Source: Rubrivivax sp. (GTDB lineage: Bacteria; Pseudomonadota; Gammaproteobacteria; Burkholderiales; Burkholderiaceae_C). Taken from it: DNA of 46,400 nt. This document shows, one piece after another, positions 1 through 46,400 of this stretch. A program made the position numbers and the translations under genes. The notes below the pieces were generated by a model that made no database searches, was not told where the DNA came from, and saw only the letters and a program-made list of their open reading frames with translations. The stretch is taken from the NCBI GenBank assembly GCA_019635285.1, contig JAHBZS010000039.1, positions 1 through 46,400 on the forward strand. Reading direction: 5' to 3'. The stretch's first letter is position 1. Each line of letters starts with the position of its first letter.

Positions 1-565
1 CGGCGGCGCGCGTGCCGTCGGCGCGCGCCACCAGCACCACCTCGTATTCGGCGGCCAGGCCGGCCATCACCTGCACCACGCGCGGGTCCTTGGCGCGGGC
101 CATCTTCTCCACGCGCTCCAGCAGCGCCACCTTCTGCACGCTGTCCAGCGTGGCGATCGGGTCGGTGGGCGCGTACAGCACGCGGCTGCCGGCGTAGCGC
201 GGCCGCGCCGCCACCTTGACGCGCTTGTGCTGCCCGGCCGCGGCAATGGTGCGCACGGTGCGCGCGGCGTCCAGCAGCGCGGCCTCGGACAGCTCGTCGG
301 AATAGGCGAAGGCGGTCTTCTCGCCGGCCACCGCGCGCACGCCCACGCCCTGGTCGATGCTGAAGCTGCCGCTCTTGACGATGCCTTCTTCCAGGCTCCA
401 GCCCTCGTGCCGCGTGCTCTGGAAGTACAAATCCGCGTCGTCGACGCGGTGTTCGCCGATGGTTGCCAGCGCGCGCGCCAGCGCCGCTTCGTCCAGGCCG
501 AAGGGCTCGAGCAGCACGCCCTGGGCAATGGCCAGGCGTTCTAGCGTGGGTTCGCGGCTGATCAT
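1..565 (-). CDS. tldD: Metalloprotease TldD, N-terminal part (runs off the window)
   Basis: This is the first 188 codons of TldD, the partner of TldE (PmbA) in a zinc-dependent protease. The pair processes small peptides and antitoxins in E. coli (family knowledge). The visible part carries the family's N-terminal signature: a stretch reading DADLYFQ, then EGWSLEEGIVKSG, then the glycine/valine-rich strand IDQGVGVRAVAGEKTAFAYS. The zinc-binding HExxxH motif lies later in the family and is outside the window. The ATG at 565 fits, because the protein begins a few residues before the conserved leucine-rich helix typical of TldD. A gap of about 30 bp separates it from the end of rsmI, and both are on the same strand. 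Identification is firm; completeness cannot be judged. Confidence 0.93.
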   Translation of the reverse strand, partial: MISREPTLERLAIAQGVLLEPFGLDEAALARALATIGEHRVDDADLYFQSTRHEGWSLEEGIVKSGSFSIDQGVGVRAVAGEKTAFAYSDELSEAALLDAARTVRTIAAAGQHKRVKVAARPRYAGSRVLYAPTDPIATLDSVQKVALLERVEKMARAKDPRVVQVMAGLAAEYEVVLVARADGTRAA

Positions 566-595
566 GGGCAGGTCCTCGAAGGGGTTCGGTTCATT

Positions 596-1552
596 CTAGG
601 TAGGGTCGGCGGCCTGCATCTGCAATGCCGCCTGGTACAGCGCGTTGCGCGGGCCGGCACCCAGTTCGGCGGCCAGGCCCACCGCCTGCTTCAGCGGCAG
701 CTCGCGCAGCAGCAGGCGCAGCGTGCGCAGCGCCTCGGGCGGCAGGCCGTCGCCCGGCGCCGCCTGCGGCGCGGCATGCAGCACCAGCACGAACTCGCCG
801 CGCTGGCGCTGTGGGTCGGCGGCCAGCCAGGCGGGCAGATCGGCTGCGCGCAGGGTGTGCACGGTCTCGAACTGCTTGGTCAGCTCGCGGCACAGCGTCA
901 GGCGGCGCTCGGGCAGCGCCGCCGCCAGTTCCTGCGCCAGTTTCTCGATGCGGTGCGGCGCCTCGAACAGCACCTGCGTGGCGTCGTTCTCGGCCAGCGC
1001 TCGCAGGGCCGCCGCCCGCGCGGCGCCGCTGGCCGGCAGGAAGCCGACGAAGGCAAAGGCGCCGTGGGTGTCGCCGCACACGCTGAGCGCGGCCAGCGCG
1101 CTGCTCGCGCCGGGCACCGGCAGCACGCGGTGGCCGGCCGCGGCCACCTGCGCCACCAGCAGCGCGCCGGGGTCGGACACCGCCGGCGTGCCGGCGTCGC
1201 TGATGCAGGCCACGCGCTGGCCCTGCTGCAGCCGCTGCAGCACCTGGCTGCTGGCCTGCGCCTCGTTGTGCCGGTGCAGCGCGAGCAGCGGCTTGTCGAG
1301 CCCCAGGTGGCGCAGCAGCACGGCGCTGACGCGCGTGTCCTCGCAGGCCACCGCATCGACCAGCCCCAGCACGTGGATCGCACGCAGCGTCAGGTCGGCC
1401 AGGTTGCCGATGGGCGTGGCCACGACATACAGCGCGCCTGCGGGATACTGCTGCGCACCCGCGGCTGCGGCCGCGGCGGATTGCAGGAGGGCGGGGTCGG
1501 TGTTCAAGGCAGCGGGCAACGCAACGGGCAAGGGTGGCACCACCAAAGCCAT
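596..1552 (-). CDS. rsmI: 16S rRNA (cytidine(1402)-2'-O)-methyltransferase RsmI
   Basis: RsmI 2'-O-methylates C1402 in the decoding centre of 16S rRNA using S-adenosylmethionine. The 318-residue product shows the tetrapyrrole-methylase fold signatures in order: [20 protein letters not shown] near residue 40, CEDTR, a conserved histidine patch (LHRHNE), the [12 protein letters not shown] loop, and [13 protein letters not shown]. coli RsmI has 286 residues; the excess is an alanine-rich N-terminal leader of about 35 residues. The ATG at 1552 is the only ATG close to the conserved core. A start further in, at a TTG, would remove the overlap with yraN and cannot be excluded. The gene diverges from yraN, as in many Burkholderiales. 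Confidence 0.93.
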
Positions 1553-1901
1553 CGGCGACGCCGCCGAAGCGCGCGCGCTGGCCCATCTGCAGGCCCAGGG
1601 GCTCACGCTGGTGCAGCGCAATTATCGGGTGGCCGGGGGGCCGCACGCACGCGGCGCCGAGATCGACCTGATCCTGCGCGAGCGCGACGGCACACTGGTG
1701 TTCGTCGAGGTGCGCGCGCGGGCCGACGACGCGCACGGCGGCGCGCTGGCCAGCGTCGGCGCCGCCAAGCAGCAGCGCATCGTGCGCGCGGCGCAGCACT
1801 ACCTGCTGCGCCTGCCGGCGCTGCCGCCCTGCCGCTTCGACGTGGTGGCGGTGGACGGCCCACGCATCGTCTGGGTCAAGGCGGCGTTCGACGCGGCCTG
1901 A
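1500..1901 (+). CDS. yraN: YraN family protein (UPF0102), endonuclease-like fold
   Basis: A 133-residue member of the YraN/UPF0102 family, which resembles Holliday-junction-resolvase and PD-(D/E)XK nucleases; its biological role is not settled. Visible motifs are [16 protein letters not shown] near the N terminus, then [23 protein letters not shown], which holds the nuclease-like E-x-D and F-V-E-V-R strands. The GTG start at 1500 is chosen because AGGAGG (1485-1490) sits nine bases upstream and the length then matches the family. This start lies inside the first codons of the divergent rsmI, so the two 5' ends overlap by 53 bp if both starts are right. In E. coli, yraN is followed by diaA and dolP; here those lie about 14.6 kb away. 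Confidence 0.9.
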
Positions 1902-1969
1902 GGGCGCGACGGCGCGCCAGCGCACGGCGTCACGTGGCAGGCCGGCCAGGCGCTCATTGCCGGGCCGCA

Positions 1970-1975
1970 TAGAAT
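1970..1975 (+). promoter_or_regulatory. Likely -10 box for the cytX transcript
   Basis: The hexamer TAGAAT differs from the sigma-70 -10 consensus at one position. It would start transcription at about 1982, the first bases of the riboswitch. I see no convincing -35 box 16-18 bp upstream, so the assignment rests on the -10 match and its position. Confidence 0.45.
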
Positions 1976-1978
1976 CGA

Positions 1979-2068
1979 GCCCTCGCTAGGGGTGCCGCGG
2001 CCATTCTTCAGGCCGCTGCTGAGAGAGTCCCTTTGAACCTGATTGAGGTCATCCTCGCGCAGGGAAGC
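1979..2068 (+). promoter_or_regulatory. TPP (thiamin pyrophosphate) riboswitch, THI element
   Basis: The conserved THI-element blocks are present in the right order: GGGGTGC, a short variable P3 hairpin (GCGGCC...GGCCGC), CTGAGA, CCCTTTGAACCTGAT, and a terminal CGCGCAGGGAAGC that closes P1. The class senses thiamin pyrophosphate and lowers expression of thiamin synthesis and uptake genes when the cofactor is plentiful (established). It ends 62 bp before the cytX start. No U-rich intrinsic terminator follows, so control is more likely at translation; see the hairpin at 2103-2121. Confidence 0.95.
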
Positions 2069-2102
2069 ATGTTCGAAGCGGCGCCGCCGCCATGACTGCC
2101 GA

Positions 2103-2121
2103 CCTGCCCTCGTTTTGCAGG
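2103..2121 (+). promoter_or_regulatory. Hairpin that can mask the cytX ribosome binding site
   Basis: CCTGC (2103-2107) can pair with GCAGG (2117-2121). The right half contains the first part of the AGGA ribosome binding site used by cytX. A small stem like this is a plausible expression platform for translational control by the upstream TPP aptamer. It is short, so this is inference. Confidence 0.35.
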
Positions 2122-2130
2122 AACGCCACC

Positions 2131-3411
2131 ATGGCCAGCCCGTCATCCGCTCCTTCCTCCCCGCGCCGCGACAGCGCGCATGCCTCGGCGTTGCCGGTGC
2201 CGCGGGCCGACCGCGTGTTCGGCTTCGGGCAACACGCTTCGCTGTGGTTCAGCCTGGGCGTGGGCCTGCTGGTGATGCAGGTCGGCAGCTTCCTGGTGCC
2301 GGCGCTGAGCCTGCGCGACGCGCTGCTGGCCATCGTCGCCGGCTCGGCGCTGGGCGCCGGGCTGCTGGCCTGGGTGGCGGCGATCGGTTGCCGCGAGGGG
2401 CTGTCCAGCTCAGCGCTGGTCGGGCACACGCTGGGCCGGCGGTTCGCCGTGCTGCCGGTGGCGCTGAACGTGCTGCAGCTGCTGGGCTGGACGGCCTTCG
2501 AGCTGGTGGTCATGCGCGACGGCACGGCGGCCATCGTGCGCCAGCTGACCGGGCTGGATGCCGCCTGGGTGCCGATCGTCGCCACCCTGGCCTGGGGCGG
2601 CCTGCTGGTGGCGCTGGCCGGCGGCACGATGACCGGCCTGGTGCGCCGCTTCGTCAGCCGCTTCGGGCTGCCGCTGGTGGTGGTGTCGCTGTGCTGGCTG
2701 AGCTGGCAGTTCTGGTCGCGGGCGCAGGCGCAGGGCTTCGACGCGCTGTGGAGCCGCCCCGGCGACGGCTCGATGAGCGCGCTGTCGGCGCTGGACCTGG
2801 TGATCGCGATGCCGGTGTCGTGGCTGCCGCTGGTGGCCGACTATGCGCGCTACGGGCGCGCGGCGTCATCGGCCTTGCGCGGCACCTGGCTGGGTTATGC
2901 GCTGGCCAACATCTGGTGCTACGCGCTGGGCGTGCTGGTGGTCAGCACCTCGGCGCCGGGCGCCGAACTGGTGGCCACCTTGCTGCTGGCCCAGGGCGGC
3001 CTGGTGGCGCTGGGCCTGATCCTCATCGACGAGGTCGACAACGCCTATGGCGACGTGCATTCCGGTGCGGTGTCGGTCAACTTCCTACGGCCACGCATGA
3101 CCATCCGCCGCGTCGGCATGGCGCTGGCCGCGTTGGGCACCGCCTGCGCGCTGGTGCTGCCGATGCACAGCCTGGAGCCGTTCATGCTGCTGCTCAGCTC
3201 GATCTTCGTGCCGCTGTTCGGCGTGGTCATCTCGCAGCTCGCACCCGGGCTGCCGCCGCAGCGCGGCTTGCGCTGGGCGCCGGCGGCGCTGTGGCTGGCG
3301 GGCATCGTCGTCTTCCATGCCGGCGCCCAGTGGTGGCCGGCCTGGGGCTCGGCGCTGCCCAGCCTGGCGCTGACGCTGGGCCTGGGCGCGCTGCTGAGGA
3401 GCCGCGGCTGA
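2131..3411 (+). CDS. cytX: CytX-type NCS1 transporter, probable hydroxymethylpyrimidine uptake
   Basis: A 426-residue inner-membrane permease of the nucleobase:cation symporter-1 family with about 12 hydrophobic segments. CytX-like features are the FGQHASLWFSLGVGLLVMQV start, the NVLQLLGWTAFELVVM segment and the DEVDNAYGDVHSGAVS loop near residue 300. Most NCS1 proteins carry cytosine, hydantoin or related bases. The TPP riboswitch directly upstream argues that this one imports the thiamin precursor 4-amino-5-hydroxymethyl-2-methylpyrimidine. The ATG at 2131 follows AGGAACGCCACC; an in-frame ATG at 2092 would place the start closer to the aptamer and has no good ribosome site. No thiamin biosynthesis gene is adjacent, so this looks like a single-gene transcription unit. 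Confidence 0.88.
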   Translation: MASPSSAPSSPRRDSAHASALPVPRADRVFGFGQHASLWFSLGVGLLVMQVGSFLVPALSLRDALLAIVAGSALGAGLLAWVAAIGCREGLSSSALVGHTLGRRFAVLPVALNVLQLLGWTAFELVVMRDGTAAIVRQLTGLDAAWVPIVATLAWGGLLVALAGGTMTGLVRRFVSRFGLPLVVVSLCWLSWQFWSRAQAQGFDALWSRPGDGSMSALSALDLVIAMPVSWLPLVADYARYGRAASSALRGTWLGYALANIWCYALGVLVVSTSAPGAELVATLLLAQGGLVALGLILIDEVDNAYGDVHSGAVSVNFLRPRMTIRRVGMALAALGTACALVLPMHSLEPFMLLLSSIFVPLFGVVISQLAPGLPPQRGLRWAPAALWLAGIVVFHAGAQWWPAWGSALPSLALTLGLGALLRSRG

Positions 3412-3476
3412 CGTCAAGGTCTGCATGGCCGTGCTCGTCGCTCATCGGCACGGCGCATCCCTGCCCTGCGCACGAC

Positions 3477-3750
3477 CTAGGAGCCTGGGCGGCAGAGATC
3501 GGCACCCGCGCCGAGGTGGCCAAGGCCGCTGGCGTAGGCGCGTCGCGCAGCGCGGGCTCGCCGCCCGCGCAAGCGACGCAACACCCGCCAGCGGCCTTGG
3601 GTACCTCGGCCCTTCGGGTTGGGGCTGATTCGGGCGCATGCAGCGTTGCAGCGCTTGCCCGGGCGGACCGCCCGGGCTGCGCACTGCGCCTTGCCTGCAT
3701 TCCGAATCAGCCCCAACGCGGGTGCCGATCTCTGCCGCCCAGGCTCCTAG
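3477..3750. repeat. 274-bp palindromic element able to form a three-way junction
   Basis: The ends (3477-3510 and 3717-3750) are a perfect 34-bp inverted repeat starting CTAGGAGCCTGGGCGGCAGA. Inside lie two further long palindromes. Arm 1 is 3511-3609, where 24 terminal bases pair with two mismatches and inner blocks GCGTCGC/GCGACGC and CGCGGGC/GCCCGCG also pair. Arm 2 is 3618-3717, with a perfect 16-bp end (GTTGGGGCTGATTCGG) and an inner GCCCGGGCG/CGCCCGGGC. Only eight bases separate the arms. All three stems can form at once in single-stranded DNA or RNA, giving a Y shape. There is no long protein frame typical of a transposase and no obvious target duplication. I read it as a non-coding, possibly mobile, structured element of unknown function. 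Confidence 0.85.
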
Positions 3751-3805
3751 CCCGCACCCAATGTCAGCGAGGCGCCGCCGCCGAGCATCGCGCTGCACGC
3801 GACGA

Positions 3806-3952
3806 TCAGGGCAGGCCAGGGGGGGCGGCCTGCATCAACTCCGTCTGCCGGCGCGCCGCCGCGCGCTCCTCGGGCCTCGGCGGCAGACCGGTTTCCTTGC
3901 GCACGACGAGCGTGCCGATGCGCGGCTCGCCTGCGGCGCAGCCTGCGCCGCC
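3806..3952 (-). pseudogene. Coding-like remnant in frame after the lipoprotein stop
   Basis: Directly after the TGA of the small lipoprotein gene the same frame stays open for 48 codons. It reads like protein, for instance EPRIGTLVVRKETGLPPRPE, with G/C third positions, and ends in TGA at 3806. There is no start codon or ribosome site of its own. It may be a leftover C-terminal tail of a lost neighbour, or a readthrough extension. I do not recognise the family. Confidence 0.3.
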
Positions 3953-4273
3953 TCAGCGCAGCAGCGGATTGCGCGCCACCTCGCCCTTCTTCGTGCAGAT
4001 GGCCTCCGAGACGCTGCGGCCGGTCACGCTGATCGAGCCGCCGACGAAGCAGTTGAAGTCCTGCCCTGTCTTGGTTCGCACGCTGTAGCGCGTGGTCGTG
4101 CCGTCATCGACGCGGTTGCTGACGGTGAAGTCGCGCTTGTCCAGGCCGAGGGCGAACGCGGTGCGATCGACGATGGCTTCGTCGGTGACGGCCATCGAAG
4201 CGCAGCCGGCGGCCAGGGCGGAGCCGAGCGCCACGATGGCGGTCAGCGCAAGGGTGGTGATGTGGGTGTTCAT
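3953..4273 (-). CDS. Small outer-membrane-type lipoprotein, hypothetical
   Basis: A 106-residue protein with a clear lipoprotein signal: a short polar N terminus, a hydrophobic run from about residue 6 to 22 and the lipobox LAAGC with Cys24 as the lipidation site. The mature part contains DEAIVDRTAFALGLDKRDFTV, a YSVRTKTGQDFNCFV strand and a C-terminal SEAIC, with two cysteines that could form a disulfide. The start at 4273 is supported by AAGGA a few bases upstream. It lies 59 bp downstream of the large repeat lipoprotein on the same strand, so the two are probably co-transcribed. No function is assigned. A role in the periplasm or at the inner face of the outer membrane is inferred from the lipobox. 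Confidence 0.75.
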   Translation of the reverse strand: MNTHITTLALTAIVALGSALAAGCASMAVTDEAIVDRTAFALGLDKRDFTVSNRVDDGTTTRYSVRTKTGQDFNCFVGGSISVTGRSVSEAICTKKGEVARNPLLR

Positions 4274-4332
4274 CTTGGTTTCCTTCGGGTCTCTCTTGGG
4301 GGGAAGGCGGGGCCGATCGCACCCGCCCGGGC

Positions 4333-6435
4333 TTAGCGCAGCAGGTTCACCCACAGGCTCTTGCGGACGGCTCCGGCCACGTCGCTGTGCACCCAGGCGG
4401 CCACGCCCTGGCCCGCGGCGTTGAAGGCGCCGTAGACGTAGGGGTCGAAGCCGTGCGGAGCCTCCAGCGGCACCGCGTTGCTCCAGGCGCCGCCCCAGGC
4501 GAGGCGGCGCGAGTACACGTCGCCGAAGGTGGTCGGGTTGGGCCAGCGGTCGGGGGACACGTAGACGATCACGGCATTGCCTTCGGCGTCCAGGCCGAGC
4601 TGTGTGTCGATGCCGTAGCTGCTCGCCACCACGGGAGCCGAGAAGCCCGCGCCGGGCGTGTACTGCATCGACTTGAGCGTGGTCATGCCGCTGTTCCAGA
4701 CCAGCACGGCGCGGCCGGCGGCCGTCATCACGAGGCGGACGCGCGCGCTGAAGAGCGAGTCGACGGCGTTCGCGTCGACCTGCACCGCGCTGCCCCAGCC
4801 GCTGCTGGCGCTGAACACGTTGTAGTAGAGCGAGCTGCCCTGGTGCCAGGCGGCGATCGCATTGCCTGCGGCATCCATCGCCACCTTCGGCAAGGTTGCG
4901 GAGCTGACGTTGTCGAAGCTGTCGTCGATGCTCTGCGGCGCCTGCCAGCCGCCTTGCGGCAGGTAGCGGGCGGCCTTGACGCTGTAGTTGGCGTCGCCCG
5001 GATTGCGCTCGCGCCAGATCGCCATGGCCGTGCCGTTGGCGCTGATCGCCACGTCGGCATCCTTGGCGTCGAGGTTGCCGCTCGCATCGACGCGGGTCCA
5101 GGCGAGCCAGTTCGTGGCGCCGGCCGGCAGGGCGATGTTGTAGACATCGGCGCCGGCGGTCACCACGCCGATCGCGCCGCCCGCATCCGCCACCGCGGCG
5201 CTGAGCAGGCCGGCGGCGAGGGCCGGTGGCACGAACGGGCTGCCCCAGCCGGAGCCGACCGTGAAGCGGCGCGTTTCCAGGTTGGGGCGCAGCCAAGTGG
5301 CCGTGCCATTGGCGTCCATCAGCAGGCGACCGGCGAGCGGCGTGGCGTTGGCCGTCACGCCGGGCACCACCACCGCCGCGTCCCAGCCCTGGCCGGCGGC
5401 ATAGCGGCGCGAGTAGATCTTGCGCGTGTTGCCGTCGGGCGTGCCGTCCGACTGCTCCCACATCACCATCGCGTCGCCCTTGGGCGAGATGGCGGTGAGC
5501 ACCGCGCTGCCGACGTTGAAGTCGTTGTTCGACTCGAGCAGTTGCGCCGTCTGCCATGCGGGTGCGGCCGGTGCCGCGCTGAAGGTGGCGACCACGCTAC
5601 GGTCGGCGCTCATCGCCAGCGTGCAGGTGGCGGTGCTGCCGCTACAGGCGCCCGACCAGCTCGCGAACTGCTGCCCGGCCGATGCCGTGGCGGTGAGTAT
5701 CACGCTCGTGCCGTCGCCGAAGGGCGCGCTGCAGGTGCTGCCGCAGTCGATGCCCACCGGCTGTGAGCGCACTGCGCCACCCCCCGCGAGCGTGACGCTC
5801 AGCGTGCGCTGCACCGCGGGCGCCGGAGCGAACACGACGTTCACGCTGCGCGCCTGGCTCATCGTCACCGTGCAGCTCGTGCCGGCGCCGGTGCAGGCGC
5901 CACCCCAGCCGCTGAGCACCTGGCCCGCGGCGGGCGTCGCGCTGAGCACCACGCTGGTGTTGGCGGCGAAGGGCGCGTTGCAGGTGCTGCCGCAGTCGAT
6001 GCCGGCCGGCTGCGAACGCAGCGTGCCGTTGCCGCTGACATTGACGCCGAGCGTGAAGCTCGACGGCGGCGGTGCGTTGAAGCTCGCCGTCACCGTGCGT
6101 GCCGCCTCCATCGTGAGCGTGCAGCTCGCGGCCGTGCCGGCGCAGTCGCCGCCCCAGCCGCCGAACACCTGACCGGTGGCCGGCGTGGCGCTGAGCGTGA
6201 CCGAAGTGGCCGGATCGAAATGGGTGCTGCAAGTGGCCCCGCAGTCGATGCCGGCAGGGGCCGAGACCACGCGGCCGTTGCCGCTGACGGAGACCGAGAG
6301 CGCATTGCCGTTCGGTAAGGGGTTGGCGCTGCCGCCCCCATCACCGCCACAGGCTGCGAGGCCGGCGGCGGTCAGCAGAGGCAACAACCAGGACGAACAA
6401 CTGAACAGACGAGTGCGAAGCAGCGGCATGGGCAT
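4333..6435 (-). CDS. Large surface lipoprotein with three divergent InlB-type B repeats
   Basis: A 700-residue exported lipoprotein. The signal sequence ends in LAAC (Cys29) followed by a glycine-rich linker. Three repeats of about 76 residues follow (near 45-120, 127-203 and 211-286). Each has GIDCG..C near the start, then TSV.L.A, a GW or SW strand and C..(T/S)M..(A/D)R(S/T)V near the end. This matches the divergent InlB B-repeat pattern seen in surface proteins. The paired cysteines suggest disulfide-stapled beta domains. From about 290 to 700 there are repeated beta strands such as DANGTATWLR, SANGTAMAIWRE, DAAGNAIAAWHQ and DAEGNAVIVYVS, which suggest a beta-propeller-like domain. It probably sits on the cell surface, binding a ligand or supporting adhesion (inference). 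It diverges from the DUF6502-type gene across the 6436-6585 regulatory region. Confidence 0.8.
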   Translation of the reverse strand: MPMPLLRTRLFSCSSWLLPLLTAAGLAACGGDGGGSANPLPNGNALSVSVSGNGRVVSAPAGIDCGATCSTHFDPATSVTLSATPATGQVFGGWGGDCAGTAASCTLTMEAARTVTASFNAPPPSSFTLGVNVSGNGTLRSQPAGIDCGSTCNAPFAANTSVVLSATPAAGQVLSGWGGACTGAGTSCTVTMSQARSVNVVFAPAPAVQRTLSVTLAGGGAVRSQPVGIDCGSTCSAPFGDGTSVILTATASAGQQFASWSGACSGSTATCTLAMSADRSVVATFSAAPAAPAWQTAQLLESNNDFNVGSAVLTAISPKGDAMVMWEQSDGTPDGNTRKIYSRRYAAGQGWDAAVVVPGVTANATPLAGRLLMDANGTATWLRPNLETRRFTVGSGWGSPFVPPALAAGLLSAAVADAGGAIGVVTAGADVYNIALPAGATNWLAWTRVDASGNLDAKDADVAISANGTAMAIWRERNPGDANYSVKAARYLPQGGWQAPQSIDDSFDNVSSATLPKVAMDAAGNAIAAWHQGSSLYYNVFSASSGWGSAVQVDANAVDSLFSARVRLVMTAAGRAVLVWNSGMTTLKSMQYTPGAGFSAPVVASSYGIDTQLGLDAEGNAVIVYVSPDRWPNPTTFGDVYSRRLAWGGAWSNAVPLEAPHGFDPYVYGAFNAAGQGVAAWVHSDVAGAVRKSLWVNLLR

Positions 6436-6497
6436 CGAGGCTTGATTGAAGAAGGCGGCCGCCGGAGCGGACGCAAAGGAGGAATCAAGTTCCTGCT

Positions 6498-6532
6498 ATT
6501 TGGGTATAATTCCCAAATGCAGAACGTTTGGG
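6498..6532 (+). promoter_or_regulatory. Promoter with consensus -10 box inside a TTTGGG/CCCAAA operator
   Basis: A perfect TATAAT (6505-6510) sits in the centre of the palindrome ATTTGGG-N7-CCCAAAT (6498-6518). A third half-site, TTTGGG, lies at 6527-6532 just past the predicted start of transcription. No good -35 box precedes the -10, which suggests dependence on an activator or relief of a repressor. The AT-rich core also reads TTATAC on the other strand, so it might serve the divergent lipoprotein gene too. The regulator is unknown; the adjacent DUF6502-type protein is the nearest candidate. Confidence 0.6.
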
Positions 6533-6585
6533 AAGTTTGCCCAATCCTGTGGGCGCCGTCAAGTGGCTTGCCCGATACTTCGGGC

Positions 6586-7422
6586 ATGGCGTCGAAGTTG
6601 GATCTCGTTCTGAAGGCGTTCGTGGCGGCAAACCGGCCGCTGGTGCGGCTGCTGATCGGTCGTGGCGCGACCTTCCCGGCCGTTGCCGAGCGGCTGCGCC
6701 AGCTATTCGTCGACGAGGCGGTGGCCGAGATCCGCGCGCGCGGCATGAAGCCCACCGCCAGCGCGGTGTCGCTGCTCAGCGGCGTGCACCGCAAGGACCT
6801 GCGCGCGCGCGAGCTCGTCGCGGCGCGCGACGGCGCGCCGGAGGTCGAGGCCACGAGCGCACCGGCGCCGCTCGGCCTGATCGGTCAGATCGTCGGGCGC
6901 TGGATGAGCGACCCGCTCTTCCTCGACGGCAAGGCGCCGCGCGTGCTGCAGCGCGGAGACGCCCCCGACGGCTTCGATGCGCTGGTGCAGGGCGTCAGCA
7001 CCGACGTCGGCCCGCGCGCCGTGCTCGACGAGATGCTGCGCCTGGGCGTGGTGCGCGTGGACGGCGAGCGCATTGAGCTCGACACGATAGGCATGGTGCC
7101 GCGCGGCGACTTCGCCGCGATGGCCGAGGCGCTCGGGCTGAACCTCGCGGACCACGCGGCGGCCGCCTGCGCGAACCTCACCGAAGGCCGCAACCTGCTC
7201 GAGCAGGCGGTGTACGTCGACGAGATCTCACCCGACTCGGCCCACTTGTTGCACCAGGCGGCGACACGCGCGTGGCGGCCGGTGTTGGCGCGCGTACTGC
7301 GGCTTGCGGACAAGCGAGTGGCGCACGACGCCGCCAAGGAAAGCGAAGAGCGCCGTCAGGCGCGCGTGCGTTTCGGCGTGTATTTCTACACCGAGGACGC
7401 ACAGAAGAAGGAGTCGGAATGA
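6586..7422 (+). CDS. DUF6502-type protein, possible DNA-binding regulator
   Basis: A 278-residue cytoplasmic protein without signal peptide or membrane segments. I place it in the DUF6502-like family, mainly proteobacterial proteins of unknown function, from memory of the pattern rather than a search. Residues about 24-75 look like a winged-helix or helix-turn-helix region (GATFPAVAERLRQLF, then PTASAVSLLSGVHRKDLR), followed by a linker and an alpha-helical C-terminal half. The ATG at 6586 begins the family-like sequence MASKLDLVLKAFV. Upstream in-frame codons from 6442 would run through the promoter, so they are rejected. Its stop overlaps the start of the next lipoprotein gene (ATGA), showing translational coupling. 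It may control this locus through the TTTGGG sites (inference). Confidence 0.75.
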   Translation: MASKLDLVLKAFVAANRPLVRLLIGRGATFPAVAERLRQLFVDEAVAEIRARGMKPTASAVSLLSGVHRKDLRARELVAARDGAPEVEATSAPAPLGLIGQIVGRWMSDPLFLDGKAPRVLQRGDAPDGFDALVQGVSTDVGPRAVLDEMLRLGVVRVDGERIELDTIGMVPRGDFAAMAEALGLNLADHAAAACANLTEGRNLLEQAVYVDEISPDSAHLLHQAATRAWRPVLARVLRLADKRVAHDAAKESEERRQARVRFGVYFYTEDAQKKESE

Positions 7423-7991
7423 GGTTCTCGAGATCGGCGCGGGGCGCCTGCATCGGCGCACTGGCCGCCTTGCTGCTGCCGCTGGCTCTGGGCGGCTGCG
7501 GAGGCGGAGGCGGAGTGGTGGGCACAGGCTCCGGCACTGGCGACGAAGGCGCGGAGGGTATCCAATACACGCCGCTCGGCGTGTGCACCGCGAAGTTCGC
7601 AGACCTTGAGCTGCGTTGCCCGACCGACTCGCCCGACCCCTTCCGCGGCACGTCGAACGTGCGGTGGAGCGATGCCGACCATAGCCGCGACGCGTCGGCG
7701 CTGGCCGTGCTCGAGGGCAATGGTGCCATGCTGCAGCTGCCCTGCCAGCAGCTGGCCTTCCGCGGCAACTGGGGCGAACTGCCCGACGGCAGCGTCGGCT
7801 TCGTCGGCCGCTACGCCAGCCCGGCGGCCCCCGAGGGCAAGCCGGCCATTGTGCTGGTGCTGCCGGCCCCGGCCGAGCCCACCGCCGTCGGCTGGCTCGA
7901 GATGGTTGATGCCAGCGGCGCGACGCTGTTCGGCCCCTGGCGGATGCGGCGCGTCGACGGCGACTCGAGGTTCGCGGCATGCGCGCCTTGA
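7419..7991 (+). CDS. Lipoprotein coupled to the DUF6502-type gene
   Basis: A 190-residue exported protein. The signal peptide has two arginines, a hydrophobic stretch and the lipobox LGGC (Cys27), followed by a run of glycines and a flexible GTGSGTGDEG linker. The mature domain has four cysteines (for example YTPLGVCTAKFADLELRC and LQLPCQQLAF), tryptophan/glycine-rich strands and a C-terminal FGPWRMRRVDGD, suggesting a small disulfide-bonded beta domain. The start ATG overlaps the upstream stop by four bases, so it is translated from the same message as the DUF6502-type gene. Function is not known. The pairing of a cytoplasmic putative regulator with a lipoprotein suggests envelope monitoring or surface modification (inference). 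Confidence 0.75.
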   Translation: MRFSRSARGACIGALAALLLPLALGGCGGGGGVVGTGSGTGDEGAEGIQYTPLGVCTAKFADLELRCPTDSPDPFRGTSNVRWSDADHSRDASALAVLEGNGAMLQLPCQQLAFRGNWGELPDGSVGFVGRYASPAAPEGKPAIVLVLPAPAEPTAVGWLEMVDASGATLFGPWRMRRVDGDSRFAACAP

Positions 7992-8056
7992 TGCTCGCCT
8001 TTGGCGCCGGGGTGACGGCGCTGGTGGCGACAGCAACGGAGGCGGCGACGTTTTAG
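7979..8056 (+). pseudogene. Signal-peptide-like 5' end of a truncated gene
   Basis: A 25-codon frame starting inside the end of the lipoprotein gene reads MRALMLAFGAGVTALVATAT and ends at a TAG soon after. It resembles the export signal of a third operon gene whose body has been lost or broken. No coherent continuation is found in the same frame. It could also be chance in GC-rich DNA. Confidence 0.3.
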
Positions 8057-8170
8057 CTCTGCAAGGCGTACAGCAGCGGCTCGTCCTGGTCGACCGCCGC
8101 CTGCAGCACGCGACGATCGACCGCATGGTCAGCGTGCCCGACGAGATGCCGTTCGAGCAGCAGGTGCAGC

Positions 8171-8464
8171 TTGGCAACCAAGTGGCGGCAGAAGCTGCAC
8201 GCCTGGCTGCGCCGCCACCGGCCCCAGGCCACCGCGGTAGACCGCGAAGACATCGCCGAGATGAACCCGTTGATCCGCTACGGCGCATGGCCCGTGATGC
8301 AGGCCATCGGCAAGGCGCCGCATGCGCTGTGCTTCGACGCCCACGGGCTGCAGTCGGCCATCGTCCGCCAGGGCATGGACCTCTTCTCGGCCGAGCGACA
8401 CGGCACTCGGGGCAAGGACTTTCGGGTCGCATCGGCGGGCGTATTCGGCAGGTGTGGAGAGTGA
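8171..8464 (+). pseudogene. Unrecognised 97-codon fragment with native codon use
   Basis: From a TTG at 8171 the frame reads KWRQKLHAWLRRHRPQ, then MNPLIRYGAWPVMQAIGKAP and HALCFDAHGLQSAIVRQGMD. Third positions are strongly G/C, so it looks as if it was once translated on the plus strand. There is no good ribosome site, the N terminus is poorly defined and I recognise no family. The part between 8262 and 8464 is the most coding-like. It is most likely the debris of a gene damaged when the toxin-antitoxin segment or another insertion arrived. A functional small protein is possible but less likely. Confidence 0.3.
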
Positions 8465-8801
8465 CTGCCTCCGAAAGCCGCGCGTCGTGTGTGCAGCGGT
8501 TGCTGTCTTTGGCCGCCGGCGCGTGTACTTACGCTGACCAGCACTAAGCAGTCGCCGGGCCGAGACCAAGTGCGCGGGCCCCCAAGGGCGGCTATACAAG
8601 GTACTGCGGTCACAGGGTGTCTGCGAGGTGGTGGGTACTGATTCAGCGACAGCTTCTCATCCGCGCGAACTGGTGATCCCGACCCTTTGCGGTCTTCGAG
8701 TCGGCTGATCTCGGCGCCGCGAAGCGGACGTTCAAGGCCCTTTCGGCGCTTGCCTCAGCAAGACAGCCAAAGAACTCTCTTGGCGTCTGGAAGTTGGCGC
8801 T
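8465..8801. other. Non-coding stretch downstream of the Res toxin gene
   Basis: I see no gene here. The stretch contains the 12-mer GCGCGAACTGGT (8663-8674), which recurs at 10175-10186 on the other side of the toxin-antitoxin pair. Composition is slightly less GC-rich than the flanking core genes. Confidence 0.4.
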
Positions 8802-9317
8802 TCAGGGCGAAGTGCCGCCAGGCGCTGCGGGCGCCGGTGCGATGAACAGCCGCGGGTCGAATTTGAACGGGTGGCGCTCGATGTGGAGGAAGATGGTGGC
8901 GTACGCCGGGTGCGCGGGGTTGAGCAGCAGGTTCCGCTCGCCGGGCTCGATGTAGGAGGGCACCCATAGACCCAGGCTCGCGCCCGAGGCAACCCAGGTG
9001 TTGCCGATGGTCTGGGTGGCCGTCTCGTCGTCGCGCCAGTCCGCGGGCAGGCCCAGCGTATCGACCTCAATCAGGGAGGCGGCCGCGGAAATCTCCAACC
9101 GCATGAGCGCCTGGTTCTTGGGGTTGGCGCCGTTGGCGTGCACGCGCTTTTCGAGCTGGCACAGGGCCCGGCTCGAGCCGCAGTAGACGACCTGGTTGGG
9201 CCCCTTGGTGTGCCAGCGGCCATTGCCCTGCGTCGAGCCATAGCCCAGACTCATGAGCAGGACGTTGAGCGTTGGTGCCGGCGTGTCGCAGTAGCCGATG
9301 CGGTAGACCGTGGTCAA
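8802..9317 (-). CDS. RES-domain toxin of a Res-Xre toxin-antitoxin module
   Basis: A 171-residue RES-family toxin. Characterised relatives (MbcT, Res, ParT) inactivate cells by degrading NAD or ADP-ribosylating a host enzyme. The family residues are present: an early VYRIGY, GRWHTKG with Arg34, VVYCGSS with Tyr45, LEKRVH with Glu56 and LWVPSYIEPGERN with Ser121, followed by the typical NPAHPAY segment. The start is set at a TTG overlapping the antitoxin stop (TTGA). This gives the usual family length and strict coupling; the nearest upstream in-frame ATG lies deep inside the antitoxin gene. The gene order, antitoxin then toxin, is standard for this class. The toxin looks intact. Confidence 0.88.
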   Translation of the reverse strand: MTTVYRIGYCDTPAPTLNVLLMSLGYGSTQGNGRWHTKGPNQVVYCGSSRALCQLEKRVHANGANPKNQALMRLEISAAASLIEVDTLGLPADWRDDETATQTIGNTWVASGASLGLWVPSYIEPGERNLLLNPAHPAYATIFLHIERHPFKFDPRLFIAPAPAAPGGTSP

Positions 9318-9958
9318 ACGACGCCACCGTACTTGACTGCGTTGAGGATGTCCTTGACGCGTTCGGCGCCAAAGCCGGACTTGGCGCAGTCCAGCGGCGT
9401 CTCCCCGTCGAGCATCGGGTGTGGCTGGCGCAGCCAAGCAGCCGCTTCTTCATCAGTCTCGAAGGTGTCGCGTGCCATCGCGTCGAGCTCGAGCAGGCGC
9501 AGCATGCTCTCGGCCGCGTAGGTCGGAAGCACGTCGCCCTTGGCCACCTTGCGGTTGGCCGTGGCGCGGTCCATTCCCAGGACACCCGCGGCCGCGCCCT
9601 TGCCGATACCCAAGTGGTCGCTCAGCGGCTCCAGGCTGCGGCTAGGGATGCCCAACTTGACGATGACGTAGGCTTGCTTGGCCGACAGGTGGTCAGGGAT
9701 CGTGAAGAGCTCGACAGCAGACTTGCGGTGCACGTGCGCGTGCCGACCAAGCTTGGAGTCGATCTTGAACGCCCTAACGACGCGCTTGACGTCATTCAGG
9801 TCACCCTTCGCGCCGCCCTTGGCGGCAGCCTTGCCACCCGCCCGCGGCGCCGGGCCCGCCTCGTTGTTCGTGATGAATAGCTCGAACTGGGCACCGCCGA
9901 CCTTGGACAGGACAATCGACCAGAGGTTGTGCAGCGGGGAAGCGGCGGTCGAGGACAT
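9314..9958 (-). CDS. Xre/MbcA/ParS-type antitoxin (DUF2384 C-terminal domain)
   Basis: A 214-residue antitoxin partner for the RES toxin. The N-terminal half is lysine-rich and probably flexible. The middle (IPDHLSAKQAYVIVKLGIPSRSLEPLSDHLGIGKGAAAGVLGMDRATANR) is the Xre-like helix bundle that binds operator DNA. The C-terminal part (YAAESMLRLLELDAMARDTFETDEEAAAWLRQPHPMLDGETPLD) is the DUF2384/MbcA-ParS domain with the conserved WL..P...L.G.TP. The last residues (RVKDILNAVKYGGVV) would block the toxin's active site. An ATG at 9958 is favoured because GGAG lies six bases upstream and the ATGs at 9982 and 9991 sit almost on the predicted transcription start. Stop and toxin start overlap. Confidence 0.87.
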   Translation of the reverse strand: MSSTAASPLHNLWSIVLSKVGGAQFELFITNNEAGPAPRAGGKAAAKGGAKGDLNDVKRVVRAFKIDSKLGRHAHVHRKSAVELFTIPDHLSAKQAYVIVKLGIPSRSLEPLSDHLGIGKGAAAGVLGMDRATANRKVAKGDVLPTYAAESMLRLLELDAMARDTFETDEEAAAWLRQPHPMLDGETPLDCAKSGFGAERVKDILNAVKYGGVV

Positions 9959-9992
9959 GAGGGGCTCCGGTGTTGCGTTCATTTGCAACATC

Positions 9993-10021
9993 AGTGTAGC
10001 GCATTTGCATCAACTTGTCCA
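9993..10021 (-). promoter_or_regulatory. Promoter of the toxin-antitoxin operon
   Basis: On the minus strand a -35 box TGGACA (10016-10021) and a -10 box TACACT (9993-9998) are separated by exactly 17 bp. TGCAAATG occurs twice, once in the spacer and once just after the -10 box. Further on, the two CGCAACA/TGTTGCA-type steps could serve as operator half-sites for the antitoxin, as is usual for autoregulated modules of this class. Confidence 0.6.
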
Positions 10022-10031
10022 TGAGCCTTCC

Positions 10032-10055
10032 GGGCGCCAGGGCGCCAGGGCGCCA
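10032..10055. repeat. Triplicated 8-bp tandem repeat GGGCGCCA
   Basis: Three exact copies of GGGCGCCA stand head to tail, with a fourth partial copy. The surrounding 10022-10349 stretch has no gene that I can support. It lies between the divergent toxin-antitoxin promoter and the end of the padR-type gene. Slippage is the simplest origin. Confidence 0.6.
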
Positions 10056-10349
10056 GGGGCAGAGCCGCCCATTGCTCTCAACCGCTTGTGGCCGAGTCCG
10101 GGTCTACGTGGGGTCGTCGCAAGCTGACCTTTGCAGGCAAGCCGCACGGACTGGCGGTCAGCTTTCTGGGGCGGGCGCGAACTGGTAGTCCCCGCTAAAA
10201 GGCGACGTTCGCCCGGTTGCCCGGCAGCGGACACTCGGGCCGGTCCATCACGCGCGCGCCGAATCTGCATCCGGCTGACGATCTGACCTGCGGCGCGCTC
10301 GACTCGACGCCTGGTGCTGGATCCGGGCTCTGAAGAGGCAACGCTTGGC

Positions 10350-10889
10350 TCAGTCCTTCGCAGGCGCGTCGAGGATGGCCTGCGCCCTGAGCAGCAGATC
10401 GATCCAGTAGCGTTCGTACTGGATGCCGGCGTGCAGCACCAGGTGCTGGAGTGCGACGTCGCGGTCTTCGGTGCCGATAGGGAAGTCGCGTTGTTCGATT
10501 TCCTGGTAGCGCGCCAGCATGTCCTGGTGCAGTTGCAGGCGCTTGCGCACCTCCTTGACCAGACCGGCCGGCCCGACCGCGGCCTCGGCACGCAGGCGGA
10601 CCATCAGCGCGTCGCGCAGCGGTGCGGGCTCCTCGCTGAGCGCGATCCAGCGCTTCAACTCCTTGCGGCCGGCGGGCAGCAGCCGGTAGGCGCGCTTGCG
10701 CCCACGCGTCGTTTCCTCGGGGAGCGACTCGATCCAGCCGGCCTCCTCCATGCGGGCGAGTTCGCGGTAGATCTGCTGGTGCGTCGCGTGCCAGAAGTAG
10801 GCGATCGAGCGGTCGAAGCGGACCGCCAGATCGGAGCCGGAACTGGGTTGTTCGACCAGCGCGGTGAGCAGGGCGTGCGGCAGGGACAT
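10350..10889 (-). CDS. PadR-family transcriptional regulator
   Basis: A 179-residue regulator of the PadR family, which repress aromatic-acid, detoxification or transport genes until an inducer binds. The N-terminal winged helix is typical: LPHALLTALVEQPSSGSDLAVRF, then the recognition region HATHQQIYRELARMEEAGWIE and the wing ETTRGRKRAYRLLPAGRKELKRW. The C-terminal half, a long helical segment (RKRLQLHQDMLARYQEIEQRDF), matches the PadR C-terminal dimerisation domain. It is divergent from the FadH-type reductase gene with 111 bp between the starts. Two matching palindromes there are the probable operators, so it most likely controls its neighbour and itself (inference). The start follows the only ATG fitting the family N terminus. 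Confidence 0.88.
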   Translation of the reverse strand: MSLPHALLTALVEQPSSGSDLAVRFDRSIAYFWHATHQQIYRELARMEEAGWIESLPEETTRGRKRAYRLLPAGRKELKRWIALSEEPAPLRDALMVRLRAEAAVGPAGLVKEVRKRLQLHQDMLARYQEIEQRDFPIGTEDRDVALQHLVLHAGIQYERYWIDLLLRAQAILDAPAKD

Positions 10890-10933
10890 GGGCGGCTCGG
10901 GCTGGAACGGGTGCGTTCGAAGGTGCAGGCCTA

Positions 10934-13022
<2,089 letters not shown>

Positions 13023-13063
13023 TCGGCTGCAAGCAACCCTCTCAACCCACAGGAACCCTCACC

Positions 13064-13504
13064 ATGTCTCCACTGCCCACCCAAGTCCATCCCGCCGTCG
13101 CCAAGTCGCTCGAGGCCTGGCACGAGATGATCGCCCGCCGTGACCTCGGCGAACTCGAAGCCATCGTGCATCCCGAGGCGGTGTTCCGCTCGCCGATGGC
13201 GATCAACGCCTACCGCCCGCGGCCGGCACTGCTGTTGGCACTGAACACCGTGCTGTCGATCTTCAAGGACTTCAGCTACTACCGCCAGTTCGCCAGCGCC
13301 GACGGACTCAGCGTGGTGCTGGAGTTCAGCGCCACGGTCAATGACAAGCAGCTCAAGGGCATCGACATGATCCGCTTCGACGAGCAGGGGCTGATCGTCG
13401 AGTTCGAGGTCATGGTGCGGCCCTTGAACGGGCTGCAGGAACTCGGCGCCCAGATGGGGGCGAGGTTGGGCCACGCCCTGCCGGCCTTCAAGTTCAAGGC
13501 CTGA
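13064..13504 (+). CDS. SnoaL-like / NTF2-fold protein
   Basis: A 146-residue soluble protein of the nuclear-transport-factor-2/SnoaL-like fold, a small cone-shaped domain used by polyketide cyclases, isomerases and many proteins of unknown role. The pattern is a helical N terminus (VAKSLEAWHEMIARRDLGELEAIVHPEAVFRSP), a strand with YYRQFASADGLSVVLEFSATVNDKQLKGIDMIRFDEQGLIVEFEVMVRP and a short tail. The DMIRFDEQGLI segment is typical of the family. AGGAA precedes the ATG by a suitable distance. It follows the FadH-like gene and may act on the same substrate (inference). An 8-bp stem with a loop of eight lies directly after the stop. Confidence 0.75.
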   Translation: MSPLPTQVHPAVAKSLEAWHEMIARRDLGELEAIVHPEAVFRSPMAINAYRPRPALLLALNTVLSIFKDFSYYRQFASADGLSVVLEFSATVNDKQLKGIDMIRFDEQGLIVEFEVMVRPLNGLQELGAQMGARLGHALPAFKFKA

Positions 13505-13506
13505 GC

Positions 13507-13530
13507 CTTGAGCGTGTCGGGCCGCTCAAG
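13507..13530 (+). terminator. Stem-loop after the SnoaL-like gene, terminator candidate
   Basis: CTTGAGCG (13507-13514) pairs with CGCTCAAG (13523-13530) around an 8-base loop, starting two bases after the stop codon. There is no T run, so intrinsic termination would be weak; it may instead protect the 3' end. Confidence 0.3.
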
Positions 13531-13659
13531 CGCGACCTCCGGAGCACGCAGTGCGGAGGATCGTGCAATGCGCGCGTTGCGATTCTGCGAGCGCGGCGAC
13601 CCGCCCGCGCTGGGGGATTGCCGGCTGGACGCGGCGCATTGCCGTGGTCGCTGGCTGCC

Positions 13660-13725
13660 ATGGCCAGCCAATCCAGCGCCAGCTTCGGCACGGGCACGAC
13701 GTTCACGCTCGTCCTGCCCAACGAA
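13660..13725 (+). pseudogene. Remnant resembling a histidine-kinase C terminus
   Basis: The frame ends in SFGTGTTFTLVLPNE, which matches the closing G-x-GTTFTL-x-LP strand of the HATPase domain in sensor kinases. Nothing upstream in the frame resembles the rest of a kinase, and a large deletion would be needed. It sits in a 264-bp gap between the SnoaL-like and TetR genes. The match is short, so this is tentative. Confidence 0.3.
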
Positions 13726-13768
13726 GTAGGCCGACGGGTGGCGAGCGCCGGCGCCCCGGGCCGCCTTG

Positions 13769-14380
13769 TCATGGCGCTGGAGCCTCCAGCCCCTCGAGCA
13801 AGGTCTCCAGCGCGGCCCGGATCGGGTCGGCGCCGACCTTCTCGGGGTGCAGCATGCCCTCGATGCTCAGCACCACGATGCCGTGCACCATGGACCAGCA
13901 GGCGGCTGCCTGGCCGCGCACGGCGCGCTGCTTGAACTCGCCGCTGGCCTGCCCGCGCTGAAGCAACTCGATCACCACGCCCAGCGCCGACATCGCCCGC
14001 GCGCCCAGGTGCGTGGTCGCTACATCGCCGGCCTCGGCGCTGAACATCAAGCGGTACAGCGACGGGTTGCGGATGCCGAATTCGACGTAGGCCAACGCAG
14101 CCGCCATGAAGGCCTTGCGCGCGCTGCGCTGGCGGGGGCTGATGGCGGCGCGCGTCTCGGCTTCGAGCTGTTCGAAGCCGCGCTGGGCCAGCTCGGACAG
14201 CAGCGAGGCCTTGTCCGGGAAATGCTTGTAGGGCGCCGCGTGGCTGACGCCGGCGCGCCGCGCCACTTCGCGCAGGGTGAACTGCCAACCCTTGTCGTCG
14301 CGCAGCATTTCCGAGGCGGTGTCGATGAGCGCCTGGCGCAGGTTCCCATGGTGGTACGGGCGTTCGAGTGCTTCGTTCAC
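13769..14380 (-). CDS. TetR/AcrR-family regulator
   Basis: A 203-residue repressor. The N-terminal DNA-binding domain is canonical: YHHGNLRQALIDTASEMLRDD, then FTLREVARRAGVSHAAPYKHFPDKASLLSELAQRGFE, with the recognition helix in VSHAAPYKHF. The C-terminal ligand domain contains FGIRNPSLYRLMFSAEAGD and a WSMVHGIVVLSIEGML stretch, matching the WHG-type TetR C-terminal group. It is divergent from an aldehyde dehydrogenase gene with a 131-bp or longer intergenic region that carries dyads suited to a TetR dimer. It most probably represses the dehydrogenase and itself, with release by an aldehyde or related ligand (inference). Confidence 0.9.
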   Translation of the reverse strand: MNEALERPYHHGNLRQALIDTASEMLRDDKGWQFTLREVARRAGVSHAAPYKHFPDKASLLSELAQRGFEQLEAETRAAISPRQRSARKAFMAAALAYVEFGIRNPSLYRLMFSAEAGDVATTHLGARAMSALGVVIELLQRGQASGEFKQRAVRGQAAACWSMVHGIVVLSIEGMLHPEKVGADPIRAALETLLEGLEAPAP

Positions 14381-14427
14381 GTGTCGTTCGCAGCGGCTTG
14401 ACCAAGGCCCGTATCGTAGTCCATGAA

Positions 14428-14498
14428 GTTGTCATGGAAAACATAGTTGACAGTGTAAACATGACTGCGTACAGTTCCTTCATGTTGTCACTGTCTAC
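14428..14498 (+). promoter_or_regulatory. ALDH promoter with TetR operators (GTTnACAnTGTnAAC)
   Basis: TTGACA (14447-14452), a 17-bp spacer and TACAGT (14470-14475) form a near-consensus promoter reading toward the dehydrogenase. GTTGACAGTGTAAAC (14446-14460) covers the -35. GTTGTCACTGTCTAC (14484-14498) covers the initial transcribed bases. A weaker copy, GTTGTCATGGAAAAC, lies at 14428-14442. The common dyad is GTTnACAnTGTnAAC. A repressor bound to the first two would block polymerase at both ends of the promoter. Confidence 0.75.
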
Positions 14499-14618
14499 AT
14501 AGGAGCGCCCATGACACCCGACCGCATCGCCACCGAATCCCTTCTCCGCACAGGCCATCGCGCCTTCAGCGCCAGCCGTTCGGGGCTCGCACGACAACGC
14601 ACTCGAACTGGAACCGCC

Positions 14619-16058
14619 ATGAACGCCATCGTTTCACCCGCCATGACCGCTTCGCTCGCCAGCCGCATGCAGGACCTGCTGGTCACCCAACGCGCCGCCT
14701 TCCTGCGCGAAGGCGCGCCCACGCTGGCGCAGCGCCGGGCCGATCTGCAGAAGCTCAAGTCGGCCATCCTCGCGCGCCAGCCCGAGATCGAAGCGGCCTT
14801 GCGCCAGGACTTCGGGCATCGCTCGATGCACGAGACAGCCGCGATGGAGATCCTGCCCGTCATCCAGGGCATCAACTACCAGCGCCGCAAGTTGCGCAGT
14901 TGGATGCGCCCCCAGCGGCGCCATGTGCCGATGACCTTCCAGCCGGCGCGCGCCTGGGTCGAGTACCAGCCCCTGGGCGTGGTCGGCATCATGTCGCCCT
15001 GGAACTACCCGGTGTCGCTGGCGCTGATGCCGCTGGCCACCGCGCTCGCCGCGGGCAACCGGGCGATGATCAAGCCGTCGGAGTTCACGCCGGCGTCGAG
15101 TGCGCTGCTGGTGGACCTGCTGGCGCAGACCTTCGCGCCGGAACAGGTGGTTGTGCTCACTGGCGATGACGCTGTCGGCCGGGAGTTCGCATCACTGCCC
15201 TTCGACCACCTCTTCTTCACCGGCAACACACCGGTCGGGCGCGCGGTGATGCGTGCCGCGAGCGAGCACCTGGTGCCGGTGACGCTCGAACTCGGCGGCA
15301 AGTCGCCCGTGCTCGTCGAAGCGGGCCACCCGCTGGCCCACGCCGCTGCGGCCATCGCCTACGGCAAACTGGCGAACGCGGGCCAGACCTGCATCGCACC
15401 GGACTACGTGCTGGTGCATCAAGACGCGCTCGACGAGTTCGTGCGCGAATACGACCAGGCTGTGCGCAGCCTGTACCCGGCCGGGCCCAAGAGCGCTGAC
15501 GCCACCTCCGTCATCAACGAGCGCCAATTCCAGCGCCTGCATGCGCTGCTCGACGACGCCCGCAGCCATGGCGCGCAGGTGCATGAGGTGGGCGTCAACC
15601 CGGCCGACGCGGCAGCCCGGCCGCACCACATCGCGCCCACGGTCGTGCTGGGCGCAACCGACCAGATGCGCGTGATGCAGGAGGAGATCTTCGGCCCGGT
15701 GCTGCCGGTCATTGGCTACCGCGACCTCGATACAGCGATCGCCTTCTTCAACGCACGCCCGCGTCCGTTGGCGCTGTACTACTTCGGCAACCACGGCGCC
15801 AGCATCCGCAAGGTGCTGGCCTCGACGACCTCGGGCAACGTCACGGTCAACAACACCTTGATGCACTACGCGCAGGAGGACTTGCCGTTCGGCGGCGTCG
15901 GCGCCAGCGGCATCGGCGCCTACCACGGCATCGAGGGCTTCAGGGCGCTGAGCCACGCCAAGGGCGTTTACCAGCAAGGCAAGTGGAACCTGAGCGGCCT
16001 GCTGCGGCCACCGTTCGGTTCGATGGCGACGCTGATCCTGAAGTCATTGCTGCGCTGA
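14619..16058 (+). CDS. Coniferyl-aldehyde-dehydrogenase-type NAD(P) aldehyde dehydrogenase
   Basis: A 479-residue aldehyde dehydrogenase closest in pattern to coniferyl aldehyde dehydrogenase (CalB-like), which oxidises aromatic or medium-chain aldehydes to acids. Landmarks are GVVGIMSPWNYPVSLALMP, IKPSEFTPASS, FFTGNTPVGR, ELGGKSP with general base Glu224, GQTCIAPDYVL with nucleophile Cys258, and [10 protein letters not shown]. The spacing of 34 residues between the two catalytic positions is normal. A start at 14511 has a strong AGGAG site, but the 36 codons it adds use codons rare in this genome (ACA, CTT, CGA, CAA) and exceed the family length, so 14619 is preferred. The longer form is still possible. 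The C terminus ends in a hydrophobic segment that may touch the membrane. Confidence 0.85.
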   Translation: MNAIVSPAMTASLASRMQDLLVTQRAAFLREGAPTLAQRRADLQKLKSAILARQPEIEAALRQDFGHRSMHETAAMEILPVIQGINYQRRKLRSWMRPQRRHVPMTFQPARAWVEYQPLGVVGIMSPWNYPVSLALMPLATALAAGNRAMIKPSEFTPASSALLVDLLAQTFAPEQVVVLTGDDAVGREFASLPFDHLFFTGNTPVGRAVMRAASEHLVPVTLELGGKSPVLVEAGHPLAHAAAAIAYGKLANAGQTCIAPDYVLVHQDALDEFVREYDQAVRSLYPAGPKSADATSVINERQFQRLHALLDDARSHGAQVHEVGVNPADAAARPHHIAPTVVLGATDQMRVMQEEIFGPVLPVIGYRDLDTAIAFFNARPRPLALYYFGNHGASIRKVLASTTSGNVTVNNTLMHYAQEDLPFGGVGASGIGAYHGIEGFRALSHAKGVYQQGKWNLSGLLRPPFGSMATLILKSLLR

Positions 16059-16512
16059 AGCGACGGCGATGACTGGTTTGCCGGCTGGTCTGGGTCGGTT
16101 ATGGGTCGGGACGGTGAGTCCGCGCGGCGAGGAGGGAGTCGTAGGAGTGGCCAACCGGGTCTGCCAAAGTCCCAGGGCCGCTGAACCTCGCATTGCCGCC
16201 ATTCGCGCCAGCGATGGTCGCAGGGCCGACCGACTCCTCGATGGCGGAGAGCGTGAGTTGACCCAGCGGCGGCGACCGGCGGCTCACGCTGTAGAGCGCC
16301 AGGTGATGGCCGTGACGGCTACGATCGCCATGGGGCGGTAGCGCCGCTTCACGACTTCTGCAGCGGTCGTTCGGCCTGGTGCGAACGATGCGGCGCTCAT
16401 CCAGCTGGTCCATGTCAGCAGGCTCCTCCGGATCAGTGACCCGAAGCAGCTGGATCAGCCCGGTCGGAGCTGGCCGCGGGAACTGCCGTGAGACGGGCGT
16501 GTCATATGATGC
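16059..16512. other. 454-bp gap at the right edge of the accessory block
   Basis: No gene can be supported. A minus-strand frame remains open through much of it (for example RTRPNDRCRS and LTLSAIEESVGPATIAGANG), but there is no ribosome site, its codon bias is weak and I cannot assign a family. A short plus-strand frame at 16069-16341 is equally unconvincing. The stretch may be an old repeat or the scar of an insertion; it joins the accessory block to the diaA-like gene. Confidence 0.4.
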
Positions 16513-17115
16513 ATGTCCATGCTCGAGCAGCGCATACAGCAGCAGTTCTTCGACAGCGCTGACCTCCAGTACCAGATCGCCGAGGGGCTGGCGCGGCCCA
16601 TTGCCGACGCCGCCCAGGCGCTGGTCGGCTGCCTCACCGGCGGCGGCAAGCTGCTGGTCGGCGGGGTCGGCAGCGCCGCGGCGCTGGCCCAGCATTTCTG
16701 CGCGAGCTTTGCCGGCCGCTTCGAGCGCGAGCGCCCGGGCCTGGCGGCCGTGGCGCTGGCCGCCGACGCGGTGCTGCTGGGCACGCTGGCGGCGCGCGAG
16801 GGCTTCGAGCACGTGCACGCCAAGCAGATCGCCGCGCTGGGGCAGAGCGGTGACGTGCTGCTGCTGGTCGACACGCTGGGGCAGGAGGCGTCGCTGCGGC
16901 TGGCCATCGAGGCCGCGCACGCGCGCGACATGTCGGTGCTGCTGCTGGGCGGCCGTGGCACGCCGGCGATGCACGACCTGCTGGGCGAGACCGACGTGCT
17001 GGTGGCCGTGCCCCACGACCGCCAGGCACGCGTGATGGAACTGCAATTGCTGGTGCTGCATTGCCTGTGCGATGCGGTGGATCTGCAACTGATGGGAGAA
17101 CAGGACCCCGTATGA
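16513..17115 (+). CDS. SIS-domain protein, DiaA/GmhA-like
   Basis: A 200-residue sugar-isomerase (SIS) domain protein of the phosphoheptose isomerase family. DiaA in E. coli binds DnaA and times replication initiation; GmhA makes heptose 7-phosphate isomers for LPS. The sequence shows the SIS pattern: a helical N terminus (RIQQQFFDSADLQYQIAEGLARPIADAAQALV), GGKLLVGGVGSAAALAQHFCASFAGRFERERPGLAAVAL, and a later SGDVLLLVDTLG. The usual serines of the sugar-phosphate loop are partly replaced, favouring a non-enzymatic DiaA-like role. Placement beside a DolP-like gene, as in E. coli, agrees. Its stop overlaps the next start (ATGA). Several ATGs crowd the 5' end and no good ribosome site marks one; 16513 is a choice. 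Confidence 0.82.
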   Translation: MSMLEQRIQQQFFDSADLQYQIAEGLARPIADAAQALVGCLTGGGKLLVGGVGSAAALAQHFCASFAGRFERERPGLAAVALAADAVLLGTLAAREGFEHVHAKQIAALGQSGDVLLLVDTLGQEASLRLAIEAAHARDMSVLLLGGRGTPAMHDLLGETDVLVAVPHDRQARVMELQLLVLHCLCDAVDLQLMGEQDPV

Positions 17116-17759
17116 GACATCAAGCCTTGGGCCGCGCCCTCTTGGCCAGCCTGGCGATCAGCGGCGTGCTCGGCGGCTGCGTCGCCGCCGTCGGCGGCGC
17201 CGTGGCCGGCGGCGCGATGATGGCCGTAGACCGCCGCACCACCGGCGCCCAGGTCGACGACCAGACCATCGAGCTGCGTGCCTCCAACGCCATCACCGCC
17301 GCCATCGGCACACGCGGCAACGTCAGCGCCACCAGCTACAACCGCGTGGTGCTGCTCACCGGCCAGGTGCCCACCGACGCGGACCGCACCCAGGTCGAGG
17401 CCGCGGTCACCAAGGTGGAGAACGTGCGCGCGGTGGTCAACGAAGTGTCGGTGGGCCCCAACAGCAGCCTCGCGCAGCAATCGACCGACACCTTGACCAC
17501 CGGCCAGGTGAAGGCCGCCTTCGTCAATGCCAAGGAACTGCAGATGGCGTCGATCAAGGTGGTCACCGAACGCGGCGTGGTCTACCTGATGGGCCGCCTG
17601 ACCGAAACCGAGTCCAACATCGCCACCCAGGTGGCGCGCTCGGTGAGCGGCGTGCAGAAGGTGGTCAAGGTGTTCGAGATCATCACGCCGGCCGAGCTGG
17701 CGGCGATGCCCATCCCGCCGTCGACCCCGGCGCCGGCCGCATCGGCCGCCAAGCCCTGA
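17112..17759 (+). CDS. BON-domain lipoprotein, DolP (YraP)-like
   Basis: A 215-residue outer-membrane lipoprotein with a signal peptide ending in LGGC (Cys23), a glycine-rich GGAVAGGAMMAVDRRTTGAQ segment and two BON domains. The first contains SYNRVVLLTGQVPTDADRTQVEAAVTKVENVRAVVNEVSVG; the second has VVTERGVVYLMGRLTETESNIATQVARSVSGVQKVVKVFEII. In E. coli, DolP supports outer-membrane integrity and BamA folding at division sites. The short proline/alanine-rich C-terminal tail is disordered. The start overlaps the SIS-domain gene's stop by four bases, so the pair is an operon. The diaA-dolP order is the E. coli order, but yraN is displaced. Confidence 0.88.
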   Translation: MRHQALGRALLASLAISGVLGGCVAAVGGAVAGGAMMAVDRRTTGAQVDDQTIELRASNAITAAIGTRGNVSATSYNRVVLLTGQVPTDADRTQVEAAVTKVENVRAVVNEVSVGPNSSLAQQSTDTLTTGQVKAAFVNAKELQMASIKVVTERGVVYLMGRLTETESNIATQVARSVSGVQKVVKVFEIITPAELAAMPIPPSTPAPAASAAKP

Positions 17760-17763
17760 CCGC

Positions 17764-18660
17764 CTAAGCGCGCAGCCGCTTGATCAGGCTGGAGCTGTCC
17801 AGCCGGCCGCCGCCCATGCGCTGCACGTCGCCGTAGAACTGGTCGACCAGCGCGGTGACCGGCAGGCGCGCGCCGTTGCGCCGCGCCTCGTCGAGCACCA
17901 GGCCCAGGTCCTTGCGCATCCAGTCGACGGCGAAGCCGAAGTCGAAGCGGTCCTCGATCATCGTCGGCCCGCGCTGGTCCATCTGCCAGCTCTGCGCGGC
18001 GCCCTTGCCGATGACCTGCAGCACCTGCGCCATGTCCAGCCCGGCCTTCTCGCCGAAGGCGATGGCCTCGGCCAGGCCTTGCACCAGGCCGGCGATGCAG
18101 GTCTGGTTGACCATCTTGGCCAGCTGCCCCGCGCCCGGCCCGCCGACGCGCGTGACGGCGCGCGCATAGGCCATGGCCACCGGCTGCATGGCGTCGAAGG
18201 GCGCCGGCTCGCCGCCGCACATCACCGTGAGCACGCCGTTCTCGGCCCCGGCCTGGCCGCCGGACACCGGGGCGTCGACGAACTGCAGGCCGTGCTCGAC
18301 GGCGTCGGCATGCAGCTCGCGCGCCACCGCCGCCGACGCCGTGGTGTGGTCGACGAACACCGCGCCGGCGGACATGCCGGCGAAGGCGCTGCGGCAGCCC
18401 AGCACCACGCTGCGCAGGTCGTCGTCGTTGCCGACGCAGGCGAACACGAACTCGGCCCCGGCGGCCGCCGCCGCCGGCGTTTCGGCGCGTTCGCCGCGGT
18501 ACTGCGCCTGCCAGGCCGCGGCCTTGGCAGGGTTGCGGTTGTAGACGGTGACGTGGTGGCCGGCGCGCGCCAGGTGGCCGGCCATCGGGAAGCCCATCAC
18601 GCCCAGGCCGAGAAAGGCCACGCGGCGTGACGGCACGGGGTCGTAGGTCTTGGTGTTCAT
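17764..18660 (-). CDS. Beta-hydroxyacid dehydrogenase (3-hydroxyisobutyrate/tartronate semialdehyde reductase family)
   Basis: A 298-residue NAD(P)-dependent enzyme. The Rossmann motif is VAFLGLGVMGFPMAGHLARAGHHVTVYNRNPAKA near residues 14-46. The substrate signature VDAPVSGGQAGAENGVLTVMCGG and the catalytic lysine region GAGQLAKMVNQTCIAGLVQGLAEA follow. The family includes 3-hydroxyisobutyrate dehydrogenase and 2-hydroxy-3-oxopropionate reductase; sequence alone does not settle which. MmsA, the next enzyme of valine breakdown after 3-hydroxyisobutyrate dehydrogenase, is encoded 27 kb away, so the genes are not an operon here. It is convergent with the DolP-like gene (four bases between stops). 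Confidence 0.85.
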   Translation of the reverse strand: MNTKTYDPVPSRRVAFLGLGVMGFPMAGHLARAGHHVTVYNRNPAKAAAWQAQYRGERAETPAAAAAGAEFVFACVGNDDDLRSVVLGCRSAFAGMSAGAVFVDHTTASAAVARELHADAVEHGLQFVDAPVSGGQAGAENGVLTVMCGGEPAPFDAMQPVAMAYARAVTRVGGPGAGQLAKMVNQTCIAGLVQGLAEAIAFGEKAGLDMAQVLQVIGKGAAQSWQMDQRGPTMIEDRFDFGFAVDWMRKDLGLVLDEARRNGARLPVTALVDQFYGDVQRMGGGRLDSSSLIKRLRA

Positions 18661-18695
18661 CGAACAAGTATGCCGTTGGCAGATGGTGGCTCAAT

Positions 18696-18828
18696 TTTCC
18701 CCTTGGGGGAAATGCCGCCGCAGGCGGCGAGGGGGCAGCGGCGTGGCCGACGCGGGCCGAACCCGATCCGGGTCTCCCGGTCGGGTTCGGTAGCCCCCTC
18801 GGGGGGCGGCCGCCAGGCGGCCGGGGGC
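18696..18828. repeat. Palindrome-rich intergenic element downstream of pilU
   Basis: Between pilU and the dehydrogenase start lie several nested dyads: TTTCCCC/GGGGGAAA, GCCGCC/GGCGGC, GAACCCGA/TCGGGTTC, CCCCTCGGGGGG and GGCCGCC/GGCGGCC. It ends in GGGGGCTCA at the pilU stop. A shorter element of the same style is at 30841-30893. These look like the extragenic palindromes common in Comamonadaceae-type genomes; they may act as terminators or mRNA 3' protectors. Confidence 0.6.
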
Positions 18829-19965
18829 TCAAACGATCGTCAGATGCTCGGTCCCCGAGGCCAGGTCGGGGTTGCGCGCGCGCTTGCTGTGCAGCTTGAT
18901 CTGCAGCCGCAGGTCGTTCACCGAATCGGCGTTGCGCAGCGCGTCCTCGTAGGTCACGGCGTTGGCCTCGTACAGGTCGAACAGCGCCTGGTCGAAGGTC
19001 TGCATGCCGAGCTCGCGCGAGCGCTTCATCAGCTCCTTGATCTCGCCGACCTCGCCCTTGAAGATCAGGTCGGCCACCAGCGGCGTGTTCAGCATCACCT
19101 CCACCGCGGCGATGCGCCCCTTGCCTTCCTGGTGCGGCAGCAGGCGCTGCGAGACCAGCGCCTTCAGGTTCAGCGACAGGTCCATCAGCAGCTGCGCGCG
19201 CCGCTCCTCGGGGAAGAAGTTGATGATGCGGTCCAGCGCCTGGTTGGAGCTGTTGGCGTGCAGCGTGGCCATGCACAGGTGGCCGGTCTCGGCGAAGGCC
19301 ACCGCATGGTCCATGGTCTCGCGGTCGCGGATCTCGCCCATCAGGATCACGTCCGGCGCCTGGCGCAGCGTGTTCTTCAGCGCGGCTTCCCAGCCGTCGG
19401 TGTCCAGGCCCACCTCGCGCTGCGTGACGATGCAGTTCTTGTGCGGATGCACAAACTCCACCGGGTCCTCGATGGTGATGATGTGGCCGAAGGAGTTCTC
19501 GTTGCGGTGGTCGACCATCGCCGCCAGCGACGTGCTCTTGCCCGAGCCGGTGGCGCCGACGAAGATGACCAGCCCGCGCTTGGTCATGGCCACGTCCTTC
19601 AGCACCTTGGGCAGGTTCAGCGACTCGATGGTCGGCAGCTGCTGCGGGATGGTGCGGAACACCAGCCCGACGTGGCCCTGCTGCAGGAAGGCATTGACGC
19701 GGAAGCGCCCGATGCCCTGCGGCGAGATCGCGAAGTTGCATTCCTTGGTCTTCTCGAACTCGGCCGCCTGCTTGTCGTTCATCACCGCGCGCGCCAGCTG
19801 CAGCGTGTGCTGGCCGGTCAGCGGCTGCGGGCTGACCTTGCTGATCTTGCCGTCGACCTTGATGGCCGGCGGGAATTCAGCGGTGAGAAAGAGGTCCGAG
19901 CCGCTGCGCGCCAGCATCAGGCGCAGCAGGTCGTTGACGAACTTCGAGGCTTGATCGCGTTCCAT
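18829..19965 (-). CDS. pilU: Type IV pilus retraction ATPase PilU
   Basis: A 378-residue PilT-like hexameric ATPase. PilU assists PilT in pulling back type IV pili and cannot power retraction alone in most species. Motifs in order: an N-terminal LLRLMLARSGSDLFLTAEFPPAIKVDG domain, Walker A GATGSGKST (137-145), the Asp box IITIEDPVEFVH, Walker B DVILMGEIRDRETM and the His box AETGHLCMATLHANSS. The CNFAISPQGIGRFRVNAF segment and the long C-terminal tail (KLHSKRARNPDL) are PilU-like rather than PilT-like. The ATG at 19965 begins MERDQASKFVNDLLRLML. It follows pilT by 13 bp on the same strand, so both are co-transcribed. Confidence 0.93.
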   Translation of the reverse strand: MERDQASKFVNDLLRLMLARSGSDLFLTAEFPPAIKVDGKISKVSPQPLTGQHTLQLARAVMNDKQAAEFEKTKECNFAISPQGIGRFRVNAFLQQGHVGLVFRTIPQQLPTIESLNLPKVLKDVAMTKRGLVIFVGATGSGKSTSLAAMVDHRNENSFGHIITIEDPVEFVHPHKNCIVTQREVGLDTDGWEAALKNTLRQAPDVILMGEIRDRETMDHAVAFAETGHLCMATLHANSSNQALDRIINFFPEERRAQLLMDLSLNLKALVSQRLLPHQEGKGRIAAVEVMLNTPLVADLIFKGEVGEIKELMKRSRELGMQTFDQALFDLYEANAVTYEDALRNADSVNDLRLQIKLHSKRARNPDLASGTEHLTIV

Positions 19966-19978
19966 GCGGTTTCCTTGA

Positions 19979-21022
19979 TCAGCCCGGGAAGTTTTCGGGG
20001 AACTTGGCCTTCGCACGCGCCTCGCCCGCCGCGATGACGTTGCGGCGCACCAGGTCGGCCAGGTTCTGGTCCAGCGTCTGCATGCCCAGGCTCGAGCCGG
20101 TCTGGATCGACGAATACATCTGCGCGATCTTGTTCTCGCGGATCAGGTTCTTGATGGCCGAGGTGGCGATCATGATCTCGTGCGCGGCCACGCGGCCGGA
20201 GCCGTCCTTCAGCTTGCACAGCGATTGCGAAATCACCGCCACCAGCGACTCGGACAGCATCGCGCGCACCATATCCTTCTCGGCCGCGGGGAACACGTCG
20301 ACCACCCGGTCGATGGTCTTGGCCGCGCTGCTGGTGTGCAAGGTGCCGAACACCAGGTGGCCGGTTTCGGCGGCGGTCAGCGCCAGGCGGATGGTCTCCA
20401 GGTCACGCATTTCGCCGACCAGGATCGCGTCCGGGTCCTCGCGCAGCGCCGAGCGCAGCGCGTTGTTGAAGCTCATCGTGTGCGGGCCCACCTCGCGCTG
20501 GTTGACCAGGCACTTCTTGCTCTCGTGCACGAATTCGATCGGGTCTTCCACCGTCAGCACGTGGCCGTATTCGTTCTCGTTGAGGTGGTTGACCATGCCG
20601 GCCAGCGTGGTGCTCTTGCCCGAGCCGGTGGGCCCGGTGACCAGCACCAGGCCGCGCGGCTTGAGCGCCAGCTCGGCGAAGACCTTCGGCGCGTTCAGCT
20701 GCTCCAGCGACAGGATCTTGCTGGGAATGGTGCGGAACACCGCGCCGGCGCCGCGGTTCTGGTTGAAGGCGTTGACGCGAAAGCGCGCCAGGCCCTGGAT
20801 CTCGAACGAGAAGTCGCACTCGAGCGTGTCCTCGTAGTGCTTGCGCTGCGCATCGTTCATGATGTCGTACACCATGGCGTGGACCTGCTTGTGGTCCAGC
20901 GGCTCGATGTTGATGCGCCGCACGTCGCCGTGCACGCGGATCATCGGCGGCAGCCCCGCCGACAGGTGCAAGTCAGAGGCCTTGTTCTTGACCGAAAAGG
21001 CCAGCAGTTGCGTGATGTCCAT
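19979..21022 (-). CDS. pilT: Type IV pilus retraction ATPase PilT
   Basis: A 347-residue ATPase that drives pilus retraction for twitching motility and DNA uptake. It begins MDITQLLAFSVKNKASDLHLSAGLPPM, the standard PilT N terminus. Walker A is GPTGSGKST at 130-138, identical in position to characterised PilT. The Asp box LTVEDPIEFVHESKKCLVNQREVG, Walker B PDAILVGEMRDLETI, His box AETGHLVFGTLHTSSAAKTIDR and the C-terminal AIKNLIRENKIAQMYSSIQTG retraction motif are all present. It is divergent from yggS with 40 bp between starts, the same arrangement as in many beta- and gammaproteobacteria. Confidence 0.96.
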   Translation of the reverse strand: MDITQLLAFSVKNKASDLHLSAGLPPMIRVHGDVRRINIEPLDHKQVHAMVYDIMNDAQRKHYEDTLECDFSFEIQGLARFRVNAFNQNRGAGAVFRTIPSKILSLEQLNAPKVFAELALKPRGLVLVTGPTGSGKSTTLAGMVNHLNENEYGHVLTVEDPIEFVHESKKCLVNQREVGPHTMSFNNALRSALREDPDAILVGEMRDLETIRLALTAAETGHLVFGTLHTSSAAKTIDRVVDVFPAAEKDMVRAMLSESLVAVISQSLCKLKDGSGRVAAHEIMIATSAIKNLIRENKIAQMYSSIQTGSSLGMQTLDQNLADLVRRNVIAAGEARAKAKFPENFPG

Positions 21023-21062
21023 GGGTGGCGTGCGGCCCTGGAGGGCTTAAGCTCAGGGCATT

Positions 21063-21770
21063 ATGTCGAGCATCGCAGCGAAGTTACAACAAGTGCGCCA
21101 GCGCATCACACGCGCGTGCGACGGCGCGGGCCGGCCCGCGCAAAGCGTCACGTTGTTGGCGGTGAGCAAGACCTTCGGCGCAACACCGGTGCGCGAAGCG
21201 CACGCCGCCGGCCAGCGTGACTTCGGCGAGAACTACGTGCAGGAAGCGCTGGCCAAGATGGACGCCTTGGCCGATCTGCGTGCCGAGCTGCGCTGGCACT
21301 TCATCGGGCCGCTGCAGAGCAACAAGACCCGTGCCGTGGCCGAAGGCTTCGACTGGGTGCACAGCGTGGACCGGCTGAAGATCGCGCAGCGCCTGGCCGA
21401 ACAGCGGCCGGCGCACTTGCCGCCGCTGCAGCTGTGCCTGCAGGTCAACATCAGCGGCGAAGCCAGCAAGAGCGGCCTCCGGCCGGACGAGGTTCACGCC
21501 GTGGCGCAGGCGGTGGCCGCGCTGCCGGCCCAGCGTGTGCGGCTGCGCGGGCTGATGGCCATTCCGGAGCCGGTGGAGGATGCCGCCGCGCAGCGCCGGC
21601 CCCATCGGGCGCTGCATGAATTGCTGACGGCGCTGAACGCCTCCGGCCTGGCGCTGGACACGCTGTCGATGGGCATGAGCGCCGACCTCGAAGCCGCGGT
21701 GGCCGAAGGCGCCACGCTGGTGCGCGTGGGCACCGCGATCTTCGGCGTGCGCGACGTGAGCAGGCCCTAG
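21063..21770 (+). CDS. yggS: PLP homeostasis protein YggS (PLPBP)
   Basis: A 235-residue pyridoxal 5'-phosphate-binding protein with an alanine-racemase-like TIM barrel and no known catalytic activity. It buffers PLP and keeps amino-acid pools balanced. The PLP lysine is Lys36 in LLAVSKTF. Other family signatures are FGENYVQEA, WHFIGPLQSNKTR, VNISGEASKSG, LRGLMAIPEP and LSMGMSADLEAAV with the phosphate-binding RVGTAIFG. Its stop shares a CTAG with the stop of the convergent thioredoxin gene. It lies divergent to pilT, upstream in the usual yggS-proC neighbourhood. Confidence 0.95.
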   Translation: MSSIAAKLQQVRQRITRACDGAGRPAQSVTLLAVSKTFGATPVREAHAAGQRDFGENYVQEALAKMDALADLRAELRWHFIGPLQSNKTRAVAEGFDWVHSVDRLKIAQRLAEQRPAHLPPLQLCLQVNISGEASKSGLRPDEVHAVAQAVAALPAQRVRLRGLMAIPEPVEDAAAQRRPHRALHELLTALNASGLALDTLSMGMSADLEAAVAEGATLVRVGTAIFGVRDVSRP

Positions 21771-22645
21771 TTCAGGTACATGCCCAGGTAGCGCCGGCCG
21801 CGGCTCACCGCGTCGGCGTCGGTGCACAGCGCGAACCATTCGATCAGCTGCAGCCGGGCCTTCTCGCGCCATTCGGCCTTGTCGCGCAGCACCACTTCGA
21901 GCAGCTGGTCGAAAGCGGCGTTGAAGTCGCCGGCATGCGCCTGCAGCGCGGCCAGCGCGAAGCGCGCCTCGAAGTCCTTGCCGTTGGCGGCAATGCGCGC
22001 GGCCAGCGCGGCCGGGTCGCCTTCGGGCTTGTGGCGGGCCAGCTCGATGCGCTTGAGCAGCGCGGTCTTGCGGTCGCCGCCCTGGTCGGCCGGCAGCTTG
22101 GCGAGCAGCTTCTCGGCGCCGTCGAACTCGTCGCGCTCGATCCAGCGCGTGGCCAGGTCGAGCAGCACCTCGGGGTGGCCGGGTTCCAGGCGCAGCGCTT
22201 CGCTGAGCAGCATCTCGGCCTGTTGCGGGTCGGTGGCCTCGGCGGCCTCGGCGCGCAGCGCATCGACCTCCGACACCTGCTCGCCGAGGTGCTTGTCCAG
22301 GAAGGCGCGCACCTGGCCCTCGGGCAGCGCGCCCATGAACTGGTCGACCGGACGGCCGCCGACGAACAGCACCACCAGCGGAATGCTGCGGATCTGCAGC
22401 GCGGCCGAGATCTGCGGCGCCTCGTCGGTGTTGAGCTTGGCCAGCACGAAGCGGCCGCCGTAGTCCTGCACCAGCTTCTCGAGCACGGGCTTGAGGTTGC
22501 GGCAGGGTCCGCACCAGGGCGCCCAGCAGTCCAGCAGCACCGGCACGTCGAGCGAGCGCTCGAGCACGGTCTGGCGGAAGTCGGCTTCGGTGACGTCGAA
22601 GGAAAGGCCGGGGTCGGCGGGAGGCGGCTGGTTCATGGTGCGCAT
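21767..22645 (-). CDS. cnoX: Thioredoxin-domain co-chaperone, CnoX (YbbN)-like
   Basis: A 292-residue protein with an N-terminal thioredoxin domain and a C-terminal TPR-like helical region, the layout of CnoX. In E. coli, CnoX protects proteins against chlorine stress and hands them to GroEL. The active site here is WAPWCGPCR (Cys45, Cys48), so both redox cysteines are kept, whereas E. coli CnoX has lost the first. It may therefore retain oxidoreductase activity, as in some other species. The C-terminal part has LLSEALRLEPGHPEVLLDLATRW-type repeats. The start is either 22645 (MRTMNQ) or 22636; neither has a strong ribosome site. It is divergent from proC. Confidence 0.85.
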   Translation of the reverse strand: MRTMNQPPPADPGLSFDVTEADFRQTVLERSLDVPVLLDCWAPWCGPCRNLKPVLEKLVQDYGGRFVLAKLNTDEAPQISAALQIRSIPLVVLFVGGRPVDQFMGALPEGQVRAFLDKHLGEQVSEVDALRAEAAEATDPQQAEMLLSEALRLEPGHPEVLLDLATRWIERDEFDGAEKLLAKLPADQGGDRKTALLKRIELARHKPEGDPAALAARIAANGKDFEARFALAALQAHAGDFNAAFDQLLEVVLRDKAEWREKARLQLIEWFALCTDADAVSRGRRYLGMYLN

Positions 22646-22702
22646 GTCGGGGCGAGGCGCGCATCTTAAAGAGATTGCGCCGCCGCTCGCTACACTGCCC
22701 GC

Positions 22703-23512
22703 ATGCAAGCACCTTCCATCGTCTTCGTCGGCGGCGGCAACATGGCTTCGGCGCTGATCGGCGGCCTGCTGCGCAGCGGCCAGGCGGCGCCGTCGGTGGC
22801 CGTGGTCGAGCCGCTGGCCGAGCAGCGCGCCCGGCTGGAACAGCAGTTCGGCGTGCGCACCTTGGCCGCGGCCGACGCGTCGCTGGGCGGTGCGGCGCAG
22901 TGGGTCTGGGCGGTCAAGCCGCAGGTCTTCGGCGACGCGGCGGCGGCCTGCGCCGGCCGTACGGCCGGCGCACTGCACCTGAGCGTGATGGCCGGCATCC
23001 GCTGCGACGCCATCGCGCGGGCCACCGGCGCGGCGCGCATCGTGCGCAGCATGCCCAACACGCCGGCGCTGATCGGCCAGGGCATCGCCGGCCTGTACGC
23101 CACGCCGGCCGTCAGCGCAGCCGAGCGTGCCCAGGTGGAGGCGCTGCTCGCGCCCACCGGGCGCACGCTGTGGGTGGGCCAGGAAGCCGACCTGGACGCG
23201 GTGACGGCGCTGTCCGGCTCCGGCCCGGCCTACGTGTTCTATTTCATCGAGGCCATGCTGCAGGCGGCGCAGGACATGGGCCTGGACGCCGCGCAGGGGC
23301 GCGCGCTGGCGCTGGCCACCTTTGCCGGCGCCACCGAACTGGCGCGGCAGTCGGACGAGCCGGTTGCGTTGCTGCGCGAGCGCGTCACCTCCAAGGGCGG
23401 CACCACCTATGCGGCGCTGACCTCGATGGAGGCCGACGGCGTGAAGGCGGCGCTGGTCAAGGCCGTGCGCGCGGCGCAGCGGCGCGCCAAGGAACTGGGC
23501 GAGGCCGGTTGA
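22703..23512 (+). CDS. proC: Pyrroline-5-carboxylate reductase ProC
   Basis: A 269-residue NAD(P)H-dependent enzyme that carries out the last step of proline synthesis. The N-terminal Rossmann motif is VFVGGGNMASALIGGLL. Family signatures are MPNTPALIGQGIAGLYA and the C-terminal block DAVTALSGSGPAYVFYFIEAMLQAAQDMGL with the substrate loop ERVTSKGGTTYAAL. Length and layout match the family. It is convergent with ubiA (11 bp between stops). Confidence 0.96.
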   Translation: MQAPSIVFVGGGNMASALIGGLLRSGQAAPSVAVVEPLAEQRARLEQQFGVRTLAAADASLGGAAQWVWAVKPQVFGDAAAACAGRTAGALHLSVMAGIRCDAIARATGAARIVRSMPNTPALIGQGIAGLYATPAVSAAERAQVEALLAPTGRTLWVGQEADLDAVTALSGSGPAYVFYFIEAMLQAAQDMGLDAAQGRALALATFAGATELARQSDEPVALLRERVTSKGGTTYAALTSMEADGVKAALVKAVRAAQRRAKELGEAG

Positions 23513-23523
23513 TCAGCGGCTGA

Positions 23524-24432
23524 TCAGCGCAGCGCCAGGTCGAGCGCGACGCCGGCGAATACCGCAAACCCCAGCCAGTGGTTCAGCCGGAAGGCGCGAA
23601 AGCAGCCTTCGCGCGTGCGGCCGCGGATCAGCGTGTAGTGCCAGGCGGCCTGCGCGGCGGCCACCACGAGGCCCAGGCCGAACATCCCACCCAGGCCCAG
23701 CGAACGACCCAGCAGCGCCCAGCCGGCCAGGTGCAGCGCATAGAAGGCCATCACCGCCGCGACGTCGTGGCGGCCCAAGGTGATGGCCGAGGTCTGGATG
23801 CCCAGCGCCAGGTCGTCGTCGCGGTCGACCATGGCGTATTCGGTGTCGTAGGCCAGCACCCAGAACAGGTTGACCGCCAGCAGCGCCCATGCCTGCCAGG
23901 GCACCGCCGCGGCCACGGCGTCCAGGTGCCAGCCGCCACCGCCCAACGCCGCAGCAAAAGCCATCGGGATGCCGAAGCTGAAGGCCACGCCCAGCACCGC
24001 CTGCGGCATCGAGACCACGCGCTTGGCATAGGGGTAGAGCAGCGTGATGGCCAGCCCGGCGAAGGACAGCTGGATCGTCGCCGGGTTGGTGCTCAGCACC
24101 AGGCCGAAGGCCAGCAGCGCCAGCGCCGCGCCCAGGCCCAGCGCTTCGCGCACCGACACTGCGCCGCGTGTCACCGGCCTTTGCGCGGTGCGCTTGACGT
24201 GGCGGTCGAAGTCGCGGTCGGCCACGTCGTTGACGCAGCAGCCGGCACTGCGCATCAGGATCGTGCCCAGCACGAACACCCCCAGCAGGTGCCAGCCCGG
24301 CCAGCCGTCGGCGGCGATCCACAGCGCCGACAGCGTGGGCCACAGCAGCAGCAGCCAGCCGGCCGGCCGGTTCCAGCGGATCAGGTCCAGGTACAGCGCC
24401 AGGCGCGACGAAGGGGCGGCGTGGCCGGTCAT
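23524..24432 (-). CDS. ubiA: 4-hydroxybenzoate octaprenyltransferase UbiA
   Basis: A 302-residue polytopic inner-membrane enzyme that attaches the polyprenyl tail to 4-hydroxybenzoate in ubiquinone synthesis. It has about nine hydrophobic segments. The two Mg-diphosphate motifs are visible: NDVADRDFD (68-76) and [12 protein letters not shown] in the second half. The start [30 protein letters not shown] is characteristic of UbiA. The gene stands alone; ubiC is not adjacent. Confidence 0.95.
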
Positions 24433-24526
24433 GGCGTTAGGGTTGGGCCGCGCCCGACAGTGTGCGCGTCACGTCAGTGCAAGGAATATTCGTATGTGAG
24501 CGCATGCCTACTCAACCAAACCGCCA

Positions 24527-26173
<1,647 letters not shown>

Positions 26174-26205
26174 CGGCCCGCATTATCCGGTGGCACACTG
26201 CCCCG

Positions 26206-27096
26206 ATGCCCGAGCTGCCGGACGTCACCGTCTATGTCGAACGGCTGGCGCAGCGCAGCGTCGGCCAGGTGCTGCGGCGTGTGCAGCTGCTCAACCCCTT
26301 CGTGCTGCGCACCGCCGTGCCGCCGATCGCCAGCGCCCAGGGGCGGCGCGTGCTGGGGGTCGAGCGCCTGGGCAAGCGCGTGGTGCTGTGCCTGGACGGC
26401 GAGCTCTTCCTGGTGCTGCACCTGATGATCGCCGGCCGGCTGCGCTGGCTGGCGCCCGCGGCGAAGAGCCCCGGCAAGATCGCCCTGGTCCGCCTGGACT
26501 TCGACGACGGCAGCCTGCTGTTCACCGAAGCCGGCAGCCAGCGGCGCGCGTCACTGCACCTGGTGCAAGGGCGCGCCGCGCTGGCGGCGCTGGATGCCGG
26601 CGGCCTCGACGTGCTGCGTTGCGACGGGGCCGACTTTGGCGAGCGGCTGCGCAGCGAGAACCACACCCTCAAGCGCGCACTCACCGACCCGCGGCTGTTC
26701 AGCGGCATCGGCAACGCCTATTCGGACGAGATCCTGCACCGCGCCCGGCTGTCGCCGCTGGCGCTGACGCGCGCGCTCGGCGACGAAGACGTGCGCCGCC
26801 TGCACGAGGCCACGCGCGCGGTGCTGGACGAATGGACGGCACGGCTGCGTGACGAAGCCGACCGCGCCGGTGGCTGGCCGGACAAGGTCACGGCCTTCCA
26901 CCCGCAGATGGCCGTGCACGGCCGCTTCGGCCAGCCGTGCCCGGACTGCGGCAGCCCGGTGCAGCGCATCGTCTACGCCAGCAACGAATGCAACTACTGC
27001 GCGCGCTGCCAGACCGGTGGCCGGCTGCTGGCCGACCGCTCGCTGTCGCGTCTGCTCAAGGCCAGCTGGCCGAAGCACCTCGACGAGCTGGGCTGA
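26206..27096 (+). CDS. Fpg/Nei-family DNA glycosylase with altered lesion-recognition residues
   Basis: A 296-residue member of the formamidopyrimidine-DNA glycosylase/endonuclease VIII family, which removes oxidised bases and nicks the strand. The catalytic N terminus (Pro, Glu in MPELPDV), the lysine in LGKRVVL, the helix-two-turn-helix (DPRLFSGIGNAYSDEILHRARLSPL) and a zinc finger (CPDCG...CNYCARCQ) are present. Three sites differ from true MutM: the HLGMSG motif is HLMIAG, the DPRRFG void-filling loop is AGSQRRAS, and the finger arginine of R-x-T is replaced (SNECNYC). It is about 25 residues longer than MutM. I call it a divergent paralogue; substrate range is unclear and mutM is not used as a symbol. 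It may be NAD-independent repair of other lesions. Confidence 0.85.
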   Translation: MPELPDVTVYVERLAQRSVGQVLRRVQLLNPFVLRTAVPPIASAQGRRVLGVERLGKRVVLCLDGELFLVLHLMIAGRLRWLAPAAKSPGKIALVRLDFDDGSLLFTEAGSQRRASLHLVQGRAALAALDAGGLDVLRCDGADFGERLRSENHTLKRALTDPRLFSGIGNAYSDEILHRARLSPLALTRALGDEDVRRLHEATRAVLDEWTARLRDEADRAGGWPDKVTAFHPQMAVHGRFGQPCPDCGSPVQRIVYASNECNYCARCQTGGRLLADRSLSRLLKASWPKHLDELG

Positions 27097-27113
27097 GGGC
27101 GGCCGCCACGCGC

Positions 27114-27620
27114 TTACTCGGTCTCCAGCAGCGACCGCAGCATCCAGGCCGTCTTCTCGTGCACGTCCAGCCGCTGCGTCAGCAGGTCGGCGGTGGGCTG
27201 GTCGTCGGCGTGGTCGGCCAGCGGAAAGACGGTGCGCGCGGTGCGTGCCACTGCCTCGTGGCCGGCGACCAGCACGCGCACCATGTCCAGCGCCTTGGGC
27301 GGCGTGACGGGTGCGTCCTTCAGCGAGCTGAGCTTGCCGAACTGCGCGTACGAGCCCGGCGCGGCCTGGCCCAGCGCGCGGATGCGCTCGGCGATCGGAT
27401 CGACCGCGTTCCACAGCTCGGTGTACTGCGCCATGAACATCGCGTGCAGCGTGTTGAACATCGGCCCGGTGACGTTCCAGTGGAAGTTGTGCGTCGTCAG
27501 GTACAGCGTGTAGGTATCGGCCAGCAGCTTGGACAGCCCGGCGGCGATGGCCACCCGGTCCTTCTCGCCGATGCCGATGTTGATCGCCGGCGCGCCACCG
27601 GCGGACTTCTTCTTGGCCAT
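27114..27620 (-). CDS. dps: Dps-family DNA-protecting ferritin
   Basis: A 168-residue four-helix ferritin-like protein that forms a dodecamer, oxidises Fe(II) with hydrogen peroxide and may bind DNA. The ferroxidase ligands lie in the signature [43 protein letters not shown], with the two histidines, the aspartate and the glutamates in place. The lysine-rich N terminus (MAKKKSAGG) could contact DNA. The start has a good GAGGGGAG site. It lies 20 bp after katG on the same strand, so both are probably induced together by OxyR during peroxide stress. Confidence 0.92.
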
Positions 27621-27640
27621 GGTGCTCCCCTCGTGTCAGC

Positions 27641-30827
<3,187 letters not shown>

Positions 30828-30840
30828 GCAGTACCTTCTG

Positions 30841-30893
30841 GCGGCGCCCCCGGGGGTGCCGCCCTGTGGCGGCCCGGCGGGCTCAAGCGCGCA
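30841..30893. repeat. Short palindromic intergenic element between oxyR and recG
   Basis: The dyads GGCGGCGCCCCC/GGGGGTGCCGCC and CCGCCCTGTGGCGG are followed by CGGGCTCAAGC. The style and the GGGCTCAA end resemble the larger element at 18696-18828. It sits just past the recG stop and in front of oxyR, so it could end recG transcription. There is no T run. Confidence 0.5.
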
Positions 30894-30915
30894 TTGTGAT
30901 GAAGTTCAGGCGGGT

Positions 30916-33048
30916 TCAGGCCTTCAGGAAGTCGATGCCGGCGCCCAACCAGCGCTGCACGTGCCGCTGCGCGGCCTGCGGGTGCTGCGCCAGCAGCAGC
31001 GGCGCGATGCGGCGCGCCTGCTGCAGCAGCTGGCTGTCCTCCTGCAGGTCGGCAAAGCGCAGCAGCGCATCGCCCGACTGGCGGGCGCCCATGAATTCGC
31101 CGGGGCCGCGGATCTCCAGGTCACGCCGCGCGATCTCGAAGCCGTCGTGCGTGTCGAGCATGGCCTTCAGCCGCGCCTTGCCGGTCTCGCCCAGCGGCGA
31201 CGCGTACAGCAGCACGCACACGCTGGCGGCGCTGCCGCGGCCGACCCGCCCGCGCAGCTGGTGCAGCTGGCTCAGGCCGAAACGCTCGGCATGTTCCACC
31301 ACCATCAGGCTGGCGTTGGGCACGTCCACGCCGACCTCGATGACCGTGGTGGCCACCAGCACCTGCAAGGTGCCGGCGCTGAACTGCGCCATCACCTGGG
31401 CCTTGTCGGGCGCCTTCATGCGGCCATGCAGCAGGCCCACCGTGTGCCCGGGCAGCGCGGCGCTCAGCTCTTCGAAGGTCTGGGTCGCGTGGCGCAGGTC
31501 CACGCTTTCGCTCTCCTCGATCAGCGGGCACACCCAGTAGACCTGCCGGCCCTGCGCCAGTTCGTCGCGGATGCGCGCCACCACCTCGGCGCGCCGCGTG
31601 TCGGCGAAGACCTTGGTGAGCACCGGCGTGCGCCCGGGCGGCAGCTCGTCGATGGTGCTGAGCTCCAGGTCGGCGAAGTAGGTCATGGCCAGCGTGCGCG
31701 GGATCGGCGTGGCGGTCATCATGAGCAGATGGGGTTCGAGCGGCGCGCGGCCCCCGCCCTCATGCATCGAACCGAGGCCGGCCCGGTCCCCGCCCCTCGC
31801 ACTCTCGGATGGCCCCGCCTGCTCGGCAAGCTTGCGCCGCAGGGCCAGGCGCTGCTGCACGCCGAAGCGGTGCTGCTCGTCGATGATCGCCAGCCCCAGC
31901 CGGGCGAAGTGCACGTCGTCCTGGATCACCGCGTGCGTGCCCACCACCAGCGCGGCCTCGCCGCTGTTGACGCGCTCGACCATCTGCGTGCGCGCTTTGC
32001 CCTTGCGGCTGCCGGTGAGCCAGGCCACCTGCACGCCCAGCGGCTGCAGCCATTGCACCAGCTTGCGGAAATGCTGCTCGGCCAGGATCTCGGTCGGCGC
32101 CATCAGCGCGCACTGCCAGCCCGAGTCGATGGCCCGTGCCGCGGCCAGCGCCGCGACCACCGTCTTGCCCGAGCCGACGTCGCCCTGCAGCAGCCGATGC
32201 ATCGGCTGCGGCCGGGCCAGGTCGGCGGCGATTTCCGCGCTCACGCGCTGCTGCGCCGCGGTCAAGGCGAAGGGCAGCACCGCCAGCAGCCGTTGCGTCA
32301 GGCCGTCACTCTGCAGCCCGCGCAGCGGGGGCGCGCGCAGGTCGCGGCGCTCGTGCCGCGCCTGCGCCTGCGACAGCTGCTGGGCCAGCAGCTCTTCGAA
32401 CTTCAGGCGCTGCCAGGCGGGATGCGAATGGTCCAGCAGCGCCTCCAGGCTGGCGTCCGGCGGCGGATGGTGCAGGAACTGCAGCGCCTCGCGCAGGCTC
32501 GGCAGGCCGGCGGGCAGCAGCTCCTGCGGCAGCAGCTCCTGCAGCGGGGCGCGGGCCAGGCCGGCGGCGACGGCCTTGCGCAGGTAGGCCTGCGGCAGCT
32601 GGCTGGTCGTCGGGTAGACCGGCGTCAGCGACTGCGGCAGCGGCGCGTGTTCACTCACCGCCTTGACCACGGGATGCACCATCTCCAGGCCGAAGAAGCC
32701 GCCGCGCACCTCGCCGCGCACGCGCAGCCGCGCGCCGGCCGCCATGCTCTTCTGCTGCGACGGATAGAAGTGCAGGAAGCGCAGCAGCAGCTCGGCGCCG
32801 CCGTCGCGCAGGCGCACGATCAGCTGGCGGCGCGAGCGCGCTTCGATGCGGCAGTCGGCGACGACGCCTTCCACCTGCGCGGCCATGCCGTCGCGCAGCG
32901 CGGCCAGCGGCGTCAGCCGGGTTTCGTCCTCGTAGCGCAGCGGCAGGTGCAGCGCCAGGTCGGTGTCGGACTGCAGACCCAGGCGCGCCATGGCTCGCGC
33001 CGGCGCGGAGGCGCCGGCCGGCTTCGCGGGTACGGGTGTGGCGGCCAT
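30916..33048 (-). CDS. recG: ATP-dependent DNA helicase RecG
   Basis: A 710-residue helicase that remodels stalled forks and Holliday junctions. The N-terminal wedge domain is an OB fold ([26 protein letters not shown]). The helicase motifs are Walker [23 protein letters not shown] ([13 protein letters not shown]), [33 protein letters not shown] and motif [17 protein letters not shown]. Between the DEQH motif and the TATPIPRT motif there is a low-complexity insertion of about 25 residues ([20 protein letters not shown]), probably a surface loop. It is divergent from queA and upstream of oxyR, a common betaproteobacterial order. Confidence 0.96.
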
Positions 33049-33127
33049 CGATGTGCGAGCCGGGTTACTCTACACACCCGCGTTGCCGATTCAGGGAACG
33101 TTTGTCCCTGTCTGGCGTCGATTGCCG

Positions 33128-34165
33128 ATGTCCTCTCGCGCCTACACCCTCGCCGATTTCGATTTCGAGCTGCCGCCTGAACTGATCGCGCAGCACCCGG
33201 CGGCCGAGCGCAGTGGCTCGCGGCTGCTGGACGGCCGCGGCGCGCTGCCCGTGGACCGCGTCTTCCGCGAGCTGCCGGCGCTGCTGCAGCCGGGCGACCT
33301 GCTGGTGTTCAACGACACCCGCGTCATCAAGGCCCGACTTTTCGGCGAGAAAAGCCCCAGCGGCGGGGCGGTGCAGGCGCTGGTGGAGCGCGTGCTGCCG
33401 GGCCACGAGGTGCTGGCGCACGTGCGTGCCAGCAAATCGCCCAAGCCGGGCAGCCGGTTGCGCTTTGCCGAGGCCTTCGATGCCGAGGTGCTGGGCCGCG
33501 CCGGCGCCGACGAGGCACTGTTCCGCCTGCGCTTCCCGTCCGACCCCTTCGCGCTGCTGCAAGCGCACGGCCACGTGCCGCTGCCGCCGTACATCACGCA
33601 TGCCGACGGCGCCGAGGACGAGGCGCGCTACCAGACGGTGTTCGCCGCGCGCCCCGGCGCGGTGGCGGCGCCGACGGCTTCGCTGCACTTCGACGCGGCG
33701 CTGCTGCAGGCGCTGCAGGCACGCGGCGTGCCGCGCGCCGCGGTGACGCTGCACGTGGGCGCCGGCACCTTCCAGCCGGTGCGCGCCGAAACGATCGAGG
33801 CGCACCGCATGCACAGCGAGTGGTTCGAAGTGAGTGCCGCCACGGTGCAGGCCATCGACGCCACGCGCGCTGCCGGCGGCCGCATCGTCGCGGTGGGCAC
33901 GACCACCTTGCGCGCGCTGGAGTCGGCGGCGCGCGACGGCCGGCTGCGCGCCGGCGCGGCCGAGACCGACCTGTTCATCACGCCGGGCTTCCCGTTCCGC
34001 GTCGTCGACCTGCTGGTCACCAACTTCCACCTGCCGAAGAGCACGCTGCTGATGCTGGTCAGCGCCTTCGCCGGCCACGGCCACGTGCGTGCGCTGTACC
34101 GGCATGCCATCGAGGCGCGCTACCGTTTCTTCAGCTACGGCGACGCGATGCTGCTGGCCCGTTGA
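33128..34165 (+). CDS. queA: tRNA preQ1(34) S-adenosylmethionine ribosyltransferase-isomerase QueA
   Basis: A 345-residue enzyme that transfers and rearranges the ribose of S-adenosylmethionine onto preQ1 in tRNA, forming epoxyqueuosine. Family blocks visible: [78 protein letters not shown] and [21 protein letters not shown]. The ATG at 33128 begins [11 protein letters not shown], the normal N terminus. It precedes tgt by 48 bp in the same direction, the classic queuosine pair. Confidence 0.97.
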
Positions 34166-34198
34166 GCATGGGCGCTGCGGCGGCCGCCGCCGTGCTGA

Positions 34199-35344
<1,146 letters not shown>

Positions 35345-35350
35345 GGCTCC

Positions 35351-35367
35351 GGGCGTCACGGACGCCC
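35351..35367. terminator. Hairpin between convergent tgt and rlmJ
   Basis: GGGCGTC-ACG-GACGCCC forms a 7-bp stem with a 3-base loop in the 32-bp gap between two convergent genes. No T run follows on either strand, so it is at most a weak or Rho-assisted terminator. Confidence 0.4.
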
Positions 35368-35376
35368 CGCGACGGC

Positions 35377-36219
35377 TCAGACCGCGTGCTGCTCCAGCAG
35401 ATGGTGCGCGCCGGCGTACTGGCCCAGCTCGCGCACCAGCCACGGCAGCGCGGCCTGCAACTGGCCGTGCAAGGTGTGCGGCGGGTTGAGCACCACCACG
35501 CCGCTGCCGGCCAGGCCGAAGCCCAGGGCGTCCGGCTGCTGCACCGTCAGGCGGGCGTGCAGCCAGCCCTTGGGCGCCAGCTCGATCAGCGCCTGCGGCA
35601 AGGCGGCCGCGCCGGGCTTGCCGACCACCGGGTACCAGACCATGTACACGCCCTCGGCGAAGCGGCCGAGCGCGTCGCGCACCGTGGCCGTGACCCGCGC
35701 GTAGTCGGCATGGCCTTCGTAGCTGGGGTCGATGAGCACCAGCCCGCGCCGCGTCGGCGGCGGCAGCTGGCTGCGCAGCAGCGCGAAGCCGTCCGCCTGC
35801 CGCACCTCGACGCCGCGCGCGCCACCGAACAGCGCCTGCAGCGCCTGGTGGTCGGTGGGGTGCAGCTCGAACAGCCGCAACTGGTCCTGCGGGCGCAGCA
35901 GGGACTGCAGCAGCTGCGGCGAGCCGGGATAGTGCCGCAGCACGCCGTCGGCATTGGCGTGGCGAATCGGCTCCAGGTAGTCGGCCACCGCCGCGGGCGG
36001 GTTGCGCGCTTCCCACAGACGGGCGATGCCCTGCAGATATTCGCCCTTTTTCTGCGCCTGCGGCGAATCCAGCGTGTACAGCCCGGCGCCGGCGTGGGTG
36101 TCGACGATGCGCACGCCCTTGTCCTTGCGCGCGAGGTAGTGCATCAGCTGCACCAGCACCAGGTGCTTCAGCACGTCGGCATGGTTGCCGGCGTGGAAGG
36201 CGTGGCGGTAGGCGAGCAT
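35377..36219 (-). CDS. rlmJ: 23S rRNA (adenine(2030)-N6)-methyltransferase RlmJ
   Basis: A 280-residue methyltransferase acting on A2030 of 23S rRNA. The N terminus MLAYRHAFHAGNHADVLKHLVL is the hallmark of the family. The SAM-binding strand VRIVDTHAGAGLYTLDS and the catalytic DPSYEG motif in RGLVLIDPSYEGHADYARV follow. The start overlaps no other gene and the length equals the E. coli enzyme. It is followed on the same strand by nothing before tgt (convergent); the MOSC gene lies 12 bp upstream, so they share a transcript. Confidence 0.95.
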   Translation of the reverse strand: MLAYRHAFHAGNHADVLKHLVLVQLMHYLARKDKGVRIVDTHAGAGLYTLDSPQAQKKGEYLQGIARLWEARNPPAAVADYLEPIRHANADGVLRHYPGSPQLLQSLLRPQDQLRLFELHPTDHQALQALFGGARGVEVRQADGFALLRSQLPPPTRRGLVLIDPSYEGHADYARVTATVRDALGRFAEGVYMVWYPVVGKPGAAALPQALIELAPKGWLHARLTVQQPDALGFGLAGSGVVVLNPPHTLHGQLQAALPWLVRELGQYAGAHHLLEQHAV

Positions 36220-36231
36220 GCGGGGGCCGCG

Positions 36232-36804
36232 TCAGCGCGCGGCGCGCCGCGCCATGAACAGCTCGCGCAGGTTCACCTCGCGCGGGCCCGGCACCAGCGT
36301 GGCCTCGTCGCCGGCCTGCACCGTGCCGGTCTGGATGACGCTCAGGTAGGTGCCGCAATAACCCGACTGCTGCATCAGCTTGGCGGCCTGGCCGAAGCCC
36401 ATCACGTCGTTGAACTTGAAACACGGCTGGCGCGGCTCGCTGACGGCCAGCGTGCAGTGCGGCAGCCGCAGGTAGTCGCCGATCCACATGTCGCCCTCGA
36501 GCAGCCCGTGCAGCGTCAGGTTCTCGCCGATGGTGCCCGGCGCCAGCACCTCGTCCCAGGCGGCGACCCGCGCCTGCGCGCGCACCACCTGCCAGAACGC
36601 ATAGTGCTCGTGCGGGTAGGCGTAGACCGATTTGCTCAGGCCGCCGTGCACGCTCAGGTCGGCCTGTTCGTCGCCGGCCAGCCCCAAGGGGCGCACCGCC
36701 ACCGGCCCGTCCACCGGGCGCTTGCCGATGGCCGTCAGCACCTGCGCCTCGCCGATCCTGCGCAGGCTGGCCCGGGCGACGTTGACGCTCACCACTCGAA
36801 TCAT
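36232..36804 (-). CDS. MOSC-domain protein, YiiM-like
   Basis: A 190-residue MOSC-domain protein. MOSC domains bind molybdenum cofactor through a conserved cysteine; YiiM-type members reduce N-hydroxylated compounds such as 6-hydroxylaminopurine. The sequence shows GLAGDEQADLSVHGGLSKSVYAYPHEHYAFW, GTIGENLTLHGLLEGDMWIGDYLRL and EPRQPCFKFNDVMG with the candidate Mo-ligand cysteine. The C-terminal GTYLSVIQTGTVQAGDEATLV completes the barrel. It precedes rlmJ by 12 bp on the same strand. No molybdenum-cofactor genes are nearby. Confidence 0.87.
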   Translation of the reverse strand: MIRVVSVNVARASLRRIGEAQVLTAIGKRPVDGPVAVRPLGLAGDEQADLSVHGGLSKSVYAYPHEHYAFWQVVRAQARVAAWDEVLAPGTIGENLTLHGLLEGDMWIGDYLRLPHCTLAVSEPRQPCFKFNDVMGFGQAAKLMQQSGYCGTYLSVIQTGTVQAGDEATLVPGPREVNLRELFMARRAAR

Positions 36805-37044
36805 GAACTTTCCAGCGCTGCGGACCTCGGATTATGTTGCAGTGCAGCATAACTGATGCGGAGCCTTTTAGCTCGACATTGGTCAAAACTGCTTTACACC
36901 TCGCACTTGACTTTTCGCAGCCTCCCTGCGCCTGAGTGGTTACCGGGGCCCGGCATTGTGGCGACAATCTACCCCCCGCGCGCGGACGGCCGCCGGCCGC
37001 TCCAGGCACGCGACGAAATTCCCGGATCGACGATTGGAGTTCAG
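36805..37044 (+). promoter_or_regulatory. Leader and control region of pckG
   Basis: This 240-bp gap separates the MOSC gene from pckG. It holds ATGTTGCAGTGCAGCAT (about 36833-36849), a near-perfect dyad, and ATTGT-GGCG-ACAAT (36955-36968). A TTGACT at 36907-36912 could be a -35 box, but no -10 is clear. The frame upstream of the pckG start is open to 36856 but lacks protein-like sequence. No gene is seen here. Either dyad could bind a regulator of gluconeogenesis (inference). Confidence 0.4.
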
Positions 37045-38922
37045 ATGAATCACCCCTCGATGGAAGGCCAGCGGCTGAATGTGCCCCGGCACGTCAAGCA
37101 TGCGCGGCTGATCGCCTGGGTCGCGGAGATCGCGGCGCTGACCGAAGCGGCCGATGTGTACTGGTGTGACGGGTCGCAGGAGGAATACGACCGCCTGTGC
37201 GCCGGCCTGGTGGACAGCGGGGTGTTCAAGCGGCTGAACCCGGCCAAGCGCCCCAACAGCTACCTGGCCTGGAGCGACCCCGGTGACGTGGCACGGGTCG
37301 AGGACCGCACCTTCATCTGCAGCGAGCGCCCGGAAGACGCCGGCCCCACCAACCACTGGGTGGCGCCGGCGGAGATGCGCGCGCTGCTGCAGACCGGCAA
37401 GCCGGACGGCACGCCCGGCCTCTTCAGGGGCTCGATGCGCGGCCGCACGATGTACGTGGTGCCGTTTTCGATGGGCCCGCTGGGCTCGCACATCTCGCAC
37501 ATCGGCGTGGAGCTGTCCGACAGCGCCTACGTGGCGGTGAACATGCGCATCATGACGCGCATGGGCAAGGCGGTGCTCGATCTGCTGGGCACCGACGGCC
37601 ACTTCGTGCCCTGCGTGCACAGCGTGGGCGCGCCGCTGCAGCCGGGCCAGGCGGACGTGCGCTGGCCCTGCAACCCCACCAAGTACATCGTGCACTACCC
37701 CGAGACGCAGGAGATCTGGAGCTACGGCTCGGGCTACGGCGGCAACGCGCTGCTGGGCAAGAAGTGCTTCGCGCTGCGCATCGCCTCGACCATGGGCCGC
37801 GCGCAGGGCTGGCTGGCCGAGCACATGCTGATCCTCGGCGTGACCTCGCCGCAGGGCAAGAAGTACCACGTCGCCGCTGCCTTCCCCAGCGCCTGCGGCA
37901 AGACCAACTTCTCGATGCTGGTGCCGCCCAAGGGCTACGAAGGCTGGAAGGTCACCACCGTCGGCGAGGACATCGCCTGGATCAAGCCGGGCAAGGACGG
38001 GCGGCTGTACGCCATCAACCCCGAGGCCGGCTATTTCGGCGTGGCGCCCGGCACCAACGAGGCCACCAACCCCAATTGCCTGAAGATGCTCGACCGCGAC
38101 GTGATCTTCACCAACGTCGCGCTCACCGACGACGGCGATGTGTGGTGGGAGGGCCTGACCGACACGCCGCCGGCGCACCTGATCGACTGGCAGGGCAAGG
38201 ACTGGACGCCGCAGATCGCCAAGGACACCGGCGCCAAGGCCGCGCATCCCAACTCGCGCTTCACCGTCGCCTCCACCGCCAACCCGGTGCTCGACACCGA
38301 CTGGGACAACCCGGACGGCGTGCCCATCGACGCCTTCCTGTTCGGCGGCCGCCGCTCGACCACCGTGCCGCTGGTCACCGAGGCGCGCAACTGGACCGAG
38401 GGCGTGTACATGGCCTCGACCATGGGCAGCGAGACCACCGCCGCCATCGCCGGCCAGGTGGGCGTGGTGCGCCGCGACCCCTTCGCGATGATCGCCTTCG
38501 CCGGCTACAACATGTCCGACTACTTCCAGCACTGGCTGGACGTCGGCGCCAAGCTGGCCCAGGCCGGCGCCAAGCTGCCGCGCATCTACTGCGTCAACTG
38601 GTTCCGCAAGGGGCCGGACGGCAAGTTCATCTGGCCGGGCTATGGCGAGAACATGCGCGTGCTCGACTGGGTGGTCGGCCGCATCGAGGGCAAGTCGCAG
38701 GGCGCCGAGAATGCCTTCGGCCTGAGCCCGCGCTACGAAGACCTCAACTGGAACGGCCTGGACTTCTCGAAGGAGCAGTTCGGCCGCATCATCGGCATGG
38801 ACCATGCCGACTGGCAGCAGGAGCTGAAGCTGCACGAGGAGCTGTTCGCCAAGCTGGCGTACCACCTGCCGGCCGAACTGGGCGCGACCAAGCAGCGCAT
38901 CGCCGACCAGCTGGCCGCTTGA
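37045..38922 (+). CDS. pckG: Phosphoenolpyruvate carboxykinase (GTP)
   Basis: A 625-residue GTP-dependent PEP carboxykinase that converts oxaloacetate to PEP at the start of gluconeogenesis. Signatures are [15 protein letters not shown], the nucleotide loop [14 protein letters not shown], the metal/phosphate segment [29 protein letters not shown] and the C-terminal [13 protein letters not shown]. This is the GTP class, not the ATP class of E. coli. The ATG at 37045 is preceded by GGAG and gives the family length. A long in-frame extension upstream to 36856 is rejected. A metallophosphoesterase gene follows after 19 bp. Confidence 0.96.
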
Positions 38923-38941
38923 CCCCGGCTCGGCGGCGGCC

Positions 38942-39718
38942 GTGAAGCTGCAGCTGCTGTCCGACCTACATCTCGAGACCGAGGACTTCGAGCCGCAACC
39001 GGCTGCGGGCGCGGAGTTGCTGGTGCTGGCGGGTGACATCGACGCCAGCTGGCAGGGCTTCGAGCGCTTTGCCGGCTGGCCGGTGCCGGTGCTGTTTGTC
39101 GCCGGCAACCACGAGTTCGACGGCCGCGAGCTGGCCGAAGCCTGGCCCGCGCTGCGCGAGCGCGCGGCCAGCCTGGGCTGGACCGTCCTGGAGCGTGAGA
39201 GCCTGGTGCTCACCGACCGTGCCGGCCAGCGCGTGCGCTTCGTCGGCACCGTGCGCTGGAGCGATTTCGATCTCTTCGGCGACGCACGGCGCGATGCCGC
39301 CATGAGAGCAGCCGCTTACTTCATGCGCCTGATGCGCGCCACTCGCCAGGGGGCCGCCTTCGATGCAGAGGGCGTCCGTGAAGAGGCGCTGGCCTGTCGC
39401 CACTGGTTGGCGGCGACGCTGCAGGAGCCCGCGCAGGGGCGTTGGGACAAAACAGTGGTGGTCACTCACTTTGCCCCCAGCTTCCGCAGCGCCGACCCGC
39501 GCTTCGGCGCGCAGCCCGGTACCGCCAGTTTCTGCAATGCCGACGACGATCTGCTGGTCCACGCCGACCTGTGGTTGCATGGGCATCTGCACTGCCGGCA
39601 CGACTATCGGGTGGCGCGCGACGGACGGCCGCCCACACGCGTGGTCTGCCAGGCCCGCGGGCTGGCGGATAAGGGCGAAGCCGACGGCTACGAGCCCGGC
39701 AAGCTGATCGAGATCTGA
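38942..39718 (+). CDS. Calcineurin-like metallophosphoesterase
   Basis: A 258-residue protein with the di-metal phosphoesterase motifs in order: SDLHLE at the N terminus, LAGDID, VAGNHEF, VVTHFAP and the closing HGHLH. No signal peptide or membrane segment, so it acts in the cytoplasm; the substrate is unknown. It starts with GTG at 38942 in the gap after pckG, since the family motif begins within ten residues. It is probably co-transcribed with pckG, but a functional link is not evident. Confidence 0.87.
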   Translation: MKLQLLSDLHLETEDFEPQPAAGAELLVLAGDIDASWQGFERFAGWPVPVLFVAGNHEFDGRELAEAWPALRERAASLGWTVLERESLVLTDRAGQRVRFVGTVRWSDFDLFGDARRDAAMRAAAYFMRLMRATRQGAAFDAEGVREEALACRHWLAATLQEPAQGRWDKTVVVTHFAPSFRSADPRFGAQPGTASFCNADDDLLVHADLWLHGHLHCRHDYRVARDGRPPTRVVCQARGLADKGEADGYEPGKLIEI

Positions 39719-39850
39719 GCGGTCGCCGCGTGCGGCCGCCGCGCGTGGCGCGTGCGCACAACGCCGCAGCCCGCATCCATCGGTGGGCGGATGTGCCGGC
39801 CTGCGGCAGCGCTACGATCGGGTCTGTCACCCACTTCGCAAGCACGGTCC

Positions 39851-40084
39851 ATGCGCTACGTCGCGATGCAGGTCCTCACCTGGGGCACGATCGCCGGCGC
39901 CGCGGGCAGCGCGCTGCTGCTGGCTTCGCTTGGCGGTACCGGCGCCCGGCCGGTGATCAATCTGAGCCTGGCCGACACCACCGACGTCGTCGTCCCGGAA
40001 CTCGGACGCTCGCTGTTCGTCGAGCCGGTGGCCGACACCGCGGCGCCGCCGAGCACGGCGCCCTCGCCGGGCGGCGAGCACTAG
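39851..40084 (+). CDS. Small hypothetical exported protein
   Basis: A 77-codon frame with a hydrophobic N-terminal segment (VLTWGTIAGAAGSALLLASLGG) that could be a signal anchor, then a proline/alanine-rich tail. No family is recognised and the ribosome site is weak. Its TAG stop shares the palindrome CTAG with the stop of the convergent UPF0149-like gene. Codon use is consistent with a real gene but the evidence is modest. The 39719-39850 gap before it holds no gene I can support. Confidence 0.45.
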   Translation: MRYVAMQVLTWGTIAGAAGSALLLASLGGTGARPVINLSLADTTDVVVPELGRSLFVEPVADTAAPPSTAPSPGGEH

Positions 40085-40701
40085 CGCCGGCGGCGTGGCC
40101 GCGCGGCGGCGGCGCGCCGGATCGGACGCGTCACGTCGGCCAGCAGCATCACGCTGCGCACCAGGTCCTGCACCGCTTCGGCCAGGTCCACCGGCGGTTC
40201 TAGCGTGTCGATCATGGCCTGCAGCGCGTCGGCGTCTTCCAGGTCCTCCGCGTCGAAATGCAGGTAGATCAGGGCCAGCGGCTCCAGCAACTGGGCATCG
40301 TCGCCGCGCTGCAGCAGCGCGGGAAAGCGATCCATGGCCATCGCAAAGCCCGCCGCCCAGGGCAGCACGGCTTCCGAAGCCGACGCCGACCCGTCGAGCT
40401 CGAACACCCAGGGGTCGAACCACTGCCGCTTGGCAATGGCGTCGCGCAGCTGGTCGTGCCGCTGCCACACCAGCGCCTGCAGTCGCGCGGGGTCGAAGCC
40501 CGCCGGCAGGGGGCGTGCCTCGATGTCGGTGACGCACGGCAGCCAAGTCTGGGGCGGCACATCGTTGGGCTGCAGCAACAGACCGCAGAGAAAGCCGTCG
40601 AGCGCACTCACGTCCAAGGGCGTCAGGGGCGGCGGCACTTCGTCCAGCCGATCCTGCAGTTGCTGATGCAAATCGCCCAAGTGCGGCGCATCTTGCGCCA
40701 T
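40081..40701 (-). CDS. UPF0149/YecA-family protein
   Basis: A 206-residue protein of the YecA/YgfB (UPF0149) group, all-alpha proteins of unknown precise function; YgfB-type members modulate gene expression in some bacteria. The family core reads LTPLDVSALDGFLCGLLLQPNDVPPQTWLPCV, then VLPWAAGFAMAMDRFPALL and the acidic helix YLHFDAEDLEDADALQAMIDTLE. It ends in a basic arginine-rich tail; the SEC-C zinc motif found at the end of many YecA proteins is missing. The ATG at 40701 (MAQDAPHLGDL) is preferred over ones further upstream (40725, 40749), but the ribosome site is weak in each case. Confidence 0.78.
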   Translation of the reverse strand: MAQDAPHLGDLHQQLQDRLDEVPPPLTPLDVSALDGFLCGLLLQPNDVPPQTWLPCVTDIEARPLPAGFDPARLQALVWQRHDQLRDAIAKRQWFDPWVFELDGSASASEAVLPWAAGFAMAMDRFPALLQRGDDAQLLEPLALIYLHFDAEDLEDADALQAMIDTLEPPVDLAEAVQDLVRSVMLLADVTRPIRRAAAARPRRRR

Positions 40702-40759
40702 GTGCTTCGATGATCTGGAATCCATGGCGCATTGTGGGGCGGCGCGCATGCCCTGGGGC

Positions 40760-40963
40760 GAATCGAGCGGGCGGCTTTCGAACTTAGGGATAGTCTGCGC
40801 TGGCCGGACTGCCTAGAGTCCGGGTACTTGCTGTCACACGAAAAGTCAGGCTTGCGCGCACGGCGCACCAGGCATCGCCCACAGAGGCGAGCCTGCAACA
40901 GTCCCAACGACGTCCTTTCATAAGGACTTCCAAAGCCCGCCGGGTCTCCGGCGGGCTTTTTTT
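40760..40963 (+). ncRNA. Candidate small regulatory RNA (5' end uncertain)
   Basis: Between the divergent UPF0149-like and MFS genes is a stretch with no plus-strand gene that nevertheless ends in a strong intrinsic terminator reading rightward. Three clear hairpins occur: CCGGACT/AGTCCGG (40804-40823, 6-base loop), GTCCTT/AAGGAC (40912-40927, loop TCAT) and the terminator stem. A terminator here needs a transcript that starts within the gap, since the upstream neighbour is on the other strand. The 5' end is a guess; no good promoter stands out. A long 5' leader of the MFS gene with an attenuator is the main alternative. Confidence 0.45.
40934..40963 (+). terminator. Strong Rho-independent terminator
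   Basis: AGCCCGCCGG pairs perfectly with CCGGCGGGCT around the tetraloop GTCT, and seven Ts follow. It lies 31 bp upstream of the MFS gene start and points the same way, so it ends a transcript made within the gap or attenuates one running into the MFS gene. Confidence 0.92.
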
Positions 40964-40994
40964 CGACGCCGTCGCCGGCGGATAGACTGGGCCG

Positions 40995-42176
40995 ATGAAA
41001 GAAGCGCCCTACGCATGGGTGGTGGTCTGGGCGACGTTCTTCGCGTTGGCCATCATCTTCGGCGTTTCCTATTCCTTCGCCGCCTTCTTCGCCTCCTTCG
41101 CCAGCGAGTTCGCGGCGCAGCGCGCCGACGTGTCGCTGGTCTTCGGTCTTTCGGGCGGCGTCTACTTCGTCTTCGGTGCGGGCGCCGGCATGCTGGCCGA
41201 CCGCTTCGGCCCGCGCGCCGTCACCACCGCGGGCATGTTGTTGATCGCTGCCGGCCTGTGGCTTTGCAGCCTGGCCGATTCGATGCGCATGGTCTATGCC
41301 GCCTATGGGGTGGGCGTCGGGCTGGGCATCGCGCTGGTCTACACCCCGTCCATCGCCTGCGTACAGCCCTGGTTCAAGGCGCGGCGTGGCCTGGCCGCCG
41401 GCCTGGCCAGTGCCGGCATCGGTGCCGGCACCGTGGCCGTGCCGCTGATGGTCACCGTGGCCATCGGTTGGTGGCAGTGGCGCGGGGCGATGCGTGCGCT
41501 GGCGCTGGCGGTGCTGGTGCTGGGCGTCTGCGCCACCTGGCTGCTGCGCCGCGCGCCGGCGGCGCGCATGGCGCCCGGCCAGGCGGTGGCCGGGCAGAGC
41601 CTGCGCGAGACGCTGCGCGACGCGCGCTTCTGGTGGCTGTACCTGAGCGTGGTGCTGGCCGCGCCGAGCATGTTCATCCCCTTCGCTCATGTGTCGGCGG
41701 CGGCCCGGGACATGGGCGTCGACGCGGCCCGCGCCGTGGGCCTGGTGGGGCTGATCGGCATCGGCAGCCTGGTCGGCCGCTTTGCCATCGGCGCGCTGGC
41801 CGACCGGCTGGGCCGCACGCTGACCCTGCTGCTGATGCAGGCTTCCATGGGCCTGTCGCTGCTGGCCTGGTGGTCCGCGGGCGGCTACCCGACGCTGGTC
41901 TTCTTCGCGCTGTGGTTCGGCTTGAGCTACGGCGGCATCGTCTCGCTGCTGCCGGCCATCTGCATGGACCTGTTCGGCGCGCGTGCCGTGTCCGGCATCA
42001 TCGGCACGCTGTACAGCGGCGCGGCGCTCGGCAACCTGGCCGGCCCGGTGCTGGCCGGCGCGGTGTTCGACCGGACCGGCAGCTACCTGCCGGTGCTGTG
42101 GGCCTGCCTGGCCTTGTCGGCGCTGGCCGCCGCGGCCTCCGCCAAGCTGCTGGCGGCGCGCGGCCCGGCTTACTGA
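40995..42176 (+). CDS. Major facilitator superfamily transporter (OFA-like)
   Basis: A 393-residue carrier with about 12 hydrophobic segments. The MFS loop between helices 2 and 3 reads GMLADRFGPRAV, and the matching second-half loop GALADRLGRTLTLLL is present. The N terminus (YAWVVVWATFFALAIIFGVSYSFAAFFASFASEF) and CVQPWFKARRGLAAGLASAGIGAG resemble the oxalate/formate antiporter group, which moves small carboxylates. Substrate is not predictable. The start lies shortly after the strong terminator, so its own promoter must lie in the short gap or transcription must read through. Confidence 0.87.
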   Translation: MKEAPYAWVVVWATFFALAIIFGVSYSFAAFFASFASEFAAQRADVSLVFGLSGGVYFVFGAGAGMLADRFGPRAVTTAGMLLIAAGLWLCSLADSMRMVYAAYGVGVGLGIALVYTPSIACVQPWFKARRGLAAGLASAGIGAGTVAVPLMVTVAIGWWQWRGAMRALALAVLVLGVCATWLLRRAPAARMAPGQAVAGQSLRETLRDARFWWLYLSVVLAAPSMFIPFAHVSAAARDMGVDAARAVGLVGLIGIGSLVGRFAIGALADRLGRTLTLLLMQASMGLSLLAWWSAGGYPTLVFFALWFGLSYGGIVSLLPAICMDLFGARAVSGIIGTLYSGAALGNLAGPVLAGAVFDRTGSYLPVLWACLALSALAAAASAKLLAARGPAY

Positions 42177-42218
42177 TCGGGCGGCCGGCTGAACCCTCGG
42201 CCGGCTGAACGCGGCCGG

Positions 42219-42641
42219 CTATTTGGCGAAGAGCTGCGCCGGGTCGGCGAAGGCCTTGAACTCCAGCGCGTTGCCGCAGGGGTCCAGCAGGAACATCGTC
42301 GCCTGCTCGCCCACCTGGCCCTTGAAGCGCACGTGCGGCTCGATGACGAACTTCGTGCCGGCGGCCACCAGGCGGTCGGCCAGCCCCTGCCATTCACCCA
42401 TGTCCAGCACCAGGCCGAAGTGCCGCACCGGCACGTCGTCGCCATCGACCTTGCCGGTCTGGCGGTGGCCGGCTTCGTCGGGCGCCAGGTGCGCGACGAT
42501 CTGGTGTCCCTGCAGGTCGAAGTCGACCCAGCTGTCGGACGATCGGCCTTCGGGGCAGCCCAGCAGGCCGCCGTAGAAGGCGCGGGCCTTGTCCAGCGAC
42601 GTCACCGGAAAGGCCAGATGGAAGGGGTGTCGGACGCTCAT
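42219..42641 (-). CDS. VOC-family (glyoxalase/bleomycin-resistance) protein
   Basis: A 140-residue vicinal-oxygen-chelate protein. The N-terminal strand [29 protein letters not shown] holds the first metal-ligand histidine. [10 protein letters not shown] and the final [14 protein letters not shown] carry the other expected ligands (His and Glu). Relatives act as dioxygenases, isomerases or small-molecule-binding resistance proteins. The substrate is unknown. Its ATG overlaps the stop of the EamA transporter gene (ATGA), so the two are translationally coupled and may handle the same compound (inference). Confidence 0.85.
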
Positions 42642-43591
42642 GCGCCATTGTCGCCGGGCGTCGCCGCCGGCTTGTGCGTGGCCAGGTAAATGGCCGGCAG
42701 GATCAGCGCCGCACCCACCGCGTGGTACCAGCGCGGCGCCTCGCCGAGCAGCCACCAGGCGGTGAAGGCGGCGTACACCGGCGACAGGTACATGACCAGC
42801 GAAGACCGCGACGCCCCCAGCTCGCGCAGCATGAAGGCGTAGGCCTGGTAGGACAGCAAACCCGGCAGCAGCGCGGCCAGCACGACCAGCCACGCTGCCT
42901 TGGCGCCCAGCGGCGGGCCGGGCTGCCGCAGCGCCTCCAGCGCCGCAAAGGGCAGCAACACCAGCACGCCGCCCAGAGTGATGGCCGCCAGCCGCGGCCC
43001 CGGCCCCAGCACCGACGGCCAGCGCTGCAGCAGCACCGTGTAGGCCACCCAGGAGATCGCGGCCACCAGGATCCACAGGTCGCCGACGCTGAAGCGCACC
43101 GACCGCAGATGGCCCAGGTCGCCGCGCACGATGACGAAGACCACCCCGGCCAGCGCCATGGCCATGCCGGCCTGCTGCCCGCGGCTGAGGTGCTCGTGCA
43201 GCAGCCGCGTCGACACCAGTGCGATGGCCACCGGCGTGGCCGCGTAGATCAGGCCGATATTGACCGCGCTGGTGGACTGCGCGCCCTCGTAGACGAAGGC
43301 GCCGCAGATCCACATGCCCAGCGCGCCCAGCAGCAGCATCTGCTTCCATTCGCGGCGCCACTGCGCGAAGTCGCGCACCAGCACCGCGGCCGACAGCGGC
43401 AGCATCAGCAGCAGGGCCAGCGTCCAGCGGCCCAGCGCCAGCGCGTGCGGCGCGATCACGCCGTCGGACGCGCGCGCGATGATGTAGTTCGACGACCACA
43501 GCGCCGGCGTGACCCACAGCAGCAGCTGGGCCAGGCGCTGGCGGCGGCGGGCGGTGCGGGGCGGCGAAGGGCGGTGCATGTCGGCGCGCAT
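42638..43591 (-). CDS. EamA/DMT-family exporter
   Basis: A 317-residue drug/metabolite transporter with ten hydrophobic segments in two EamA repeats. The first starts at [23 protein letters not shown], the second at [23 protein letters not shown]. The last part, [41 protein letters not shown], is the classic EamA ending. Such proteins export amino acids or other metabolites. The ATG at 43591 follows GGAG by eight bases; an ATG 18 bases upstream is less likely. It is coupled to the VOC gene downstream and divergent from the Mrr-like gene. Confidence 0.9.
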
Positions 43592-43635
43592 GGTAGAAGC
43601 TCCGCCCACCGGATGCTGGATGCAGGAGAAGCGCG

Positions 43636-44208
43636 TTGAAGTGGAAGATGGCCGAGAACTCGCTGTTCGCGATCCTGCTGCGCTCGCCGTGGTGGATCGC
43701 CCTGGGCATCGGCGTGCTGCTGGTGCTGCTGATGCGCGTGCTGCTGCCGCCGGACTACGCCACGCCGGCGATGCTGGGCAGCTTCCCGTTCTTCGTGATC
43801 GCCGCGATGGCCGCCTGGAAGCAGCTGCGCGCGCCCAGCCCCGCGCAGATCGAGCAGACCGTGCAGCGGCTGCAGGCGATGAATTCGCGCGAGTTCGGCG
43901 CGGCCATCGAAGCCGCGTTTCGTGCGCAGGGCCACGAGCTGCGCCGCCTGGACCAGCCCGGTGCCGACCTGGAGCTGAGCAAGGGCAACCGCCGCACCGT
44001 GGTGGCCTACCGGCGCTGGAAGGCGGCCAAGCTGGGCGTGGAGCCGCTGCGCGAACTGCAGGCGGTGCAGCAGCGGCTGGAGGCCGACGCCAGCCTGTAC
44101 GTGGCCGCCGGCGAGCCCAGCGAGCAGGCGGGCGACTTCGTGCGCACGTCGAAGATGCAGCTGATGGGCCTGGCCGAACTGGCGCAGCTGATGCGCAGCC
44201 AACGCTGA
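43636..44208 (+). CDS. Membrane-anchored Mrr/DUF2034-like protein, probably inactive nuclease
   Basis: A 190-residue protein with two N-terminal transmembrane helices (about 10-36 and 47-62) and a C-terminal restriction-endonuclease-like domain. The helix [35 protein letters not shown] leads into [36 protein letters not shown]. Active Mrr_cat domains have D then Q-x-K in a VQCKRW strand. Here the aspartate is kept, but the strand is VAYRRW, so the catalytic Gln and Lys are lost. The TTG start at 43636 has AGGAG seven bases before it; the ATG at 43648 does not. Function is unknown; DNA binding at the membrane is possible. Confidence 0.75.
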
Positions 44209-44214
44209 CTTAGC

Positions 44215-45012
44215 ATGGCCGCCATGAACCCACCGACACGCCAGGTTGCCCTCGTCACCGGGGCCGCACGCGGCATCGGCCTGGCCAGCGCGCAATGGTT
44301 CCTGCAGCAGGGCCATGCGGTGGCGCTGCTGGACATCGACGCGGCCACCTTGCAGGCCGCGGCCGCGGCGCTGTCACCGGCCGATCGGGTGCTGGCGCTG
44401 CCGGCCGACGTGCGCGACCCCCAGCAGGTGGCGCAGGCCGTGGCGGCGGTGGACGCCCGCTTCGGCCGGCTGGATGCGCTGGTCAACAACGCCGGCATCG
44501 CCATCTTCAAGCCGCTGCAGGACACCGGCTTCGACGAATGGCGCGCCGTGCTGGCCACCAACCTGGACGGCCCCTTCCTGTGCACGCAGGCGGCGGTGCC
44601 GCTGATGCTGCGTGGCGGCGGCGGCGCGGTGGTCAACATCGCCTCCATCTCCGGCCTGCGCGCCAGCACCTTGCGCGTGGCCTACGGCACCAGCAAGGCG
44701 GCGCTGATCCACCTGACCAAGCAGCAGGCGGCCGAGCTGGGCGACGTGGGCATCCGCGTCAATGCCATCGCGCCCGGGCCGGTGGACACGGCGATGGCCA
44801 AGCGGGTGCACAGCGCGGCCATCCGCGCCGACTACCACGACAGCATTCCGCTGGGCCGCTACGGCACGCCGGAAGAAATTGCCGCCGGCATCGGCTTTTT
44901 GTGCAGCGACGCTGCCAGCTACATCAACGGCCAATGCCTGGCGGTCGATGGCGGCTTCGACGCCGTGGGCATCGGCCTGCCCAGCTTGCGCCGCGATCGC
45001 GGCAAGTCCTAG
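44215..45012 (+). CDS. Short-chain dehydrogenase/reductase
   Basis: A 265-residue classical SDR. The cofactor motif is TGAARGIGLAS, followed by an aspartate after the second strand (LLDID) that favours NAD over NADP, NNAG in LVNNAGIAIF, the catalytic serine in VNIASISG, and Y-x-x-x-K in YGTSKAALIH. The tail SYINGQCLAVDGGFD is usual. Two start codons are possible, 44215 and 44224, and neither ribosome site stands out. It precedes mmsA by 31 bp in the same direction, so the pair may form a catabolic operon, perhaps with a hydroxyacyl substrate (inference). Confidence 0.87.
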   Translation: MAAMNPPTRQVALVTGAARGIGLASAQWFLQQGHAVALLDIDAATLQAAAAALSPADRVLALPADVRDPQQVAQAVAAVDARFGRLDALVNNAGIAIFKPLQDTGFDEWRAVLATNLDGPFLCTQAAVPLMLRGGGGAVVNIASISGLRASTLRVAYGTSKAALIHLTKQQAAELGDVGIRVNAIAPGPVDTAMAKRVHSAAIRADYHDSIPLGRYGTPEEIAAGIGFLCSDAASYINGQCLAVDGGFDAVGIGLPSLRRDRGKS

Positions 45013-45043
45013 ACTGACCCTTCACCTCACGCACGGAGCACAC

Positions 45044-46400
45044 CATGGGCGCACCCGAAGCCTTCACCGCCACCACCGACGTCGGCCACTACATCGGCGG
45101 GCGCGTCGTGCCCGGTGCCAGCGGCCGGCAGCAGCCGGTCTACAACCCCAGCACCGGCAAGGTGGCGCGCCAGCTGGCGCTGGCCTCGGTGGAGGAAGTG
45201 AACGCCGCGGTGGCCAACGCCAAGGCCGCGCAACCGGCCTGGGGCGACACGCCGCCGATCCGCCGCGCGCGCGTGATGAACGCCTTCTTGCAGCTGCTGA
45301 TGCAGCACCGCGACACGCTGGCGGCGATGATCACCGCCGAACACGGCAAGGTCTTCACCGACGCGCAGGGCGAGGTGACGCGCGGCATCGACATCGTCGA
45401 ATTCGCCTGCGGCATCCCGCAGCTGCTGAAGGGCGACTACACCGACCAGGTGTCCACCGGCATCGACAACTGGACCCTGCGCCAGCCGCTGGGCGTGGTG
45501 GCCGGCATCACGCCCTTCAACTTCCCGTGCATGGTGCCGATGTGGATGTTCCCGGTGGCGCTGGCCTGCGGCAACGCCTTCATCCTGAAGCCCAGCGAGC
45601 GCGACCCCAGCCCCAGCCTGTTCATGGCCGACCTGCTGAAGCAGGCCGGCCTGCCCGACGGCGTGTTCAACGTCGTGCAAGGCGACAAGGTGGCGGTGGA
45701 CGCGCTGCTGACGCACCCCGACGTCAAGGCGGTGTCTTTCGTCGGCAGCACGCCGATCGCCCAGTACATCTACGAAACCGGTGCGCACCACGGCAAGCGC
45801 GTGCAGGCGCTGGGCGGGGCCAAGAACCACATGGTGGTCATGCCCGACGCCGACATCGAGCAGGCGGTGGACGGCCTCATCGGCGCCGGCTACGGCAGCG
45901 CGGGCGAACGCTGCATGGCCATCAGCGTGGCCGTGCTGGTGGGCGACATCGCCGACAAGATCGTGCCCAAGCTGGCCGAGCGTGCCAAGACGCTGAAGAT
46001 CAAGAACCCGATGGCGCTGGACGCGGAGATGGGGCCGATCGTCACGCAGCAGGCGAAAGAGCGCATCGAGGGCTACATCGAGCTTGGCACCAAGGAAGGT
46101 GCGAAGCTGCTGGTCGACGGCCGCGGCCACAAGGTGCCGGGTCTGGAGGGCGGCTTCTTCACCGGCGGCAGCTTGTTCGACCACGTCACGCCGCAGATGC
46201 GCATCTACAAGGAAGAGATCTTCGGCCCGGTGCTGAGCTGCGTGCGCGTCAAGGATCTGGCCGAGGCGGTGCAGCTGGTCAACGAACACGAGTTCGGCAA
46301 CGGCGTGGCCTGCTACACCAGCGACGGCCACGTCGCGCGCGAATTCGCGCGGCGCGTGCAGGTGGGCATGGTCGGCATCAACGTGCCGATCCCCGTGCCG
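45044..46400 (+). CDS. mmsA: CoA-acylating methylmalonate-semialdehyde dehydrogenase (3' end outside window)
   Basis: The first 452 residues of MmsA, which oxidises malonate or methylmalonate semialdehyde to acetyl-CoA or propionyl-CoA in valine and inositol breakdown. Family marks: the N terminus [40 protein letters not shown], the LGGAKNH that replaces ELGGK of other ALDHs and removes the general base, and [11 protein letters not shown] with the catalytic cysteine. The frame runs to the edge at NVPIPVP, an MmsA-specific segment; about 50 residues are missing. GGAG precedes the ATG at 45044. Confidence 0.95.

Follow-up and report, generated by a model that had tools for sequence, protein, structure and literature searches.

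What lies inside a MITE is commonly regarded as filler, with the ends alone seen as important. Bacterial MITEs are described as 70-300 bp long, with inverted-repeat ends, no genes, a position adjoining coding sequence and strong folding (PMC10969869, PMC3733652), and the Beta-proteobacterial repeat element (BRE) as GC-rich, 75-91 bp long, tandem and mostly intergenic, in Bordetella, Polaromonas, Delftia, Acidovorax and others (PMC3110155). Here, it is the interior that looks old and conserved and the ends that look changeable. The element in question occupies 274 nt (3477-3750) of the window, by which we mean the whole 46,400-nt stretch of Rubrivivax sp. DNA that was analysed. We think it very probable that this element is a MITE moved in trans by an IS1182-family DDE transposase, with an old conserved two-hairpin module inside its ends. 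The mobile-element part of this reading is ordinary in kind and well supported; what is out of the ordinary is a conserved interior found with ends that differ. A search of open PMC full text returned no paper that we recognised as describing this element.

The original prediction of a perfect 34-bp inverted repeat around two long hairpins agrees with what we find. The repeat (3477-3510 and 3717-3750, 34 nt including CTAG) is 100% complementary. The outermost CTAG on each side (3477-3480 and 3747-3750) is the two copies of a 4-bp target-site duplication and lies outside the element proper; copies elsewhere in the genome end in CTAG or decayed CTAG, and one empty site has a single CTAG. The terminal inverted repeats, which form the outer stem, thus run from 3481 to 3510 and from 3717 to 3746, and the first ~16 bases of the left one are common to IS1182-family ISs of the genus. 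Arm 1 (3510-3610, +) is a bulged hairpin with a foot of 25 nt at 92% complementarity (3510-3534 with 3586-3610) and matches our arm model at 3524-3596 (+) with 67.8 bits. Arm 2 (3618-3717, -), a bulged hairpin in the opposite orientation, has a foot of 19 nt at 95% (3615-3633 with 3702-3720) and matches at 3631-3703 (-) with 72.2 bits. Eight unpaired bases had been counted between the arms; a short linker does exist, but it holds seven bases in the window's RNA fold (3611-3617), four of which pair as a mini-hairpin, CC-TTC-GG, with both pairs C-G in all 18 aligned elements. The structure is strong far beyond chance: the DNA fold of 3460-3770 reaches -152.8 kcal/mol, whereas 100 dinucleotide shuffles average -86.3 (sd 4.4; z -15.1) and not one of them does as well. 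Elsewhere in the window, a TPP riboswitch (RF00059; 1978-2082, +; 54.4 bits against a gathering score of 54.3) sits just upstream of a cytX-like gene (2092-3411; TIGR02358 at 232 bits, below the cut-off of 309.85). Weak arm-model matches at 34231-34306 and 34981-35058 (+; 18.1 and 19.1 bits, E 0.036 and 0.021) are either decayed arms or chance.

The element is far from being a lone copy without homologues or covariation: copies, relatives and two-sided changes were all found. A DNA search of its own draft genome (G000, 89 contigs) yields 11 near-full-length copies (identity 96-100% for ten and 90% for one) as well as fragments, three of which sit at contig ends. Matches, many of them weak, short or partial, occur in 28 of 61 related genomes including its own (26 of the 37 from the genus and 2 of the 24 from the order), and the genus has full-length relatives of ~69-86% identity in seven further genomes (G036, G015, G031, G016, G009, G012 and G029). 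A second element type, ~266-269 nt long, has the interior in common and a different outer stem, and its ends are mostly TCA or TGA repeats. Searches of plasmids with the window element, of viral contigs with the arm pattern and of phages with one relative gave no match. Another search with one relative gave 57 matching bases on an Azotobacter plasmid, which turned out to belong to a 271-nt three-armed copy with CTAG ends. This plasmid, pAcX50f of Azotobacter chroococcum (L354), was typed as mobilizable, and its copy marks a possible route of spread. Polaromonas naphthalenivorans plasmid pPNAP02 (L254) carries at 2501-2655 a 155-bp element with window-type ends and a very different interior. 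In isolate SSC6 (CP059256.1, L094, ~5748-6070), two one-arm elements stand in tandem with one TGA common to both, an arrangement that looks as if one element had landed in the other's target duplication.

The earlier suggestion of a non-autonomous mobile element receives good support from the dispersal of the copies, from one empty site at which CTAG stands once, and from ends in common with IS1182-family ISs. The empty site came from joining the flanks of the G000:C37 copy over one CTAG and searching 81 genomes of the genus. Among seven sister sites inspected, one, in G016 (G016:C225), is clean, its flanks aligning through a single CTAG where the occupied site reads CTAG-element-CTAG; at the other six the junction has diverged too far. 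That single CTAG is the overlap of the stop codons of two convergent genes. Window-type ends occur in 34 of the 81 genomes, its own included, and in G005 two of them bracket a 1558-bp IS whose protein belongs to NCBIfam IS1182 (386.8 bits against a cut-off of 270). Homologues of this protein are found in 9 of the 81 genomes (E <= 1e-60), with window-type ends on both sides at five of the nine loci, on one side at three and on neither at one. The element is short beside related IS1182 elements (274 nt against 1558 and 1645 bp) and has no transposase gene. We infer that an IS1182-family DDE transposase recognises the CTAG-flanked ends and moves the gene-less element in trans, and that insertion duplicates CTAG. 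At E <= 1e-60 the IS subgroup was not found in the element-rich assemblies G000 and G084, and the other IS1182-family genes of G000 are without these ends, so present movement remains putative.

Several further transposases were considered in this connection. Four PF01609 transposase genes of the window's own genome (two IS1182-, one IS1380- and one IS5-family) were tried as partners and rejected, matching ends not being found. An IS1380-family transposase gene (G000:C4:17678-18364) lies ~530 bp from the most diverged element copy. PF13340 is present in three of 41 genomes of the genus, none of them G000; one, G023, has CTAGGGCGTGTTAACACTAA ends, and no such ends were seen at the other two. 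The arm model has no match at the IS loci L261 and L262.

Many landing sites are stop codons. Read by eye, 42 of 61 elements, several of them per genome, have a flanking coding frame whose in-frame stop falls on the terminal CTAG or TNA. A stop codon stands at the edge of seven of the 11 copies in G000; the window copy does not touch one. By script, the left gene's stop lies at the edge in 28 of 36 one-arm elements of other genera (in one of these, L111, ~6 nt outside it) and at the right edge in none, and sites away from stop codons are few. This set derives from 45 short elements, eight of which were dropped for other ends or doubtful borders (L090, L109, L116, L125, L170, L172, L174 and L204); the remaining 37 become 36 for the stop and gene-order counts by removal of an identical copy, L207. 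As a yardstick from 400 kb of one genome (G084), stops make up 12 of 60 noncoding CTAG sites, a count that takes in element ends, 138 of 702 noncoding TGA sites and 68 of 205 CTNAG sites. CTAG is scarce in that stretch (G084:C1:1-400000), with just 71 sites, 11 of them at element ends. Because duplication of the target would restore the gene's stop, insertion probably does little harm.

What travels inside these ends would be an old module of two bulged hairpins, set in opposite orientation around the mini-hairpin. Covariation among copies, which had been proposed as a check, is present: with the window's own structure applied to 18 elements, two-sided changes are seen at 65 of 115 pairs, against a reference figure of 46.3, and these 65 take in 20 of the 33 pairs of the outer stem. 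Paired cells reach 89.0%, against 72.5% after shuffling and 34-45% with partners slid, though any structure derived from a single row is apt to do better than its slid versions. The measure of further pair types is weak (128 against 118.6; 11 of 500 shuffles gave 128 or more), and at the tip of arm 2 just 58.1% of cells are paired. When the 88 pairs that both strands predict are followed through 20 diverse elements, 1671 of 1753 cells are Watson-Crick, and at least two Watson-Crick types occur at 63 of the 88 pairs. Variation is absent or almost absent from the bulged, unpaired boxes AGGCGC and GCAAC across 47 aligned arms, 25 of which were chosen by the box pattern itself and 22 by their place in the element.

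Sequence comparison also indicates that the arms behave as modules, which are exchanged, lost or turned round as units. Between two elements of one genome (L052 and L067), arm 1 is 91% identical, the outer stem 46% and arm 2 39%, the last value being lowered because arm 2 of L052 is turned round. One-arm forms of 175 nt occur in G084 and arm-less forms of 56-60 nt in three genomes inspected, so the arms are unnecessary for an element to be present.

The arm reaches well beyond the genus. Our arm model (R2), which is built on a hand-written structure and replaced a version (R1) in which most pairs were missing, finds it at E <= 1e-5 in 55 of 274 genomes of the class, the window's own included, and in 47 of 222 genera; the class surveyed is, judging from the named matches, presumably Gammaproteobacteria in the GTDB sense. 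An exact one-arm pattern occurs in at least 120 stretches of named genomes, and among the matches listed most are from Burkholderiales, with Rhodocyclales, Methylobacillus, several Thioalkalivibrio and one Luteimonas besides. In a set of 16 genomes chosen largely as arm carriers, 15 are positive, and the number of units runs from 0 (G019) to at least 150. The latter figure comes from a small genome of 2.5 Mb, MAG Xx448_bin5 (G113, the genome of L139). Twenty survey loci were fetched and 19 of them, all save L339, were searched for a second unit, which lies 105-126 nt away in the opposite orientation in 13. Ten genomes supplied these 13, among them G337, whose loci are similar to Thioalkalivibrio arms used in the model. 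Judged by eye, the ends of the fetched copies are unlike the window's and mostly unlike one another. Since the module is common to elements with unlike ends, it would seem to be kept for itself and not for one transposase. We put at about even the chance that the arms are selected as a folded single strand, whether RNA or single-stranded or extruded DNA, that is recognised by a widespread host factor.

If the folded strand were RNA, the arms might act as a folded mRNA 3' end or as an antisense RNA at gene ends, with selection on transcription filtering their orientation. Gene order at the 36 one-arm elements (23 >E>, 8 >E<, 3 >E?, 2 <E> and 0 <E<) is consistent with such filtering, and bottom-strand pairs in the 37 elements point the same way, with 145 G.U against 31 A.C and with one G.U, next to a pair that covaries, retained in 34 of 37. 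But the 145:31 count uses pairs predicted on the same strand and falls to 63:30 on pairs common to the folds of both strands, and the 37 elements are related (two are identical) and are therefore not independent events. L052 was left out of the 63:30 count and of the per-arm strand counts below because its arm 2 is turned round. The choice of strand is awkward for an RNA. In all 37 one-arm elements it is the strand antisense to the upstream (left) gene that folds better, by a mean of 22 kcal/mol with RNA energies, and no transcript from either neighbour would include it in the 23 tandem cases. Nor is the preference clear in three-armed elements of the window's genus, where the plus strand is better in 29 of 45 (by arm, in 17 of 23 for arm 1 and 11 of 23 for arm 2); arm 2 of longer elements in other genera tends towards what the one-arm elements show (32 of 43). 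On balance we regard an RNA role as doubtful. The narrower idea of a retron- or group-II-like RNA relic finds no support in Rfam: at gathering score, Rfam 15 recognises no family in window positions 3000-4500 or in 10 loci of relatives, a permissive search of eight loci returned just nine miRNA models far below their gathering scores, and over the whole window the sole match is the TPP riboswitch outside the element.

It is also possible, if unlikely in our estimation, that the arms act as DNA, as single-stranded hairpins or a cruciform bound by a putative protein that aids movement or tolerance. The same bulged box stands in both arms in opposite orientation, so that either strand shows one unit of each, and the swapping, loss and turning round of arms as units would suit a DNA-level part. 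The bottom-strand preference, too, holds with DNA energies (mean 13.7 kcal/mol, 37 of 37). Against this, the existence of arm-less forms sits poorly with an aid to movement; the arm box is in none of 13 fetched loci of Y1 (REP-associated) transposases from other genomes, and a search of G000 found no Y1 gene. Retention of G.U next to covarying pairs is commoner in RNA.

Template switching between arms can keep long palindromes perfect. That this accounts for the arms, with no selected function and an interior that is travelling filler, we consider improbable, for although the high Watson-Crick share and rare wobble of three-armed elements are what DNA-level correction would give, correction should erase the asymmetry of the near-invariant bulged box, and the one kept G.U and the recurrence of the same arms in many families with unlike ends speak against it as well.

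Beyond a MITE moved in trans, we would tentatively suggest, as something short of an even chance, that a folded module has been carried through the whole class by successive unrelated transposase ends, is kept via a conserved host factor and occupies stop codons with little or no burden on the host. If confirmed, selection throughout a class would be acting on a nucleic-acid fold that moves, a case open to testing, and a reservoir of gene-end repeats that now lack annotation could be given a name. An element that lands on stop codons would also show how a compact genome can be filled while its genes stay intact.

How does the element compare with known systems? REPs and REPINs with their RAYT, as described in PMC3733652, resemble it as dispersed intergenic hairpins with inverted pairs; the window element is far longer, has inverted-repeat ends and a target duplication, and stands in a genome where the Y1 search came back empty. 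BREs are likewise GC-rich, mostly intergenic repeats, yet they are 75-91 bp long and tandem, and the available part of their description gives no inverted-repeat ends (PMC3110155); it is this description, not sequence, that sets the window element apart from them. The ends of sister elements look like those of IS5-family ISs, which carry TTA repeats on a Xanthomonas plasmid and CTAG on Cupriavidus plasmids; the window element's own ends do not. IS1182-family ISs of the same genus have the terminal ~16-17 bases and the CTAG flanks in common with it, whereas the window element has no transposase gene and an unrelated interior. It is closest to the MITEs as they are described in the sources cited at the outset, with the same size range, inverted-repeat ends, absence of genes, gene-side location and strong fold. 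It differs from them in that two-sided changes preserve the interior fold of its kind in many families, in elements whose ends are unlike, and in that the edges of such elements often fall on stop codons.
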